Shown here in pieces: positions 1 through 64,000 of a stretch of 64,000 bases of DNA. Position numbers and translations under genes: made by a program. The notes under the pieces are model-generated. The model was not told where the DNA came from, did not search any database, and saw only the letters and a list, made by a program, of their open reading frames with translations. The stretch's first letter is position 1; the number at the start of each line of letters is the position of its first letter. The stretch is from assembly GCF_900148835.1 (NCBI RefSeq), contig NZ_FRYK01000001.1, positions 248,001 to 312,000 on the forward strand. Direction: 5' to 3'. Source of the stretch: Flavobacterium cucumis. Its GTDB lineage: Bacteria > Bacteroidota > Bacteroidia > Flavobacteriales > Flavobacteriaceae.

Positions 1-1
1 C

Positions 2-340
2 ACTTTAGAATTACAAGATATCATTCAAAATCAAACAAATTTGAACCTTGTTACACAAGGAGGTGATTTATTATATGAAGGGGAAATTGTCGATTATCGA
101 ATTAGTCCAATGACAGCTACAGCCGATCAAAGGGCTGCTCAAAACCGATTGACGATATCTGTAATGGTTCGATTTAGCAATAGAAATAAAGAGGACGATA
201 ATTTTGAAAAGCGATTCTCTTTCTTTTATGATTTCGATGCCAACCAGCAATTAGTAGGCTCGCAATTAACAACCGCATTAGATGTTATTTTTGAGCGCAT
301 TACACAAGATGTCTTTAATGAATCTTTAGCTAAATGGTAA
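2..340 (+). CDS. lptE: LptE-family LPS assembly lipoprotein, 3' part only
   Basis: The reading frame is open from the left edge, so the N-terminus with the signal peptide and lipobox lies outside the window. About 112 C-terminal residues remain. The pattern of a short polar protein with GGDLLYEGEIVDYRISP and a late FERITQDVFNESLAKW tail fits the Bacteroidota LptE family, the outer-membrane lipoprotein that plugs LptD and helps place LPS in the outer leaflet. It is followed 15 bp later by the next gene on the same strand. The family call is from recognition of sequence and of the conserved order lptE, TPR-like gene, secG, groES, groL in flavobacteria. Confidence is moderate because the diagnostic N-terminus is missing. 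Confidence 0.72.
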   Translation, partial: TLELQDIIQNQTNLNLVTQGGDLLYEGEIVDYRISPMTATADQRAAQNRLTISVMVRFSNRNKEDDNFEKRFSFFYDFDANQQLVGSQLTTALDVIFERITQDVFNESLAKW

Positions 341-355
341 TTAATTTGTAAAATT

Positions 356-1162
356 TTGAATAAATCCGATTTAACATATCTTTTAAATAAACCCGAAACT
401 ATAAACGAAAAGCAAACTATTGCTTTAGAACACTTAGTTTTACAGTTTCCCTATTTTCAAGCGGTACGTGCTTTACATTTAAAAGGTTTGTACAATCAAG
501 AAAGTTTTAGGTACAACTACGAATTAAAAAAAACAGCAGCTTACACCACAGACCGATCTATTTTATTTGAATTTATTACATCGGATAATTTCACAGCTAT
601 CCAACAAGAAAAGATCGATGCAATTCAAAAATCAATTCTAGATATTGAAGTGCATGACCTAAATGAAGTTACTGTAACACTTGAAATTGAAGAAATAAAC
701 ACTGATATTGAAACTTCAGAAGAAGAAACAATTGGTGAAAGTTCAGAAGAAAAATTGGAAATAGGCAAACCTTTACCTTTTACTCCTGCAGAAAGACATT
801 CGTTTCAGGAATGGCTACAATTAACAAAAATTTCACCTATAGTGCGTGTAAAAGAGGAAATAAAAGCTCAAATTGACACCGAAAAGGAAAAAAAAATAGC
901 TATTATTGATAAATTTATTGAAGCCAATCCTAAAATTGCACCCATAAAAGAAAACATCAAAACTCCTATAAACATTAGTAAAAGCGTTGAAGAACCAACA
1001 CACCTAATGACGGAAACTTTAGCAAAAGTATATCTGGAACAAAAAAAATACACAAAAGCGATACAAGCATATGAAATATTAATTTTGAAATATCCAGAAA
1101 AAAGTAGTTTCTTTGCAAACCGAATAAATGAAATCAAAAATTTACAACAAAATAATAATTAA
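356..1162 (+). CDS. TPR-like conserved flavobacterial protein
   Basis: This 268-residue protein has no signal peptide and probably acts in the cytoplasm. The N-terminal half (about 1-85) is helical and aromatic-rich; residues 100-140 are very acidic (Glu-rich). The last 45 residues (TLAKVYLEQKKYTKAIQAYE) form a clear tetratricopeptide-like helical hairpin, which usually binds another protein. The start is a TTG at 356, chosen because the protein begins MNKSDLTYLLNKPE directly after the upstream stop and no ATG is available before well-conserved sequence. The stop is 2 bp before secG, so the two are surely co-transcribed. No catalytic motif is visible and the function is unknown. Confidence 0.75.
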   Translation: MNKSDLTYLLNKPETINEKQTIALEHLVLQFPYFQAVRALHLKGLYNQESFRYNYELKKTAAYTTDRSILFEFITSDNFTAIQQEKIDAIQKSILDIEVHDLNEVTVTLEIEEINTDIETSEEETIGESSEEKLEIGKPLPFTPAERHSFQEWLQLTKISPIVRVKEEIKAQIDTEKEKKIAIIDKFIEANPKIAPIKENIKTPINISKSVEEPTHLMTETLAKVYLEQKKYTKAIQAYEILILKYPEKSSFFANRINEIKNLQQNNN

Positions 1163-1164
1163 TT

Positions 1165-1527
1165 ATGGGATTCACAGGTTTTTTAATTGCGATAACAATT
1201 GTTTGTTTTTTATTAATTTTAGCTATTATGGTTCAAAACCCTAAAGGTGGAGGTTTATCTTCTTCATTTGGTGGTTCTCAACAATTAGGAGGCGTTCAAA
1301 AAACAACAGACTTTTTAGATAAAAGCACTTGGACTTTAGGAGGAATTTTAATTGCTTTAATCTTACTATCTAGTTTAAGTTTTAATGGTGCTACCTCTGG
1401 CTCTAAAGTATTAGGTGATGACGAGACTGTAATCCCTACAACTACAGTTCCTTCTACTCCAGAAGCTACACAACAAGCTGCTCCTGCTGCTACACCAGCA
1501 CCAGTTGCAACAGATTCTACAAAATAA
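1165..1527 (+). CDS. secG: Preprotein translocase subunit SecG
   Basis: SecG is the small integral-membrane subunit of the SecYEG channel that helps SecA-driven protein export across the inner membrane. The 120-residue sequence has two membrane segments (about 3-22 and 53-73) separated by the SecG loop with QNPKGGGLSSSFGG, the family signature. A low-complexity Thr/Pro/Ala tail follows (about 85-120), a common extension in Bacteroidota. The gene starts 2 bp after the TPR-like gene and is followed by a strong intrinsic terminator at 1545-1578, so it is the last gene of the lptE operon. Confidence 0.95.
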   Translation: MGFTGFLIAITIVCFLLILAIMVQNPKGGGLSSSFGGSQQLGGVQKTTDFLDKSTWTLGGILIALILLSSLSFNGATSGSKVLGDDETVIPTTTVPSTPEATQQAAPAATPAPVATDSTK

Positions 1528-1544
1528 GAATTGATAAAACATAT

Positions 1545-1578
1545 AAAATGCCAGCATGTCAGTGCTGGCATTTTTTTT
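1545..1578 (+). terminator. Intrinsic terminator after secG
   Basis: ATGCCAGCA (1548-1556) and TGCTGGCAT (1563-1571) form a perfect 9-bp stem with a 6-base loop, followed by eight T. It separates the lptE-secG operon from groES. Confidence 0.9.
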
Positions 1579-1665
1579 AACGAAAAATTGTCAGAAAATC
1601 GCTTTGGCATAATTTCTGAAATAATGCAAGCAACAAATTAATAACATTATTAAAATATAAAAACT

Positions 1666-1941
1666 ATGTCATTAAACATTAAACCAATTTCAGATCGAGT
1701 AGTTATTGAGCCGTTAGCAGCTGAAACTACAACCGCTTCAGGAATTATTATTCCAGACACTGCAAAAGAAAAACCTCAAAAAGGAACTGTGGTAGCCGTA
1801 GGAAATGGTAAAAAAGATCATACCATGACTGTTAAAGTTGGCGATATAGTTCTTTATGGGAAATACTCTGGAACAGAGTTCAAATACGAGGGTAAAGATT
1901 ACCTAATCATGCGTGAAGATGAAATTTACGCAATTCTTTAA
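1666..1941 (+). CDS. groES: Co-chaperonin GroES
   Basis: GroES is the heptameric lid of the GroEL folding chamber in the cytoplasm. The protein is 91 residues, normal for the family. It starts [16 protein letters not shown] and shows the mobile-loop region [21 protein letters not shown] (about 20-40) that contacts GroEL, and the closing [23 protein letters not shown]. The gene lies 59 bp before groL and behind the secG terminator, so the pair should be an independent transcription unit. The leader (1579-1665) lacks a TAnnTTTG box but contains TTGGCA at 1604-1609; see findings. Confidence 0.97.
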
Positions 1942-1988
1942 TTAAAAAATTAAACTACAACTTTTAACATTCAAACGTTAAACATTAA

Positions 1989-3626
<1,638 letters not shown>

Positions 3627-3650
3627 TTCAAAGTTGAAAGTACGAAATAT

Positions 3651-3690
3651 AAAAACCCCGATTTTGAAAATTTTTCAAATCGGGGTTTTG
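3651..3690. terminator. Bidirectional terminator between groL and the DUF2490 gene
   Basis: AAAACCCCGATTT and AAATCGGGGTTTT form a long GC-cored hairpin flanked by A-rich and T-rich runs on both sides. It lies between two convergent genes (groL ends at 3626, the DUF2490 stop is at 3693) and can serve both. Confidence 0.88.
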
Positions 3691-3692
3691 TT

Positions 3693-4454
3693 TTATTTGC
3701 TCCAATCGAAATTGGTTACATAAGTTAAACGAACTGTGGGATTACTTTCTTGAAATGTATTGGTATAATTCCAAATATTTTGATGAATATAACTCAATTG
3801 AATTTGATGATTTTTATCGAAATTATAACCAACTCCACCTATTAATCGATTTTGATTTAAAAATGTTTTTCCAGCGTTAGAACCTAAATTCATAAAAACC
3901 TCATCGCCAAACAAAGCAAACAACTGGGTTGCGTCTTCTTTTTTAATCAAAGGATAATTGAACAATAACATATATCGCATTCGATTTCTATAATCGTATT
4001 GATCAATTTCTAAATCGCCATTCGATTGCGCTTTTGCTATTCCAACATATCGAAATTCATCTCGTAATCGGTGAGTAATTTTTAATAGTCCCCTATTATG
4101 AACAAACGTTCCTTGAATCCAAAAATGATTTTCGGGAATACTAATTTTATTCATCGCCGGATTTCCGTAGGAATACGTATTATAATGACTAAATCCAACA
4201 CTTCCCAAAAACCTTTTATTAAATTGGTAATCTACTGATGGACGAATAAAATACTGTTGTTTTTCTGAAAATCCGTTCGCATATCGCATCGTAGCTTCAA
4301 ATGACAAAGAGAATTTTTCCGTAATCCTATTCTTTCCAAAATAGTGCAACCAAATATCATTGTTACTTTCTTTTACTTGTGCGAAACTAATACTCACAAC
4401 AAAAAAGCTCGCTATCCCAACTAAGAATAGCAAGCGTATTTTTATAGGTTTCAT
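3693..4454 (-). CDS. DUF2490 outer-membrane beta-barrel protein
   Basis: The 253-residue protein has a clear signal peptide (about 1-25, ending VVSISFAQ). The rest alternates aromatic and polar residues and has repeated strand-turn patterns such as YFIRPSVDYQFNKRFLGSVGFSHYN, ending in YVTNFDWSK, which fits a small outer-membrane beta-barrel of the DUF2490 family. The molecular role is not known. It is the last gene of the dab-SulP operon, 3 bp after the SulP stop, so a role at the outer membrane in the same import process is a reasonable inference but is not shown by the sequence. Confidence 0.8.
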   Translation of the reverse strand: MKPIKIRLLFLVGIASFFVVSISFAQVKESNNDIWLHYFGKNRITEKFSLSFEATMRYANGFSEKQQYFIRPSVDYQFNKRFLGSVGFSHYNTYSYGNPAMNKISIPENHFWIQGTFVHNRGLLKITHRLRDEFRYVGIAKAQSNGDLEIDQYDYRNRMRYMLLFNYPLIKKEDATQLFALFGDEVFMNLGSNAGKTFLNQNRLIGGVGYNFDKNHQIQLSYIHQNIWNYTNTFQESNPTVRLTYVTNFDWSK

Positions 4455-4457
4455 TAT

Positions 4458-6068
4458 TTATTGTACAATTAAATTTTTTCTAGAGGCTTTTGGATGCGAA
4501 GATAAGGCTTTATGATTTTCCAAACCAATAATTGTAACCGTTCCCCCGTCTTCATGAGCTTCATAATCATGTTTAAAATACTCTAAATTTTCCATTACAG
4601 AATGGTCAACCAACTTAGTTTTTTTCAAACAAATACACACTTGGTACCCCGGTGGAATTTCTTCTAACTTTCTTTTAATCCCCAAATAATTAGAGAAAAT
4701 AGCGGCCTTACTTATTTCAACTCTATATTCGTTATTTACAAAGGAAACTACTGTTGGCGCTTTAAAAAACGAAGAAATTGGTGTTCCATTTACCACATGA
4801 ATAATCATTTTTACTAACATTCCCGCAAAAATCCCCAATAATAAGTCTTCGAATAAAGTGACCAAAACCGTAATCGTGAAAATAAATAATTGCTCTTTTC
4901 CAATGTGCAACATGTGAATAAATTCTTTTGGATGCGCTAATTTTATTCCTACACTAATCAACATGGCTGCAAGTGCTGCATTTGGAATCATCTCTAATAA
5001 AGGTGCTGCTAACAATACAAAAACCAAGATGAAAAATCCGTGAAAGAAGTTAGCCCAACGCGTTTTTGCTCCGTTATTTACATTTGATGAAGAACGAGCA
5101 ACTTCAGAAATCATTGGTAAACCACCTAAAATTGCTGCTAATGTGTTTCCAATTCCTACTGCGATTAAATCTTTATTTGTGTTGGATTTTCTTTTGAAAG
5201 GATCTAATAAATCGATGGCTTTTACAGTTAACAAAGATTCTAAAGTACCAACCAAGGCAAACATAATTACATATTTAATAAATAGTCCCGTTTGACTAAT
5301 TCCTGAAAAATCGACATTCCAATTGATATTATCTACTAAATTTCCAATTTTCACTAAAGCATAAGGCGGTTCTGTATGTGCAAAATCCATAAATAATTCA
5401 CATGGAATAGCAAATAACAATACCACCAAAGGAGCTGGTATCATTTTGATCGATTTGTTTTTGATATATGGCCAACCCAACATAATTGCCAAACTCACTA
5501 CTCCAATAATCGAAGCTTTTGCATCTAAATTGATGATGAATTTCGGAATATTTAAAAGCAATTCTATCGGTCCCATTCCTTTAGCTAAAGCTGGATTATC
5601 ATTCAATAAAACTGGAATTTGTTTGGCAATAATGATAATTCCAATAGCAGCTAACATTCCGTGAATAGTAGAAAGCGGAAAGAAATCGGCTAATTTTCCT
5701 AATTTCAAAACTCCGAAAAGAATTTGAATTACTCCTGCAACAACCATTGCTCCAAGCGCTAATTTCCAACCTAGTTCGTTATTTCCTTGACCAAATTCGG
5801 CAACAGCTCCAGCAACAATTACGATTAAACCAGCTGCTGGACCTTTAATCGTTAATCGAGAACCCATGAAAAATGAAACTACTAAACCTCCAATAATAGC
5901 CGTGATTAATCCCATAATTGGTGGGAAATCAGAAGCTTTTGCGATTCCTAAACTTAATGGCAATGCCAATAAAAACACGATGAAACCTGAAATAGCATCG
6001 GTTTTGAAATTCTCTTTTAAGCCTGCTAATCCATCAGCAGGTATATATTTTTTTATTTTTGTGTTCAT
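4458..6068 (-). CDS. SulP family inorganic anion transporter
   Basis: SulP (SLC26-like) proteins carry bicarbonate, sulfate or other anions across the inner membrane. The 536-residue protein has the family start (LKENFKTDAISGFIVFLLALPLSLGIAKASDFPP), about 10-14 hydrophobic segments through residue 420, and a C-terminal STAS domain (about 435-520). Residues GSRLTIKGPAAGLI correspond to the conserved substrate-site helix. It starts 15 bp after dabB and is followed 3 bp later by the DUF2490 gene. Placement directly behind dabAB suggests bicarbonate, or Na+/bicarbonate in the manner of BicA, as the likely substrate, but sulfate cannot be excluded from sequence alone. Confidence 0.9.
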   Translation of the reverse strand: MNTKIKKYIPADGLAGLKENFKTDAISGFIVFLLALPLSLGIAKASDFPPIMGLITAIIGGLVVSFFMGSRLTIKGPAAGLIVIVAGAVAEFGQGNNELGWKLALGAMVVAGVIQILFGVLKLGKLADFFPLSTIHGMLAAIGIIIIAKQIPVLLNDNPALAKGMGPIELLLNIPKFIINLDAKASIIGVVSLAIMLGWPYIKNKSIKMIPAPLVVLLFAIPCELFMDFAHTEPPYALVKIGNLVDNINWNVDFSGISQTGLFIKYVIMFALVGTLESLLTVKAIDLLDPFKRKSNTNKDLIAVGIGNTLAAILGGLPMISEVARSSSNVNNGAKTRWANFFHGFFILVFVLLAAPLLEMIPNAALAAMLISVGIKLAHPKEFIHMLHIGKEQLFIFTITVLVTLFEDLLLGIFAGMLVKMIIHVVNGTPISSFFKAPTVVSFVNNEYRVEISKAAIFSNYLGIKRKLEEIPPGYQVCICLKKTKLVDHSVMENLEYFKHDYEAHEDGGTVTIIGLENHKALSSHPKASRKNLIVQ

Positions 6069-6083
6069 ATATTTTCGAATAAA

Positions 6084-7952
6084 TTAAGATGATTTGTAAG
6101 GCAACTCATGATACGTTTTAACATGAGGCCCTAAGAAAAGACGAGCATAAATTCGGATTCCGGCAATACCTGAAACCACAAAACTAGATGCTACAAAAAA
6201 GGCTAAGAAAAGTTGATTGCTATCGATATGACTGAAAATCAAATCTTCTCCGATGAAAGTTGTTGTAATTGGAAAACCCGTAATTCCAAGGGTCGCTAAT
6301 AAGAAAAAGAAAGCAAACTTAGGATGTTCGTAAACATGTCCTAAATACTGACTAATCAGAATTTTTCTCTCTAATTTTTGCAGCTGTAATAAAGCTACAT
6401 AACCAATGATTCCCGCAACAATAATTCCAGCTAGATAATAGGCAATTTCACTTACACTTACTTTGTCATTAAACACAATGGCTAAAGCAATCCAAAAATG
6501 ATTCATTATAATTAAAATCCATGCTAAAAACGGACTTCTTCGTTCTGAAAATGATTTAAAAACGAATACCAACCCAATGAAAGCGAAAACTTCGGGTAAA
6601 ACCAAAATAAGTTGTTGTGGTAAATCTACTTTGAATTTATAGGTTATGAATCCCGTTAAATATAGTGGAATAAAAAAGAAATAAATTCTCTTGATATTCA
6701 AAAAATCTAACGATTTACCTATGACTTTCAATGGTTTCCATAATACCATATTTAGAAATCCTTCCAAATTGAATTCTTTCAGAGCTAAAATGTAAAGTGT
6801 GTATTCTATTTTCTTTGGATACGAATCTTCGATTGCTTTTTCTCGTGGTTTGAAATTGTAAAACTGGTCGCGAATCAAATAACTCACCACTGAAGGAGAA
6901 ACTAATAATTGATACGTTCTCAAAAATGCATTTCCGGCAAAGTGAATTAATGCTAATGTTTCAAAACCTAACGCAATTTCAATGAATATAATTCCAATTT
7001 GAGAAATAGAACTATACGCTACTTGACTTTTTATAGACGATTGAACCCTCGCCATTAAAGTTGCCGCCAAACTTGTCGTTAATCCCATTAATCCGATAGC
7101 GATTCTTATGGTAGTTTGATGTTCCCAAAATGGAAATGTTCGCAACATTAAGAACACTCCCAAATGTACCGATAACGAACCATAGAAAATAGCACTCGAA
7201 GGCGTTGGACCTTCCATAGCTCTAGGCAACCAAGACGAAAACGGAATCTGAGCCGATTTTGCAGCAGCAGCACATGCCAAACAAAGTGCGATGAATATTC
7301 CGATGATAGAATGATTTTGCAAATGCTCATTTACCAATTCGTAATTATTCAACTTCATGAAGGTAATATTTTCATGAAATAAATGGTGACTTGCCCACAT
7401 CGCTAATAACAATCCGACATCGCCAATTCTATAAATTGAAAATACTTTGAAAGCATTTTTAACGGGTAAATAACGTTCTCTATAAAATGCAATTAAAAGG
7501 AAAGATGAAATTCCAATGATTTCCCAACCAATGAATAAGGTTTCAAAATTTCCTGATAAAACAACTAAGTTATATCCGAAAAAGAAAAGCAAAACCGTAT
7601 TAAAAAAACGTTTGTATCCTTTTTCTCTATGTAAATAATAGCGACTATACGTAGTTATCATAGAAGTTAATAAAGCTCCAATGAATAAATAAACAGCAGA
7701 AATTTGATCAAAATAGAAATCGATAAAAAACTCATAATGAGCTGTTTTTAATATCGACAATTCTATTAAATTCAAATCTTTAGCACCGTCAATTATCCAA
7801 AAAATGATAAAAGTTACTAATCCAACTAATTGTAAAAAAACCGTTCCAAACGCTATCGATGAGATGGCCTTCTCTTTAGATTCAGGAAAAAACAAACTAA
7901 TTACAAAACCTAATAACGGTAATCCTATAAAATATTGCAACAACTCGTTCAT
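6084..7952 (-). CDS. dabB: DabB-like proton-conducting membrane subunit (NuoL/MrpA family)
   Basis: The 622-residue polytopic membrane protein belongs to the NADH-quinone oxidoreductase subunit L / Mrp antiporter family. It shows the family core with YSRYYLHREKGYKRFFNTVLLFFFGYNLVVLSGNFETLFIGWEIIGISSFLL-type sequence near residues 100-155 and the Lys/His-bearing helix AAAKSAQIPFSSWLPRAMEGPTPSSA near 230-255. No other complex I gene is nearby. Its start is 3 bp after the stop of the DUF2309 gene, which is the diagnostic pairing for DabB, the membrane half of the DAB inorganic carbon pump that is thought to couple cation flux to CO2 hydration by DabA. The call rests on both the family and this pairing. 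Confidence 0.88.
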   Translation of the reverse strand: MNELLQYFIGLPLLGFVISLFFPESKEKAISSIAFGTVFLQLVGLVTFIIFWIIDGAKDLNLIELSILKTAHYEFFIDFYFDQISAVYLFIGALLTSMITTYSRYYLHREKGYKRFFNTVLLFFFGYNLVVLSGNFETLFIGWEIIGISSFLLIAFYRERYLPVKNAFKVFSIYRIGDVGLLLAMWASHHLFHENITFMKLNNYELVNEHLQNHSIIGIFIALCLACAAAAKSAQIPFSSWLPRAMEGPTPSSAIFYGSLSVHLGVFLMLRTFPFWEHQTTIRIAIGLMGLTTSLAATLMARVQSSIKSQVAYSSISQIGIIFIEIALGFETLALIHFAGNAFLRTYQLLVSPSVVSYLIRDQFYNFKPREKAIEDSYPKKIEYTLYILALKEFNLEGFLNMVLWKPLKVIGKSLDFLNIKRIYFFFIPLYLTGFITYKFKVDLPQQLILVLPEVFAFIGLVFVFKSFSERRSPFLAWILIIMNHFWIALAIVFNDKVSVSEIAYYLAGIIVAGIIGYVALLQLQKLERKILISQYLGHVYEHPKFAFFFLLATLGITGFPITTTFIGEDLIFSHIDSNQLFLAFFVASSFVVSGIAGIRIYARLFLGPHVKTYHELPYKSS

Positions 7953-7955
7953 GAC

Positions 7956-10451
7956 TTAAAGGGTATTAGTAATTATTCCTACTGGAAGATTCTCTTTTGT
8001 GGTTGCAATCAATTGCATTTCATCTCTAATGAAATTTACAGCTTGAATAGGTTGATAGGAAACAAACTTTTCCTCTTCAAAAACAAAAAGCGCTTTAGTT
8101 TCAGGTTGAACCGCAACTAATTTTACCCAATCGTTCTTAAACCATTCGTAAGTAGCTGGATTTTTTGAAATAGCGTACATTACTTTTTCAGGGAAATGCT
8201 CTGCAATTACTAACAAACGAATTGGGTCATGCACTTCAATCATTTGACTTGGCAAACCTGGACGTAAATCGCCATCAATTCCGTTGGCAACTCCAATTAA
8301 TCCCATTACGTTATGAGGTAACTTAGAGCCCGCTCCTAATTTTTGATTGTCAACTCTTGAAAAATAGTATTCCAAATTAATTCCGCCACCTACTGGTGCA
8401 ACTGCACCTAAAATAATGGCTAAATAATCTCCTGTAGGATCTACTTCGTAGTCATACGAATTCAAAAAAGAGCGTCGGTCTAGAAACAATTGTTTTGATA
8501 AACTCCTTCTTCCAACAATACACATTGCATTCGTTGCATGATTTAATTCAGGACGAGGTTCAAATAAAGATAATGAACGACGTTTTACTTTTTCGTGAAC
8601 TTTTTCTAAAGTATCTGAAGTATCAATTGTATCAAATCGTCTTGAACGTTCTTTTGCGTTGTTATCTAAAGCTTTTGTAAATGTGATTCCATTTTGTTGG
8701 TGCAAAGCTTTATTATTTTCAGATAAAGTTTCCTCATCATAAAAAGCAATTTCATCACGAGTCGTATCATGTAAAGCCGGTAAAAATTGCGTTGAAGTTG
8801 GAATATCAATTCCTCTTTCTTTCAAAATAGCTCTCACTTCTGGATGATTAGCTGCAAACGAAGCAACTTTTGCGTTAACCGAACTTGGTCTACCACAACA
8901 AGCACCACAATCATAACCCGCATAATGCGTATTATTGATACTTGTTGCTCCGTGTCCAACCACATAAACTAATGGCGAAAAATTCGAAACTAATCCGATA
9001 CTTTTTAACAAACCTTCTACTCTATTCGCCATTTCTTCAACCGAAAAACCAATTTGCAAATCAGATTCTCTTTGATTGGCATCTTTGTTTTCGATGACCA
9101 ACTTCGATTTTTTATGCAAATGCTTAAATGAAGCTGTTGTAGCTGGCGACATCGAAGGTTTAAAAATATTCAAAAACAATTTGAGTGCTGATGAAAAACC
9201 TAACGTTTGACTAATTACCCAACCCAAAAACAACGAATGCGATTGTTTGTGATAGTGCAAATCTATAGCCTGTTTTTTCTTTCTGTGTTCCTCTTTGATT
9301 AAGAATTTTGGAGTAACAGGAGCTGGACATAATTTAGTATAAAATTTTCCATTTACTGGTTGATAGAAAAATTCGAAATTAAAGAAAGCTGCCGTTCCAT
9401 AAGTAGAAACATTTTTATCAATATGTTCAATATGTCTTCTGAACGAACATTCTCTATCGTCCATACAAAACATACCTTGAAAACTTGGTATTTGCTCCAA
9501 CTCTTCTTCTTTTACGTTTTGAACATTTGACAGTACAGAATCATAGAAATTCCACTCGAATGCTTGTTGCCAAAGCGATAAAACATCGAATAATTCGCTA
9601 TATGCTACTTTTTCAAAAAGTAAAAAATTGGTGTTCTCAACTTTAAATCCTAATGGAGCCCATATATTGTTGAACTTACTATCTAAAGTATCAATCTCAA
9701 GAAGTAATTCGAATTTTATTAATTCCTCTAACGTAATTTGTCTCGAATCTAATAAAGAACTCGGATTGTTTTCAATAGTCGCAATAATGCCGCTCCAACC
9801 TGGATGACCGAATTGTTGATCGAATAAATATTGTTCGAATAATTCTTCTTTACCAACAATTAATTCTAATAATTGTGTAATGGAAGCGTCTTCTTGTAAT
9901 AACTTTTTGGCTCTGTCAGAAGTAAAAATTCCTTTAAAAGTATTTCTTTCTAATTCTCTAATGGAAGCTAAAAATCCTTTATCATGGATAGGAAAATTCC
10001 AGATAGCAACCCCTTGATCCAAATAACTACACAATACACGAAACAACAAACCATGCGTTGATTTTTCAAGATTTATAGCGTAATATTTATTCCAATTAGA
10101 ACGTAAACTTCCAATTCTTGGAGAAATGGATTCGTCATAATTGGTTTTCAGTAATTTTTCTTTCCAGGCTTGAAGATTATCCAATCCTTTTTCTTTTATA
10201 ATGATAGCATCTAAAACAATTTCATTGATCTCGTTATTAGCAAATCGTTGTCTAAAATCAGTTATTGATAAATACGTTTTGTAACCAAAAATTGTAGATG
10301 CTTCATGCAATGCTTCGTGGAATTTTTTACTTTGAAAAGCATGCAAAGTATTGTGGTGCACAAAGTCTTTCAAGGGATTTTGAGCTGGTAAATAATGAGT
10401 TAAGTGATGAAGAACTTCGTGTTCGTCAAAACCAACGGTATTTGTTTTCAT
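7956..10451 (-). CDS. dabA: DabA-like DUF2309 zinc protein, inorganic carbon uptake
   Basis: The 831-residue soluble protein is a full-length DUF2309 (PF10070) member. DabA is a beta-carbonic-anhydrase-like zinc protein that, with DabB, converts CO2 to bicarbonate vectorially at the inner membrane. The four metal and active-site residues are visible with family spacing: Cys329 and Asp331 in FCMDDRECSFRRH, and His500 and Cys515 in VVGHGATSINNTHYAGYDCGACCG. The 15-residue spacing between His and the second Cys matches characterised DabA. It lies 3 bp before dabB and 73 bp after the stop of a small exported protein gene. An active pump is inferred from the intact ligands, not proven. Confidence 0.9.
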   Translation of the reverse strand: MKTNTVGFDEHEVLHHLTHYLPAQNPLKDFVHHNTLHAFQSKKFHEALHEASTIFGYKTYLSITDFRQRFANNEINEIVLDAIIIKEKGLDNLQAWKEKLLKTNYDESISPRIGSLRSNWNKYYAINLEKSTHGLLFRVLCSYLDQGVAIWNFPIHDKGFLASIRELERNTFKGIFTSDRAKKLLQEDASITQLLELIVGKEELFEQYLFDQQFGHPGWSGIIATIENNPSSLLDSRQITLEELIKFELLLEIDTLDSKFNNIWAPLGFKVENTNFLLFEKVAYSELFDVLSLWQQAFEWNFYDSVLSNVQNVKEEELEQIPSFQGMFCMDDRECSFRRHIEHIDKNVSTYGTAAFFNFEFFYQPVNGKFYTKLCPAPVTPKFLIKEEHRKKKQAIDLHYHKQSHSLFLGWVISQTLGFSSALKLFLNIFKPSMSPATTASFKHLHKKSKLVIENKDANQRESDLQIGFSVEEMANRVEGLLKSIGLVSNFSPLVYVVGHGATSINNTHYAGYDCGACCGRPSSVNAKVASFAANHPEVRAILKERGIDIPTSTQFLPALHDTTRDEIAFYDEETLSENNKALHQQNGITFTKALDNNAKERSRRFDTIDTSDTLEKVHEKVKRRSLSLFEPRPELNHATNAMCIVGRRSLSKQLFLDRRSFLNSYDYEVDPTGDYLAIILGAVAPVGGGINLEYYFSRVDNQKLGAGSKLPHNVMGLIGVANGIDGDLRPGLPSQMIEVHDPIRLLVIAEHFPEKVMYAISKNPATYEWFKNDWVKLVAVQPETKALFVFEEEKFVSYQPIQAVNFIRDEMQLIATTKENLPVGIITNTL

Positions 10452-10524
10452 TGCTTAATGAAATAAATTAATACACAGTGAACATTCACAATCAAACAAA
10501 TGATGTAAAAAAAGTAAAGGTGTA

Positions 10525-10893
10525 TTAAGAAAGATGAAACCTCCAATTACAATATAAATCGTAAAGTGGAATAATTTCTTTTGAAGAAAATAATGTTGTC
10601 GTATACGAGTTTGAATACTCTTTTATTGATGTTTTACCAATGTTAAAAGATTTTGACGGAATTGAAAACCAATCCAACTCCACTTCAAACTCAGGTTCTG
10701 ATTCAATGATAACAAATTCACCTTCTTCAACTTGTATGGTATGAAAATGTGAAAAATCAGAAGGGGTATTCTTTTTTTGAAACTCATCTGGAAAGACTAA
10801 TGCTACATCTGGAGAGACATTAGATACAATACAAATAGCCCACATAAGAGATGTGAGTAATAAGGTTGAAGATAATTGTATTGTTTTTTTCAA
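10525..10893 (-). CDS. Small exported protein of unknown function upstream of dabA
   Basis: The protein has 122 residues with an N-terminal hydrophobic signal or anchor (about 6-26). The middle is acidic (EEGEFVIIESEPEFEVELDW). It ends in IPLYDLYCNWRFHLS, and the PLY(D/E)LYC core recurs at the C-terminus of the HYC_CC_PP protein at 13704-14114. The start is a TTG at 10893, with a TAnnTTTG box on this strand at 10922-10929 giving a leader of about 22 bases. No terminator separates it from dabA, so it may be the first gene of the dab operon. I do not recognise a named family. Confidence 0.6.
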   Translation of the reverse strand: MKKTIQLSSTLLLTSLMWAICIVSNVSPDVALVFPDEFQKKNTPSDFSHFHTIQVEEGEFVIIESEPEFEVELDWFSIPSKSFNIGKTSIKEYSNSYTTTLFSSKEIIPLYDLYCNWRFHLS

Positions 10894-10921
10894 AATGAAC
10901 GCTTAATCCCTAAAGTGATTA

Positions 10922-10929
10922 CAAATGTA
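10922..10929 (-). promoter_or_regulatory. -7 box (TAcaTTTG) for the small exported protein and dab operon
   Basis: On the minus strand this reads TACATTTG, an exact match to the Bacteroidota TAnnTTTG element, about 29 bases before the TTG start of the small gene. It is the only good promoter seen upstream of dabA. Confidence 0.6.
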
Positions 10930-10974
10930 TCGTATATTTGAATTCAATTAATTAAAATTGGATAAATTTTAAAA

Positions 10975-11006
10975 AAAATCCGATTAGAAATTTCTAATCG
11001 GATTTT
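10975..11006 (-). terminator. Terminator after the HMA gene
   Basis: AAAATCCGATTAGAAA (10975-10990) and its exact complement (10991-11006) form a perfect 32-base palindrome. On the minus strand it is followed by a T-rich run. It ends the metal operon 4 bp after the HMA stop. Confidence 0.85.
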
Positions 11007-11009
11007 AAA

Positions 11010-11354
11010 TTATTTCATTCGTTCGTAATTACAACACCCATGAAGTTTATCATAGACAGCATCTTGGGCTTTTACTGGAGCCGTATCGTGTCCTACTTCG
11101 GCTATTGCTTTTGCCACAGCAGCAGCAGAACATTTTGTTTCATCTATTACTAAATGAATATCCTGATCTTCAACATGCCATTCAGCGCTTTTAACTCCTT
11201 TAACCGAATATGCGGCTTTTTCAATACGCTTTTCGCACATACCACAATTTCCAGCTACTTTAAATTCTACTCTTTTGTTTTTGCTTTTTTTCTCTTGTGC
11301 AACCATTGTTAGTGAAAAAAGGCTCGCCAACACTAATAAAACTATTCTTTTCAT
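11010..11354 (-). CDS. Exported heavy-metal-associated (HMA) domain protein
   Basis: The 114-residue protein has a signal peptide (1-20, cleavage near MVAQ-E), so it acts in the periplasm. An HMA fold (about 28-95) carries the soft-metal site GNCGMCEKRIE with Cys37 and Cys40, the CxxC that binds Cu(I), Zn or similar ions in metallochaperones. A second Cys pair (Cys107-Cys108 in HGCCNYERMK) near the C-terminus could add metal ligands or a disulfide. It is the last gene after a TonB receptor and a HYC_CC_PP protein, 26 bp behind the receptor, which points to a role handing metal from the outer membrane inward or buffering it. Confidence 0.88.
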   Translation of the reverse strand: MKRIVLLVLASLFSLTMVAQEKKSKNKRVEFKVAGNCGMCEKRIEKAAYSVKGVKSAEWHVEDQDIHLVIDETKCSAAAVAKAIAEVGHDTAPVKAQDAVYDKLHGCCNYERMK

Positions 11355-11379
11355 TTTTTTTAATTTAATATTTTTAAGA

Positions 11380-13647
11380 TTACTCTCCTATTTTATAATT
11401 CTCTTTTCTGTCTTTTATATTAAAACGAATACCTACATAATACATGGCTCCGAAAGTTGGTCCGTATATCATACTACTATCAAAATAAATGCCAAAAGGA
11501 TTTTCATTTTGAACAATTCCATTCATTTGCTTGTAATTTGTCATATTTTCCCCTCCTATGTATGCTTCAAAATTACTTGAAAATGTTCTAGTAATTTGAG
11601 CATTTAACGTTCCAAAAGAAGGTGCAAACTCATCCAAGCGATATTGCTCTGGATTGGATTGTGTATAAGGTAAACGTTGTTCGCCAAGCCAATTGTAAGT
11701 TACATCAAATTTCCATTGTTGCCCTTTATCGTTAATGTGAGTTTCATAGGCAAGGTTTCCAAAAACTCGGTGTTTTGCTTGTAATGGTCGTTCTAATTGT
11801 CCTCTTGTGAATTGCGTCTGTACATCATAGTATTTATAAGCCGTTTTAAAGGTCAAATGCGTCATCAAGTCAACTGAAAATTCCGCTTGAAAGGAATTAG
11901 CGAAACTGTTCCCCTCTAGATTATAAAACAATACTTCCTGTGGAGAATGGTCCACATCTACCACCGCTTGATTTTGAAAATCTGTTCTATAATAATCTAA
12001 AATAACTTCAGCATCTTTTCCTAACAGTTTAAATTTTTGAATGAAACTCAAACCATAATTCCATGCAATTTCAGGATTCAGTCCATATAATTCTCCTTCC
12101 GAATTCAAAATTGAAAAACTTCTATTGGATGCAAACAATTGTTGGTTTTCTGCAAAAATATTGGCTGCGCGTTTTCCTCTTCCAGCCGAAGCTCTTACCA
12201 CAGCATTATTCCAAGGATTGTATCGAAGATGCAATCTCGGGGTGATAAACGTCCCTAAACGATTGTGATTATCAATCCTTGCTCCGGCTACCAGACTAAA
12301 ATTATCGGTATTGTCATAGGTATATTCAAAAAAAGCACCAACAGAATTATCAATTCTTGAAAAATCGCGACTGAAATTCAGTGCTACAAATTCGTTATAA
12401 TCATCATAAGAGAAGTTTAAACCAGTTGTGAATTTATTCTTTGTGTTATTGATAATCGAATTGAATAAAAGATTAGAATAAAAACTTTTTTGATGAATGT
12501 TGTACTGGCTTAATCCAAAATAGGATTCTTGTTTGTGTGACTGAAATGAATTTTGGAATCCAAAGCTCTGAAACGGCATATCAGGAAAGACGTAACCCGT
12601 TTTATTTGAGATTTCAATTTTTTCTGTATTGATCTCGCTTCCCCAAGCATTTGTAGTAAACTTATCTGTGTTAGGATTATAGTCCGTCTCACCTGCTTGT
12701 TTCTCATCGTTCATGTAGCGAACATTTAGAAAACTCACTAAGCCCTTTTCAGCATCGGTATACTGCCAACGATTTAAAATATTGACTTGTTTACCAATTG
12801 GACCATCTAAAAACCCGTCCTTATTCATATCATTTTTACCCACACGTGTGTTTCCATGTAAGAATAAGGTTGAACTTAATTTATCGGAGAATTTATTATT
12901 AAAATGCGTATTAATTTCATAACGCTCATCTTGCGAGGCGTAAGCATTTAGGAAAAAAGGTATATCATCTGCAGGTTTTAAAACTTCGTAATTAATTTGC
13001 CCGGAAATACTTTCATAACCATTGATTACACTTCCAGCTCCTTTGGTAATTTGAATGCTTTCAACCCAAGTTCCAGGTACAAAAGATAAACCATAGGCTT
13101 GAGAAGCGCCACGAACCGAAGGAATATTTTCTTCAGCAATTAAAATGTACGGACTCGTTAATCCTAACATCTTAATTTGACGATTTCCTGTTACAGCATC
13201 TGAAAAATTAACATCAATGGAAGGGTTTGTACTAAAACTTTCAGATAAATTACAACAAGCTGCTTTCAACAACTCTTTTTGCCCCATGACCTGAATGTTT
13301 TGAACTTTGTACAAAGAGTGCTCAGTTCCTCTTTTTGTTTTAGAAATCACAACCTCTTTTAAGGTATTAACTTCTTTTAAAATTACAACAATTGTATTTG
13401 AAGTAATTTCCATTTTCTTGGTTTCAAAACCAATGTAACTTACAACTAAAAAAGTGGATTCAGGTACTTTTTTTAAGCTAAAATTCCCGTTTTCATCTGT
13501 TGTGGTTCCAATTGAAGTGTTGAACCAAAAAACATTTGCTCCTAATAAAGGTTGATTATTTTCGTCTTTTACAATTCCATTAATAGTTTCTTGAGCATAT
13601 AAAAATTGAGAAACAAAGAATAGCAAAAACGCTATTTTTTTAAACAT
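11380..13647 (-). CDS. TonB-dependent receptor of a metal-handling operon
   Basis: The 755-residue outer-membrane receptor has a signal peptide (1-19, FLYAQ), a carboxypeptidase-regulatory-like domain (about 20-100, NGIVKDENNQPLLGANVF), a plug (about 115-225) and a beta-barrel to the C-terminus. The plug holds a vicinal Cys pair in KAACCNLSESF, unusual for this family and seen in receptors linked to HYC_CC_PP genes. The start at 13647 (MFKKIAFLLFF) was chosen because it gives a clean signal peptide; a longer form to 13728 would overlap the upstream stop and bury the signal. The gene sits between the HYC_CC_PP and HMA genes, so the likely ligand is a thiophilic metal or its complex. Confidence 0.9.
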   Translation of the reverse strand: MFKKIAFLLFFVSQFLYAQETINGIVKDENNQPLLGANVFWFNTSIGTTTDENGNFSLKKVPESTFLVVSYIGFETKKMEITSNTIVVILKEVNTLKEVVISKTKRGTEHSLYKVQNIQVMGQKELLKAACCNLSESFSTNPSIDVNFSDAVTGNRQIKMLGLTSPYILIAEENIPSVRGASQAYGLSFVPGTWVESIQITKGAGSVINGYESISGQINYEVLKPADDIPFFLNAYASQDERYEINTHFNNKFSDKLSSTLFLHGNTRVGKNDMNKDGFLDGPIGKQVNILNRWQYTDAEKGLVSFLNVRYMNDEKQAGETDYNPNTDKFTTNAWGSEINTEKIEISNKTGYVFPDMPFQSFGFQNSFQSHKQESYFGLSQYNIHQKSFYSNLLFNSIINNTKNKFTTGLNFSYDDYNEFVALNFSRDFSRIDNSVGAFFEYTYDNTDNFSLVAGARIDNHNRLGTFITPRLHLRYNPWNNAVVRASAGRGKRAANIFAENQQLFASNRSFSILNSEGELYGLNPEIAWNYGLSFIQKFKLLGKDAEVILDYYRTDFQNQAVVDVDHSPQEVLFYNLEGNSFANSFQAEFSVDLMTHLTFKTAYKYYDVQTQFTRGQLERPLQAKHRVFGNLAYETHINDKGQQWKFDVTYNWLGEQRLPYTQSNPEQYRLDEFAPSFGTLNAQITRTFSSNFEAYIGGENMTNYKQMNGIVQNENPFGIYFDSSMIYGPTFGAMYYVGIRFNIKDRKENYKIGE

Positions 13648-13703
13648 AATTGATTGATTTATTGTTATTAATTCTTTGATTTGTAGAATAAAAAACAATA
13701 AAA

Positions 13704-14114
13704 TTATGCGTAAAAAACCAATTGACAATAAAGTTCATAGAGTGGTGGCGCATGGGAATCACAATAAAAAGCAATATGATTTGAAGCTTCTATTGATGGC
13801 TGTAGCGCAACAAAATTAGGATTCCAATCTGTAGTAAGAACTGATAAAGGTTCAAAATCCAATTGAAACGATTTAATAACTATATCATCCGTCTTTTTTT
13901 CAACCTTGATTAGTTTATTAGAACAACAAGTATCGTGAGAATTTTCTTTTGCACAGCAAGACTTTATCTCCTCTACACAAGGTTCTTCTTCTTGATAATG
14001 AAAGGAAACCGATGCAATTTCATCTTTACAATAATGAACCGCAAAACTTAACCCTAAATTACCAAGTAATAGTAGCGAAGCGAGAACTGTACTTATGTGC
14101 TTTTTGAAATTCAT
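13704..14114 (-). CDS. HYC_CC_PP family exported protein
   Basis: The 136-residue protein shows every feature the family is named after: His27-Tyr28-Cys29 after the signal segment (1-26), CC pairs at 53-54 and 63-64, and a Pro-Pro near the C-terminus (HAPPLYELYCQLVFYA). The Cys/His content suggests metal binding in the periplasm or at the membrane, but no function is established. It leads the operon with the CC-containing TonB receptor and the HMA protein. A -7 box (14120-14127) ends only 5 bases before the ATG, so its mRNA may be leaderless or nearly so. Confidence 0.85.
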   Translation of the reverse strand: MNFKKHISTVLASLLLLGNLGLSFAVHYCKDEIASVSFHYQEEEPCVEEIKSCCAKENSHDTCCSNKLIKVEKKTDDIVIKSFQLDFEPLSVLTTDWNPNFVALQPSIEASNHIAFYCDSHAPPLYELYCQLVFYA

Positions 14115-14119
14115 CGGTA

Positions 14120-14127
14120 CAAATTTA
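14120..14127 (-). promoter_or_regulatory. -7 box (TAaaTTTG) for the HYC_CC_PP operon
   Basis: The minus strand reads TAAATTTG. Only 5 bases separate it from the start codon at 14114-14112, placing the expected transcription start at or next to the ATG. I see no clear -33 TTG. Confidence 0.55.
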
Positions 14128-14159
14128 GGAATTAGAAAATAAAAATCCGTTAAAATTTA

Positions 14160-15515
14160 CTAAATTTCAATTACTTGTCCTAAAAACGGCACTTGCGCAT
14201 CAAAACCATATTGTTCCTGTACTTTTAATCGCAACTCATCTGCTGCTTCATTTTCTCCATGTACCATAAATACTTTTTTAGGTTTTGTTTCCAATTCGGA
14301 CAACCAATTTAATAAATCATTTTGATCTCCATGAGCAGATAAACTTTCGATCAACATTATATTTGCCAGAACTGGATAATAATTTCCGTAAATTTTGATT
14401 TCTTGAGCCCCTTCTAATAATTTTCTACCGCGTGTTCCTTCTGCTTGATAGCCTACTAAAGTTATTGTGGTTTCTGGTTTGTCAACTAAATGTTCTAAAT
14501 ATGATAAAACTCTTCCACCCGTAATCATTCCGCTTGCTGCAATGACTACTTTTGGTTTTTTATCGTAAACTGCATTCATACTGTCTTTGAAATCGGAAAT
14601 TAAGGTAAAAACTTTACACATTTCGTCACAATCTTCAAAAGAAAGTCTATGCCATGTGCGATTATCTCTAAAGACATCTAAAACACTAATCCCCATAGGC
14701 GTGTCAATGATGTAAGGCATGTTTGGAATGCGTTCTTCTTTTTTCAATTGCCAAATCAAATACATCATCGTCTGTACCCTCTCCACGGCAAAACTAGGAA
14801 TCACAACGGTTCCTCCTTTGTTGAATGTATTGTTAATGATGGTTTCCAATTCAAATAAAGCATCGGTTTGTGGATGAAGACGATTTCCATAGGTACTTTC
14901 TAAAAACACATAATCCGCTTTTTTCGGTTTTTGAGGCGGAAACATTAGTACGTCATCATCTTGACCAATGTCACCTGAGAAAACCAAAACTTTTCCATCT
15001 ATTGTTAATTCAATCGAACATGCGCCTAAAATATGACTTGCATAGAAGAATTTGAACGAAACAGCATCATCTAATTTTACATCCAAATCTTTATCCACTA
15101 CACGAAACTTCGGAATTACAGCATCTACTTCTGCTTCTGTATATAAAGGTTCTGCTGGATCGTGTTTTGAGAAATGTTCTTCATTTGCTCTTTTAGCTTC
15201 TTCTTCTTGAATTTTCGCACTATCGTATAAAATCAATCGCGAAATTTCTTTCGTAGGTCGGGTGCAGAAAATTTTTCCATTAAAACCTTCTTTAACTAAT
15301 TTTGGCAACCAACCACAATGATCTAAATGTCCGTGAGTAAGAATTACAAAATCAATTGTTTCAGGTAAAATGGAAAGCGGTTCTCGATTTAATTCGCGCA
15401 AAGATTTTATTCCTTGGAACATCCCGCAATCTATCAGAATTCGTAGATTATTGTGTTCGATTAACGTTTTGGAACCTGTTACAGTTCCGGCACCACCTAA
15501 AAAATGAATTTTCAT
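14160..15515 (-). CDS. MBL-fold beta-CASP RNA-processing-like hydrolase
   Basis: The 451-residue protein combines a metallo-beta-lactamase domain with a beta-CASP domain and an RMMBL segment, the architecture of CPSF73-like and KH-less archaeal/bacterial RNA nucleases. The zinc motif HGHLDHCGW gives His61, His63, Asp65 and His66; later metal ligands appear in SHILGACSI and SAHGDQNDLLNWL, and the beta-CASP motif is visible in VVIAASGMITGGRVLSYLEHL. It is cytoplasmic (no signal). It begins 11 bp after the ATP-cone gene, so the two are probably co-transcribed, hinting at linked nucleic-acid work. The substrate is not known. Confidence 0.9.
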   Translation of the reverse strand: MKIHFLGGAGTVTGSKTLIEHNNLRILIDCGMFQGIKSLRELNREPLSILPETIDFVILTHGHLDHCGWLPKLVKEGFNGKIFCTRPTKEISRLILYDSAKIQEEEAKRANEEHFSKHDPAEPLYTEAEVDAVIPKFRVVDKDLDVKLDDAVSFKFFYASHILGACSIELTIDGKVLVFSGDIGQDDDVLMFPPQKPKKADYVFLESTYGNRLHPQTDALFELETIINNTFNKGGTVVIPSFAVERVQTMMYLIWQLKKEERIPNMPYIIDTPMGISVLDVFRDNRTWHRLSFEDCDEMCKVFTLISDFKDSMNAVYDKKPKVVIAASGMITGGRVLSYLEHLVDKPETTITLVGYQAEGTRGRKLLEGAQEIKIYGNYYPVLANIMLIESLSAHGDQNDLLNWLSELETKPKKVFMVHGENEAADELRLKVQEQYGFDAQVPFLGQVIEI

Positions 15516-15526
15516 GATTTTTGCTT

Positions 15527-16351
15527 TTAATTTGTTAATTGATTCGCTTCTTTAAGTACATTTTTGATGCGATTATGACTCAGTTCTATTGTATTCAAAT
15601 AGTCTGGATGTTGAATTAAATCTTTTACGGTGATGCAATCCAAAATGAGTAGTTGATCTTTCTCTGCTTTAGTCAAAGTAGTCAAACAAGTCACAGGATA
15701 TACACGGTATTTATCAACCAACTCTTTTATACCATTTTTCTGTGGATAATCCCAACTCAACATATTCAAACCCGAACATTCTCCAAACTGAATAGCATCA
15801 GTGGTGAATTTGTTATTAGTTACTATGATGCACTTGGAAATAATTCGTTTAGCCGAAAACAAATCATACTTTTTATCCTTCACATCATTAAATCGAGAGA
15901 AAATATACATGGGCACTTTTACATCACTTTTCGCATCTTGACCTGAATGAAATTTACATTCAACCATGGTAAGAATCTCATCTTTGAGAAGTAAAATGTC
16001 GATTTCATGGGAGATACACTTTCCATTTAACGTAACGCTAACTTTGGTTTTAAAACCTTGTTCTTGCATTACTTTTGCTATAAATTTTTCGAAGAAAAAG
16101 CCAGCAGGACCAAGTCCTAATAAAGCCGTTCTAAGATTATAGCGCGCAGCATGAACATTAGAGATGTTCTTCAGTAATTGATAAGCACGCTTGTATATTC
16201 TTTTTGAAGAAATACCTTCATACATTTCGCTTTCAATTTTTTTTATGATAGTTTCCGCTATGGCTTGATCGGCTCCCGATTTTCGTAGAGAATTGATTAG
16301 TTTCTGTTCGTCGTAATGAACCAGTTCACCTGAATATTTTGTAACTTTCAT
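15527..16351 (-). CDS. ATP-cone domain fused to a PD-(D/E)XK nuclease-like domain
   Basis: Residues 1-90 of 274 form an ATP-cone (KVTKYSGELVHYDEQKLINSLRKSG, ending HAARYNLRTALLGLGPAG), the nucleotide-sensing module best known from ribonucleotide reductases and NrdR. Residues 86-160 look like an Mrr/restriction-endonuclease fold: Asp118 in HEIDIL and Glu131/Lys133 in VECKFH supply a D...ExK active site. The remainder (about 215-274) is helical. No reductase domain is present. The combination suggests an ATP/dATP-gated nuclease, but activity is inferred only from motifs. It precedes the beta-CASP gene by 11 bp. Confidence 0.82.
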   Translation of the reverse strand: MKVTKYSGELVHYDEQKLINSLRKSGADQAIAETIIKKIESEMYEGISSKRIYKRAYQLLKNISNVHAARYNLRTALLGLGPAGFFFEKFIAKVMQEQGFKTKVSVTLNGKCISHEIDILLLKDEILTMVECKFHSGQDAKSDVKVPMYIFSRFNDVKDKKYDLFSAKRIISKCIIVTNNKFTTDAIQFGECSGLNMLSWDYPQKNGIKELVDKYRVYPVTCLTTLTKAEKDQLLILDCITVKDLIQHPDYLNTIELSHNRIKNVLKEANQLTN

Positions 16352-16384
16352 TTCGCCTTAAATAATACCTAAAGATATAAAAAT

Positions 16385-16828
16385 TTAACGAGAAATTTGT
16401 TGATAATAAAAAGCAGGTATAAAAAGTACTAAAAAGAGCGGTTGAATTAAAAATCGTCGGATGTAAAACAAAATTAAATAATCAGGTTCTTTAAAAAGAT
16501 GAAGTAATCCAAAGAAAATGGTTATTAATACAACAAACAAAAAAAGAAAAAGGTAGCCTGAAAGAATCATTAAATTCCTTTCGTTAAAAAGGAATCGAAT
16601 GATAATTAGAGAGAAAAATGTGTTTAAGGTATATCGTAAAAGCAGGTTTTCGAATAGCAAATAACGATTCAAATCGGGTACTGGTTTATTTAAATAATCT
16701 ATTTTAAAAAAGGATAAAAAAGGATCATAAAACAACTTGTCCTCCAAAGCTCTTACTAAAATCAGTCCTAACAAAGCCAATCCTATAAAAAACAGTCTTT
16801 TCTTATTTCGCAGTAATTCTTTTAACAT
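16385..16828 (-). CDS. Exosortase F system-associated membrane protein
   Basis: The 147-residue protein has four or five hydrophobic segments (about 12-28, 60-80, 86-108, 125-143) and no soluble domain. It matches the partner protein always found beside XrtF in flavobacteria (FYDPFLSFFKIDYLNKPVPDL is a typical stretch). It overlaps the xrtF stop by 26 bp, indicating translational coupling. Its biochemical role is unknown; a role in the exosortase complex at the inner membrane is inferred from obligate pairing. Confidence 0.88.
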   Translation of the reverse strand: MLKELLRNKKRLFFIGLALLGLILVRALEDKLFYDPFLSFFKIDYLNKPVPDLNRYLLFENLLLRYTLNTFFSLIIIRFLFNERNLMILSGYLFLFLFVVLITIFFGLLHLFKEPDYLILFYIRRFLIQPLFLVLFIPAFYYQQISR

Positions 16829-17360
16829 AGCCCGAAAATTTGGTTACCCATAAAACCCACAAAATGAAAACGACTCCATAAATGAAAAGAGGAAAAATAG
16901 TTCCGTGTAAAAATGCTTCATATTTTGGATAATAATACAAAGCGAAAGAAAGCAATGCAATTCTAATAATGTTTAAAATATGAATTAGAAAAACCCCAAT
17001 GCCTATGTAAAGCATCGTTTTTTTCCATTGCGTTGCGAATGCAAACACAAAAGCTGAAAATAATATCATAATGCTTATCGCATTACAACCTTCAATAACA
17101 CGCGCCACAAATTTTTCTTTAAAAATAATTTTGAAGGAAGCCTCTTTATCGTGTTTGATAAATTGAATATCGTCATGAAAAAGCAACATAAGTTGCTTTG
17201 CTTGATTAGCGACTATTTCTGTAAAAAAATCCAATTCTTTATTTTCGGCATTGTATTGAGTCAAATATATTTTGTAAACAAACGTAAATACCACATAAAA
17301 AAGTAAAAACTTTATTAGGAAGCTAAAAAAAAGTTTGTTTTGACGAATGGTTTTTTTCAA
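16803..17360 (-). CDS. xrtF: Exosortase family protein XrtF
   Basis: Exosortases are inner-membrane cysteine transpeptidases that cut and transfer proteins carrying a C-terminal sorting signal. This 185-residue form has several membrane helices and the catalytic triad: Cys92 in VIEGCNAISI, Arg133 in NIIRIALLS and His152 in AFLHGTIFP. I chose the TTG at 17360 (MKKTIRQNKLFFSFLIKFLLFY) because a -7 box lies at 17376-17383 on this strand, which rules out the longer frame to 17420. Its partner gene follows with overlap. No obvious sorting target is encoded nearby. Confidence 0.9.
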   Translation of the reverse strand: MKKTIRQNKLFFSFLIKFLLFYVVFTFVYKIYLTQYNAENKELDFFTEIVANQAKQLMLLFHDDIQFIKHDKEASFKIIFKEKFVARVIEGCNAISIMILFSAFVFAFATQWKKTMLYIGIGVFLIHILNIIRIALLSFALYYYPKYEAFLHGTIFPLFIYGVVFILWVLWVTKFSGYVKRITAK

Positions 17361-17375
17361 AATATAGATTTTTAA

Positions 17376-17383
17376 CAAAAATA
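17376..17383 (-). promoter_or_regulatory. -7 box (TAttTTTG) for xrtF
   Basis: The minus strand reads TATTTTTG, 15 bases before the TTG start at 17360. It decides the xrtF start. Confidence 0.6.
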
Positions 17384-17409
17384 TAGATTTTTTAATAGGA
17401 AAGAATAAA

Positions 17410-17417
17410 TACTTTTG
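17410..17417 (+). promoter_or_regulatory. -7 box (TActTTTG) for the fRMsr-like gene
   Basis: TACTTTTG ends 15 bases before the ATG at 17433. A TTG at 17415 that would extend the gene lies inside the box, so the ATG is the true start. Confidence 0.65.
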
Positions 17418-17432
17418 CAAAAAAATACCACC

Positions 17433-17888
17433 ATGACATTTGAAGAATTAAAACCTATTGTTTCTAATATAATCGAAAAAGAAACCATTTCACGTGATGA
17501 AAAATTAAAAGAAATCTGTCAATTATTGAGTAATAATGTGAGTTATTATAATTGGGTAGGATTTTATTTTGCTAATCACGAAACCAAAACATTGCATTTA
17601 GGGCCATATGTTGGTGCCGAAACGGACCATACTGTAATTCCTTTTGGAAAAGGAATTTGTGGACAAGTAGCCGAATCTAATGCTAATTTTGTAGTTCCTG
17701 ACGTGAAGGCACAGGACAATTACATCGCTTGTAGTTTTACTGTTAAATCAGAAATTGTTGTTCCATTGTTCGTGAACGGATTAAATATTGGACAAATCGA
17801 CATCGACTCTCATGTGCTAGATCCTTTTACAACAGCAGATGAACGCTTCTTAGAGTTTGTAAATGAACAGGTTGCAAAATTATTCTAA
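17433..17888 (+). CDS. GAF-domain protein, free methionine-(R)-sulfoxide reductase-like
   Basis: The 151-residue protein is a single GAF domain of the fRMsr type, which reduces free Met-(R)-sulfoxide in the cytoplasm. The family core NWVGFYF...LGPYVG...GKGICGQVAES...YIACSFTVKSEIVVPL is visible. Cys76 and Cys100 correspond to E. coli Cys94 and Cys118 (same 24-residue spacing). The position matching E. coli Cys84 appears to be Thr67, so the usual resolving Cys may be missing and recycling could differ. It is a single-gene unit between divergent xrtF and the downstream antiporter, with its own promoter at 17410-17417. Confidence 0.85.
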   Translation: MTFEELKPIVSNIIEKETISRDEKLKEICQLLSNNVSYYNWVGFYFANHETKTLHLGPYVGAETDHTVIPFGKGICGQVAESNANFVVPDVKAQDNYIACSFTVKSEIVVPLFVNGLNIGQIDIDSHVLDPFTTADERFLEFVNEQVAKLF

Positions 17889-17896
17889 GAATCACA

Positions 17897-17924
17897 TTGC
17901 GACTAACTCTTTTTTATACATTTG
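17897..17924 (+). promoter_or_regulatory. Promoter of the cation/proton antiporter
   Basis: TTG at 17897-17899 and TACATTTG at 17917-17924 are 17 bases apart, a full Bacteroidota -33/-7 promoter 33 bases before the ATG at 17958. Confidence 0.68.
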
Positions 17925-17957
17925 TTGTGATTATAACCCTCACGACACAGGTTTTTT

Positions 17958-19202
17958 ATGGAATTTAATGTCCCAAGCTTAGAACTTCCTTTCTTTGCTA
18001 ATTTATTGTTATTATTAGTATTAGCACGTTTTTTTGGTGAAATCATGGAGCGTTTTAAACAACCTGCAATGATTGGCGAAATTTTAGCTGGTGTTCTATT
18101 AGGACCTACGATTTTAAATTTCATTCATCGTACAGAGGAATTGAAAGTGATTTCTGAGTTAGGTGTTTTCCTTCTGGTCATTATTGCAGGTTTGGAAATA
18201 AATTTGGACGAAATCATCAAGTCAATGAAAGGAAGAAATATCGTAATTTCTGTATTGGCTTTTTTTATTCCTATATTAGCTGGTTTTTTTGTAGGGAGGC
18301 ATTTTGATTTAGATGTAATGTCAACTATTTTTATTGGGTTGTGTGTTGCTATTACTGCATTACCCGTAAGCATAAGGATTCTAATGGATTTAGGCAAATT
18401 AAATTCTCCTGTCGGACAAAAAATTATTTCAGTAGCTATTTTTGATGATGTAATTGCTCTTACTATTCTAGGGATTTTACTAGACATTAAAGACGTTGAG
18501 CAAACCTTCTTTAATATTACTAATGCAACACTATTAACCCTTTTAAAATTAAGCAGTTTCCTGATTCTAGTAATTGTTACTTATCGAATTATTCGAAACG
18601 TTTCAAAAGAAGAGAATTTTATTGAAAACAAATTAAATAAAATAATATCCGTACTCAAAGGCAAAGAATCCCTTTTTGCTGTGTTTTTTGTTTTTATACT
18701 AATTTTTGCTACAATTACCGAAAGTATAGGTTTGCATTTTATTATTGGAGCCTTTTTTGCTTCGATGCTAATTTCAAAAGAGTTAGTAGGAGAAAAACAT
18801 TTAAACACCTTTCATAATACTACAAACAGTATGGCAATGGGCTTTTTAGCCCCTATTTTTTTTGCAGGAATAGGATTAGAATTCCAATTTTCATCCATTC
18901 AAAACTACCCGCTGTTATTTGCCATAATAATCGTTTCATTTTTATCAAAAATTATTGGCGGTTATGTAGGAGGGCGCTTTGCAAGATTGGATCATAAAGT
19001 TTCGCTTGCTTTGGGTTTTGGATTGAACGCCAGAGGGATTATGGAATTGGTAATTGCAAACATCGCTTATAAAGCAGGAATTATCAATACAGAAATTTTT
19101 TCAATATTAGTAATTATGGGATTAATCACTACACTTGCAACCCCCTTCTTACTAAAAAGATCTTTCAAATCTATTGATAACAAAAAAGACCATTTGTCTT
19201 AA
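17958..19202 (+). CDS. Cation:proton antiporter, CPA2 family
   Basis: The 414-residue inner-membrane protein has 11-13 hydrophobic segments and the CPA2 layout: LARFFGEIMERFKQPAMIGEILAGVLLGP near residues 20-50 and the ion-binding unwound-helix region SVAIFDDVIALTILGILL with Asp-Asp near 158. It exchanges Na+ or K+ for H+ across the inner membrane; the ion is not predictable here. There is no C-terminal TrkA-N domain, so it is the short form. It has its own promoter (17897-17924) and is followed by the rpsO promoter, so it is probably monocistronic. Confidence 0.88.
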   Translation: MEFNVPSLELPFFANLLLLLVLARFFGEIMERFKQPAMIGEILAGVLLGPTILNFIHRTEELKVISELGVFLLVIIAGLEINLDEIIKSMKGRNIVISVLAFFIPILAGFFVGRHFDLDVMSTIFIGLCVAITALPVSIRILMDLGKLNSPVGQKIISVAIFDDVIALTILGILLDIKDVEQTFFNITNATLLTLLKLSSFLILVIVTYRIIRNVSKEENFIENKLNKIISVLKGKESLFAVFFVFILIFATITESIGLHFIIGAFFASMLISKELVGEKHLNTFHNTTNSMAMGFLAPIFFAGIGLEFQFSSIQNYPLLFAIIIVSFLSKIIGGYVGGRFARLDHKVSLALGFGLNARGIMELVIANIAYKAGIINTEIFSILVIMGLITTLATPFLLKRSFKSIDNKKDHLS

Positions 19203-19225
19203 TTTCAAAATTAAAAAGGTATTCC

Positions 19226-19255
19226 TTGTATTTTAGAAAAATAAAACTACCTTTG
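19226..19255 (+). promoter_or_regulatory. Promoter of rpsO
   Basis: TTG (19226-19228) and TACCTTTG (19248-19255) are 19 bases apart, an excellent Bacteroidota promoter. The predicted leader before the ATG at 19312 is about 50 bases. Confidence 0.75.
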
Positions 19256-19311
19256 CAACCGAATTGCAACCATACAATTCATACATAAAAATCATTTAAA
19301 ATAATATTGGC

Positions 19312-19581
19312 ATGTACTTGACAAAAGAAACTAAAGCTGAAATTTTCGCTAAACACGGAGGAAAAGCTGAAAACACTGGATCTGCTGAAGGGCAAATCGC
19401 ATTATTTACATTTAGAATTTCTCACTTAACAGAACACTTGAAAAAAAATCGTCACGATTACAACACTGAGCGTTCGTTAGTTCTTTTAGTAGGTAAAAGA
19501 AGAAGTCTTCTTGACTACCTAAAAAAGAAAGATATCAACAGATATCGTGAAATTATTAAAGAATTGAATATTAGAAAATAA
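19312..19581 (+). CDS. rpsO: 30S ribosomal protein S15
   Basis: S15 binds 16S rRNA at the central domain and starts assembly of the platform of the small subunit. The 89-residue length is standard, with the motifs GSAEGQIALFTFRISHLTEHLKKNRHDYNTERSL and GKRRSLLDYLKKKD. It has a strong promoter upstream and an intrinsic terminator directly downstream, then pnp, the common rpsO-pnp order. Confidence 0.98.
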   Translation: MYLTKETKAEIFAKHGGKAENTGSAEGQIALFTFRISHLTEHLKKNRHDYNTERSLVLLVGKRRSLLDYLKKKDINRYREIIKELNIRK

Positions 19582-19587
19582 TCAACT

Positions 19588-19615
19588 AAAGGGGCTTCGT
19601 GCCCCTTTTTGTTTT
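19588..19615 (+). terminator. Terminator after rpsO
   Basis: AAAGGGGC, loop TTCGT, GCCCCTTTT, followed by T-rich sequence. It lies 6 bases after the rpsO stop and should limit read-through into pnp. Confidence 0.88.
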
Positions 19616-19718
19616 ATTTATATTGACAGAAAAAGTTTGGTTTTTCATTGGGTTACAAACAACTACACACACAACAACAACACAACTGACCCTTTGTTTA
19701 ATTTAGAATTAAAAATTT

Positions 19719-21878
19719 ATGATTCCAAAAGTATTCCAAGAAGTTATCGATTTAGGTGACGGAAGAAGCATCACAATCGAAACTGGAAAATTAGCCAAAC
19801 AAGCAGATGGATCTGTTGTTGTTCGTATGGGCGATGCCATGTTATTAGCAACAGCAGTATCTGCAAGAACATCAAATCCTGGTGTAGATTTTCTACCATT
19901 AACGGTTGATTATCGTGAAAAATTTGCAGCAGCAGGTCGTTTCCCCGGTGGTTTTTTCAAAAGAGAAGCGCGTCCAAGTGATAGCGAAGTTTTAACTATG
20001 AGATTAGTAGACCGTGTATTACGTCCACTTTTCCCAGACGATTATCATGCTGAGACACAAGTTATGATTCAATTAATGAGTCACGACGAAAATGTTATGC
20101 CAGATGCATTAGCTGGATTAGCAGCTTCTGCTGCATTAGCGGTTTCAGATATCCCTTTTTACAACTTAATTTCCGAAGTACGTGTAGCACGTATCAACGG
20201 AAAATTTGTTATCAATCCAAGTAGAGAAGAATTAGAGCAATCAGATATCGATATGATGATTGGAGCTTCTATGGATTCTGTGGCGATGGTAGAAGGAGAA
20301 ATGAAAGAAATTTCAGAAGCAGAAATGGTAGCAGCTATCAAATTTGCTCACGAAGCTATCAAAATTCAAATTCAAGCACAAGAGCGCTTAAGAGCAGCTA
20401 TTGGAGCTCCTGCTTACAGAGAATATGAAGGTGAAAAAGAAGATGAAGCTATCTATGCCAAAGTAAAGGCAGCCGCATACGACAAATGTTATGCAATTGC
20501 TCAAGAAGCCTCTGGAAAAAGTGAAAGAGGCGAAAAATTTGCTGCTGTAAAAGAAGAAGTAAAAGCTTTATTTACAGAAGAAGAATTAGCTGAAAATGGT
20601 GATTTAGTAAGTAAATATTTCTACAAAACGAATAAAGAAGCTGTTCGTAATGTAATCTTAGAAAAAGGGTTACGTTTAGACGGAAGAAAGACAACCGAGA
20701 TAAGACCTATTTGGTGTGAAACAGATTATTTACCTTCTGTTCATGGTTCGGCTTTATTTACACGTGGAGAAACACAAGCTTTAGCCACTGTTACTCTAGG
20801 AACTTCAAGAGAAGCAAACCAAATCGACTCACCTAGCGAGCAAGGTGAAGAAAAATTCTATTTACACTATAACTTCCCTCCTTTTTCAACAGGTGAAGCA
20901 AAACCTTTAAGAGGAACTTCAAGAAGAGAAGTAGGTCATGGAAACTTAGCACAAAGAGCTTTAAAAAATATGATTCCTGCTGATTGTCCTTATACCATAC
21001 GTATAGTTTCTGAAGTTTTAGAATCAAATGGTTCTTCTTCAATGGCTACGGTTTGTGCTGGTACAATGGCGTTAATGGATGCTGGAGTTCAAATGGTAAA
21101 ACCAGTTTCTGGTATTGCCATGGGATTAATTACGGATGGAGAAAAATTTGCAGTATTGTCTGATATTTTAGGCGATGAAGATCACTTAGGTGACATGGAC
21201 TTCAAAGTAACGGGAACTGCTGACGGTATTACAGCTTGTCAAATGGATATCAAAATTGATGGTTTACGTTATGACATTATGGAGCAAGCTTTAGGTCAAG
21301 CAAGAGATGGTCGTATGCATATATTAGGAAAATTAACCGAAACTATTGCTGTTCCAAGAGCCGAAGTTAAACCAAAAGCACCGAAAATTATAACAAGAAC
21401 TATTCCAGGCGCTTTTATTGGAGCCTTAATTGGACCTGGTGGAAAAGTAATTCAAGAATTACAAAAAGCTACCGGAACTACTATCGTTATCAACGAAGTA
21501 GACGAACAAGGGGTAGTTGAAATTTTAGGAACAAGTCCAGAGGGAATTGCAACTGTTTTAGCTAAAATTGACTCTATCATTTTTAAACCAGTAATGGGTG
21601 AAGCATACGAAGTAAAAGTAATCAAAATGTTAGATTTCGGAGCTGTTGTTGAATATACTCAAGCTCCAGGAAACGAAGTATTATTACACGTATCAGAGTT
21701 GGCTTGGGAAAGAACCGAAAATGTTACAGATGTAGTAAACATGGGAGATGTGTTTATGGTAAAATACTTAGGTGTAGACCCTAAAACACGTAAAGAAAAA
21801 GTGTCACGAAAAGCACTTTTACCAAGACCTCCAAGAGAAGAAAAACCTATCGAGAAGAAAGACAAACCTAAAGGTTAA
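19719..21878 (+). CDS. pnp: Polyribonucleotide nucleotidyltransferase (PNPase)
   Basis: PNPase degrades RNA 3'-5' by phosphorolysis. The 719-residue protein has both RNase PH domains (about 10-230 and 320-560, separated by a helical linker), then a KH domain (about 560-620, [21 protein letters not shown], with GxxG) and an S1 domain (about 625-695, [20 protein letters not shown]), and a short basic tail. Catalytic-site segments [16 protein letters not shown] and [20 protein letters not shown] are present. The leader 19655-19700 is a CA-rich, probably unstructured stretch. A perfect 22-bp hairpin follows. Confidence 0.98.
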
Positions 21879-21894
21879 TTCATTATTATCAGCC

Positions 21895-21943
21895 TAAAAT
21901 ATAATACCCCAATTCAATTTATGAATTGGGGTATTATATTTTA
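21895..21943. terminator. Long perfect hairpin after pnp
   Basis: Arms 21895-21916 and 21922-21943 are exact complements over 22 bp with a 5-base loop and a CCCC/GGGG core. It lies 16 bases after the pnp stop and before the next same-strand gene, so termination and protection of the 3' end are the likely roles. Confidence 0.85.
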
Positions 21944-22016
21944 AAAACACTCTGTAAGAATAATTTTAACATTGTTATTTGTAAAAAATAGTTAAATTGC
22001 ATAAAAAAAATTAAAA

Positions 22017-22733
22017 ATGACTCGAAAAATATATTATATAATCATTTTTATGGTAGCTCTATTAATAAATTGCAATTTACATTCTCAAAATAAGATTGAA
22101 GATTTATTTGATAATACCGTTGGAAAAGAAAATCTACCTTTAAACAATGGTGTTTTTTATTTTAATACTTTTAAAACATTTGACACCCATCAGTTTTATA
22201 GCTCCAATAAGTATTCTTCTGAAGCTTTAATTTATGATAATCAGTTTTATAATTCTGTAAATTTAAAATATGATTCGTATCAAGATGCTTTGGTTTTTAA
22301 ACCTTATGGAGAATCTGAAAATTTTGGAATTGTATTAGTTCAACAAAAAGTATCTAAATTCACTTTAAACAATAAAAATTTTGTAAATCTAAATCTTACA
22401 ACAAATAAAAATTTAACAGATATAAAAGGATATTATGAAGAAAATTGGAGGGGAAAAAATTTTATCTTTTATATTAAACATAAAAAAACCCGAAGAGAAC
22501 TCATTAAAAATCAGACTAGTTATACCGATTTTGAAATTTATAATGAATTTTTAATTTTTAAAAATAATTTATATTATTCAGTTGAAAGTAAAAACAACTT
22601 GATAAACTTATTTCCAATATTAAAAAAAGAAATCAAAACGTTTTACAGCGACAATTCAAAACTATTAAAAAACAATAAAACAGAATTCTTTGAAAAACTT
22701 TTACGATTTATTGACCAGCTAACTTTTACATAA
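22017..22733 (+). CDS. Exported protein of unknown function, first gene of a TonB receptor locus
   Basis: The 238-residue protein has a signal peptide (about 1-24, ending NLHSQ); Cys20 lies in a weak lipobox-like context (LLINC) so it might be a lipoprotein. The rest is rich in Asn, Lys, Phe and Tyr with beta-strand-like alternation and no known motif. It ends 9 bp before the STN-type TonB receptor and is likely co-transcribed with it. The region from here to 28365 is more AT-rich and Asn/Lys-rich than neighbouring housekeeping genes. I do not recognise a family. Confidence 0.6.
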   Translation: MTRKIYYIIIFMVALLINCNLHSQNKIEDLFDNTVGKENLPLNNGVFYFNTFKTFDTHQFYSSNKYSSEALIYDNQFYNSVNLKYDSYQDALVFKPYGESENFGIVLVQQKVSKFTLNNKNFVNLNLTTNKNLTDIKGYYEENWRGKNFIFYIKHKKTRRELIKNQTSYTDFEIYNEFLIFKNNLYYSVESKNNLINLFPILKKEIKTFYSDNSKLLKNNKTEFFEKLLRFIDQLTFT

Positions 22734-22742
22734 TAAATCGAC

Positions 22743-25490
22743 ATGAAAAAAGCCCTTTCAATTTTTGTTTTATTTATTAGTTTTTCTATCTTTTCACAAC
22801 AAGACTCAATTGTGAAAGTAGAAATTAACGCTTCAAATTTAACCGAAGCATTAAACCAAATAGAAAAACAAACCAATTACACCTTTTTTTATAAAAAAAA
22901 ATGGTTAGATGATAATATAATTGTTGTAAATGAAAAATTTGAAAAAACTACAGTTGCCGAAATTTTAAAATTTATTTTTAAAGATACTGATCTTAATTTT
23001 TATCTGAGCAAAAACCAAATAATCCTTACTCAAAATAGTGTTATTTATGACAAAGTAGCTACAAACTTTATTGAGAAAGATGAAATTGCAACAATAAACA
23101 TTAAACCAATACTAATTAAGGAAACTCAAAAAAGTAATACAAATACAGATAATGACAACTTAATAGTTGTCGGTAAAGAATCTGTAACAAAACAAAAAGT
23201 AAGCTTTGAAATTTCAGGTTTTATAATGACCAAAAAAAATGGCTCTCCTGTTGCTGATGCTAACATTAGAATCCAAAAAAAAGTCATTACAACAACAAAC
23301 CACAAAGGCTTTTATAAATTAATGTTGCCCTATGGAAAACACTCTATTGAAATTGAAGCTCCAAGTCATAAAAAAACAAATTTAACTATAGTAGTATATG
23401 GAAATGGCACAAAAAACTTTCAATTAGATGAAACTATTACAGAACTAAACGAAGTTATTATTGAAGGTTCGAGTGATAAAAACATAAAAAGCATAACATC
23501 AGGTGTTACATCAATCAATATGGAAGATGTAAAAAACGTTCCTTTGGTTTTAGGTGAACGCGACATTCTAAAAGTAGCGACAACACTTCCTGGTATTAAA
23601 TCTACTGGCGAAGGCGCTGCTGGAGTAAATGTTAGGGGAGGAAAAGAAGATCAAAATTTATTCCTTCTAGACAATGCCACTATATATAATCCTTCACACT
23701 TTTTTGGTTTTTTCTCATCGATAAATCCATATGTTATTAAAAATGCTGAAATCTACAAAGGGAGTATTCCTGCTGAATTTGGTGGAAGACTATCATCTGT
23801 ATTTGATATAAAATCAAAAAATGGAAATTCAGAAAAAATTAGCGGAGAAGGTGGTATTGGTCCAGTTACAAGTAATTTATCCATTGGTACACCTTTAGTA
23901 AAAGGTAAATCAAGTATTTTACTTGGAGGTCGTGCAACGTATTCTGATTGGATATTAAAGCAAATTGATAATCCTGAAATCAAAAATAGTAAAGCATCTT
24001 TTTATGATTTGATTTTAAAATACAATCATCAATTTTCCGAAAAAACGGCTATAGAGTCTACTGTTTATTATAGTAAAGACAAATTTAATTTAACTTCTGA
24101 CTCTACATTTAATTACAGTAATAGAATTATTACATTAAATGGAAAACACAGTTTTAATGAAAAAAATAAAGCAGAGTTTGGAATTTCGAATTCTGAATAT
24201 AAATTTGGAATTAACTTTGAAAAAAATAATCAAAAATCATTTGATTTTGGATTTGAAGTAAATGAAACAAAATTAATATATAAAGGCTTATACAACTACA
24301 ACAACATACATAAATTTACATATGGTTTAAACTCAACTTTATACAATATAAGTCCTGGGACACTTACTCCAACAGATGAAAACTCACTATTAACATACCA
24401 ATCTATTCAAAAAGAAAAAGGTTTAGAAAGTTCACTATTTATAACAGACAACATAACATTAAACAAAAAGCTAATTGTAGGCTTAGGATTGCGTTATACC
24501 AATTTCATGGCCCTAGGACCCTCTATACAAAGAAAATATATCGCAAACGCTCCTATTACTGAAGGCAATATAACAAATGAAATTGCCTATAAAAAAAATA
24601 AAGCAATTAAAACATATAACGGATTAGAATATCGAATTGCCTTAAGACAACTTTTATCTGAAACCATTTCAGTAAAATTAAGTTTCGATACTAACTATCA
24701 ATATTTACATAAACTTTCAACCAACACAACACAATCGCCAACAGACACATGGAAACTTGCAGATTTAAATATAAAACCTAGTTTTGGTCAACAAGTTGCA
24801 TTTGGCGTTTATAAAAATTTTAAAGGCCAACCCTATGAAATAAGTCTTGAAACATATTACAAAAAATCAAAAAATATTTTAGATTATAAAATAGGGGCAG
24901 AACTAATATTGAATGAACACATTGAAACAGAAGTATTACAAGGAAAAGGGAAATCTTATGGAATTGAATTTCTTGTAAAAAAAACAAGTGGCAGTCTAAA
25001 TGGCTGGATTGGATATAGTTATTCAAAATCACTCATCAAGCTAGACAGTCAATTTAATGAAGAAATTGTAAATAATGGAGATTATTTTCCAACAAACTTT
25101 GACAAACCTCATGATTTAAGTGTTATTTTAAACTATAAATTCACTAAGAGATATAGTCTTTCAACAAATTTTATTTATCAAACAGGAAGACCTATTACTT
25201 ATCCTATTGGCAGTTATGAATTTGGTGGAAATCAATATATTTTATATAGCGATAGAAATGAATTTAGAGTTCCCGATTACTATAGACTTGATATTGGATT
25301 CAATGTAGAGGGTAATCATAAAATTAAAAAGCTAGCTCATAGCTACTGGAATATCTCCATTTACAATGTATTAGGAAGAAATAATCCTTACTCTGTTTAT
25401 TTTGTTACCGAACAAGGGAAAGTAAAATCTTATCAAACTAGTATTTTTTCTATTCCAATTCCAACAATTACTTATAATTTTAAATTTTAG
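22743..25490 (+). CDS. TonB-dependent receptor with N-terminal STN domain
   Basis: The 915-residue outer-membrane receptor has, in order, a signal peptide (1-18), an STN domain (about 22-98, VEINASNLTEALNQIEKQTNYTF), a carboxypeptidase-regulatory-like domain (about 155-235), a plug (about 255-360, NVRGGKEDQNLFLLDNATIYNPSHFFGF) and a 22-strand-type barrel ending in YNFKF. STN domains often signal to a FecR anti-sigma factor, but no sigma/FecR pair is adjacent here. It is followed 2 bp later by the DUF4249 lipoprotein gene. The imported or sensed ligand is unknown. Confidence 0.9.
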   Translation: MKKALSIFVLFISFSIFSQQDSIVKVEINASNLTEALNQIEKQTNYTFFYKKKWLDDNIIVVNEKFEKTTVAEILKFIFKDTDLNFYLSKNQIILTQNSVIYDKVATNFIEKDEIATINIKPILIKETQKSNTNTDNDNLIVVGKESVTKQKVSFEISGFIMTKKNGSPVADANIRIQKKVITTTNHKGFYKLMLPYGKHSIEIEAPSHKKTNLTIVVYGNGTKNFQLDETITELNEVIIEGSSDKNIKSITSGVTSINMEDVKNVPLVLGERDILKVATTLPGIKSTGEGAAGVNVRGGKEDQNLFLLDNATIYNPSHFFGFFSSINPYVIKNAEIYKGSIPAEFGGRLSSVFDIKSKNGNSEKISGEGGIGPVTSNLSIGTPLVKGKSSILLGGRATYSDWILKQIDNPEIKNSKASFYDLILKYNHQFSEKTAIESTVYYSKDKFNLTSDSTFNYSNRIITLNGKHSFNEKNKAEFGISNSEYKFGINFEKNNQKSFDFGFEVNETKLIYKGLYNYNNIHKFTYGLNSTLYNISPGTLTPTDENSLLTYQSIQKEKGLESSLFITDNITLNKKLIVGLGLRYTNFMALGPSIQRKYIANAPITEGNITNEIAYKKNKAIKTYNGLEYRIALRQLLSETISVKLSFDTNYQYLHKLSTNTTQSPTDTWKLADLNIKPSFGQQVAFGVYKNFKGQPYEISLETYYKKSKNILDYKIGAELILNEHIETEVLQGKGKSYGIEFLVKKTSGSLNGWIGYSYSKSLIKLDSQFNEEIVNNGDYFPTNFDKPHDLSVILNYKFTKRYSLSTNFIYQTGRPITYPIGSYEFGGNQYILYSDRNEFRVPDYYRLDIGFNVEGNHKIKKLAHSYWNISIYNVLGRNNPYSVYFVTEQGKVKSYQTSIFSIPIPTITYNFKF

Positions 25491-25492
25491 TT

Positions 25493-26683
25493 ATGAAAAC
25501 AATTCGAAAAATACAAAATATTTTACTAATAAACGTAGTGTTAATTGCTTGTAATGCATGTACAGATCCGTATGCACTTCAATCTAGTAATTACCAAAAT
25601 TATTTAGTAGTAGAAGCGACGCTTACAAACGGCTTAAAAAAGCAAGAAGTAAAATTAACAAGAACATACCGTTTAGAAGAAAGAGAACCTAGTTTAGAAC
25701 AAAACGCTATCGTTAAAGTATTAGGTGATAACGGATCGGTTTTTTTATTTGAAGAAGAAAATGAAAAATATGTTTCAATTGATGAATTTGAACCATTGCC
25801 AAACGTTGCTTACAGATTAGAAATTGAAACGGAAAACGGAAAAAAATATATTTCTACAGAACAGATACTTCCTTCAGTATCAAACTTAGAATCTATAGTC
25901 GCAATAAGAAAAACAAATGATTTAGGAACTGATGGGGTTGAAATTCAAGCCAACAGTTTTGACCCTGACAATACTTCTAATTTTTATCGATTTACCTTCG
26001 AAGAAACATATAAAGTAATTGTACCTTATTGGTCGGCAAACAATATTAGAATTTTACCAAACAATACTATTGAATTGTATCCAAGAGATGGTGAAACTAA
26101 AACTTGTTACTCAAATGAAATTTCTAAGAGAATAATTTTAGAAAATACTTCTAACTCAATTGAAGATCGAATTTTAAACTTTCCTATACATTTTGTTCCT
26201 CAATCTAATTATAAAATTGCAAATAGATATAGTATAATTGTACATCAATACATCCATAACGCAATCTCTTTTGAATTTTATAAAACCTTAAAAAACTTAT
26301 CAGATGAAGGAAGTAGCTTATCTCAAGTTCAACCAGGATTAATTCCAAGTAACATTTCATGTTTACAACAACCAAATGAAATAGTTGTAGGACTTTTTGA
26401 CATTGCTAGCATTTCGAGTGAAAGAATATTTTTTAATTACGAAGATATATTTCCTGGTACAGATCCTCCTGGTTTCCTTTTCGAATGTGAAACGCTTACA
26501 TTTAATTCTCGAGATTTTAATACACTTAATTTTAATAATGGTTTTTATGCCATGAAATCTTATATTAATTCAAATCAGCTAATTTATTACGAAAATACTG
26601 GAGCAACTTATAAATTAGTAAAACTTATATGTGGAAATTGCACCTATTTTTCTTCTAACGTAATACCTCCCTTCTGGCAATGA
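25493..26683 (+). CDS. DUF4249 family lipoprotein
   Basis: The 396-residue protein has a lipoprotein signal (about 1-20; LIAC lipobox, Cys20) so it should be anchored in the outer membrane. The body is beta-rich, with family hallmarks such as NYLVVEATLTNGLKKQEVKLTRT near residue 35 and a Cys-rich C-terminal part (FECETLTFNSRD, LICGNCTYFSSNVIPPFW). DUF4249 proteins sit beside STN/CarboxypepD_reg TonB receptors in Bacteroidota, much as SusD partners SusC, but no ligand is established. It overlaps the next gene by 4 bp (ATGA), showing translational coupling. Confidence 0.88.
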   Translation: MKTIRKIQNILLINVVLIACNACTDPYALQSSNYQNYLVVEATLTNGLKKQEVKLTRTYRLEEREPSLEQNAIVKVLGDNGSVFLFEEENEKYVSIDEFEPLPNVAYRLEIETENGKKYISTEQILPSVSNLESIVAIRKTNDLGTDGVEIQANSFDPDNTSNFYRFTFEETYKVIVPYWSANNIRILPNNTIELYPRDGETKTCYSNEISKRIILENTSNSIEDRILNFPIHFVPQSNYKIANRYSIIVHQYIHNAISFEFYKTLKNLSDEGSSLSQVQPGLIPSNISCLQQPNEIVVGLFDIASISSERIFFNYEDIFPGTDPPGFLFECETLTFNSRDFNTLNFNNGFYAMKSYINSNQLIYYENTGATYKLVKLICGNCTYFSSNVIPPFWQ

Positions 26684-28365
26684 AAAAATACTTAATAATG
26701 TTAATTGTAACAATAGGATGGTTATCAAAGTGCTTTACACAAAATGTTTTTTTTGAAAGTGAAGCTATTTTTCTTCATACAAATGAAACAACTTTTGTAA
26801 CAGGAGAAACCCTTCTTTATAAAATCTATTGTTTGAATGCAAATTCAAAAGAATTAAGTAAAATTAGTAAAATAGCATACGTTGAAATTAGCGATCCCAA
26901 TGGCAAAACTATTTCTAGAAATAAAATTACTTTAAATAATGGTATAGGTGCAAATGAAATTTTCATAAATACCAATTTCAATACAGGAAACTATAAATTA
27001 ATTGCCTACACTAATTGGATGCTAAACAATCCTAAATCAAAATATTTTGAAACTGATATTGCAATAATAAACCCTTTTGAACCATTTAAAAACAAAACAG
27101 ATAATATTTCTATTACCCCTTCAGAAACGATAAAAAGTGATGATGTTAATTTTAAAAATGAAGATGTAACAATTAAACTTAAAAACAACTATTCAAAAAG
27201 AGAAAAAGTATTATTAGATATTATTTTAAATTCTGAAAAATTTAAAATCGGAAATTATTCATTATCTGTGAGAAGAATTGATGGATTGACATTTGGGAAT
27301 AAAATTCATAGTAAGGATTTTATTAATAACAGCATAGACAAATTTATTTATTCTAGCTCCATTAGCTATTTACCCGAACTTAGAGGGGAATTATTATCTG
27401 GTAAACTAACTTCAAACGACAATTTAAAAACAATAAAAGAAAAGCATCTTGGAATGTCGGTTATAGGTGAGCCTTTTGATTTTAAAATTGTTAAGACAAA
27501 TAATTATGGAGAATTTCATTTTATTTTAGATAAGGAACAAAAAAAATCAGATATAATTCTTCAAGTATTAGAAAATGAAATAGATGATTTTCAAATTAAG
27601 ATAAATCCACCTGCAAGAGCTGAAATAATTACACCTTTTAAGAATAATTTAAATTTCACAGAAACTTCAATAAAAGACATTGAATCACGATTAGTTGCTT
27701 GTCAAATTGTAAATGCTTACAGTACAAAAGATAGTTTAATCACAAAGCCCGTAAATTTTATTCCTTTTTACAATTTCATCGCAAAAGACTTCATATTAGA
27801 TAATTATAAGAGATTTTCTACTTTCAAAGAGACAATTATTGAAATAGTTCCATCCGTTTATTTTAAAGAAAATGAAGGGAATTACTCATTACACATTAGA
27901 AACCATGCTACATCTGTAGAATCATTTGGAAGTGCGTTAGTTTTAGTAGACGGAATGTTATTACAAGATGTAAACGAACTCTTTAATTACAATACTAAAA
28001 ATATCTACAAAATAAGCATTGTAAACAAAGCATATGCTTACGGTTCAAAAATATTTAGCGGTTTAATTTCGATTACAACATTTAATAGAGAATACAATCC
28101 GAAAACGAGAAATATTTTACCGATTCAAATCGAAAGGACTAATCTAGACAAAGTTTATAAATCAATAAACTACGAAACCGAAAAAGATTTCTCACGTTTA
28201 CCAGATTTCAGATTTCAACTGGCTTGGGAAACAAATGTAAGCTTAACAGCTAGTCCAATCCATTTTTTCACTTCAGATGTAGAAGGAAAATATGAAATTA
28301 ATTTAGAAGGATTTTCAATAAACGGAGAACCTCTTTCCATAAAAGAATACTTCGAAGTGAAATAA
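26680..28365 (+). CDS. Exported MG2-like protein with a C-terminal TonB-plug-like domain but no barrel
   Basis: The 561-residue protein has a signal peptide (1-20). Residues about 25-115 resemble a macroglobulin MG2 domain (FLHTNETTFVTGETLLYKIY ... NTGNYKLIAYTNWM). Residues about 380-470 resemble a TonB receptor plug: ALVLVDGMLLQDVNEL (419-434) followed by YGSKIFSGLISITTFN (454-469), the pattern VDG...IYG...G.I.ITT. No beta-barrel follows. Such proteins occur beside TonB receptor operons in Bacteroidota and may be surface or periplasmic partners. Overlap with the DUF4249 gene indicates the same operon. Function is inferred only from context. Confidence 0.68.
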   Translation: MKKYLIMLIVTIGWLSKCFTQNVFFESEAIFLHTNETTFVTGETLLYKIYCLNANSKELSKISKIAYVEISDPNGKTISRNKITLNNGIGANEIFINTNFNTGNYKLIAYTNWMLNNPKSKYFETDIAIINPFEPFKNKTDNISITPSETIKSDDVNFKNEDVTIKLKNNYSKREKVLLDIILNSEKFKIGNYSLSVRRIDGLTFGNKIHSKDFINNSIDKFIYSSSISYLPELRGELLSGKLTSNDNLKTIKEKHLGMSVIGEPFDFKIVKTNNYGEFHFILDKEQKKSDIILQVLENEIDDFQIKINPPARAEIITPFKNNLNFTETSIKDIESRLVACQIVNAYSTKDSLITKPVNFIPFYNFIAKDFILDNYKRFSTFKETIIEIVPSVYFKENEGNYSLHIRNHATSVESFGSALVLVDGMLLQDVNELFNYNTKNIYKISIVNKAYAYGSKIFSGLISITTFNREYNPKTRNILPIQIERTNLDKVYKSINYETEKDFSRLPDFRFQLAWETNVSLTASPIHFFTSDVEGKYEINLEGFSINGEPLSIKEYFEVK

Positions 28366-28460
28366 GTTGCGAACTTATTTTAATTAAACTGAAAAAAATT
28401 ATAGTTCCCTGTAACTTTTTTAATACCCCTTACGTATAACAAACAGAACTTTTAAAAAGT

Positions 28461-28466
28461 AAGGAG
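28461..28466 (+). promoter_or_regulatory. Shine-Dalgarno-like AAGGAG before rpoD
   Basis: AAGGAG lies 9 bases before the ATG at 28476. Few genes in this window carry one; ftsA and ftsZ are the other clear cases. Confidence 0.6.
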
Positions 28467-28475
28467 AAAAATTCA

Positions 28476-29339
28476 ATGAGACAACTTAAAATTACCAAGC
28501 AGGTTACCAATCGTGAAACTGCTTCCTTAGACAAATACCTACAAGAAATTGGAAAAGTTGACCTTATTACTGCTGATGAAGAAGTAGAATTAGCGCAAAG
28601 AATTAAAGCCGGAGATCAACGCGCTTTAGAAAAATTAACAAAAGCTAATTTACGTTTCGTAGTTTCAGTAGCAAAACAATATCAAAATCAAGGACTTACA
28701 CTTCCTGATTTAATTAACGAAGGAAATTTAGGATTGATTAAAGCCGCACAACGTTTCGATGAAACGCGTGGTTTCAAATTTATTTCCTATGCCGTTTGGT
28801 GGATTCGTCAATCGATTCTTCAAGCACTAGCAGAACAATCTCGTATTGTGCGTCTACCGTTGAATAAAATTGGTTCTATCAATAAAATCAACAAAATGTA
28901 TGCTTTGTTAGAACAATCTAACGAGCGCCCACCTTCTGCTGAAGAAATTGCAAAAGAATTAGACATGACGGTGAATGACGTAAAAGAGTCCATGAAAAAC
29001 TCAGGTCGTCATTTATCAATGGACGCACCTCTTGTTGAAGGTGAAGATTCAAACTTATACGACGTTTTACGTTCAGGTGAATCTCCAAATCCAGATAGAG
29101 AATTAATTCACGAATCATTACAAACTGAAATCGAAAGAGCATTAGAAACATTAACTCCAAGAGAAGCTGATGTTGTTCGTTTGTATTTTGGTTTAGGCGA
29201 CCAACACCCAATGACTTTAGAAGAAATTGGAGAAACTTTCGATTTAACACGTGAGCGTGTTCGTCAGATTAAAGAAAAAGCGATTAGAAGATTAAAACAT
29301 ACTTCTAGAAGTAAAATATTAAAAACATATTTAGGATAA
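28476..29339 (+). CDS. rpoD: Primary RNA polymerase sigma factor RpoD (SigA)
   Basis: The 287-residue protein is the short Bacteroidota form of the housekeeping sigma factor, lacking region 1.1. Visible parts are region 1.2 ([31 protein letters not shown]), region 2 ([57 protein letters not shown]), region 3, and region 4.2 with its helix-turn-helix ([30 protein letters not shown]). It recognises the TTG/TAnnTTTG promoters seen throughout the window. A Shine-Dalgarno-like AAGGAG precedes it, and two hairpins follow it. Confidence 0.97.
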
Positions 29340-29376
29340 CACTTCGACAAGCTCAGTGTGACACTATAAAGATAAC

Positions 29377-29400
29377 AACAGTCTAAGACTGTTCGTTTTT
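29377..29400 (+). terminator. First hairpin after rpoD
   Basis: AACAGTC (29377-29383), TAA loop, GACTGTT (29387-29393), then CG and six T. It is short but well formed, 38 bases after the rpoD stop. Confidence 0.6.
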
Positions 29401-29413
29401 TGATTGATGATTG

Positions 29414-29447
29414 AAACTCCGGCTGATTACCGGAGTTTTGTTTTTTT
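29414..29447 (+). terminator. Second terminator after rpoD
   Basis: AAACTCCGG (29414-29422) pairs with CCGGAGTTT (29430-29438), followed by a T-rich tract to 29447. With the preceding hairpin it makes a tandem terminator. Confidence 0.85.
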
Positions 29448-29530
29448 AAACTTGAAAATTCAAAATTCTTTATTCGTTGTTCGTTGTTGAATGCTTAAAA
29501 TTTTGAATATTCAACTTGGAATTTTGAATA

Positions 29531-29559
29531 TTGAAATGTTTTAAAATATTGTACATTTG
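29531..29559 (+). promoter_or_regulatory. Promoter of rpe
   Basis: TTG (29531-29533) and TACATTTG (29552-29559) are 18 bases apart. It places transcription start after 29560 and so rules out an upstream in-frame start for rpe. Confidence 0.72.
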
Positions 29560-29587
29560 CACTCAACAACACACACTTTACAAGCTT

Positions 29588-30247
29588 ATGAAAAACACAC
29601 TTATTGCTCCATCAGTACTTGCTGCTGATTTTGCTAACTTACAACGCGACATCGAAATGATTAATGCTAGTGAAGCCGATTGGTTTCACATTGATATTAT
29701 GGATGGCGTTTTTGTACCTAATATTTCTTTTGGAATGCCTGTTTTAGATGCAATCAACAAACATGCTAAAAAAACCATCGATGTTCACTTAATGATTGTT
29801 GATCCTGATAGATACATTGCAACTTTTAAAAAATTAGGAGCTGATGTTTTAACGGTTCATTATGAAGCATGTACTCATTTACACAGAACTCTTCAAGCTA
29901 TAAAAGCAGAAGGCATGAAAGCTGGAGTCGCTTTGAATCCGCACACAAGTGTAGACTTATTAGAAGATGTGATTCAAGACATTGATTTGGTTTGCATCAT
30001 GAGCGTAAACCCTGGTTTTGGAGGACAATCATTTATCGAAAACACCTATTCAAAAGTAGAAAAGCTAAAAGCTTTAATCAACAGAAAAAAAGCTGCTACC
30101 TTAATTGAAATTGACGGCGGTGTAACCAATAAAAACGCAAAACAATTAGCTGATGCTGGCGCAGATGTATTAGTTGCTGGCAGCTATGTTTTTGGAGCTC
30201 AAGACCCAATAGCAACTATAGCAGATTTAAAAGCGATCACAAAATAA
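29588..30247 (+). CDS. rpe: Ribulose-phosphate 3-epimerase
   Basis: The enzyme interconverts ribulose 5-phosphate and xylulose 5-phosphate in the pentose phosphate pathway. The 219-residue TIM barrel starts MKNTLIAPSVLAADFANLQRD and shows the metal and substrate motifs HIDIMDGVFVPNISFG, DVHLMIVDPDRY, NPGFGGQSFI and EIDGGVTNKNA. The ATG at 29588 was chosen because the promoter -7 box is at 29552-29559; a TTG at 29531 is part of the promoter. It is a single gene with terminators on both sides. Confidence 0.96.
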   Translation: MKNTLIAPSVLAADFANLQRDIEMINASEADWFHIDIMDGVFVPNISFGMPVLDAINKHAKKTIDVHLMIVDPDRYIATFKKLGADVLTVHYEACTHLHRTLQAIKAEGMKAGVALNPHTSVDLLEDVIQDIDLVCIMSVNPGFGGQSFIENTYSKVEKLKALINRKKAATLIEIDGGVTNKNAKQLADAGADVLVAGSYVFGAQDPIATIADLKAITK

Positions 30248-30257
30248 TACAAAATTT

Positions 30258-30290
30258 AAACCTTACAGGTTTTTGAAACCTGTAAGGTTT
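30258..30290. terminator. Bidirectional terminator between rpe and the CBS gene
   Basis: AAACCTTACAGGTTT (30258-30272) and AAACCTGTAAGGTTT (30276-30290) form a perfect 15-bp stem with a 3-base loop, exactly between two convergent genes. Confidence 0.88.
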
Positions 30291-30291
30291 A

Positions 30292-30711
30292 TTAATATTG
30301 CTCAATCAAATATTTAATTAAATCGGTTGTCGTAATAATTCCAACCAACAATTCCCCTTCACAAACTGGAAGTGCATGAAACTCTTTTTGGGATAAAATT
30401 TCAGCAGCTTCTTTAATTGTAGTTTCAGGAGAAATAGAAACTAATTTTTTCGCCATCACTTGCTCTACTGTAAACATATTATAAACAGTGGTGTCCACTA
30501 TTTCTTCGTCGTCATCTATGGCATCAGCGAAAGAAATTCGAAGCAGATCAGTATAGCTTAACATCCCTACAATTTTGTTACTATAAACAACAGGAATGTG
30601 CCGTATATGATGCTTTTTAAATAGCATTTCTGCTTTTGTTAAATCATCTGAAAGATTTAACTTTACTACATTTTTTGTCATTATTGTTGACACAGGAACC
30701 TTTTGTTTCAT
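30292..30711 (-). CDS. Tandem CBS domain protein
   Basis: The 139-residue cytoplasmic protein is made of two CBS motifs (about 1-60, VSTIMTKNVVKLNLSDDLTKAEMLFKKHHIRHIPVV; about 75-139, VEQVMAKKLVSISPETTIKEAAEILSQKEFHALPV). Such Bateman modules bind adenosine nucleotides and report energy state to a partner, but no effector domain is fused here. The 170-bp upstream region (30712-30882) contains two inverted repeats that resemble Crp/Fnr-type sites; see findings. It appears monocistronic. Confidence 0.9.
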   Translation of the reverse strand: MKQKVPVSTIMTKNVVKLNLSDDLTKAEMLFKKHHIRHIPVVYSNKIVGMLSYTDLLRISFADAIDDDEEIVDTTVYNMFTVEQVMAKKLVSISPETTIKEAAEILSQKEFHALPVCEGELLVGIITTTDLIKYLIEQY

Positions 30712-30882
30712 AAGTGTAAATTTTATTTTTTAGTTGTCACTTATGTTATCGTCTTTTAAATCATTAGTGTTTAGGCATACAAACTAGCTTTTAGTGACGA
30801 TTTCATAACCTTGTATATTTATTGACATAAAGTTAGTCAATATTTTAAAATCAAAACATGATTTATGTCAGCTATTTATTCC

Positions 30883-31737
30883 TTACTCACTAATAAAATA
30901 GTTCTCGTTGAAATTAATCATTTGTTTGACTTTCAAAAAGATAGATGGAAATTTAAATTTAAATTCCTCCGGCGATTCGAAAAAATATTCCAATAAAACT
31001 GCCACAAATTCAAATTGATTTTCATACGCATAATCGCGTAAAAACCCTGAATCGATTAATCGCTGTCTTACTTCTGGTCTTGAAACAACACGGAATAAAT
31101 TTTGAAGTGATTCGTTAAATAAAACAAAAGTTGCTTTATCGCTTTTAAGGGCATAAATATGAAAAGCATGTGTGAATTCGTGTAATCCTAAATTCAAATT
31201 ATCGTTAGTAATATCAATTCCTTCTTTGAAATGTTTCCAGGAAAAAACAATACACTCCATTCTTGGATTAAACTCACCTTTGTGATAATTATCATTTTGT
31301 GAAGAATAATAAATATCGGGATAAATAACGATTCGTTTAAAAAGCGGATTCAAATATTCACGCATCCCAAAAGTTAATATCACATAGGTTGCAGAAATAG
31401 TAACTTTCATTTCTTCAGTAACTTCAATATCTCGTCCCTCAAAATTATAATGCAAGATTAGTTTAGCCACTCGATGCTCAAAATAACGCTTATACTTTGG
31501 TTTTAATCGATTGTAAAAATGAAAATTTGAGGTTAAAATATGTTTACGGGAATCGTTTAACTTTAAAAAATTAATATTAGCAAATACGACTAATGGCTTT
31601 TTGTAATTTCGCAAATACACAATCTCCGTAATATAAAATGCAAAAGCAAAAAATAGTGTTGCAAAAGGCGCTACAACTATAAACATCCCGATGTAATCGG
31701 CTAAAAATAATTCGTGTTCAATAGGCGATGTTTGCAT
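30883..31737 (-). CDS. MtfA-like zinc peptidase
   Basis: The 284-residue protein has one N-terminal membrane segment (about 15-42) followed by a soluble domain with the zinc motif His186-Glu187-Phe-Thr-His190 (LGLHEFTHAFHIYAL). This is the M90/MtfA (glucose-regulated metallopeptidase) arrangement. The third ligand is probably a downstream Glu in the region after residue 230 (EFVAVLLEYFFESPEEF). The ATG at 31737 (MQTSPIEHELF) is preferred to a TTG at 31830, which would add 31 residues of low-complexity sequence. No functional partner is adjacent. Confidence 0.82.
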   Translation of the reverse strand: MQTSPIEHELFLADYIGMFIVVAPFATLFFAFAFYITEIVYLRNYKKPLVVFANINFLKLNDSRKHILTSNFHFYNRLKPKYKRYFEHRVAKLILHYNFEGRDIEVTEEMKVTISATYVILTFGMREYLNPLFKRIVIYPDIYYSSQNDNYHKGEFNPRMECIVFSWKHFKEGIDITNDNLNLGLHEFTHAFHIYALKSDKATFVLFNESLQNLFRVVSRPEVRQRLIDSGFLRDYAYENQFEFVAVLLEYFFESPEEFKFKFPSIFLKVKQMINFNENYFISE

Positions 31738-31902
31738 AAGATTGGGACTGTTGTACAAATAACGTAAAATTATATTTTGTAAAATAAAAAAGTTGTTTAA
31801 AATAGTATAGAACGTCAACTTTAAGTACAATTAGATTTTGTGTTTATACTTATAGATTCTGAAACGAGTTCAGATGACAAAAACTATTTTAAACAACAAT
31901 TG

Positions 31903-31976
31903 TGACTTCGAAGGGAGTCGAACCCCCAACCGCTGGAGCCGAAATCCAGTGCTCTATCCAATTGAGCTACGAAGCC
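31903..31976 (-). tRNA. tRNA-Arg, anticodon TCG
   Basis: The 74-base sequence on the minus strand folds as a normal cloverleaf: acceptor GGCTTCG/CGAAGTC with one G-U pair, D arm GCTC...GAGC, anticodon stem CTGGA/TCCAG with loop TTTCGGC (anticodon TCG), and T arm with GGTTCGACTCC. The discriminator is A and CCA is not encoded. It lies downstream of yqeY on the same strand. Confidence 0.95.
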
Positions 31977-31999
31977 TTTTTTTGAGTAATAAGTGATGA

Positions 32000-32056
32000 G
32001 TGAATAGTGATAAGCAAATTTGTACTTTTCAATGACACTATTCACTTATCACTATT
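32000..32056. repeat. Inverted repeat between tRNA-Arg and yqeY
   Basis: AATAGTGATAAG (32003-32014) is complementary to 32045-32056, and GTGAATAGTG (32000-32009) to 32036-32045, so two alternative hairpins share arms. The words AGTGA/GTGAATAGTG repeat nearby (31991-32010). No T tract follows on the transcribed strand, so it is not a standard terminator. Confidence 0.7.
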
Positions 32057-32059
32057 TTA

Positions 32060-32509
32060 TTAAGCCAATAATTTCTTTACAATTCCTGAAATTACTTTTC
32101 CTTCTGCTTGTCCTCCTATTTGAGATGTGGCTAAACCCATAACTTTACCCATAGAAGCAATTCCATTTGCTCCTGTTTCTCCAATGATTTTAGAAATTAT
32201 CGCCTCCACCTCTTCTTCTGACAATTGCGCTGGTAAGAATTTTTCAATTACAGCAATTTGTGCTAACTCTGGTTCTGCTAAATCAGGACGATTCTGCTTT
32301 GTGAAGATTTCAGCACTGTCTTTTCGCATTTTAACCAAACGCTGTAACATTTTAATCTCTTGATCTTCTGTCAATACATCTGTAGCCCCAGCTTCTGTTT
32401 TTGCTAAAATAATTGCTGATTTAATAGCTCTTAACGCCTCTAAAGCCACACTATCTTTTGCTTTCATGGCTTCTTTCATTTGATCCATGATTTTTGTTTC
32501 TAAACTCAT
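32060..32509 (-). CDS. yqeY: GatB/YqeY domain protein
   Basis: The 149-residue protein is a stand-alone YqeY domain (MSLETKIMDQMKEAMKAKDSVALEALRAIKSAI ... GKVISGIVKKLL), helical and related to the tail domain of the tRNA amidotransferase subunit GatB. The precise role is unsettled; tRNA binding is suspected for the family. The start at 32509 gives the usual N-terminus; a longer frame to 32539 is less likely. It follows ftsZ but is separated from it by a terminator, and tRNA-Arg follows it on the same strand. Confidence 0.92.
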   Translation of the reverse strand: MSLETKIMDQMKEAMKAKDSVALEALRAIKSAIILAKTEAGATDVLTEDQEIKMLQRLVKMRKDSAEIFTKQNRPDLAEPELAQIAVIEKFLPAQLSEEEVEAIISKIIGETGANGIASMGKVMGLATSQIGGQAEGKVISGIVKKLLA

Positions 32510-32682
32510 ATCTTTTATATTTATTTCAATAGTTAGCATGTTAACATCCTGATAAAGAGCCTGCCTAAAAAAATTACCTATTTAAAAGAGGAACATTATT
32601 TTATCTAATTTTCAAACTTACTTCTTTTCTATAAAGCAGAAGGCAGTGGAAATCAACAAGGAAAACTCTCTGCAAAAGTACT

Positions 32683-32717
32683 AAAAAAAAACTCGAAAAT
32701 TATGCTTCGAGTTTTTA
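32683..32717 (-). terminator. Terminator after ftsZ
   Basis: On the minus strand AAAAACTCGAA and TTCGAGTTTTT form an 11-bp stem followed by a run of eight to nine T. It closes the dcw cluster 22 bases after the ftsZ stop. The remaining 165 bases to yqeY show no other clear signal. Confidence 0.85.
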
Positions 32718-32738
32718 GGAATTATGTAAGATTTATAC

Positions 32739-34718
32739 CTAATCAACATTATCATGAAGAAATGAATTATTAGAACGCAATTGCATGTCATCATTACTAT
32801 CTGTTCCTAATGAAATTCTAGACTGATTATTTGAAGTACTTGGTGTAGAAGTCACATCGATACCCATTCTTTTGTAAGCTGGCTGTTTCTCAATTTCGTC
32901 TACATAAGCATTGCTATTATTGAATTTATAATTAAAGTCTTTCATTTTTCTTTTACGCTCTTCCGCTCTAAACTTCAAAGTATCTTCAATTGACATCTCT
33001 AAGGGAGAAATGTTGTCAAGTTGTATTTCATTTTCCTGTTTTTTAGTATTGGTCTTCATGGTAAAGTTTAGCTCCTCATCAATTGGTTCCTGAACCTCTT
33101 CAACAGGTTTTGAATTCATCAATTCACTTTCTTTTTCAAGATAATCTTCTAAGGAATACTTCACAATACCGTTTTGATTTATCTCAGTCACAGGTACCAC
33201 ATTAATAGGGTCCTTTACTTCCATTGCTTTCGTTTCTGGAGATAAATCAAAAACAATTGTATGATCTTCTTTATCTTCAATGTTGCTATCAAACAAATTC
33301 AAAGAGAAATTAAAATTATCTTTAGCAACAACAAATTCAGGCTCTTTAACTTCGATTTCTCTGATTTGTGGTGTTATGATTTCGAATGAAGGCGCAACAT
33401 TTGGCGTAATGACTTCGAATGTTACATCAATATTTTTAATCAATTCAGAAGTTGGCACTAAATCCATTGCCGGAACAACAGGTGAATGAATTTCAAACTT
33501 AGGCTCCTCAACTTCTTCTTCTAAAGTGAAAACAATTTTATGTTCAGCTGTTTCATCACTAGTAGGATTGATAATATCATCTTTTGGCGTCTCAACTTTT
33601 GGCGTCTCAAAAATCGGGTTATTTACAGTAATATTGGACGTCGCTTTGTTCATAAGTTCATGAACAATTTTTTGTTCATCTTCTAATGAATGAATAATTT
33701 TCTTTGGTTCTGTATTTACGATTTCCGCTTGTTGTTCTACATTGAAACCTGTAGCAATTACCGTTACCGAAATAGCTTCTCCTAAAGCTTCTTCTTCACC
33801 AACACCCATAATGATATTAGCATTAAAACCTGCTTCAGACTGAATAAAATCGTTGATCTCACCAATTTCATCGATGGTAATTTCATTTGCTTCATCAGTT
33901 CCAGAAACAATTAACAACAATACATTTTTAGCTCCTGTTATTTTATTATCATTTAATAAAGGAGAATCTAAAGCACTTGAAATAGCTTGTTTAGCCCTAT
34001 CAGAACCAGCAGCAGTTGCCGAACCCATAATCGCTGTACCACTGTTAGACAAAACTGTTTTAGCGTCTTTTAAGTCGATATTCTGCGTGTAATGATGTGT
34101 AATAACTTCAGCAATTCCTCTTGATGCAGTTGCTAAAACTTCATCCGCTTTTGAGAAACCTGCTTTGAAACCTAAGTTTCCATATACTTCACGTAATTTA
34201 TTATTATTGATAACAACTAAAGAATCTACTTGCTTTCGTAAACGTTCTACACCTGCTAACGCTTGTTCGGAGCGAACTTTTCCTTCAAATTGGAAGGGAA
34301 TGGTAACAATACCCACGGTTAAAATGTCGCGCTCTTTAGCTAATTGCGCTATTACAGGAGCTGCACCAGTTCCTGTTCCACCACCCATTCCTGCTGTGAT
34401 AAAAATCATTTTGGTATTGCTATCTAACATTTTTTCAATTTCGGCGATACTTTCAATAGCGGCTTGTTGGCCAACTTCAGGATTAGCACCAGCACCTAAA
34501 CCTTCTGTTAAGCTCACTCCTAACTGAATCTTATTAGGCACAGGACTATTTTGTAATGCCTGAGAATCAGTATTACAAACTACAAAATCAACACCTTTAA
34601 TACCTTGTTTAAACATATGGTTAATGGCATTGCTACCTCCACCACCTACGCCAATCACTTTGATTACGTTAGATTGGTTTTTTGGCAAATCGAATGAAAT
34701 GTTTCCAAATTCTGACAT
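32739..34718 (-). CDS. ftsZ: Cell division protein FtsZ
   Basis: FtsZ is the GTP-dependent tubulin homologue that forms the division ring. The 659-residue protein is much longer than the usual ~380: the GTPase and C-terminal domains (about 15-325, signature GGGTGTG at 112-118) are followed by a ~290-residue acidic, Val/Pro/Glu-rich linker and a conserved Bacteroidota tail (RISLGTDSNDDMQLRSNNSFLHDNVD, written in parts as LGTDSNDDMQLRSNN and SFLHDNVD). A Shine-Dalgarno-like AGGAG (34724-34728) lies 5 bases upstream of the ATG. It is the last gene of the dcw cluster, 11 bp after ftsA. Confidence 0.98.
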   Translation of the reverse strand: MSEFGNISFDLPKNQSNVIKVIGVGGGGSNAINHMFKQGIKGVDFVVCNTDSQALQNSPVPNKIQLGVSLTEGLGAGANPEVGQQAAIESIAEIEKMLDSNTKMIFITAGMGGGTGTGAAPVIAQLAKERDILTVGIVTIPFQFEGKVRSEQALAGVERLRKQVDSLVVINNNKLREVYGNLGFKAGFSKADEVLATASRGIAEVITHHYTQNIDLKDAKTVLSNSGTAIMGSATAAGSDRAKQAISSALDSPLLNDNKITGAKNVLLLIVSGTDEANEITIDEIGEINDFIQSEAGFNANIIMGVGEEEALGEAISVTVIATGFNVEQQAEIVNTEPKKIIHSLEDEQKIVHELMNKATSNITVNNPIFETPKVETPKDDIINPTSDETAEHKIVFTLEEEVEEPKFEIHSPVVPAMDLVPTSELIKNIDVTFEVITPNVAPSFEIITPQIREIEVKEPEFVVAKDNFNFSLNLFDSNIEDKEDHTIVFDLSPETKAMEVKDPINVVPVTEINQNGIVKYSLEDYLEKESELMNSKPVEEVQEPIDEELNFTMKTNTKKQENEIQLDNISPLEMSIEDTLKFRAEERKRKMKDFNYKFNNSNAYVDEIEKQPAYKRMGIDVTSTPSTSNNQSRISLGTDSNDDMQLRSNNSFLHDNVD

Positions 34719-34723
34719 AGTAT

Positions 34724-34728
34724 CTCCT
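34724..34728 (-). promoter_or_regulatory. Shine-Dalgarno sequence of ftsZ
   Basis: The minus strand reads AAAGGAGATACT before the ATG, an unusually good ribosome-binding site for this genome. Confidence 0.65.
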
Positions 34729-34729
34729 T

Positions 34730-36106
34730 TTATTCTGCGTTATCTAAAAATTCTTTAATCTTATCAATATATTTATCAAAAAATGAACGTTTGATTTTAT
34801 CATCAGTTGTTTCATGTTTGATCGATGAGGTAGCTTTTGAATCTATTTTTTCTTGTTCAATAATAGGTTCTTCATCTACCACTTGTGAACGAGCCATTAC
34901 AGGTTCTTCCATTTTCATTTCTACTAATGGAGTAGCGCTTCTTGTATTATTTCGAATACTATTCATTACTAAACCAACTGCTGTAGCATATAATGGGCTT
35001 GACAATTCTTCCTCTGAATCTCCAGCTAAATGTTCGTTTGGATATCCAATTCTAGTATCCATACCTGTTATATATTCTACCAATTGCTTGATGTGTTTTA
35101 ATTCAGCACCTCCTCCAGTTAAAACTATCCCTGCAATTAATTTATTCTTTGGATCCTCATGTCCGTATAATTTGATTTCGGCATACACTTGTTCTACAAT
35201 TTCCACAACTCTTGCGTGAATAATTTTTGATAAGTTTTTAAGCGAAATTTCTTTTGGCTCTCTACCTCTTAATCCAGGAATTGAAACAATTTCATTGTCC
35301 TTATTTTCTCCTGGCCAAGCTGAACCAAAACGCGTTTTTAAAAGTTCCGCTTGTTTTTCAATGATAGAACACCCTTCTTTAATATCTTCCGTAATCACAT
35401 TTCCTCCAAAAGGAATAACAGCTGTGTGACGAATAATTCCATCTTTAAAAATGGCCAAATCAGTTGTCCCACCACCTATATCAATCAAGGCAACTCCTGC
35501 CTCTTTCTCTTCTTGACTTAAAACCGCATCAGCCGAAGCTAATGGCTCTAATGTTAATCCCGACAATTCTAATCCTGCACTTTTAATGCATCTTCCTAAA
35601 TTTCGAATGGAAGCCGCTTGTCCCACCACTACATGAAAACTAGATTCTAATCTTCCTCCATACATTCCTATGGGTTCTTTTATCTCAGCTTGACCGTCAA
35701 TTTTAAATTCTTGCGGCAAAACATGAATAATCTCTTCACCTGGCAACATAGCAAGTTTGTGAACTTGTCCAATCAACCTATCGATATCGTCATCTCCTAT
35801 AACTTCTTCTGCATTTGGACGACTGATATAATCACTATGTTGAATACTTCGAATATGTTGACCTGCAATACCAACCACCACATCGTTTATTTTGTAACCT
35901 GAATTGTTTTCCGCCTCTGCAACAGCTTGCTGAATGGACTGAATAGTTTGTGTAATATTGTTTACAACACCTCTATGAACACCTAAACTTTTTGATTTTC
36001 CTACACCCAGAATTTCAAGTTTCCCATATTCATTCTTCTTCCCTATCATCGCTACAATCTTCGTTGTACCGATATCTAATCCTACTGCAATGTTGTCTTT
36101 GTTCAT
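34730..36106 (-). CDS. ftsA: Cell division protein FtsA
   Basis: FtsA is the actin-like ATPase that tethers FtsZ to the membrane. The 458-residue protein has the phosphate-1 motif AVGLDIGTTKIVAMIG at the N-terminus, the SHS2 insertion (about 80-160), phosphate-2 ALIDIGGGTTDLAIFKDG (about 205-222), the adenosine motif LTGGGAELKHI and a C-terminal amphipathic helix (DKYIDKIKEFLDNAE) for membrane binding. A linker (about 380-435) is rich in Glu and Ser. AGGAG at 36112-36116 lies just upstream, overlapping the ftsQ stop. Confidence 0.97.
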   Translation of the reverse strand: MNKDNIAVGLDIGTTKIVAMIGKKNEYGKLEILGVGKSKSLGVHRGVVNNITQTIQSIQQAVAEAENNSGYKINDVVVGIAGQHIRSIQHSDYISRPNAEEVIGDDDIDRLIGQVHKLAMLPGEEIIHVLPQEFKIDGQAEIKEPIGMYGGRLESSFHVVVGQAASIRNLGRCIKSAGLELSGLTLEPLASADAVLSQEEKEAGVALIDIGGGTTDLAIFKDGIIRHTAVIPFGGNVITEDIKEGCSIIEKQAELLKTRFGSAWPGENKDNEIVSIPGLRGREPKEISLKNLSKIIHARVVEIVEQVYAEIKLYGHEDPKNKLIAGIVLTGGGAELKHIKQLVEYITGMDTRIGYPNEHLAGDSEEELSSPLYATAVGLVMNSIRNNTRSATPLVEMKMEEPVMARSQVVDEEPIIEQEKIDSKATSSIKHETTDDKIKRSFFDKYIDKIKEFLDNAE

Positions 36107-36111
36107 AACTT

Positions 36112-36116
36112 CTCCT
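36112..36116 (-). promoter_or_regulatory. Shine-Dalgarno sequence of ftsA
   Basis: The minus strand reads AGGAG five bases before the ATG and overlaps the stop codon of ftsQ, linking termination of one gene to initiation at the next. Confidence 0.65.
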
Positions 36117-36837
36117 ATTTCTTACAAACCACTTGTTGTGTAAACATTAAGTTTACTTCTTTATAATTTTTAATCAATGTATCTTTAATAGCGTGATGAT
36201 AAAAAGCTTTATAATTTTGAAACTTTTTATCCACATTCATTGGTTGCCCAAACACTATTTTATAATCATAACTTCTATTAGTTAATACCACATTTCCAGA
36301 AGCCATAATCTCAACAGCCGTTATGTTTTTGCTTAAAAAATCATCATTTTTGATTTCATTAAACAATTTCAAATAAGGCTTACAATTTTCTTCACTTATA
36401 ACGCCGACAACCAGCGGAACACGTGCCGAAAAATTATCCGACAACGACATCCTATCACCTTTTGAATCAAGATAATAACTATCATTGCCAGTAATAACTC
36501 TTACGATTGGGGTCTTTTGAGTAATACGCGTATTCAGAAATCCGTCTACCGTTGAAAAAACTTGCGCTTTTTCAATCATCTCGTGATCATCGAGAACAGT
36601 TTCTAAAGTATTCAAATCTAATTTATCTTTTTGAATTGTTGAAGTATTACCCATTTTTTGTATCAACAAGTTATTAACCATTTCATGTGTTAAAAACATA
36701 TTCTCATTTGATTCAAACTTAACAGCTATCTTACTGATTTTACGCTGACTATTTCTCTTAGACGAAAAAGAGTACAAGAAAATCATCACAAAAATGACTA
36801 ACACCAATCGAATAGTATGCCAATTAATTCTTCTCAT
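36115..36837 (-). CDS. ftsQ: Cell division protein FtsQ/DivIB-like
   Basis: The 240-residue bitopic protein has a short cytoplasmic start, one membrane helix (about 8-24), and a periplasmic part with a POTRA-like region (about 45-110, FLTHEMVNNLLIQKMGN ... LDDHEMIEKAQVFST) and a beta domain. FtsQ links early and late division proteins with FtsL and FtsB. The family is divergent in Bacteroidota; the assignment also relies on its position between murC and ftsA. It overlaps murC by 14 bp. Confidence 0.9.
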   Translation of the reverse strand: MRRINWHTIRLVLVIFVMIFLYSFSSKRNSQRKISKIAVKFESNENMFLTHEMVNNLLIQKMGNTSTIQKDKLDLNTLETVLDDHEMIEKAQVFSTVDGFLNTRITQKTPIVRVITGNDSYYLDSKGDRMSLSDNFSARVPLVVGVISEENCKPYLKLFNEIKNDDFLSKNITAVEIMASGNVVLTNRSYDYKIVFGQPMNVDKKFQNYKAFYHHAIKDTLIKNYKEVNLMFTQQVVCKK

Positions 36838-38170
36838 GAAGCGCTTTTTTAAGATCTTTTACTAACTCTCCAATGTCTCCAGCACCTATAGTTACATACA
36901 CATCCGCGTCCGAATTTTCAAAAGTCGTAAACAACTCGTCTTTGCTCACTAATTTCTTATTTGGATTGTCAATTTTACTCAACAACCAAGTCGAATTTAC
37001 ACCTTCCATCGGCAACTCGCGAGCCGGATAAATATCCAATAATAAAACCTCGTCGAATTGACTTAAACTTTCTGCAAAACCATCGACAAAATCTTTCGTT
37101 CTACTGAATAAATGCGGTTGAAAAGCCGCAATGATTTTTTTACCCGGATACAATTCACGAACCGCTTGATGCACTGCATTAATTTCCGTTGGATGATGTG
37201 CGTAATCATCAATATAAACCAATTTTTCTTCTCTAATTTGAAACGAAAAACGTCTTCTTACTCCTTTAAAACTTGCTAAAGCTGAAATGATTTTCTCATT
37301 GGAAACTCCATATGATTTCGCCATTGCAAAAGCTAATAAGGCGTTTGTCAAATTATGATGTCCTGGTAAACCAAATTTTACATTTTGAACAACTTCGGTT
37401 GGCGTTTTTACATCGAACACATAAAAGCCGTTATTAATTCGGATGTTTTGAGCTGAAAAATCAGCATCGTTATTAACTCCTATGGTATTCCCTTCTAACG
37501 GCAACCCTTTGATTACGTATAAATTTTCGCTTGGTGTTTTGGCTGCGAATTCTCTGAATGATTCTTCAATACTCGCTGCATCACCATAAATATCCAAATG
37601 GTCGGCATCCATTGATGTTACACAAGAAACGTTAGGATGTAAATGCAAAAATGAACGATCAAATTCATCCGCCTCTACAACGGTAACTGTTTTTCCTGAA
37701 CCAATTAAATTGGAATTGTAATTCTCCACAATTCCACCTAAAAAAGCAGTAACATCTACACCACTTTCATATAAAACGTGACCTAAAATACTTGAAGTTG
37801 TTGTCTTCCCATGCGTTCCAGCAACTGCAAAACAAAAAGTGTCTTTTGTTATGATTCCTAAAACTTCAGCACGCTTTTTTATGGTAAATCCTCTTTCGAT
37901 GAAATAATTCCATTCGGAATGCGAAACTGGAACGGCTGGTGTTACAATTACTAATGTATTTTCTACATAGAAATCTGTTGGAATTAAATTGATATTATCT
38001 TCAAAATGAATTTCTAAACCAATAGCTTGTAATTCATCCGTTAACTGCGTTGGCGTTTTGTCGTAACCCACTACTTTTTTTCCAATGTATTGAAAATAAC
38101 GCGCCAAAGCACTCATTCCGATGCCTCCGATGCCGATGAAATAAACGTTATGTATTTGATTTAGCTTCAT
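36824..38170 (-). CDS. murC: UDP-N-acetylmuramate--L-alanine ligase
   Basis: MurC adds L-alanine to UDP-MurNAc, the first amino acid step of the peptidoglycan stem. The 448-residue protein has a Rossmann N-terminus (YFIGIGGIGMSALARYF), the ATP motif GTHGKTTT (118-125), the central ligase motif EADEFDRSFLHLHP and the C-terminal YAHHPTEI. Cytoplasmic. It overlaps ftsQ by 14 bp and follows murG by 49 bp. Confidence 0.97.
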   Translation of the reverse strand: MKLNQIHNVYFIGIGGIGMSALARYFQYIGKKVVGYDKTPTQLTDELQAIGLEIHFEDNINLIPTDFYVENTLVIVTPAVPVSHSEWNYFIERGFTIKKRAEVLGIITKDTFCFAVAGTHGKTTTSSILGHVLYESGVDVTAFLGGIVENYNSNLIGSGKTVTVVEADEFDRSFLHLHPNVSCVTSMDADHLDIYGDAASIEESFREFAAKTPSENLYVIKGLPLEGNTIGVNNDADFSAQNIRINNGFYVFDVKTPTEVVQNVKFGLPGHHNLTNALLAFAMAKSYGVSNEKIISALASFKGVRRRFSFQIREEKLVYIDDYAHHPTEINAVHQAVRELYPGKKIIAAFQPHLFSRTKDFVDGFAESLSQFDEVLLLDIYPARELPMEGVNSTWLLSKIDNPNKKLVSKDELFTTFENSDADVYVTIGAGDIGELVKDLKKALHEKN

Positions 38171-38219
38171 ATTTTTTTGTTTCAGGTTTCAAGTTCCAAG
38201 TTTTAGAAATTGAAAACAT

Positions 38220-39305
38220 TTAAACTAATTTCATTATTTCGTCTGCGATTTGCTTTGTTGCATTTGGCAGTGCTAATTTTTTTATGTTTTGACTTAATTC
38301 AACTTGTTTACTTTCGTTTGAAATTAAATCAGAAAAAACCGTTTCAAATTGCGTTTCTAATTCAGATTCTTTGATTAAGATAGCTCCGTTTTTATCTGAA
38401 ATTGCTTTAGCGTTTTTGGTTTGATGATCTTCGGCAACATTTGGTGATGGAATGAAAATCGTTGGTTTACCCACAATACACAATTCCGAAACAGATGATG
38501 CTCCTGAACGGGAAATTACAACATCCGCAGCAGCATAAACTAAATCCATTCTATCAATAAAAGCTACTACTTGAACGTTTTCTTTCTCATTATATTTTGA
38601 ATAATCGTTCAAATATAATTTCCCGCATTGCCAGATGATTTGAATATTCTGACCCAATAAAAAATCCAACTCTTTTTCAATCAATTGGTTAATTCTTCTA
38701 GCACCTAAACTTCCGCCTAAAACTAAAAGTGTTTTTTTATTTGAATCTAATTTAAAATAAGCGACAGCTTCACTTTTGCTTGCTTCGTTAATCAAATCTT
38801 GACGCACTGGATTTCCAGTTAAAATCATTTTATCTTTTGGAAAAAATCGTTCCAAATTTTCGTAAGCTACACAAATTTTATTCGCTTTTTTAGCCAATAA
38901 TTTATTCGTGATTCCTGGATACGAATTTTGCTCTTGAATTACTGTTGGAATACCCAACATTGAAGCCACTTTCAAAACGGCTCCACTAGCAAAACCTCCC
39001 GTTCCGATAACTACATCTGGTTTAAAACTTTTGATAATTCGTAATGAATTCCACATGCTTGAAAGCAGTTTGAATGGAAACATCGCATTATCTAAAGTTA
39101 ATTTTCGTTGAATTCCTGAAATCCATAATCCTTTGATAGCGTAACCTGCTTGAGGTACTTTTTGCATTTCCATTTTATCTTTGGCCCCTACAAAAAGAAA
39201 CTCCGCTTCTGGAAAACGAGATTTTAATTCGTTTGCAATCGCAACGGCTGGATAAATATGTCCGCCTGTTCCGCCTCCGCTTATTATGAATCTTGGTTTT
39301 TTCAT
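38220..39305 (-). CDS. murG: UDP-GlcNAc:lipid I GlcNAc transferase MurG
   Basis: MurG converts lipid I to lipid II on the inner face of the inner membrane. The 361-residue GT-B enzyme shows the glycine loops [12 protein letters not shown] (9-20) and [11 protein letters not shown] (about 100-110), and the nucleotide-sugar motif [13 protein letters not shown] with [11 protein letters not shown]. The start codon shares one base with the ftsW stop. Confidence 0.97.
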
Positions 39306-40660
39306 TACTGTTTATTTAAAACTGCATTCATCGGATTTTGTCCGTTTACCATCACATCTCCGTTTTCATCTTCGATTAAAGATTCTCTAATCGAACTTTT
39401 AATATCGTTTATTTTTTGCTGATTTTCATCGGCTTCTTTCTCTTCATTTAAGGCTACTTGCGCATCGATAATTTGCTGTAAAGCTTCATCACGCTTGCGT
39501 TTTTCTTCTAAATCTAGAGCAACTTCTTCTTCTTTCTTGGTAACACTCAAAATAATTCCGACAGCGATACACGTCATCCAAATGGCAGTTCCTCCGCTAC
39601 TGATCAAAGGTAATGGCTGTCCTGTTACTGGTAACAATTCTACAGCAACACCCATATTCACAAAAGCTTGGAATATGATTGGAAATCCCAGTCCAATAAT
39701 TAACAATTTACCAAACAAACTTGAAGCTTTTTGAGCATTGATAACAAATCGAATGAACAATAACAAATACAATCCTATTATGATCAAGGCACCAACTAAT
39801 CCATATTCTTCAACAATAATTGCGAAAATAAAATCAGAAGAAGATTGCGGCAAAAAGTTTTTTTGAACACTCTTACCGGCACCTAATCCAATTACGCCAC
39901 CAGAAGCAATGGCAATTTTCGCTTTTTCAATTTGGTAATCGTCTTCATCGGGTGTGTCATTTGCGAAACGTTCAATACGATTTTCCCAAGTACTAACTCT
40001 ACTAAAAGTCTTATTTTCTGGAAATGCTTTAGCTAGTAATAAGAACAAAAGCATGGCGCAAACTCCCATAACCAAAACATATCCCAAATATTTTAAAGGA
40101 TAGTGACCTATGAAAATCAACATGCATATCATCGCAAAAATCAAAGCCGTTGTTGAAAAATTGGCTGGTAAAATCAGCACCAAAACTGCTCCTACTGGCA
40201 ACCACAACTCTAAAAAAGATTCCTTAAAAGAATATACTTTATCACTAACTTTTGCCAAATAACGCGCAACATAAACCATGATAACTATAAAAGCTAAAGT
40301 TGACGTTTGAAAACTCCAACCAACAAAGGGAATTTGAATCCAACGACTAGCATTAGCACCACCAATCTCCGTTCCTTTGAACAAAGTATAAATCAATAAC
40401 AAAACAACCAATGGAATACCAAATATGGATAATGCTTTAAAGTAATGGTAGGGCATTTTATGTATCCAAAAAATAATTCCAAAACCTAAACCCACATGAA
40501 TGGCATGCTTTATTAAATGTCCAATTGTAGTTCCGTTTCCAATAACATATACTAAGTTAGTACTAGCACTGTAAACTGGTAAAAAAGACACCAAAGCCAA
40601 TAGAAAAACTATAGCCCAAATGGTTTTATCTCCTCTTATTTTACCAATTATTTTAAACAT
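39305..40660 (-). CDS. ftsW: Peptidoglycan glycosyltransferase FtsW (SEDS family)
   Basis: FtsW polymerises lipid II at the septum with its partner PBP FtsI. The 451-residue protein has about ten membrane helices, with SEDS motifs such as [39 protein letters not shown] (seen in parts) and [14 protein letters not shown] charged, helical cytoplasmic tail of about 75 residues (from [20 protein letters not shown]) extends past the last helix and is longer than in E. coli. It lies 90 bp after murD, a gap with no obvious signal. Confidence 0.95.
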
Positions 40661-40750
40661 TTTTTAATTTTTTAGAATACATTAGAGCATGAAGCCAATT
40701 CTCTTAATTGTATTTAATTTTTATCTTTTTATCGCTAACAATAGCTTTTT

Positions 40751-42085
40751 TTACAAATTATGAATTGCTTGTTTAAATTGTTTACCTCTATCTTCGTAGT
40801 TTTCGAATAAATCGAAACTTGCACATGCTGGTGATAACAAAACACTATCTCCCTTTTCTGCTAAACGTTGTGCTAATTGAACCGCTTCCGACATAGATGT
40901 AGTTTCTACCATTACATCCACAACATTATTAAAGGCATTAATGATTTTAGAATTATCAACACCCAAACACACTATTGCTTTTACTTTTTCACGAACTAAC
41001 GGCATTAATTCATCATAATCATTTCCCTTGTCAACACCGCCCACAATCCAAACTGTTGGTGTACTCATACTATCCAAAGCATAAAAAACCGAATTCACAT
41101 TCGTAGCTTTTGAATCGTTAATATATTGTACCCCTTGAATTTTCAATACTTTTTCTAATCGGTGCTCTACGCCTTGGAAATTTGTCAAACTTTCTCTGAT
41201 GGTTTGTTTTCTAATATTCAACAATTGCGCAACAGCAGTTGCTGCCATTGCATTCTTTATGTTGTGTTTCCCTTCTAGTGCTAGCTCGTTGATTGGCATG
41301 GTAAATAATTCGTTTTTAATGATACTATTAATATTGTTATCTTGTATATATCCTCCGTCATTTCCAGGTTTTCCTGTTAACGAAAAAGGGACTTTATTAG
41401 CTTTAATCTTGTTGTTTTTTAACCAATTTTGAATCGCTTCGTCTTCATTGTCATAGATCAAATAATCGGCCTCTGTTTGGTTTTTTGTTATTCTGAATTT
41501 AGAATGAATGTATAAATTGTAATCGTAATTATACCTGTCCAAATGATCTGGACTGATGTTAGTCAAAATCGCGATATGTGGCTTGTAATTAAAGATTCCG
41601 TCTAACTGAAAACTACTCAATTCCAACACATAAATATCATGCTTGTTTTCGGCTACTTGCCAAGCGAAACTTTTTCCAATATTTCCAGCCAATCCTACAT
41701 TCAAACCGCTTTGTTTTAACAAATGATACGTCAACAATGTTGTGGTTGTTTTTCCGTTACTTCCTGTAATTCCAACCGTTGTCGCATCCGTAAACTGAAT
41801 GGCGAATTCTATTTCAGAAATTACGGGAATACCTTTTTCTATTAGCTTCTTTACAATCGATACTTTTTCAGGAATTCCCGGACTTTTCATTACAACATCG
41901 GCATTCAGTATTAATTCTTCTGTGTGCTTTTCATCTTCCCAAGCGATTCCATTAATGGTAAGAACTTCTTTATAATTTTCCTTTATTTTTCCAAAATCCG
42001 ACACAAAAACATCGTATCCTTTTTTCTTTCCTAAAATGGCGGTTCCTACGCCACTTTCGCCTCCGCCTAAAACTACCAATCGCAT
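40751..42085 (-). CDS. murD: UDP-N-acetylmuramoylalanine--D-glutamate ligase
   Basis: MurD adds D-glutamate to UDP-MurNAc-L-Ala. The 444-residue cytoplasmic ligase has an N-terminal UDP-binding domain (LVVLGGGESGVGTAIL), the ATP motif GITGSNGKTTTT (105-116), NISPDHLDRY in the central domain and LLSPACASFDLFENYEDRG near the end. The start is 1 bp after the mraY stop. Confidence 0.97.
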   Translation of the reverse strand: MRLVVLGGGESGVGTAILGKKKGYDVFVSDFGKIKENYKEVLTINGIAWEDEKHTEELILNADVVMKSPGIPEKVSIVKKLIEKGIPVISEIEFAIQFTDATTVGITGSNGKTTTTLLTYHLLKQSGLNVGLAGNIGKSFAWQVAENKHDIYVLELSSFQLDGIFNYKPHIAILTNISPDHLDRYNYDYNLYIHSKFRITKNQTEADYLIYDNEDEAIQNWLKNNKIKANKVPFSLTGKPGNDGGYIQDNNINSIIKNELFTMPINELALEGKHNIKNAMAATAVAQLLNIRKQTIRESLTNFQGVEHRLEKVLKIQGVQYINDSKATNVNSVFYALDSMSTPTVWIVGGVDKGNDYDELMPLVREKVKAIVCLGVDNSKIINAFNNVVDVMVETTSMSEAVQLAQRLAEKGDSVLLSPACASFDLFENYEDRGKQFKQAIHNL

Positions 42086-42086
42086 C

Positions 42087-43307
42087 TTATCTTAATTTTA
42101 AAGAAACGAGTGAGAAAATTGCTAACAGTATCCCTACAATCCAAAAGCGGGTTACAATTTTGCTTTCATGATACCCTTTTTTCTGATAATGATGGTGCAA
42201 CGGTGACATTAAGAAAATTCTTCTTCCTTCTCCGTATTTCTTTTTGGTGTATTTAAAATAACTCACTTGAATCATAACCGATAAATTCTCTGCTAAGAAA
42301 ATTCCACAAATCACAGGAATTAATAATTCTTTTCGAATTGAAATAGCAATTACAGCGATAATTCCTCCAATAGTTAAACTTCCTGTATCACCCATAAATA
42401 CAGATGCTGGATAAGCGTTATACCAAAGAAACCCAACTAAAGCTCCTACAAATGCCGCAATATAAACTGTCATTTCACCTGAATTTGGAATGTACATGAT
42501 GTTTAGATAATCCGAGAAGATGATGTTTCCAGAAACGAAAGTGAACAACCCGAGAGTTAGTACCGAAATTGCAGAAGTTCCTGCGGCTAAACCATCGATT
42601 CCATCGGTTAAATTTGCTCCGTTTGAAACGGCTGTGATGATTAAAATTACCATTGGAATAAAAATCAACCAAGCATAATCTTTATAATTATCACCCATAA
42701 ATGATAAAACTTCTGCATAATCAAATTCGTTATTTTTGAAAAATGGTATCGTAGTTGCCGTTGATTTTTCTTCTAAATCCGCTGGCTTGATGTTGTTTTC
42801 AATTTTAACTCGAGATGTTAAAGTATCTTTACGAACCGTTACATCTGGACTTAAATACATAACTGTTCCAACAATTAAACCTAGACCTACTTGTCCAATT
42901 ACTTTGAAAATTCCTTTTAAACCTTGTTTGTCTTTTTTAAAGATTTTAATATAATCATCAATAAAACCAATAGTTCCCATCCAAAGAGTTGTCATTATCA
43001 ATAAAATAATGTAAATATTATTCAACTTTGCTAATAACAAAACCGGAATTAAAGTCGCCAAAATAATGATGATTCCACCCATCGTTGGCGTTCCTGCTTT
43101 TGCAGTTTGCCCTTCTAAACCTAATTCACGAACCGTTTCACCCACTTGTTGATTTCTCAAATAATTGATGATTTTTTTTCCATAAATCGTAGCAATTAAC
43201 AACGACAAAATAAAAGCTAATGCTGAACGAAAAGTAATGTATTGAAATACCCCTGCTCCTGGAACATCAAAGGCTTTGTCTAAATATTGAAAGATGTAAT
43301 ATAACAT
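42087..43307 (-). CDS. mraY: Phospho-N-acetylmuramoyl-pentapeptide transferase MraY
   Basis: MraY makes lipid I from UDP-MurNAc-pentapeptide and undecaprenyl phosphate in the inner membrane. The 406-residue protein has about ten membrane helices and the catalytic segments [31 protein letters not shown] and FMGDTGSL, with the cytoplasmic [11 protein letters not shown] loop. An insert of about 40 residues near 165-205 ([19 protein letters not shown]) is longer than in E. coli, as often in Bacteroidota. Confidence 0.97.
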
Positions 43308-43365
43308 AGTTTAAAAGTTTATGTGTTTAAAAGTTTACAAGTTGGTTCTTGAAAACTCCATGTTA

Positions 43366-44829
43366 CTATTTATTCAATTGTTGTAATAACTCCGTTACTG
43401 TTTTTAAATCGTCAAAATCATGACGAACTCCATTAATTTCTTGATACGTTTCGTGACCTTTTCCCGCGATTAAAATAATATCGTTTGAATTGGCTAATTG
43501 ACAAGCTGTTTTAATAGCTTGTTTTCTATCTAAAATGGCAACTGTTTTTTTGAAATTTTGAGGTTCTACTCCTTTTTCCATTTCTTCAATAATCATTTCT
43601 GGATTTTCGGTTCTTGGATTATCTGACGTAAAAATAGCCTTATCACTCATAGATGAAGCAATGTGAGCCATGATTGGTCGTTTTGTTTTATCTCGATCGC
43701 CACCACAACCCACAACCGTAATTAATTGCTCGTTTTTAGTACGAATATCTTCTATCGTTTTTAATACATTTTCCAATGCGTCTGGTGTGTGAGCGTAATC
43801 TACAATTGCTGTGATTTTCGAATTAGAAACAATAAATTGAAAACGTCCTGAAACACTTTCTAATTCAGAAAGTAAACGTAAAGCTTCCATTTTTTCGATA
43901 CCTAATTCAACGGCAACTCCATAAATGGCTAATAAATTATACGCATTGAACGAACCAATTAATTTTACCCAAACTTCTTGGTCATTGATTTTTAACAACA
44001 ATCCAGACAATTGGTTTTCTAGGATTTGGGCTTTGTAATCAGCATACGATTTTAAAGCATAGGTTAGTTTTCTTGCTTTCGTATTTTGAAGCATTACCAA
44101 TCCGTTTTTGTCATCGATATTGGTAATGGCAAAAGCCTCTTTTGATAAATTATCGAAGAACGATTTTTTCACATCACGATATTCTGCAAATGAATTATGG
44201 TAGTCTAAATGATCGTGTGATAAATTCGTAAATACGCCACCTTCAAAACGTAACGCCTCGGTTCTTTTTTGATGAACACCATGCGAAGAAACTTCCATAA
44301 AACAAAATTCGCAACCTTGTTGTACCATCAAATCTAAATACTTATTGATTGTTAAAGAATCTGGCGTTGTGTGCGTAGCTTTGAATTCTTGTTCGTCAAC
44401 CATAATTTTAACAGTTGATAACAATCCAACTTTATAACCTGCTTTTTTGAATAATTGATATAATAAAGAGGCAATCGTTGTTTTACCATTTGTTCCCGTA
44501 ATTCCAACTAATCTGATTTTTTCAGAAGGATTTTCATAGTAATTAGCCGTTAAATATGCTAAAGCTTCGTTGGAATCCTTAACTCTAATATAAGTAACCC
44601 CATTAACTAGAATACTAGGAAACTCCTCACAAATTATCGCAATCGCACCTAAATTTAATGCTTTTTCAATATAATCATGACCATCAGAAAGTGTTCCCTT
44701 GATGGCTACGAAAACGTCATTCAATTCAATTTTTCTAGAATCGAATTCAATTTTTGAAACGACAACATCGGTAGCGCCATGAACTGCTTCAATGTGTACT
44801 TTATATAATATATCTTTTAATTGCTTCAC
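43366..44829 (-). CDS. murE: UDP-MurNAc-tripeptide synthetase MurE (meso-DAP type)
   Basis: MurE adds the third stem residue. The 487-residue enzyme has the ATP motif GITGTNGKTTIA (109-120), the carbamylated-Lys region HDHLDYH, and TSDNPRTENPEMI, whose DNPR motif marks meso-diaminopimelate as substrate. It overlaps ftsI by 4 bp and is followed by a 58-bp gap containing short TTTAAAAGTTTA-type words. Confidence 0.97.
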   Translation of the reverse strand: MKQLKDILYKVHIEAVHGATDVVVSKIEFDSRKIELNDVFVAIKGTLSDGHDYIEKALNLGAIAIICEEFPSILVNGVTYIRVKDSNEALAYLTANYYENPSEKIRLVGITGTNGKTTIASLLYQLFKKAGYKVGLLSTVKIMVDEQEFKATHTTPDSLTINKYLDLMVQQGCEFCFMEVSSHGVHQKRTEALRFEGGVFTNLSHDHLDYHNSFAEYRDVKKSFFDNLSKEAFAITNIDDKNGLVMLQNTKARKLTYALKSYADYKAQILENQLSGLLLKINDQEVWVKLIGSFNAYNLLAIYGVAVELGIEKMEALRLLSELESVSGRFQFIVSNSKITAIVDYAHTPDALENVLKTIEDIRTKNEQLITVVGCGGDRDKTKRPIMAHIASSMSDKAIFTSDNPRTENPEMIIEEMEKGVEPQNFKKTVAILDRKQAIKTACQLANSNDIILIAGKGHETYQEINGVRHDFDDLKTVTELLQQLNK

Positions 44830-46808
44830 GATAATTCAATTATGATAGTTTGATTTTTATTAAAAGCTTGTCCCGATGTAAGTGATTGTTTTTTCACTCT
44901 TCCTATACCTTTTACTTTCACTTTTAATCCTAAATTTTCTAATAAGGCAACAGCGTCCATTCCGTCCATTCCTTTTACATTTGGAACAATTTGTTCTTCT
45001 CTCTCTACTTTTTTATAATATTCTGAGTAGTTTTTTTCTTGAGAAACAACTTTTGCATCTATATTTTTTACGTGATTCATTGATGGTGAATCGGTAAAGA
45101 TTTTTTGTGCAATTCTTTTGAAAACAGGTCCTGCAACATCAGCTCCGTAATATCCAGCGGCAACATTTGGCTTATGAACCACGATAATACAAGAATATTT
45201 TGGTTCATCCGCAGGGAAGTAACCTACAAAAGATGAAGCATAATAGAGTTTCGACTTATCTTTATAATTTACTTGAGCTGTTCCTGTTTTACCTGCCATA
45301 GAGAAATCCTTCGAGTATAACCTAGAACCCGTTCCTCTTTTTATGACATTTTCTAAAACCGCTTTTACTTTATCTAATGTTTCTTGCGAGCAAATTTTCG
45401 GGTTGATAACTTGGGTATCAAATTTTTTGATAGTTGTATTCCATTCCTTTATTTCACTTACAAAAATAGGCTTCACCATAACACCGTTATTTGCTACAGC
45501 ATTATAAAATGTTAACGTTTGCAAGGGGGTAACTGACAATCCGTAACCAAAAGCCATCCAGGGCAACGAGACCCCAGACCATCTATCCGTTCCAGGTTGT
45601 GGAATGAATGGTTTTCCTTCACCTCTTATTGGTAATCCAAGTGGTTTGTTTAATCCGTAACTGTTAATTCTCTCAACAAATTGTTTCGGATTACTTTTAT
45701 AACTATCATAAACCGATTTTACTAAAACCGTATTGGAAGAAAGTTCAAAACCTCTTGCCAAAGAAATCTTCCCATATCCACCGGCTTTTGAATCTCTAAC
45801 TTTACGTCCATAATATTCAATTACACCATTATTAGAATCATAAACCGTACTTGTATCTGCTTTTTTATCATCTAAAACCGCAATCAAATCAATTAATTTA
45901 AAAGTCGAACCAGGCTCATGAGATTCAGTAATGGCATAATTTTGCGTTTCATAATACGACCCATCCTCAGCTCTTCCTAAATTTGAAATCGCCTTGATGT
46001 GACCCGTCTTGGTTTCCATAACCACCACACAACCGTGATCAGCACTATAATGTTCCAATTGTTTTAATAAGGCATGATGTGCAATATCCTGAATGTAAAC
46101 ATCTATTGTAGAAATTATATCATAACCATCTTGAGGCTCTTTTTCATTTACATCATTAATAGGTTTCCACTGATTTTTTGCAATTTTTTGCATCATTCTG
46201 TGGCCATTTTTCCCATTCAAATAATCACGAAAAGCGTACTCTAATCCTTTACCATCTTCGTTTGAACGCTCATATCCTATGGTTCTTTTAGCCACTAATC
46301 CTATAGGATGCTCTCTAACAATTTTTTGTTCTATGATCAATCCTCCTTTGTTTGCTCCTTTGTTGAATAATGGAAACGATTTGATTCGCATTTGTTCCGT
46401 ATAACTCAATTTTCTAGCAATAAACAAATAGCGATTTCTATTGGAACGTGCTTTCTGAAACTTAGCTTGATAATAACCCGAAGATTTTCCTAACATCACA
46501 GCAAGCGAATCAGATAGCGCTTGAAGATTATCTTTGAAAAGTTCGGAAGAAGGGGCAACCGCATCAAAATAAACTGTATATTCAGGAATCGATGTCGCCA
46601 ACAAACTCCCATCTGCAGAATACACATTCCCTTTGTTAGCAGGAATAGTAAAGTTTTTTACAGTTCTTTCTTTTGCTAATTTCCGGTAATACGAGCCTTC
46701 AACCCACTGAATATTATTGAGTTTTATCAAAATGAAGACAGCCATCATGAAAAACATGAAAGCTACAAAATACATGCGGTACGATATTTTTTTATCTTCT
46801 ACTGCCAT
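44826..46808 (-). CDS. ftsI: Penicillin-binding protein 3 / FtsI transpeptidase with PASTA domain
   Basis: FtsI cross-links septal peptidoglycan in the periplasm together with FtsW. The 660-residue protein has an N-terminal membrane helix (about 10-29), a dimerisation domain (about 45-215), and the transpeptidase with active-site Ser301 in GSTFK (300-304), the SSN motif (FELSSNTVLVK) and KTGTAQ near 510. A single PASTA domain (about 605-660, VPNVKGMDGMDAVALLENLGL) ends the protein. It overlaps ftsL by 10 bp and murE by 4 bp. Confidence 0.97.
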   Translation of the reverse strand: MAVEDKKISYRMYFVAFMFFMMAVFILIKLNNIQWVEGSYYRKLAKERTVKNFTIPANKGNVYSADGSLLATSIPEYTVYFDAVAPSSELFKDNLQALSDSLAVMLGKSSGYYQAKFQKARSNRNRYLFIARKLSYTEQMRIKSFPLFNKGANKGGLIIEQKIVREHPIGLVAKRTIGYERSNEDGKGLEYAFRDYLNGKNGHRMMQKIAKNQWKPINDVNEKEPQDGYDIISTIDVYIQDIAHHALLKQLEHYSADHGCVVVMETKTGHIKAISNLGRAEDGSYYETQNYAITESHEPGSTFKLIDLIAVLDDKKADTSTVYDSNNGVIEYYGRKVRDSKAGGYGKISLARGFELSSNTVLVKSVYDSYKSNPKQFVERINSYGLNKPLGLPIRGEGKPFIPQPGTDRWSGVSLPWMAFGYGLSVTPLQTLTFYNAVANNGVMVKPIFVSEIKEWNTTIKKFDTQVINPKICSQETLDKVKAVLENVIKRGTGSRLYSKDFSMAGKTGTAQVNYKDKSKLYYASSFVGYFPADEPKYSCIIVVHKPNVAAGYYGADVAGPVFKRIAQKIFTDSPSMNHVKNIDAKVVSQEKNYSEYYKKVEREEQIVPNVKGMDGMDAVALLENLGLKVKVKGIGRVKKQSLTSGQAFNKNQTIIIELS

Positions 46809-47155
46809 ATTTTTAATTTATCCCAAAAACTCTTTTTATTTTCTCGACTCTCAACAACTATTTTTACAGGTGGCACTTCTGACGGAAAGATATTACGCTC
46901 TTCCATTTTTTTAGCCACTGTAGATTCCATTTTTAACTTCATCAATTCGGAACGACGGTCTACAAATTCGGAACGTAATTCTTTTACTTGATTCGTTAAT
47001 TCGGTAATTCGGTAATTTTTCGCATCGTATTGATGATTGTTTGCAATAGCCATCATTCCTAAGATTACTAAAAAAACGATGAATTTCCAGTTCTTAAGAG
47101 CGTCATCACTTATAAGAAATTTTGCTTTTAATAAACCGTAGATGCCGTTTTTCAT
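46799..47155 (-). CDS. FtsL-like cell division protein
   Basis: The 118-residue protein has one membrane helix (about 24-41, WKFIVFLVILGMMAIAN) and a coiled-coil region (about 50-85, ITELTNQVKELRSEFVDRR), the plan of FtsL. Sequence similarity in this family is weak, so the position between rsmH and ftsI in the dcw cluster is the main argument. FtsL joins FtsB and FtsQ in the periplasm to activate FtsWI. It overlaps ftsI by 10 bp. Confidence 0.85.
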   Translation of the reverse strand: MKNGIYGLLKAKFLISDDALKNWKFIVFLVILGMMAIANNHQYDAKNYRITELTNQVKELRSEFVDRRSELMKLKMESTVAKKMEERNIFPSEVPPVKIVVESRENKKSFWDKLKIWQ

Positions 47156-47161
47156 GTATTG

Positions 47162-48070
47162 CTATATTTTTTCTGCTACTCTTAGTTTTGCACTTCGTGC
47201 TCTATTGTTTGATGCTATTTCCTCTTCTGTAGGAACAATTAATTTTTCAATAATCTTGAAAGGAACTTTGAAATTTCCAAAAAAATCTCTTTCGGGCTCT
47301 CCTTCAAACATACCATTTCGCATGTAACGTTTTACCAATCTGTCTTCTAAAGAATGATAGGAAATAACACTCAGTCGTCCGCCAGGTTTTAAAATCTCAA
47401 GTGATTGTTCTAAAAACTCTTTCAAAACATCCATTTCCTGATTTACTTCGATGCGAATGGCTTGGTATATTTGAGCTAAAATTTTATTGCTTTTATGTCC
47501 AGGCAAAAATTTCGCCAACACTTTTTTCAATTCATCCGAATTTCGGATTTCTTTATCTTTTCGAGCGATCACAATTACGTTTGCCATAGCTCTGGCATTT
47601 TTTAATTCGCCATAATCAAATAAAACTCTCGCTATATCTTGTTCGTCATATTCATTAACCACATGAAACGCACTGACTTCTCCTTTTTGATTCATTCGCA
47701 TATCTAACTCGGCATCAAAACGAGTTGAGAAACCTCTTTCTGCTACATCAAATTGGTGCGATGAAACCCCTAAATCAGCCAAAACTCCATCCACTTGCTT
47801 AATTCCATGAAAACGCAAAAAACGTTTTATAAATCTGAAATTCTCATTAATCAAAGTAAAACGTTCGTCGTCTATTGCATTTTTTAAAGCATCTAAATCT
47901 TGATCAAAAGCGAATAGTTTTCCATTTTTACCTAAACGACTTATAATTTCTCTCGAGTGTCCGCCGCCGCCAAATGTTACATCTACATACACTCCATCAG
48001 GACGAATACTCAATCCATCAACCGTTTCTTTTAACAATACTGGATTATGATATTCCATTTTCGTCGTCAT
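47162..48070 (-). CDS. rsmH: 16S rRNA (cytosine1402-N4)-methyltransferase RsmH
   Basis: RsmH uses SAM to methylate C1402 in the decoding centre of 16S rRNA. The 302-residue protein begins MEYHNPVLLKETVDGL after a few residues, has the SAM motif VDVTFGGGGHSREII (about 28-42), DLGVSSHQFDVAERGFS, and the C-terminal SYHSLEDRLVKRYMR. Both ATG 48070 and ATG 48058 are possible; both overlap the mraZ end, so translational coupling is likely in either case. Confidence 0.96.
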   Translation of the reverse strand: MTTKMEYHNPVLLKETVDGLSIRPDGVYVDVTFGGGGHSREIISRLGKNGKLFAFDQDLDALKNAIDDERFTLINENFRFIKRFLRFHGIKQVDGVLADLGVSSHQFDVAERGFSTRFDAELDMRMNQKGEVSAFHVVNEYDEQDIARVLFDYGELKNARAMANVIVIARKDKEIRNSDELKKVLAKFLPGHKSNKILAQIYQAIRIEVNQEMDVLKEFLEQSLEILKPGGRLSVISYHSLEDRLVKRYMRNGMFEGEPERDFFGNFKVPFKIIEKLIVPTEEEIASNNRARSAKLRVAEKI

Positions 48071-48515
48071 TAAAATTACCCATTACTTCTTCTGCCAAAT
48101 CTGCGAAATCATCCGTAGCGTTTTCAATCGCATTTTCGTATTTATCTTTATCCCAAATCTCAATAATATTAATGGCTGAATTCAACACAATATCTTTATC
48201 AATTTGACCAAAAACCACTAAATCTTTCGGAATTAAAAGTCGCCCTGTCGCATCAATTTCTATCATTTTAACTCCTGCTGTAAACCTTCTAATGAAATCA
48301 TCGTTTTTTTTATTAAAACGATTTAGCTTATTGATTTTCAACATCATCTTATTCCATTCCTCCATTGGAAACAACTCCAAACAAGGCTGAAAAACCGAAC
48401 GTTTCAAAACGAAACCCTCTTCTAAAGAACCCAATTGTTTCTTTAGCGAAGTCGGCAGTAGCAACCTTCCCTTGGCATCTACCTTACATTCGTATGTCCC
48501 GATTAACGTTTTCAA
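48045..48515 (-). CDS. mraZ: Transcriptional regulator MraZ
   Basis: MraZ is an AbrB-like ring-forming DNA-binding protein that represses the dcw cluster and often its own promoter. The 156-residue protein has two SpoVT/AbrB-type halves (IGTYECKVDAKGRLLLPTSLKKQLG at 4-28 and VKMIEIDATGRLLIPKDLVVFGQ near 82-104), each with the DxxGRxxxP signature. It leads the dcw cluster. Directly upstream are a -7 box and three adjacent 10-bp GTGG repeats, the expected layout of its own operator. Confidence 0.97.
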   Translation of the reverse strand: MKTLIGTYECKVDAKGRLLLPTSLKKQLGSLEEGFVLKRSVFQPCLELFPMEEWNKMMLKINKLNRFNKKNDDFIRRFTAGVKMIEIDATGRLLIPKDLVVFGQIDKDIVLNSAINIIEIWDKDKYENAIENATDDFADLAEEVMGNFNDDENGIS

Positions 48516-48542
48516 CTTTCTTGTTTTAGATTAGAATATGGA

Positions 48543-48550
48543 CAAATTTA
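48543..48550 (-). promoter_or_regulatory. -7 box (TAaaTTTG) of the dcw cluster
   Basis: The minus strand reads TAAATTTG, 27 bases before the mraZ ATG. The MraZ-type repeats end 8 bases upstream of it, so bound protein would cover the -33 region. Confidence 0.7.
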
Positions 48551-48558
48551 GAAAAAAA

Positions 48559-48588
48559 TTACCACTTTTTACCACAAACTACCACTTT
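48559..48588 (-). promoter_or_regulatory. Three tandem 10-bp GTGG repeats, probable MraZ operator
   Basis: On the minus strand the units are AAAGTGGTAG (48588-48579), TTTGTGGTAA (48578-48569) and AAAGTGGTAA (48568-48559). They are contiguous with one repeat per helical turn. MraZ in other bacteria binds short G-rich direct repeats with 10-bp period upstream of mraZ; in Mollicutes the box is AAAGTG-like. The rest of the 48516-48853 intergenic region shows only AT-rich sequence and a weak TATATTTG box for the next gene. Confidence 0.78.
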
Positions 48589-48811
48589 GTTAATAAGTTT
48601 TTTGAATTCAAAACCGCGAATTCATAGTTTTAACAAAAGAATATTTGTAAAATAAAGATTTAAGAAGAATTGAAACTTTACAATCAATCCATAAAAACCC
48701 CATAGATTGAACTTAAATCATGACAAAATTGTTGATAACTAAGCTTTTACATCTTCTAAAAAACTAAAAAAAACCTTATTATTTTTTTCTTTACTTTCAT
48801 CAATAAAATAG

Positions 48812-48819
48812 TATATTTG
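48812..48819 (+). promoter_or_regulatory. -7 box (TAtaTTTG) for the alpha/beta hydrolase
   Basis: TATATTTG lies 34 bases before the ATG at 48854. No clear TTG at -33. Confidence 0.55.
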
Positions 48820-48853
48820 TGAATCATTATAACCAATACCTTACGTGGAATTT

Positions 48854-49609
48854 ATGTTAAAAAAAGAAAAAAAATACACCTATTTTGAAGCTGGCGAAGG
48901 AACTCCAATAATCATACTTCATGGATTAATGGGAGGGCTTAGTAATTTTGATGGTGTAGCTAATTTTTTCCCTCCTAAAGGATATAAAGTCGTAATTCCC
49001 GAACTACCCATTTACACGCAAAATATTCTAAAAACAAATGTTAAGGCTTTTTCTAAATTTGTTAAAGATTTTATCGTTTTCAAAGGTTATGATCAAGTTA
49101 TTTTATTAGGAAATTCTCTTGGAGGACACATTGGATTGTATTTTACTAAAATGTATCCAGAATTAGTGAAAGCACTTGTAATTACAGGAAGTTCAGGATT
49201 ATACGAAAGTGGAATGGGAGAAAGTTACCCAAAACGTGGTGATTATGAATACATCAAAAAGAAAGCACAAGACGTTTTTTACAATCCTGAAATCGCAACA
49301 AAAGAAATAGTAGACGAAGTCTTTGCAACGGTTAATGATAGAATCAAATTGATTAAAACCTTAACGATTGCTAAGAGCGCTATTCGTCATAATATGGCGA
49401 AAGATTTACCAAAAATGACGACTCCAACTTGTATTATTTGGGGCAAAGATGACAAAGTAACACCTCCAAATGTAGCTGAAGAATTTGACAAATTATTACC
49501 CAATTCTGAGTTGTTTTGGATTGATAAATGTGGGCATGCAGCCATGATGGAACATCCTGATGAATTCAATCAAATTTTACTGGATTGGTTACAAAAAAAG
49601 GATTTATAA
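48854..49609 (+). CDS. Alpha/beta hydrolase
   Basis: The 251-residue cytoplasmic protein has the oxyanion region ILHGLMGG (about 19-26), the nucleophile elbow GNSLGG (Ser near residue 90), an acid in WGKDDKVTPP (about 197) and the catalytic His in CGHAAMMEHP (about 224), a complete Ser-Asp-His triad. The cap region is small. The substrate cannot be told. The ATG at 48854 is favoured over a GTG at 48845. A terminator follows at 49611-49637, and engB is the next gene on the same strand. Confidence 0.9.
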   Translation: MLKKEKKYTYFEAGEGTPIIILHGLMGGLSNFDGVANFFPPKGYKVVIPELPIYTQNILKTNVKAFSKFVKDFIVFKGYDQVILLGNSLGGHIGLYFTKMYPELVKALVITGSSGLYESGMGESYPKRGDYEYIKKKAQDVFYNPEIATKEIVDEVFATVNDRIKLIKTLTIAKSAIRHNMAKDLPKMTTPTCIIWGKDDKVTPPNVAEEFDKLLPNSELFWIDKCGHAAMMEHPDEFNQILLDWLQKKDL

Positions 49610-49610
49610 T

Positions 49611-49637
49611 AATTCCCCAATAGGGGAATTTTATTTT
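49611..49637 (+). terminator. Terminator after the hydrolase
   Basis: AATTCCCC (49611-49618), AATA loop, GGGGAATT (49623-49630), then a T-rich run, 1 base after the stop. Confidence 0.85.
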
Positions 49638-49665
49638 ATAGTCTATGAAATCACCACTAACAAAC

Positions 49666-49705
49666 TGTTTACGTAAGTAAACACCAATTATTAAAAAGGT
49701 GATAA
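49666..49705. promoter_or_regulatory. Palindromic elements upstream of engB
   Basis: TGTTTAC (49666-49672) and GTAAACA (49677-49683) form an exact inverted repeat with a 4-base spacer. A second palindrome, TAACA-CA-TGTTA, follows at about 49703-49714. Neither has a terminator-like T tract; operators or RNA structures are possible. Confidence 0.5.
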
Positions 49706-49739
49706 CACATGTTACCGCTAAAAAATAAAATTTAAACTT

Positions 49740-50360
49740 ATGAAAATTAACACCGCCGAATTCGTAATTAGTAATTCAGAAGTAGATAAGTGTCCCAAAG
49801 ACCGTTTACCTGAATACGCATTTATTGGTCGTTCCAATGTGGGTAAATCCTCATTGATTAACATGTTGACGAACCATAAAAATTTGGCAAAAACCTCATC
49901 AAAACCAGGAAAAACCCAGTTAATCAATCACTTTAAAATCAATAATAATTGGTTTTTAGTGGATTTGCCAGGTTATGGTTATGCCAGGGTTTCTAAGAAA
50001 ACCAAAGCCGTTTTCCAACAATTTATTATGGATTATTTTGAGCAAAGAGAGCAATTAGTTTGCGCCTTTGTTTTAATTGACATTCGATTAGAAGCTCAAA
50101 AAATTGATTTGGAATTCATGGAATATTTAGGGGAAAGTGAAATTCCATTTGCGATTATTTTTACCAAATCAGATAAACTTGGTAAAAATAAAGTCAACAA
50201 TCATGTAGAAGCTTATAAAAAGCAACTACTAGCTGGCGATTGGGCAGAAATGCCTCCCTATTTTGTAACCTCATCGCTAGAAGCCATTGGTAGAGAAGGA
50301 ATATTAGAATATATCGACCAAATCAATGAAGATATTTTTAGAGATAATGGATTTATTTAA
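49740..50360 (+). CDS. engB: Ribosome biogenesis GTPase EngB/YsxC
   Basis: The 206-residue GTPase acts in late 50S assembly. The G1 motif GRSNVGKSS (30-38), switch region with T, G3 DLPGYGYARVSKK, G4 TKSDK and a G5-like SSLEAIGREG are present in order. The ATG is at 49740. The gene ends in a hairpin shared with gldC. The upstream 130 bp contains two palindromes but no TAnnTTTG box. Confidence 0.95.
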   Translation: MKINTAEFVISNSEVDKCPKDRLPEYAFIGRSNVGKSSLINMLTNHKNLAKTSSKPGKTQLINHFKINNNWFLVDLPGYGYARVSKKTKAVFQQFIMDYFEQREQLVCAFVLIDIRLEAQKIDLEFMEYLGESEIPFAIIFTKSDKLGKNKVNNHVEAYKKQLLAGDWAEMPPYFVTSSLEAIGREGILEYIDQINEDIFRDNGFI

Positions 50361-50396
50361 AAGTAAAAGTCGCTATTATCTAGCGACTTTTACTTT
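50360..50396. terminator. Bidirectional terminator between engB and gldC
   Basis: AAGTAAAAGTCGCTA (50361-50375) and TAGCGACTTTTACTT (50381-50395) form a perfect 15-bp stem with a 5-base loop. The two stop codons lie at its edges. Confidence 0.88.
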
Positions 50397-50722
50397 TATA
50401 CTTTCAAATCCATCTTTTCAGCAAAGTAATCACAGAAATCGCGCATAGTATCCGACATTTTCTCGTCAGCTGTAGCGCGTTGAAATGTATCTGCCATTGC
50501 TACCAATGTTTGATGAAAAAATTGCTTCATTTCATCTACTGGCATATCTTTCGTCCACAAATCAATACGAAGTGTTTCTTTCGCTTTGCTATCCCAAACA
50601 GACAACAACAAAGCTTTAGCTTCTTCTTGTTCAACTCCCCCATCTTGTGCCGTCCACAACAATTTTTCAGGAACATTATTTTCGTCTAATCCTACTGTAA
50701 TTTTTATATCGGATGTCTTCAT
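50396..50722 (-). CDS. gldC: Gliding motility protein GldC
   Basis: The 108-residue cytoplasmic protein matches GldC (KTSDIKITVGLDENNVPEKLLWTAQDGG, ending FAEKMDLKV). In Flavobacterium johnsoniae gldB is required for gliding and gldC increases spreading; the biochemical role of GldC is unknown. It starts 5 bp after gldB, the usual pair. Confidence 0.95.
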   Translation of the reverse strand: MKTSDIKITVGLDENNVPEKLLWTAQDGGVEQEEAKALLLSVWDSKAKETLRIDLWTKDMPVDEMKQFFHQTLVAMADTFQRATADEKMSDTMRDFCDYFAEKMDLKV

Positions 50723-50727
50723 TTAAA

Positions 50728-51690
50728 TTAAGGTTTCTTAGGTTTATATTTCGAATTTTCAAAAATTGTCTTGGTATCTAAAGCCATCAATTTTTCTAAA
50801 GTTATTTCTTCATTGTTTTCCATATAACTTCTCACAATTTGCCAACCTAACCATTGCCCAACCCTACCAGGCGTTTGATTGTCAATTTCTAAATAAAATT
50901 TTGAAAAAGGTGCTGGTTTAATAAATCTTGACTCGTTCTTAGGATTGGCATCATATAATAACTTATTTTCAATTAAATTACTCCACATGTAATACTCATT
51001 ATCTTTACAAAACTGTATTTGTAAATCCGTATAGCCTATCTTATCAGCGTCGGAATAAAATGGAATTAATTTATCTTTCACATACAACTCTTTTCCATAA
51101 TAAATCATAGCAGAGAGTAATGTTCTATCAGTTGGTGCAGCAATTTTTCCGTAACAAAAGGTAGAAACCAAGTCTGGTAAAATTTGATTTTGCTCTAATG
51201 TACTTTTCTTATATTCAGGAAAATCAGCATAATAACGATGTTCTTTTCCCAAATAACAATCTAATGAAATCAACGCTAAAGTATCTACATAAAATGATTT
51301 CGCCTCCGTATCTACTTCATTTATTAACGTAATTACTCTTGGTGTTTTGTATTTTGGAAAATAGTATTGAACATAAGCAAACATCTTTTCCATGTCAGCC
51401 TCAATTGGACCTAGTGTAGGATACTTAATTTGAACTTCTTTATATAACTCTTTCAACAATGGATTTCTTAGTTTGTTTGTCCAAACAGAATCTGGATTTC
51501 CTGCTGGAAAAAAGAAGGGATATTGCGCTTTTATTTTAGATAAATCCTCAGGTTTAGATTGATAAAAAACCTGATCAAACCGCTCCACTTTAAATTCAAC
51601 TGGAATGTTTGCTACGGCTTCTTCTACTTTACTCTCCTCTTTACATGAAAATAAAACAAGAACAGGAAGAACAAATAATAATTTCTTCAT
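50728..51690 (-). CDS. gldB: Gliding motility lipoprotein GldB
   Basis: The 320-residue protein has a lipoprotein signal with lipobox LFSC (Cys16), so it is anchored in a membrane. The body (FKVERFDQVFYQSKPEDLSKIKAQYPFFFP) matches GldB, an essential component of flavobacterial gliding and linked to type IX secretion. It leads the gldBC pair, diverges from nadE, and has a -7 box at 51733-51740 on this strand. Confidence 0.95.
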   Translation of the reverse strand: MKKLLFVLPVLVLFSCKEESKVEEAVANIPVEFKVERFDQVFYQSKPEDLSKIKAQYPFFFPAGNPDSVWTNKLRNPLLKELYKEVQIKYPTLGPIEADMEKMFAYVQYYFPKYKTPRVITLINEVDTEAKSFYVDTLALISLDCYLGKEHRYYADFPEYKKSTLEQNQILPDLVSTFCYGKIAAPTDRTLLSAMIYYGKELYVKDKLIPFYSDADKIGYTDLQIQFCKDNEYYMWSNLIENKLLYDANPKNESRFIKPAPFSKFYLEIDNQTPGRVGQWLGWQIVRSYMENNEEITLEKLMALDTKTIFENSKYKPKKP

Positions 51691-51732
51691 ATAGTGTATT
51701 TTTTATACTTTTATGGAACTAAAATTAGTTTA

Positions 51733-51740
51733 CAAATATA
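51733..51740 (-). promoter_or_regulatory. -7 box (TAtaTTTG) for gldBC
   Basis: The minus strand reads TATATTTG, 42 bases before the gldB ATG. Confidence 0.58.
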
Positions 51741-51771
51741 CAGTTATCGACTTATAAATTTTCATAAAAAA

Positions 51772-52578
51772 ATGACAAATTCCAACACGTTCCAAACTGA
51801 AAAAATTAATCAATATATCGTAAAATGGTTACTAGATTATGCTACTAACGCTAAAGTAAACGGCTTTGTTGTTGGAATTTCAGGAGGGATTGACAGCGCA
51901 TTAACCTCTACTCTATGCGCACAAACCGGATTGCCTACATTATGCATTGAAATGCCTATACATCAAGCAGAAAGTCATGTAAATAGAGCAAACGAACATA
52001 TTGATCAATTAAAGAAGCGATTCCCAAATGTTTTTGATGAAAAAGCCGACTTAACACCTGTTTTTGAAATGTTTAAAAATCAAGTTCCGTCAAGTAATAA
52101 TGAAGCTATTTTGAATTTATCATTAGCAAACACAAGGGCTCGTCTCCGCATGACAACCCTTTATTACTTTGCAGGTTTGCACGGGTTTATAGTTGCCGGT
52201 ACAGGAAATAAAGTCGAAGATTTTGGCGTTGGATTTTTTACAAAATATGGAGATGGAGGAGTCGATATCAGTCCAATTGCGGATCTATTAAAAAGTGAAG
52301 TTCGGCTACTTGCCGATTATTTAAAAGTCCCTGAAAGCATTTTAAAAGCAAAACCCACAGATGGATTGTTCGGAGACGACAGAAGCGATGAAGATCAAAT
52401 TGGAGCCAATTATGATGAACTAGAATGGGCTATGCAACAAATGGAAAAAGGAAAAACCAAAGAAGATTTTCTTGATAGAGAAGCTCAAGTATTTTCAATT
52501 TACAAAAGACTAAATTCAATTAATCAACACAAAATGAATCCTATCCCAATTTGTACAATCCCTTCTACACTAAAATAA
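51772..52578 (+). CDS. nadE: Ammonia-dependent NAD+ synthetase
   Basis: NadE makes NAD+ from nicotinic acid adenine dinucleotide, ATP and ammonia. The 268-residue protein has the PP-loop SGGIDS (37-42), the family patterns NTRARLRMTTLYYFA and GTGNKVEDFGVGFFTKYGDGGVDISPIADL, and ends at the normal length without a glutaminase domain. The ATG at 51772 (MTNSNTFQ) was chosen; an upstream GTG in frame lies within the gldB promoter region and would add an unrelated leader. Confidence 0.96.
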   Translation: MTNSNTFQTEKINQYIVKWLLDYATNAKVNGFVVGISGGIDSALTSTLCAQTGLPTLCIEMPIHQAESHVNRANEHIDQLKKRFPNVFDEKADLTPVFEMFKNQVPSSNNEAILNLSLANTRARLRMTTLYYFAGLHGFIVAGTGNKVEDFGVGFFTKYGDGGVDISPIADLLKSEVRLLADYLKVPESILKAKPTDGLFGDDRSDEDQIGANYDELEWAMQQMEKGKTKEDFLDREAQVFSIYKRLNSINQHKMNPIPICTIPSTLK

Positions 52579-52616
52579 ATATCCATTTAATTAACAAGTA
52601 ATTACATTTTTTTTCG

Positions 52617-52624
52617 TAACTTTG
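52617..52624 (+). promoter_or_regulatory. -7 box (TAacTTTG) for the response regulator
   Basis: TAACTTTG lies 32 bases before the ATG at 52657. Confidence 0.58.
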
Positions 52625-52656
52625 AGAGTGGAAGTTTAATTTAATCTTTTTTAATT

Positions 52657-53286
52657 ATGATTAAAATATGTATCGCAGATAGTATTCCTGTTGTAATCCA
52701 AGGATTACAATCGTATTTTCAAGGTAGTTCCAAAATGGAAGTTGTGGCATCAGCTAAAAGTTTAGAATCCCTTCTTAGCATTCTAAACAGCAAACGTTGT
52801 GACATCGCTATTGTTGATGTCGAATTAGACGGCTTGTCAAGTATCAGAGATATTAAAAGTATCCTGAAAGACTTTCCTGAAACTAAAATCGTTTTATTTA
52901 CAAACGTTTCGGAACAAATGTATGCACCAACAGCTATAAAAGCAGGAGTAGCAGCTTATGTTTCGAAAAAAAGTAGTTTAAAAGAACTTGAATCCGCACT
53001 TACTAAGGTTTCGGATGGAAAAATAGTTTTTAGTGATAATGTTAAAAAAACTATTGATATCTTAAGCAAAGGTAAAAAATCAGAGCGCTTATTTAAAAAA
53101 TTATCCACAAGAGAAATTGAAGTACTCCGTTATCTAAATGACGGTAAAAAAAATAAAGAAATAGCTCAAATTCTTGGTTTAGATGAAAAAACAATCAGCA
53201 CATACAAATTGCGATTATTAGCCAAACTAAATGTAACCAACTTGGTGGATTTGTTGAAAAAAGCAAAAGATTTAGATGTAATTTAA
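52657..53286 (+). CDS. NarL/LuxR-type response regulator
   Basis: The 209-residue protein has an N-terminal receiver domain with Asp54 as likely phosphorylation site (CDIAIVDVELDG), the conserved Thr in LFTNVSEQ and a Lys in YVSKKSS (104/105). The C-terminal half (about 147-205) is a LuxR helix-turn-helix (LSTREIEVLRYLNDGKKNKEIAQILGLDEKTISTYKLRLL). No histidine kinase is adjacent, so it is an orphan here. It converges with dnaG with a 1-bp gap and no hairpin between them. Confidence 0.92.
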   Translation: MIKICIADSIPVVIQGLQSYFQGSSKMEVVASAKSLESLLSILNSKRCDIAIVDVELDGLSSIRDIKSILKDFPETKIVLFTNVSEQMYAPTAIKAGVAAYVSKKSSLKELESALTKVSDGKIVFSDNVKKTIDILSKGKKSERLFKKLSTREIEVLRYLNDGKKNKEIAQILGLDEKTISTYKLRLLAKLNVTNLVDLLKKAKDLDVI

Positions 53287-53287
53287 A

Positions 53288-55264
53288 TTAATGATATCTA
53301 GATAAAACCCTACCCAAATTTTTAGAAAAAATATGGGTTAAATTCAAATAAGCCATTACCATTTCAAGTGTTTCTGAATTATCAGAAGTTACTTCGTTTG
53401 AAATTGTATTTTTCAAATCTTCAATAATATTGTTAACCAAATACCAGCGCAATGTAATAATGGTCTCTGTTACGTATTGACCTATAGTTGCATCTTTTTG
53501 TTTTACAAAAATTTGCTGTACTTCCCAATTGTGCAACACCTCACGTTCTTCATTCATAAGAATTGTGGTAACTTCTTGCGCCAAATCTTCTGGAAGTTGC
53601 ATCAAATATTTATCTAATTCAAAAACCTCATTTTCATTGAAATATGAGATTAAGTGATTATAAATTGCTTTAAAAACAGGATTTGCTAATTCTACCTCAT
53701 CTTCTTGCAGACTTAAATAAATACGTTGGAATACTTTGTGGCTATTTTGCTCTTTTACTTCAATCATTTCACCTTCATTATTTTGAGTTAAAATGGTGTC
53801 TTCAAAAGCCACTTCTTTATCACCATACAACAATAAAATTTGAATAATTTTATGCTCCAATTCATACTGAATATCAACTTTCGTAGTTGGTTGCGTATTA
53901 TCATTCTTAACAACTTCAAAAGCTTTTTGTTCCTCTTTAAATTGCTTACTAACTTCCGATAACTCTTTTTTAATTAATTGCGCTAATGTATTAAAAAGTA
54001 CATCTTCGGATATATCCATGATTCTGGAACACTCCTTAATGTAAACCTCTCTTTTAATTCGATCTGGAATTTTAGAAATACTAACAACCATATCGCGAAT
54101 TAAATCTGCTTTTTTAATCGGATCATTATTGGCTTCTTGCATCAACAATGACGCTTTGAACTGAATGAAATCTTTAGCGTTTTCTTCGAAATACAATAAT
54201 AAGTCATCATGTGATGTTTTTCGAGCAAAACTATCTGGGTCATCGCCATCAGGAAACGTACAAACCTTAACGTTCATTCCTGCTTCCAAAATCAAATCTA
54301 TTCCACGAATGGAAGCTCGAAGCCCCGCAGCATCACCATCAAAAAGCACCGTAATATTTGGCGTCAAACGATTGATTAAACGAATTTGATCAGGCGTTAA
54401 GGCAGTTCCAGAAGAAGCCACAACATTTTCAATTCCAGCTTGATGCATTTGGATCACATCCGTATAACCTTCAACTAAATAACAATTATTCAATTTGGCT
54501 ATGGCTTGCTTGGCATGAAAAATTCCATAAAGAACTTTACTCTTGTGGTAAATATCACTTTCAGGCGAATTCAGGTATTTTGCTGCTTTTTTATCATTGG
54601 TCAAAATTCGCCCTCCAAAACCCAAAACACGACCACTCATACTCTGAATTGGGAACATCACGCGACCTTTGAAACGATCAAATTGCTTATCTTCTTTAAC
54701 AATAGAAAGTCCTGTTTTATCTAAGTACTCTAATTTATACCCTTTCCCAAGGGCTTCTTTGGTAAAAGCATCCCAAGTTTCCGGTGAATATCCTAAACCA
54801 AATTTCTTAATCGTATCGGAAGTAAAACCTCGCTCTTTAAAATACGATAACCCTATCGCTTTCCCCTCATCCGTTTCTAACAGAGAGTGATGAAAATATT
54901 TCTGTGCGAATTCGGAAACCAAATACATACTCTCCTTTTCATTGGCTTGCGCTACATCCTCATCGGTTTGAACCGTTTCCTCAACTTCAATATTGTATTT
55001 ATTTGCTAAGTATTTGATAGCTTCAGGATACGTAAAATGCTCGTGCTCCATCAAAAAAGTTACAGCATTCCCCCCTTTACCCGAGGAAAAATCTTTCCAA
55101 ATTTGTTTCACAGGAGAAACCATAAACGAAGGGGATTTCTCGTTCACAAACGGCGACAATCCTTTTAAATTACTTCCAGCACGTTTGAGTTGGACAAAAT
55201 CGCCAATAACCTCCTCAACTCGGGCGGTTTCAAAAACTTTTTCTATAGTGTCTTTAGATATCAA
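53288..55264 (-). CDS. dnaG: DNA primase DnaG lacking zinc-finger ligands
   Basis: Primase makes RNA primers for replication. The 658-residue protein has the N-terminal fold of the zinc domain (about 1-100), but all four zinc ligands are gone: the CPFH...CFGC positions read SPFV (37-40) and DFSS (58-61). The RNA polymerase core is intact, with YSPETWDAF, the TOPRIM segment YLVEGYTDVIQMHQAGIENVVASSGTAL and FDGDAAGLRAS. The start is TTG at 55264; a -33 TTG at 55317-55319 and a TATCTTTG box at 55291-55298 on this strand support it. Confidence 0.96.
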   Translation of the reverse strand: MISKDTIEKVFETARVEEVIGDFVQLKRAGSNLKGLSPFVNEKSPSFMVSPVKQIWKDFSSGKGGNAVTFLMEHEHFTYPEAIKYLANKYNIEVEETVQTDEDVAQANEKESMYLVSEFAQKYFHHSLLETDEGKAIGLSYFKERGFTSDTIKKFGLGYSPETWDAFTKEALGKGYKLEYLDKTGLSIVKEDKQFDRFKGRVMFPIQSMSGRVLGFGGRILTNDKKAAKYLNSPESDIYHKSKVLYGIFHAKQAIAKLNNCYLVEGYTDVIQMHQAGIENVVASSGTALTPDQIRLINRLTPNITVLFDGDAAGLRASIRGIDLILEAGMNVKVCTFPDGDDPDSFARKTSHDDLLLYFEENAKDFIQFKASLLMQEANNDPIKKADLIRDMVVSISKIPDRIKREVYIKECSRIMDISEDVLFNTLAQLIKKELSEVSKQFKEEQKAFEVVKNDNTQPTTKVDIQYELEHKIIQILLLYGDKEVAFEDTILTQNNEGEMIEVKEQNSHKVFQRIYLSLQEDEVELANPVFKAIYNHLISYFNENEVFELDKYLMQLPEDLAQEVTTILMNEEREVLHNWEVQQIFVKQKDATIGQYVTETIITLRWYLVNNIIEDLKNTISNEVTSDNSETLEMVMAYLNLTHIFSKNLGRVLSRYH

Positions 55265-55290
55265 ACTTTCTAATTTACTTAGGAACGTTT

Positions 55291-55319
55291 CAAAGATACA
55301 AAGTTGTCAAGCTAAACAA
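55291..55319 (-). promoter_or_regulatory. Promoter of dnaG
   Basis: On the minus strand, TTG (55319-55317) and TATCTTTG (55298-55291) are 18 bases apart, and the TTG start is 27 bases downstream. Confidence 0.65.
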
Positions 55320-55329
55320 CAAATAATCT

Positions 55330-55370
55330 TAAAAAAACAAAAAGCACTTCATATGGCTGAAGTGCTTTTT
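55330..55370 (-). terminator. Terminator of the ECF sigma operon
   Basis: AAAAGCACTTCA (55340-55351) pairs with TGAAGTGCTTTT (55358-55369). On the minus strand it is followed by TTTTTGTTTTTTT, a strong U-tract, 35 bases after the stop of the beta-barrel gene. Confidence 0.88.
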
Positions 55371-55404
55371 AAACAGAGAACTTAACTTAACTTAACCCCA
55401 AATT

Positions 55405-56523
55405 TTAATTAAAATCAAAGCGTATACCCAATGAAACGTTGTTTTGATCCATATTATTGTTCTTGAACATCGGGTTTAAGTCATATTTAACATAAAAACT
55501 AGTTTGCCCATACCCCAAATATGCACTTAACCCATAATTAAAATCAGAAACATTAAAAGCTCCTTTTTGTCTTTCCTTTATTTTTACATCGTCGATTTCG
55601 TAATTCAATATTTGTTTCGACTTAATTCGAACACCTGCATAACCTCCAATTCCTAAACGAACCGATTCATGGGTTCTGAAATAGGTTTTAGAACCATCTT
55701 TTGAAAGTTTCTTAGGTGTGAAATCGAATTCTAAATGAAGCGGTGCTGTTAAATACACATTTCTGAAACGCGATTCATCAAATTTGATTGTTGATGTTAC
55801 CAAATCCGTTTGATCTCCATTTCTAACAAAATAACGATTGTCAGTTGGACGAAGATTGTTGTACATTAATGAAAGTCCGTATTTAGCATGAAGCAAATTG
55901 TTGTTTTTCAAAATTCTTGAATTGTAAGTAACACCCCATTCATAAAAATGCGAACCCCAAACTCTGTAATCGGAATCTTCTAAATTTTCACCTTCAGTAA
56001 TTACATTATTTAAACCAAATGCAAAAACAAATTGTGATGTGGTTCTTTTTGATTTTCTTTCCGCTTTTTCTTCATCTGATTTATAGATTTTTAAAGCGGG
56101 AATATCATAGTGTTTTGTATTAGTTTTTTTAAAATAAGTTCTAACTTTTTTCCCGTTAATTGTATCTATCTTAAACGACACTTCTTTGCTTCCTATTTCA
56201 ATTTTGTTCTGAATTAAGCTATCTAATTTTTGGTTATAGCGTTCCATTCCAAGCTCTATTCGATTAGCAGATTTTTCTGCTTCTTTCAATTTCAAAGTAT
56301 TAAATTCATCTACTGAAATTTTATTTTGTTTAAAAACTGTCTCCAATGAATCTATTTTTAATTTGAGCTCATTTTTTTCACGAGCTAACAGAAATTCCAT
56401 TCCAGATGAAATTTGTTCTACTTTTTTCTCAAAAGAAATTGGCTTCTCTTTTTTCTCTTGCGCAACTGCTTTTGTTACTAAACTAAAAGCAATAATGATG
56501 GTGTACAAAATAATTTTTTGCAT
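55405..56523 (-). CDS. Exported outer-membrane beta-barrel protein of the ECF operon
   Basis: The 372-residue protein has a signal peptide (1-21, VTKAVAQ), a helical, charged region with coiled-coil character (about 25-105), and a C-terminal half with beta-barrel patterns (FVFAFGLNNVI, RNVYLTAPLHLEFDF, FNYGLSAYLGYG, ending VSLGIRFDFN). It looks like an OmpA/PorT-type small barrel with an N-terminal helical extension. It ends the operon with the ECF sigma and anti-sigma-like genes and may be what the pair controls or senses. I do not recognise a named family. Confidence 0.72.
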   Translation of the reverse strand: MQKIILYTIIIAFSLVTKAVAQEKKEKPISFEKKVEQISSGMEFLLAREKNELKLKIDSLETVFKQNKISVDEFNTLKLKEAEKSANRIELGMERYNQKLDSLIQNKIEIGSKEVSFKIDTINGKKVRTYFKKTNTKHYDIPALKIYKSDEEKAERKSKRTTSQFVFAFGLNNVITEGENLEDSDYRVWGSHFYEWGVTYNSRILKNNNLLHAKYGLSLMYNNLRPTDNRYFVRNGDQTDLVTSTIKFDESRFRNVYLTAPLHLEFDFTPKKLSKDGSKTYFRTHESVRLGIGGYAGVRIKSKQILNYEIDDVKIKERQKGAFNVSDFNYGLSAYLGYGQTSFYVKYDLNPMFKNNNMDQNNVSLGIRFDFN

Positions 56524-56557
56524 AACTGTTTGATTTTTGATTAATGATGATTTTTAC

Positions 56558-57244
56558 TTATTCGTAATTTCTATTCGCTAATGCTGATTTAGCATCTTGA
56601 AATTTTCTACTTAATTTTTCTAAAGTGGTTTCTTTGTGTGTTTCATCTAATTCTTTTTCAACCGTAGTAAGTAAAGAATTTGGATCTATTTTCATTTTAG
56701 GTTTTGAAATAAACTTATTTTCTGATGTGATTACCTTTTCACCTGTTTGAACTTCAACTAATAAATTTTCTGGAGAAACGTATTTGTAGGTGATGGGTGA
56801 TGGGTGATGGGAGTGGGGAGTTATTTTTTCTTCCAAAACGTTTTCCTCTTTCATCTTTTTATTTATTTCAACTGATTTTATATTTCGTTTTTCTTTTTTT
56901 GAAATATTTTCTTCATTCTGAACTAAAACAGGTTTCACATTTTCAATTGAAATTCTATTGATTTTATTGGTTTCAACTGTATCAATTTCTTTGTTAATAG
57001 TGGTTACAATTGGTGTTGAATTATTAATTTCTGTCGTTTCGTTTGAATTGAAAAGGAAATACCCCAATCCGAAAAAAAGTAGCGTAGAAGCGGCTACAAA
57101 AAACCATCCGTAACCTTTCTTTGGCTTTTTTTCTTCTGAAACCGCAAGCATAGCATCTAATCGATCCCAAGCTTGAGCAGAAGGCTGAATTTCTCTAGCA
57201 TTCAGCTTTTCTCTTATTTGATTATCTAATTTATTTGGTTCCAT
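56558..57244 (-). CDS. Anti-sigma-factor-like membrane protein with 7-bp tandem repeat
   Basis: The 228-residue protein has a cytoplasmic N-terminus (about 1-44, DNQIREKLNAREIQPSAQAWDRLDAML), one membrane helix (about 47-65) and a periplasmic, Lys/Glu-rich tail. This topology, and a 14-bp overlap with the upstream ECF sigma gene, suggests it is the cognate anti-sigma factor, though no ZAS motif (HxxxCxxC) is visible. The tail contains PHSHHPSPITYKY, encoded by three perfect copies of a 7-bp unit (56790-56810) that would shift frame if copy number changed. Confidence 0.7.
   Translation of the reverse strand: MEPNKLDNQIREKLNAREIQPSAQAWDRLDAMLAVSEEKKPKKGYGWFFVAASTLLFFGLGYFLFNSNETTEINNSTPIVTTINKEIDTVETNKINRISIENVKPVLVQNEENISKKEKRNIKSVEINKKMKEENVLEEKITPHSHHPSPITYKYVSPENLLVEVQTGEKVITSENKFISKPKMKIDPNSLLTTVEKELDETHKETTLEKLSRKFQDAKSALANRNYE
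56790..56810. repeat. Three perfect 7-bp tandem repeats inside the anti-sigma-like gene
   Basis: On the plus strand the unit GTGATGG repeats three times without mismatch. Seven is not a multiple of three, so each unit is read in a different frame (minus strand peptide HHPSPIT). Confidence 0.8.
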
Positions 57245-57800
57245 TTAATTTGTTTTTTAAGTCGGTGATTTGTTGTTGCAATAACTTTCGAGCTTGTGAT
57301 AATTGCGATTTTGATGTTCCTTCACTTATTTTAAGCATTTCAGCTATTTCCTGATGTTTGTAACCCTCAATCGCATATAAATTAAAGACCATTCTATAGC
57401 CATCAGACAAATTATCAATCATATTTTGAATATCATCTACCGAAAAATCTTCCATTTCATAAACCGATTCGTTTTCGCTAACCGTAACCTCTTCAATATC
57501 TTGATGGTTGAAATTGTTCTTTTTCACCCGAAGAAAATCGATACATTCATACACCATAATTCTACGAATCCAACCTTCAAAACTACCTTTGTGTTCAAAA
57601 TTTTTAAGATTAGTAAACACTTTCATAAATCCGGTAATCATTACATCTTCTGCGTGGTGAATGTCTTTTATGTATTGACGACACACACTTAACATTTTAG
57701 AAGAAAACTTAGCATAAATCTGCTGTTGTGCTTGTCGATTGTTTTCGACAGCCAACTTAATGAGTTGTTTTTCTTCTTGATGTAACTGGATAACTTTCAT
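57231..57800 (-). CDS. ECF-type RNA polymerase sigma factor
   Basis: The 189-residue protein has sigma region 2 (about 20-90, IYAKFSSKMLSVCRQYIKDIHHAEDVMITGFMKVF ... GSFEGWIRRIMVYECIDFLR) and region 4 (about 130-180, YRMVFNLYAIEGYKHQEIAEMLKISEGTSKSQLSQARKLL) with an intact helix-turn-helix, and no region 3. It overlaps the anti-sigma-like gene by 14 bp. Upstream, AACCCTTTT and CGTCTA on this strand form a likely self-directed ECF promoter (57857-57882). Confidence 0.93.
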   Translation of the reverse strand: MKVIQLHQEEKQLIKLAVENNRQAQQQIYAKFSSKMLSVCRQYIKDIHHAEDVMITGFMKVFTNLKNFEHKGSFEGWIRRIMVYECIDFLRVKKNNFNHQDIEEVTVSENESVYEMEDFSVDDIQNMIDNLSDGYRMVFNLYAIEGYKHQEIAEMLKISEGTSKSQLSQARKLLQQQITDLKNKLNGTK

Positions 57801-57856
57801 AAAAAAGTGTTCAGTGTTCCGTTTTTAGTATTCAGTAAAATACTCTTCTATAAACA

Positions 57857-57882
57857 TAGACGAGAATGATTTTAAAAGGGTT
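57857..57882 (-). promoter_or_regulatory. Candidate ECF autoregulatory promoter
   Basis: The minus strand has AACCCTTTT (57882-57874) and CGTCTA (57862-57857). From AACC to CGTCTA the gap is 16 bases, as in ECF promoters with an AAC -35 core and CGTC -10 core. No TAnnTTTG box precedes the operon. The sigma start is 56 bases downstream. Confidence 0.58.
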
Positions 57883-57968
57883 GTATGATATTAAAAAAAT
57901 GTGCCAATTTTTAATGTGCCAATGAGTGAATATCTTAAAAAGACACATTGACTAATTGACTCATTGGC

Positions 57969-58949
57969 TTATTTTTTACGTTCAATAACGTAATTTACCA
58001 TTAAAGTAAGGGAATCTTTGTAAGGAGATGTTGGAAAATCTTGTAATAATGAAAGTGCTTCTTGTTGAAATTGCACCATTTTTCCTTCTGCATAGGTTAA
58101 TCCGTTTTTGTCTTTAACAAATTGGATTACTTCTTTTACGCGTTTTTTATCTTTGTTATGATTTTTCACCGAGTTGATGACCCAACTTTTCTCTTTTGGA
58201 GAACAATTATTCAACGCATAAATCAATGGTAACGTCATTTTTTGCTCTTTGATATCGATTCCTGTTGGTTTTCCAATAGCATCATCAGTATAATCGAATA
58301 AATCATCTTTAATTTGGAACGCCATTCCGATAAGTTCTCCAAATTTGCGCATTTTTTCCACCAAAAGAGTATCCTCTGGAGCAACGGAACAAGCGCCAAG
58401 CGAACAACATGCCGCAATTAAAGTAGCTGTTTTTTGTCGGATAATTTCATAATAAATGTCTTCGGTGATATCTAATCTTCTAGCTTTTTCAATTTGAAGT
58501 AATTCACCTTCACTCATTTCACGAACAGCTACAGAAATGATTTTTAATAAATCGAAATCGTTATTATCTATAGAAAGTAACAAACCTTTTGACAATAAAT
58601 AATCACCAACTAAAACGGCAATTTTATTTTTCCAAAGGGCATTTAAAGAGAAAAATCCGCGACGTTTATTGCTATCATCAACTACATCATCATGAACTAA
58701 AGTTGCAGTATGAATCAATTCAATAACCGAAGCACCTCGATACGTTCGCTCGTTAACGAAACCGCCCGAAACCATTTTAGCAGTTAAGAAAACAAACATA
58801 GGGCGCATTTGTTTTCCTTTACGGTTAACGATATAATGGGTAATTCTGTTCAATAAAGCTACTTTTGAAGACATGGAATCGCGAAACTTCTCTTCAAAAA
58901 GTTCCATTTCATTTACTATGGGAAGCTTTATTTGTTCGGTTATTTTCAT
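57969..58949 (-). CDS. Polyprenyl diphosphate synthase
   Basis: The 326-residue helical enzyme builds a long-chain isoprenoid diphosphate, probably the menaquinone side chain. Both Asp-rich motifs are present: DDVVD at 87-91 (first) and DDLFD at 215-219 (second), with RRG after the first. The residues before the first motif (VIELIHTATLVHDD) fit an octaprenyl/heptaprenyl type, but exact chain length cannot be set by eye. A full -33/-7 promoter precedes it, giving a very short leader. Confidence 0.93.
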   Translation of the reverse strand: MKITEQIKLPIVNEMELFEEKFRDSMSSKVALLNRITHYIVNRKGKQMRPMFVFLTAKMVSGGFVNERTYRGASVIELIHTATLVHDDVVDDSNKRRGFFSLNALWKNKIAVLVGDYLLSKGLLLSIDNNDFDLLKIISVAVREMSEGELLQIEKARRLDITEDIYYEIIRQKTATLIAACCSLGACSVAPEDTLLVEKMRKFGELIGMAFQIKDDLFDYTDDAIGKPTGIDIKEQKMTLPLIYALNNCSPKEKSWVINSVKNHNKDKKRVKEVIQFVKDKNGLTYAEGKMVQFQQEALSLLQDFPTSPYKDSLTLMVNYVIERKK

Positions 58950-58957
58950 TTGGATAA

Positions 58958-58987
58958 CAAAAGTACGAAAACAATTGCTAAAGGCAA
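58958..58987 (-). promoter_or_regulatory. Promoter of the polyprenyl synthase gene
   Basis: On the minus strand, TTG (58987-58985) and TACTTTTG (58965-58958) are 19 bases apart. The box ends 8 bases before the ATG. Confidence 0.68.
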
Positions 58988-59028
58988 AAGTTTCGATTCT
59001 GAAACAAGTTTAGAAAGACAAAAATAAA

Positions 59029-60069
59029 TTAAGATTTATTTGCCAATTGCCCACAAGCCGCATCAATGTCTTTACCCCGACTTCGTCTTACTTTTGCCAC
59101 GATATTATTTTTTTCTAAAGCAGCTATGTAAGCATTTGTAGCTTCTTCTGAGGCTTGTTGAAACATCCCATCATCAATAGGATTGTATTCGATGAGATTA
59201 ACTTTACAAGGAACATATTTACAGAATTTCACCAAAGCGTCAATCGATCTTTTATCGTCGTTGATTCCCTTCCAAACCACATATTCGTAAGTAATTTTAC
59301 TTTTTGTTTTTCTGTACCAATATTCTAAACTTTCACGTAAATCAGTTAGTGGGAAGCTTTTAGTAAACGGCATGATTTCATTTCGAATTTCTTCCACAGC
59401 GGAATGCAAAGAAACCGCTAACTTGAATTTCACCTCGTCATCTGCCATTTTTTTTATCATTTTCGGAATTCCAGATGTGGAAACGGTGATACGTTTTGGC
59501 GACATACCTAAACCCTCAGAAGATGTAATCATATCAATCGCTTTCATTACATTTGGATAATTCATCAAAGGCTCACCCATCCCCATAAAAACAATATTGG
59601 ACAATGGTCGGTCGTAATACAAACGACTTTCATTATCAATGGCAGCAACTTGATCATAGATTTCTCCTGGTTCCAAATTACGCATACGTTTTAATCGAGC
59701 TGTAGCACAAAAATTACAATCTAAACTACAACCTACTTGGGAAGAAACACATGCAGTAGTTCGAGTTTCTGTAGGAATTAAAACCGATTCTACAATTAAG
59801 TCATCGTGCAAACGAACGGCATTTTTAACGGTTCCATCTTCACTACGTTGTAAGGTATCAACTTTAATGTGATTGATTACAAAATTAGCTTCTAACATAG
59901 CACGCGTTTCTTTAGACACATTGGTCATATCTTCAAAAGTATGAGCTCGTTTTTGCCATAACCACTCATACACTTGGTTACCACGAAATGCTTTGTCTCC
60001 GTTAGCAACAAAGAAGTTACGCAATTGTTCTTTGGTAAGTGCTCGTATGTCTTTTTTCTCGATTTGCAT
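59029..60069 (-). CDS. rlmN: Dual-specificity 23S rRNA/tRNA adenine-2 methyltransferase RlmN
   Basis: RlmN is a radical-SAM enzyme that methylates C2 of A2503 in 23S rRNA and A37 in some tRNAs. The 346-residue protein has the radical-SAM cluster Cys114-x3-Cys118-x2-Cys121 (GCSLDCNFCAT), the glycine-rich FMGMGEPLMN, and the C-terminal catalytic Cys in DIDAACGQLA. A TAACTTTG box (60074-60081) ends 4 bases before the ATG, suggesting a leaderless or near-leaderless mRNA. Confidence 0.97.
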   Translation of the reverse strand: MQIEKKDIRALTKEQLRNFFVANGDKAFRGNQVYEWLWQKRAHTFEDMTNVSKETRAMLEANFVINHIKVDTLQRSEDGTVKNAVRLHDDLIVESVLIPTETRTTACVSSQVGCSLDCNFCATARLKRMRNLEPGEIYDQVAAIDNESRLYYDRPLSNIVFMGMGEPLMNYPNVMKAIDMITSSEGLGMSPKRITVSTSGIPKMIKKMADDEVKFKLAVSLHSAVEEIRNEIMPFTKSFPLTDLRESLEYWYRKTKSKITYEYVVWKGINDDKRSIDALVKFCKYVPCKVNLIEYNPIDDGMFQQASEEATNAYIAALEKNNIVAKVRRSRGKDIDAACGQLANKS

Positions 60070-60073
60070 GGTG

Positions 60074-60081
60074 CAAAGTTA
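60074..60081 (-). promoter_or_regulatory. -7 box (TAacTTTG) of rlmN
   Basis: The minus strand reads TAACTTTG, and the rlmN ATG follows after 4 bases. Confidence 0.58.
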
Positions 60082-60115
60082 GGTTAAAATGTCAAAACGT
60101 TTAATTGTTAATTTG

Positions 60116-60123
60116 TATTTTTG
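60116..60123 (+). promoter_or_regulatory. -7 box (TAttTTTG) for the O-methyltransferase
   Basis: TATTTTTG at 60116-60123 includes the TTG at 60121 that could otherwise pass as a start, so the ATG at 60142 is preferred. Confidence 0.62.
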
Positions 60124-60141
60124 TCAAAATTTGATTTTATC

Positions 60142-60783
60142 ATGCATTTCATATCTGAAGATTTAGAAGATTACGTTGCCAATCATTCACAAGCAGAACC
60201 AGAATTATTAGCGAAATTAAATAAAGAAACTTACCAAAAAATCATGCAACCACGAATGTTGAGTGGTCATTTTCAAGGTAGAGTTTTGAGTATGCTTTCA
60301 AAAATTATTCGACCAAAACATATTTTAGAAATTGGAACTTATACTGGTTATGCTGCTTTGTGTTTAGCGGAAGGATTAGCTGAAAACGGAACTTTAGACA
60401 CGATTGATATTGAAGAAGAATTGGTCGATTTTCAAAGAAAATATTTCGATGCTTCGCCATGGAAAGACCAAATTTTTCAACACTTAGGTGATGCAGTTGA
60501 TATTATCCCAACTTTGAACAAAAAATTCGATTTGGTTTTCATTGATGCCGACAAAGAAAATTATGTGAATTACTTTCACTTAATAGTTCCTATGATGAAC
60601 AAAGGCGGAATTATCTTATCCGACAATGTGTTATGGAGCGGAAAAGTATTAGAAGAAGTTAAACCAAATGATAAAAGCACACCCGTTTTATTAGAATATA
60701 ATCTACTATTGAACACTGATCCAAGAGTAGAAACAGTTTTATTACCCATTCGTGATGGTTTGACGGTTAGTCGAGTTTTGTAG
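60142..60783 (+). CDS. SAM-dependent O-methyltransferase
   Basis: The 213-residue protein belongs to the class I O-methyltransferase-3 (catechol/caffeoyl-CoA type) family. The SAM motif EIGTYTGYAALCLAEGL (about 58-74), the acidic loop TIDIEEELVDFQRKYF, and FIDADKENYVNYFH with the metal-binding DADK and SDNVLWSGKV are present. The substrate is unknown. The ATG at 60142 was chosen because the promoter box overlaps the alternative TTG. Its 3' end overlaps the convergent PAP2 gene by 17 bp. Confidence 0.93.
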   Translation: MHFISEDLEDYVANHSQAEPELLAKLNKETYQKIMQPRMLSGHFQGRVLSMLSKIIRPKHILEIGTYTGYAALCLAEGLAENGTLDTIDIEEELVDFQRKYFDASPWKDQIFQHLGDAVDIIPTLNKKFDLVFIDADKENYVNYFHLIVPMMNKGGIILSDNVLWSGKVLEEVKPNDKSTPVLLEYNLLLNTDPRVETVLLPIRDGLTVSRVL

Positions 60784-61339
60784 TAAAATTGTATTTTTTA
60801 CCTATAAAAAGGTACAATTTATAAAAACCAAAACCAAAAATTCCACCAGCGATATAACCCGCTAAAATATCTCCAGGATAATGCAATCCTAGATAAATTC
60901 TACTGAAAGCAAAAACCAAAGGAAACAAATACAGCAAATACGTGTGTTTGTAATACTTGCGTATGATTAATACAACAAAAGTAGTTGTTGCAAAAGAGTT
61001 AGAAGCATGACCTGAGAAAAAACTGAATGATTTCCTAGTGATCACTTCGCGCATAATACCATCGAATTCAGGATTATTACAAGGGCGTAAACGTTCGAAT
61101 GAATATTTAAATAGATTGGTAATTTGGTCTGTAAAAGTGATTAAAGCTGCCAAAAAAAGAATGATAATTCCTAAACCTTTCCATCCCAATTTCTTTTGAA
61201 TGAGATAAAAAATGGCAATAAAAAATGGCGACCAATAAATTTGCTTTGTGATAATCATCCAGAAACCGTCAAATGGCTCTGAACCTAATCCGTTTAAAAA
61301 AAGAAATAATTCTTTGTCTAGGTTGATTAACTGTTCCAA
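60767..61339 (-). CDS. PAP2-family membrane phosphatase
   Basis: The 190-residue inner-membrane protein has about six helices and the phosphatase motifs KxxxxxxRP (SFERLRPCN), SGHAS (FFSGHASNS) and SRIYLGLHYPGD, with active site facing the periplasm. Such enzymes dephosphorylate undecaprenyl diphosphate or phosphatidate. It starts 1 bp after the tatA stop, and its stop region overlaps the O-methyltransferase gene by 17 bp in convergent orientation. Confidence 0.92.
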   Translation of the reverse strand: MEQLINLDKELFLFLNGLGSEPFDGFWMIITKQIYWSPFFIAIFYLIQKKLGWKGLGIIILFLAALITFTDQITNLFKYSFERLRPCNNPEFDGIMREVITRKSFSFFSGHASNSFATTTFVVLIIRKYYKHTYLLYLFPLVFAFSRIYLGLHYPGDILAGYIAGGIFGFGFYKLYLFIGKKYNFTTKLD

Positions 61340-61340
61340 A

Positions 61341-61688
61341 TTATAATTGTCTTTTTATAGGTCCGGTAATATTCTCGATATCTTCTTTTACTTTTTCAAT
61401 CGGATTTTGAACATCTAAATTGATATTTTCTAAAGGATTCACCATTTTAGTAATCCCTTCTTTAGCTTTTGCGATTTCTTCAGAAACGCCACCGGTTAAG
61501 GTATTCATATCTAATCCTGCATCTTGAGTACCTTTTTGAATTTCACTTTTAATTTCATTTGTGGCATTTTTTAATTGCGCCATACCTTTACCTAAAGCAC
61601 GAGCAATATCAGGAATTTTATCCGATCCAAATAGCATCAAGACCACTAAAATAATAAAAAACAATTCACCTCCACCTATTCCAAACAT
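61341..61688 (-). CDS. tatA: Sec-independent protein translocase TatA/TatE
   Basis: The 115-residue protein has a short periplasmic start, one membrane helix (about 8-22, LFFIILVVLMLFG), the hinge FGSDKIPDIARALGKGMAQLKN, and an amphipathic helix, the pore-forming Tat subunit pattern. The remaining tail (about 50-115) is longer than E. coli TatA and repeats short helical segments. No tatC is in the window. It is the first gene before PAP2. Confidence 0.93.
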   Translation of the reverse strand: MFGIGGGELFFIILVVLMLFGSDKIPDIARALGKGMAQLKNATNEIKSEIQKGTQDAGLDMNTLTGGVSEEIAKAKEGITKMVNPLENINLDVQNPIEKVKEDIENITGPIKRQL

Positions 61689-61713
61689 AGTACATTTTTT
61701 GAAATTAACGTTA

Positions 61714-61721
61714 CAAAGTTA
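61714..61721 (-). promoter_or_regulatory. -7 box (TAacTTTG) for tatA
   Basis: The minus strand reads TAACTTTG, 25 bases before the tatA ATG, within a TTACAAAGTTACAAAGT word repeat. Confidence 0.5.
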
Positions 61722-61753
61722 CAAAGTTTTACAACTTATCTGTCTTAAAGTAA

Positions 61754-61784
61754 TCAAAAAAAAGACTATCCGAAGATAGTCTTA
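61754..61784 (-). terminator. Terminator of the M1 aminopeptidase gene
   Basis: AAGACTATC (61762-61770) and GATAGTCTT (61775-61783) form a 9-bp stem with CGAA loop; on the minus strand it is followed by eight T. Confidence 0.85.
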
Positions 61785-61788
61785 ATTC

Positions 61789-64000
61789 TTATTTTTTCTC
61801 TAAAGTATCAAATTTCGATTCAACTTCTACATTAGGCCAAAAATTGTTTGTAACGTCAACATCGGCAGTTTCTAGTTTTGGATCCAGCTGCATTTTAACA
61901 ACTTTTTTCGATGTAGCAAATACTCTCTTAGCCGAATCATTGTTTTTTCTCCAGATTTGAGCCGGAAATTTTTGAACTTCACTTGTTCCATCTTCAAACT
62001 GAAGCTCTACAATAATTGGCATTATTAATCCTCCAGGCTTTGCAAATTCAACTTCATAGAAAAACTTTGGTGATTTTAATTTTGCAATTTCCTCAGCAGA
62101 ATAATTTTTGCTTAAATAATCATTTAAACCTTGAACTTTAGAATAATCAAACCCATTTTTAAGTTCTGATTTAAATTCTGGCGCACCTTCTAAAACCATC
62201 TTTAGCATTGGTTGATTAGCGTCTGCAATTTTTCTCCCTCTTCTATTAAATTGAGGTTTTGCTTCTTTTGGATCTTGCTCAACAACATAATATTGTTTAA
62301 CCTCTTTAATTGCTATATCAGTAACATCGGTAGAATAGAACCATCCTCTCCAAAACCAATCTAAATCTACTGCAGAAGCATCTTCCATAGTTCTAAAGAA
62401 ATCCTCTGGGGTTGGGTGTTTAAATTTCCAACGGTTTGCATAAGTTTTAAAAGCATGGTCAAACAATTCGTGTCCCATGATAGTTTCTCTTAAAATATTT
62501 AATCCTGTAGCTGGTTTTCCATATGCATTAGCCCCAAAATTGTAAATATTTTCAGAATTAGACATAATAGGCTCCAAATACTGTTGATTGCCTTTCATAT
62601 AAGGAACAATGTTTTTTGCTGGTCCACGCATGGCCGGGAAATTTGGATCAAATGTGGTTTCTGTTAAATATTCTAAAAAAGTATTTAAGCCTTCGTCCAT
62701 CCATGTCCATTGTCTCTCATCTGAATTCACAATCATTGGAAAGAAATTATGACCTACTTCATGAATAATCACTCCTAACATTCCGTATTTGATTCTATCA
62801 CTTACAAAACCAGTTTCATCAGGTCTTCCGTAATTCCAACAAATCATTGGATATTCCATCCCTTGGTCTTCTGCAGAAACAGAGACTGCTTTTGGATAAG
62901 GATAATCAAACGTGTAATGTGAGTAAGTTTTTAAGGTGTGAGCCACTGCTTTTGTAGATAAATCTCCCCAAAGTGGATTTGCTTCTTTGGGATAAATAGA
63001 AATAGCTAAAGGCTTGTTCGTTGGCAAGTCAACTGCCATAGCATCTATAATAAATTTTCTAGATGTAGAGAAACCAAAATCACGAACATTTTGTGCTTTG
63101 AACTTCCAAGTTTTCTTTTGATCCGAAAAACTCGACTCTTTTGCAATAGCTTCTTCTTGTGTTACAATTACAACAGGTTTATCAAAAGTTTTTTCAGCTA
63201 ATTCCCAACGCTTTACTTGCTCAGGCGTAAATACTTCACTTCTATTTTGAAGTACTCCTGTTGCTTCCATTACGTGGTCTGAAGGCACCGTAATATTTAC
63301 TTCATAATCTCCAAACACTAGTGCAAATTCTCCTCTTCCCCAAAATTGCATATTTTGCCAACCTTCAACATCATTATAAACCGCCATTCTTGGGAAAAAT
63401 TGCGCCATTACATACAGACGATTGCCGTCTTTAAACTGCTCAAAACCAGAACGCCCATTATTGGCCCCTTCCTGATAACTTACAATATTATACCACCATT
63501 TTATTGAAAAAGAAATTTTATCTCCACTCTTTAAAGGCTTAGGCAAATCGATACGCATCATCGTTTGATTGATAGTGTATTGCATTGCATTTCCTTTTGC
63601 ATCTTTAACATAATCAATGTTAAATCCACCTGGGAATGGGTTTTCTACGAATTTTTTGGCAAATGCATCAGCAGGAATACTTTTAGGCAAAACTTCGTTA
63701 TCTACCAATGGGGTTTTAGAATCTGGCCTTTCAATATTTTGCTCTAATTGCACCCATAAATACTCAAGATTCTCAGGAGAATTATTATAATAGGTTATAG
63801 TTTCTGACCCATAGAGTTTCTTATTCTTATCATCCAATTCCAGATTCATTTTATAATCTGCTTTCTGTTGATAATAAGCTGGTCCAGGAGCACCAGAAGC
63901 GGTTCTGAACATATTTGGAGTTGCCATTTCCTCATACATCTGACGAAATTTATTCTCATTGTAATGTCCCTTTTCAGTTTTCTTTTCATCTGGTTTAACC
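61789..64000 (-). CDS. M1 family zinc aminopeptidase, 5' end outside the window
   Basis: The reading frame stays open to the right edge (residues ...NENKFRQMYEEM precede a possible internal ATG), so the N-terminus with the expected signal peptide is missing; at least 736 residues are visible. The gluzincin motif HEVGHNF with downstream Glu (WMDEGLNTFLEYL) gives the zinc site, and GQ-GMEYPMI marks the substrate-binding GxMEN-like region. The protein is likely periplasmic or outer-membrane associated, as usual in Bacteroidota, and cuts peptides from the N-terminus. A terminator follows. Confidence 0.93.
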   Translation of the reverse strand, partial: VKPDEKKTEKGHYNENKFRQMYEEMATPNMFRTASGAPGPAYYQQKADYKMNLELDDKNKKLYGSETITYYNNSPENLEYLWVQLEQNIERPDSKTPLVDNEVLPKSIPADAFAKKFVENPFPGGFNIDYVKDAKGNAMQYTINQTMMRIDLPKPLKSGDKISFSIKWWYNIVSYQEGANNGRSGFEQFKDGNRLYVMAQFFPRMAVYNDVEGWQNMQFWGRGEFALVFGDYEVNITVPSDHVMEATGVLQNRSEVFTPEQVKRWELAEKTFDKPVVIVTQEEAIAKESSFSDQKKTWKFKAQNVRDFGFSTSRKFIIDAMAVDLPTNKPLAISIYPKEANPLWGDLSTKAVAHTLKTYSHYTFDYPYPKAVSVSAEDQGMEYPMICWNYGRPDETGFVSDRIKYGMLGVIIHEVGHNFFPMIVNSDERQWTWMDEGLNTFLEYLTETTFDPNFPAMRGPAKNIVPYMKGNQQYLEPIMSNSENIYNFGANAYGKPATGLNILRETIMGHELFDHAFKTYANRWKFKHPTPEDFFRTMEDASAVDLDWFWRGWFYSTDVTDIAIKEVKQYYVVEQDPKEAKPQFNRRGRKIADANQPMLKMVLEGAPEFKSELKNGFDYSKVQGLNDYLSKNYSAEEIAKLKSPKFFYEVEFAKPGGLIMPIIVELQFEDGTSEVQKFPAQIWRKNNDSAKRVFATSKKVVKMQLDPKLETADVDVTNNFWPNVEVESKFDTLEKK

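Follow-up and report, generated by a model that had tools for sequence, protein, structure and literature searches.

The mraZ promoter and its GTGG array

The window, the whole 64-kb stretch of DNA that was analysed, contained a dcw cluster on the minus strand. The product of its first gene, mraZ, was matched by TIGR00242 with 107.7 bits (cut-off 98.35) and by Pfam PF02381 (MraZ). Its identity to MraZ of the nearest Flavobacterium relatives reached 96% (best 80 of 576 confirmed). To judge by its sequence, the second open reading frame is presumably mraW/rsmH, and the next three are presumably ftsL-like (46799-47155), ftsI-like (44826-46808) and murE-like (43366-44829). The features of the locus were the following.

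43366..47155, minus strand: further dcw genes, from open reading frames
47162..48070, minus strand: second dcw gene, mraW/rsmH, from open reading frame and position
48045..48515, minus strand: mraZ with TTG start, first dcw gene, from open reading frame, TIGR00242 and PF02381
48543..48550, minus strand: -7 promoter box TAAATTTG, from sequence, 8 nt downstream of the GTGG array
48559..48588, minus strand: putative MraZ operator AAAGTGGTAG / TTTGTGGTAA / AAAGTGGTAA, from sequence, conservation and the published core
48588..48596, minus strand: proximal DnaA-box-like 9-mer TTATTAACA, separated by 2 nt from the first GTGG
48588..48602, minus strand: conserved block AAACTTATYAACAAA, which holds the proximal 9-mer, from column conservation
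48730..48738, minus strand: distal DnaA-box-like 9-mer TTATCAACA, lying 142 bp further upstream

On the minus strand, AAAGTGGTAG (48588-48579), TTTGTGGTAA (48578-48569) and AAAGTGGTAA (48568-48559) followed each other without gaps. The reading AAACTTATTAACAAAGTGGTAGTTTGTGGTAAAAAGTGGTAATTTTTTTCTAAATTTG was followed by 27 nt and then by the mraZ TTG start. The interval 48543-48588 comprised the GTGG array and the -7 box, and the initial annotation of three head-to-tail 10-bp GTGG units, one per helical turn and 8 nt from the mraZ -7 box, was confirmed in the sequence. The box is of the TAnnTTTG type of -7 promoter boxes. A sigma-70 scan, which does not cover this promoter type, returned four promoter-like sites; every one was on the plus strand, and their number did not exceed that in shuffles. 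The pattern GTGG-N6-GTGG-N6-GTGG occurred once in the window, where 0.01 was expected from dinucleotide shuffles, and the GTGGT-N5 array was present in one copy in the whole genome of 2,854,482 bases (reversed control 0). Other MraZ targets in the genome were searched with the GTGG triple at one mismatch, which was found in three places, the exact one and two more, versus two in the reversed control. The two extra triples look like chance because their count was close to that of the control.

Conservation was assessed in three sets of mraZ upstream regions. The close set of 81 consisted of the window and the best 80 of at least 576 confirmed candidates and was phylogenetically redundant. The order, taken as Flavobacteriales, was sampled with upstream regions from 90 of the 96 genomes with an mraZ match (118 searched). 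The outside sample came from 70 of 120 non-order genomes with an mraZ match (148 searched, 137 matched, 17 of these being order members). Six upstream regions were kept despite a failed quick start-motif check; the sequence downstream of them reads like MraZ N-termini. The other strand served as control for the GTGG array, since a reversed array still reads as an array. Among the order genomes listed, no mraZ was found in those of f12, f13 and f16, and this holds for all f16 genomes of 0.3-0.6 Mb, whose size suggests insect symbionts; two more genomes were without a match. The codon aligned to the first mraZ codon of the window (48515) was TTG in 76, GTG in three and ATG in one of the best 80 of 576 loci. 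TTG, the predicted start, appears to be a conserved rare start codon of these close loci (L001-L080).

The GTGG triple with the same spacing was present in 81/81 upstream regions of the close set (window and best 80 of 576), and two T columns in the TTT core of the -7 box were invariant there. Absence of the repeats near mraZ in close relatives had been named as the finding that would speak against an operator, and the opposite was observed. Phylum-wide, the triple was detected in 79/160 upstream regions and on the other strand in 0/160. By rank, it was present in 11/11 genomes of the genus, 8/10 of the family, 41/69 of the order, 9/17 of the class and 10/53 of the phylum. A period-10 GTGG pair was found in 140/160 regions versus 19/160 on the other strand. 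Within the order, triple and pair accounted for 60/90 and 88/90 (other strand 0/90 and 12/90). A Bacteroidota MraZ box of this form, said in the initial annotation to be rarely described, is thus common.

The MraZ box of Mollicutes was reportedly described by Fisunov et al. in 2016. Units one and three of the array fitted a core of (AAAGTGKN3)3, and unit two differed only by TTT for AAA. This core is the Mollicutes MraZ site given in passages of PMC5282649. AAAGTG-type boxes were named for Mollicutes in the initial annotation. The locus combined several features of an MraZ operator: a GTG(G/T) core, a 10-bp period, a position at an mraZ/dcw promoter, a genome encoding MraZ and conservation upstream of mraZ in relatives. 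Solved MraZ structures exist (1n0e, 9qlg, 9sx6, 9qlr). Because the array matches the published Mollicutes site and is kept in 81/81 close upstream regions, its reading as an MraZ operator is well supported, with binding as a prediction. The initial proposal of a likely MraZ operator therefore stands on the Mollicutes core, a genuine mraZ and conservation. It was incomplete, as it omitted a DnaA-box-like 9-mer locked to the array.

A DnaA-box-like 9-mer locked to the array

The window letters of 48588-48602 are AAACTTATTAACAAA, a stretch more unusual than the array itself. The block AAACTTATYAACAAA filled the 15 columns (-15 to -1) that directly precede the first GTGG, and 13/15 of these were invariant in the close set (window and best 80 of 576). 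The variable columns were box position 5, with T in 67 and C in 14 sequences, and the last column, with a single T for A. TTATYAACA was present in 81/81 sequences of this set. Information in the flank amounted to 0.09-0.90 bits in columns -45 to -24 and 0.72-1.37 bits in columns -23 to -16, the latter being the place of a fourth GTGG in many relatives. In 48/81 members of the close set, for example L034, L041 and L045, this fourth GTGG preceded the first at a distance of exactly 21 bp; it was absent in the window. The layout looks as if the 9-mer had replaced one unit of a longer MraZ array.

The distal 9-mer was embedded in TTAGTTATCAACAATTTT, a string conserved between the window and its 17 nearest loci (L001-L017), whose flanks differed. 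Two TTATYAACA within 400 nt upstream were found in only 23/81 sequences (window and best 80 of 576), which makes the distal 9-mer a feature of the closest clade.

The core TTATYAACA resembles a DnaA box, with box position 5 as its free position. The loose DnaA-box consensus is TTATNCACA/TTWTNCACA; TTATTAACA shows differences at positions 5 and 6. The consensus box of E. coli is TTATCCACA (PMC8203912, PMC11317965, in the passages seen), from which the dominant 9-mer departs at position 6 and often also at position 5. A literature search for the letter strings TTATTAACA and TTATCAACA listed matches that look unrelated by title.

A composite, defined as TTWTNNACA 0-14 nt upstream of a GTGG array, was detected in 83/90 order genomes and in 10/12 families. 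With the box reversed, the count was 0/90, and with its reverse complement 2/90. Outside the order the composite was found in 3/70 genomes (class 3/17, phylum 0/53) and was missing in 67/70; the three matches are at chance level, as the class controls gave 1 and 4. The slot of the 83 composites was filled by TTATTAACA in 31, TTATCAACA in 29, TTATAAACA in 6, TTATCCACA in 6 and TTTTCAACA in 5 genomes. The rest held TTATTCACA (2), TTTTTAACA (2), TTATGAACA (1) and one sequence with N. Variation over the order fell on box positions 3, 5 and 6 and included the E. coli consensus; C at position 6 was present in 8/83 composites (6 TTATCCACA, 2 TTATTCACA). The 7/90 order genomes without the composite were L191, L197, L200, L228, L235, L236 and L238, that is, all f6 and f9 genomes examined (three genomes) plus four others. 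L200 kept the box with only one GTGG, and L235 and L238 showed a changed last box base. The pattern TTATYAACANAGTGG was present in 25/25 genus genomes, once in each and twice in the window's own, and in 2/15 other-family genomes; the reversed pattern gave 5 matches in 4/40 genomes.

The spacing of the composite followed the helical turn. The gap between the box and the nearest GTGG (n = 83) was 2 nt in 50, 12 nt in 28 and 1, 3 or 13 nt in 5 genomes. The distance from the box end to the -7 box was 36-38 nt in 20/21 f1 genomes (37 nt in the window), the other f1 genome being boxless. It was 47-48 nt in 19/19 f5 genomes, one helical turn longer than in f1. The same helical face was kept despite one inserted turn, which suggests a protein-protein or DnaA-polymerase contact and not mere neighbourhood.

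9-mer sites at dnaB and upstream of rnr

Upstream regions of dnaB were used from 29 of 30 genomes searched, G034 giving only a weak match. A 9-mer pair preceded dnaB in all 15 genomes of the genus and in 5/8 others of the family, and the reversed control gave 1/29. The spacing was 20-21 bp in 19/20 pairs and 35 bp in one, so that the 20-21 bp pair was found in 19/23 family genomes. The pairs were absent from 3/8 other family genomes and from 6/6 other order genomes. The apparent pair of G044, the sole order-level case, had a spacing of 2 from overlapping T-runs and was rejected as spurious. The first box of the pair was TTATCCACA or TTATTCACA in three family genomes. The second box was followed by NNGTGG, as at mraZ, in the window's genome only (1/29 dnaB loci; L085/L284, G000:C6:32080-32114). 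A further pair, TTATCAACA/TTATTAACA 13 bp apart, was located at G000:C9:769699-769720 (L088), preceding a gene beside a dprA-like gene. The product of the gene after this pair looks like a protein with an HU domain and a SPOR domain.

The GC skew of the window's own genome was calculated in 10-kb bins over 464,000 bases, comprising 20 stretches around rnr and the window. It switched from -0.100 to +0.068 at C9:806,001, with four positive bins before and one negative bin after this position as noise. The densest TTATNNACA cluster of the 464,000 bases was located at C9:806,276-806,482 with four boxes, three of them TTATTAACA; the runners-up had three. Counting TTATYAACA alone, this cluster held three, followed by the mraZ promoter (48588, 48730) and C9:769,699 with two each. 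The region G000:C9:806276-806482 upstream of rnr (L089, L397, L421) is the putative oriC of the window's genome. An origin at dnaA was rejected, as the two TTATNNACA of the own-genome dnaA locus fall inside the neighbouring gene. Tight same-strand box triplets were also dropped as an origin signature; none was found in 12 genomes, and skew with two-strand clustering was used instead.

The relative G067, assembled as one contig of 3,465,871 bases, was sampled with 40 stretches (786,586 bases), of which the second 20 were placed near the minimum of a coarse skew. Its skew turned from -0.108 to +0.09 at 2,546,102 (10-kb bins). A few bins before and after this point had the wrong sign, and signs were mixed between about 2.60 and 2.67 Mb. 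The sample had its densest TTWTNNACA cluster at 2,546,899-2,547,401, with four TTATTAACA, one TTATTGACA and two TTTTCAACA. This cluster was located between an rpiB-like gene and rnr (by TIGR02063). The whole sample contained 33 copies of TTATTAACA. Enrichment over the sample was slight (TTWTNNACA 833 vs 766 in the control, TTATCAACA 22 vs 22), so that only the clustering speaks.

Upstream regions of rnr, about 1,200 nt each, were used from 29 of 30 genomes searched, G031 showing only weak matches. Against the reversed control, they contained 20 vs 0 TTATTAACA, 9 vs 1 TTATCAACA, 6 vs 0 TTATCCACA and 52 vs 17 TTATNNACA overall. At least two TTATNNACA were present in 12/29 genomes (genus 4/6, other family 7/9, other order 1/14). 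The other 17/29 had none or one; the genus members G122 and G040 had none, and G044 alone of the 14 genomes outside the family had more than one. The cluster was mostly found in genus and family genomes, which makes the rnr location a family-level feature. A distance of 134 bp between two opposed boxes was common to G000, G078, G067 and G073, and a further box 25-26 bp on was shared by G000, G078 and G073. In the rnr upstream region of G044 (family f5), TTATCCACA occurred twice and TTATTAACA once. These boxes are compatible with an Ori-Finder prediction for Elizabethkingia, given in passages of PMC8994065, that has three boxes within one mismatch of TTATCCACA.

The window's genome encodes a DnaA with conserved domain IV. 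The recognition helix read DHATVLHAC in 20/22 order sequences, DHSTVMYAC in both f5 genomes and DH[TS]TV in four sequences outside the order; the helix pattern gave no helix in 4/30 DnaA loci. E. coli DnaA has Thr where the 20/22 have Ala. Co-variation of the helix with box position 6 was considered and found inconsistent, as f5 has Ser yet still A at position 6. Passages of PMC11317965 state that E. coli DnaA prefers box pairs 2-3 bp apart and that 19/32 single consensus boxes in E. coli were without a DnaA peak. Pairs 2-3 bp apart were found neither at mraZ, which has a single proximal box, nor at dnaB, where the boxes are spaced by 20-21 bp. This speaks against the DnaA reading, as does the missing rnr-upstream cluster of 17/29 genomes.

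Probable composite control of the dcw promoter and known systems

At the level of sequence, an MraZ-type array upstream of the -7 box is established together with a 9-mer of the same letters as the putative origin boxes, in a helical phase kept across most of the order. An origin-type 9-mer beside an MraZ array suggests that DnaA may also act on cell-division genes. The element is probably a DnaA/MraZ composite control site of the dcw promoter, with binding deduced from the sites. An MraZ oligomer would bind the three GTGG units, cover the -33 region and repress its own operon, the repression being transferred by homology. DnaA would bind the 9-mer on the same face, about 55 bp upstream of the transcription start, the latter being an estimate from the promoter type. 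Occupancy by MraZ and by DnaA would not be independent; since the sites are only 2 nt apart, joint occupancy would be cooperative or competitive. DnaA may stabilise the MraZ-closed promoter and then leave or change its nucleotide state around initiation. The supply of division gene products would be coupled to the start of replication.

According to passages of PMC8475190 and PMC7761207, MraZ controls its own operon by way of the repeats and is a repressor in E. coli, and higher dcw transcripts are given for an M. genitalium mraZ mutant (PMC8475190). The mycoplasma protein is described as an activator (PMC7761207, likewise from passages), so repression is not assured here. We lean slightly towards co-repression by DnaA, an activating or MraZ-displacing role being almost as likely. 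On balance, we incline to the wider reading that one order couples replication initiation to division, with DnaA and MraZ on a helically phased site heading dcw, and that DnaA boxes of the family also control dnaB in a replication-division circuit.

The block AAACTTATYAACAAA might instead extend the MraZ site, as the stretch that separates a fourth GTGG from the remaining ones; the locus would then be a plain MraZ operator with no second protein. The fourth GTGG in 48/81 members of the close set (window and best 80 of 576) fits such a layout, the 9-mer being a possible spacer for a skipped unit. The 9-mer was kept in 81/81 of the same sequences and is free only at box position 5, it is an exact TTATCCACA in six order genomes, and it recurs in places that lack an MraZ array, namely the skew switch and the dnaB upstream region, which makes this alternative unlikely. 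Chance, or a feature of promoter composition without any regulator, might be thought of for an AT-rich promoter in which one-mismatch triples are at control level. With the triple in 81/81 close upstream regions (window and best 80 of 576) while flanking columns vary, and in 79/160 regions phylum-wide (opposite strand 0/160), such an origin of the repeats is scarcely conceivable.

Two further alternatives concern the protein at the 9-mer and its effect. Another replication or division regulator of the order, with the origin cluster and the dnaB pair as its sites too, would account for a favoured TTATYAACA that differs from the E. coli consensus and for a pair spacing unlike the E. coli DnaA rule (PMC11317965, in part). 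Against it, the sites cluster at the skew switch, the expected place of DnaA action, TTATCCACA itself occupies the sites at mraZ, at dnaB and upstream of rnr in some genera, and the conserved DnaA domain IV is present; we consider another regulator quite improbable. A genuine DnaA box could also serve only as a titration or nucleoid site that leaves dcw transcription unaffected, and there is a precedent in the E. coli boxes within ftsQA, which later turned out to have no action on ftsZ transcription (PMC8203912, from passages). Titration has no need for the strict phasing with MraZ units and promoter that is kept over the order, and a purely titrating box is accordingly an outsider among the readings. 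DnaA/MraZ composite control is the reading preferred here.

The lock between the DnaA-type box and the operator of the main division cluster, kept through most of the order, offers a concrete promoter for testing how replication start is tied to cytokinesis. The 9-mer also points to the likely origin and to the DnaA-box form of the genus.

The array resembles the Mollicutes MraZ box, in which a core of AAAGTGG plus 3 nt forms three head-to-tail 10-bp units at the mraZ promoter (PMC5282649, in part). Unlike there, unit two begins with TTT, and a DnaA-box-like 9-mer precedes the first GTGG at a fixed distance of 2 nt. The single site agrees with M. genitalium, for which passages of PMC8475190 give one MraZ site in the genome, at the mraZ promoter. 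The sites of E. coli and Burkholderia cenocepacia are similar in their GTG repeats at an mraZ promoter controlling the dcw operon, and the four 7-nt units with 3-nt spacers of B. cenocepacia have the same 7+3 layout. In both species the MraZ site is placed downstream of the -10 box, whereas the array here is upstream of the -7 box (all from passages of PMC7761207). DnaA boxes in promoters of cell-cycle or division genes are known from C. crescentus ftsZ, B. subtilis ftsL and E. coli mioC and nrdA, and the passages of PMC8203912 and PMC11317965 mention no MraZ array beside those boxes. E. coli DnaA sites are pairs 2-3 bp apart (PMC11317965, in part), unlike the single proximal box at mraZ. No description of an MraZ/DnaA composite was met in the titles, abstract starts and passages searched, in which subscription journals are poorly covered. 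The MraZ box itself is known, and its composite with a DnaA-type box, together with the role proposed for DnaA, appears to be new.
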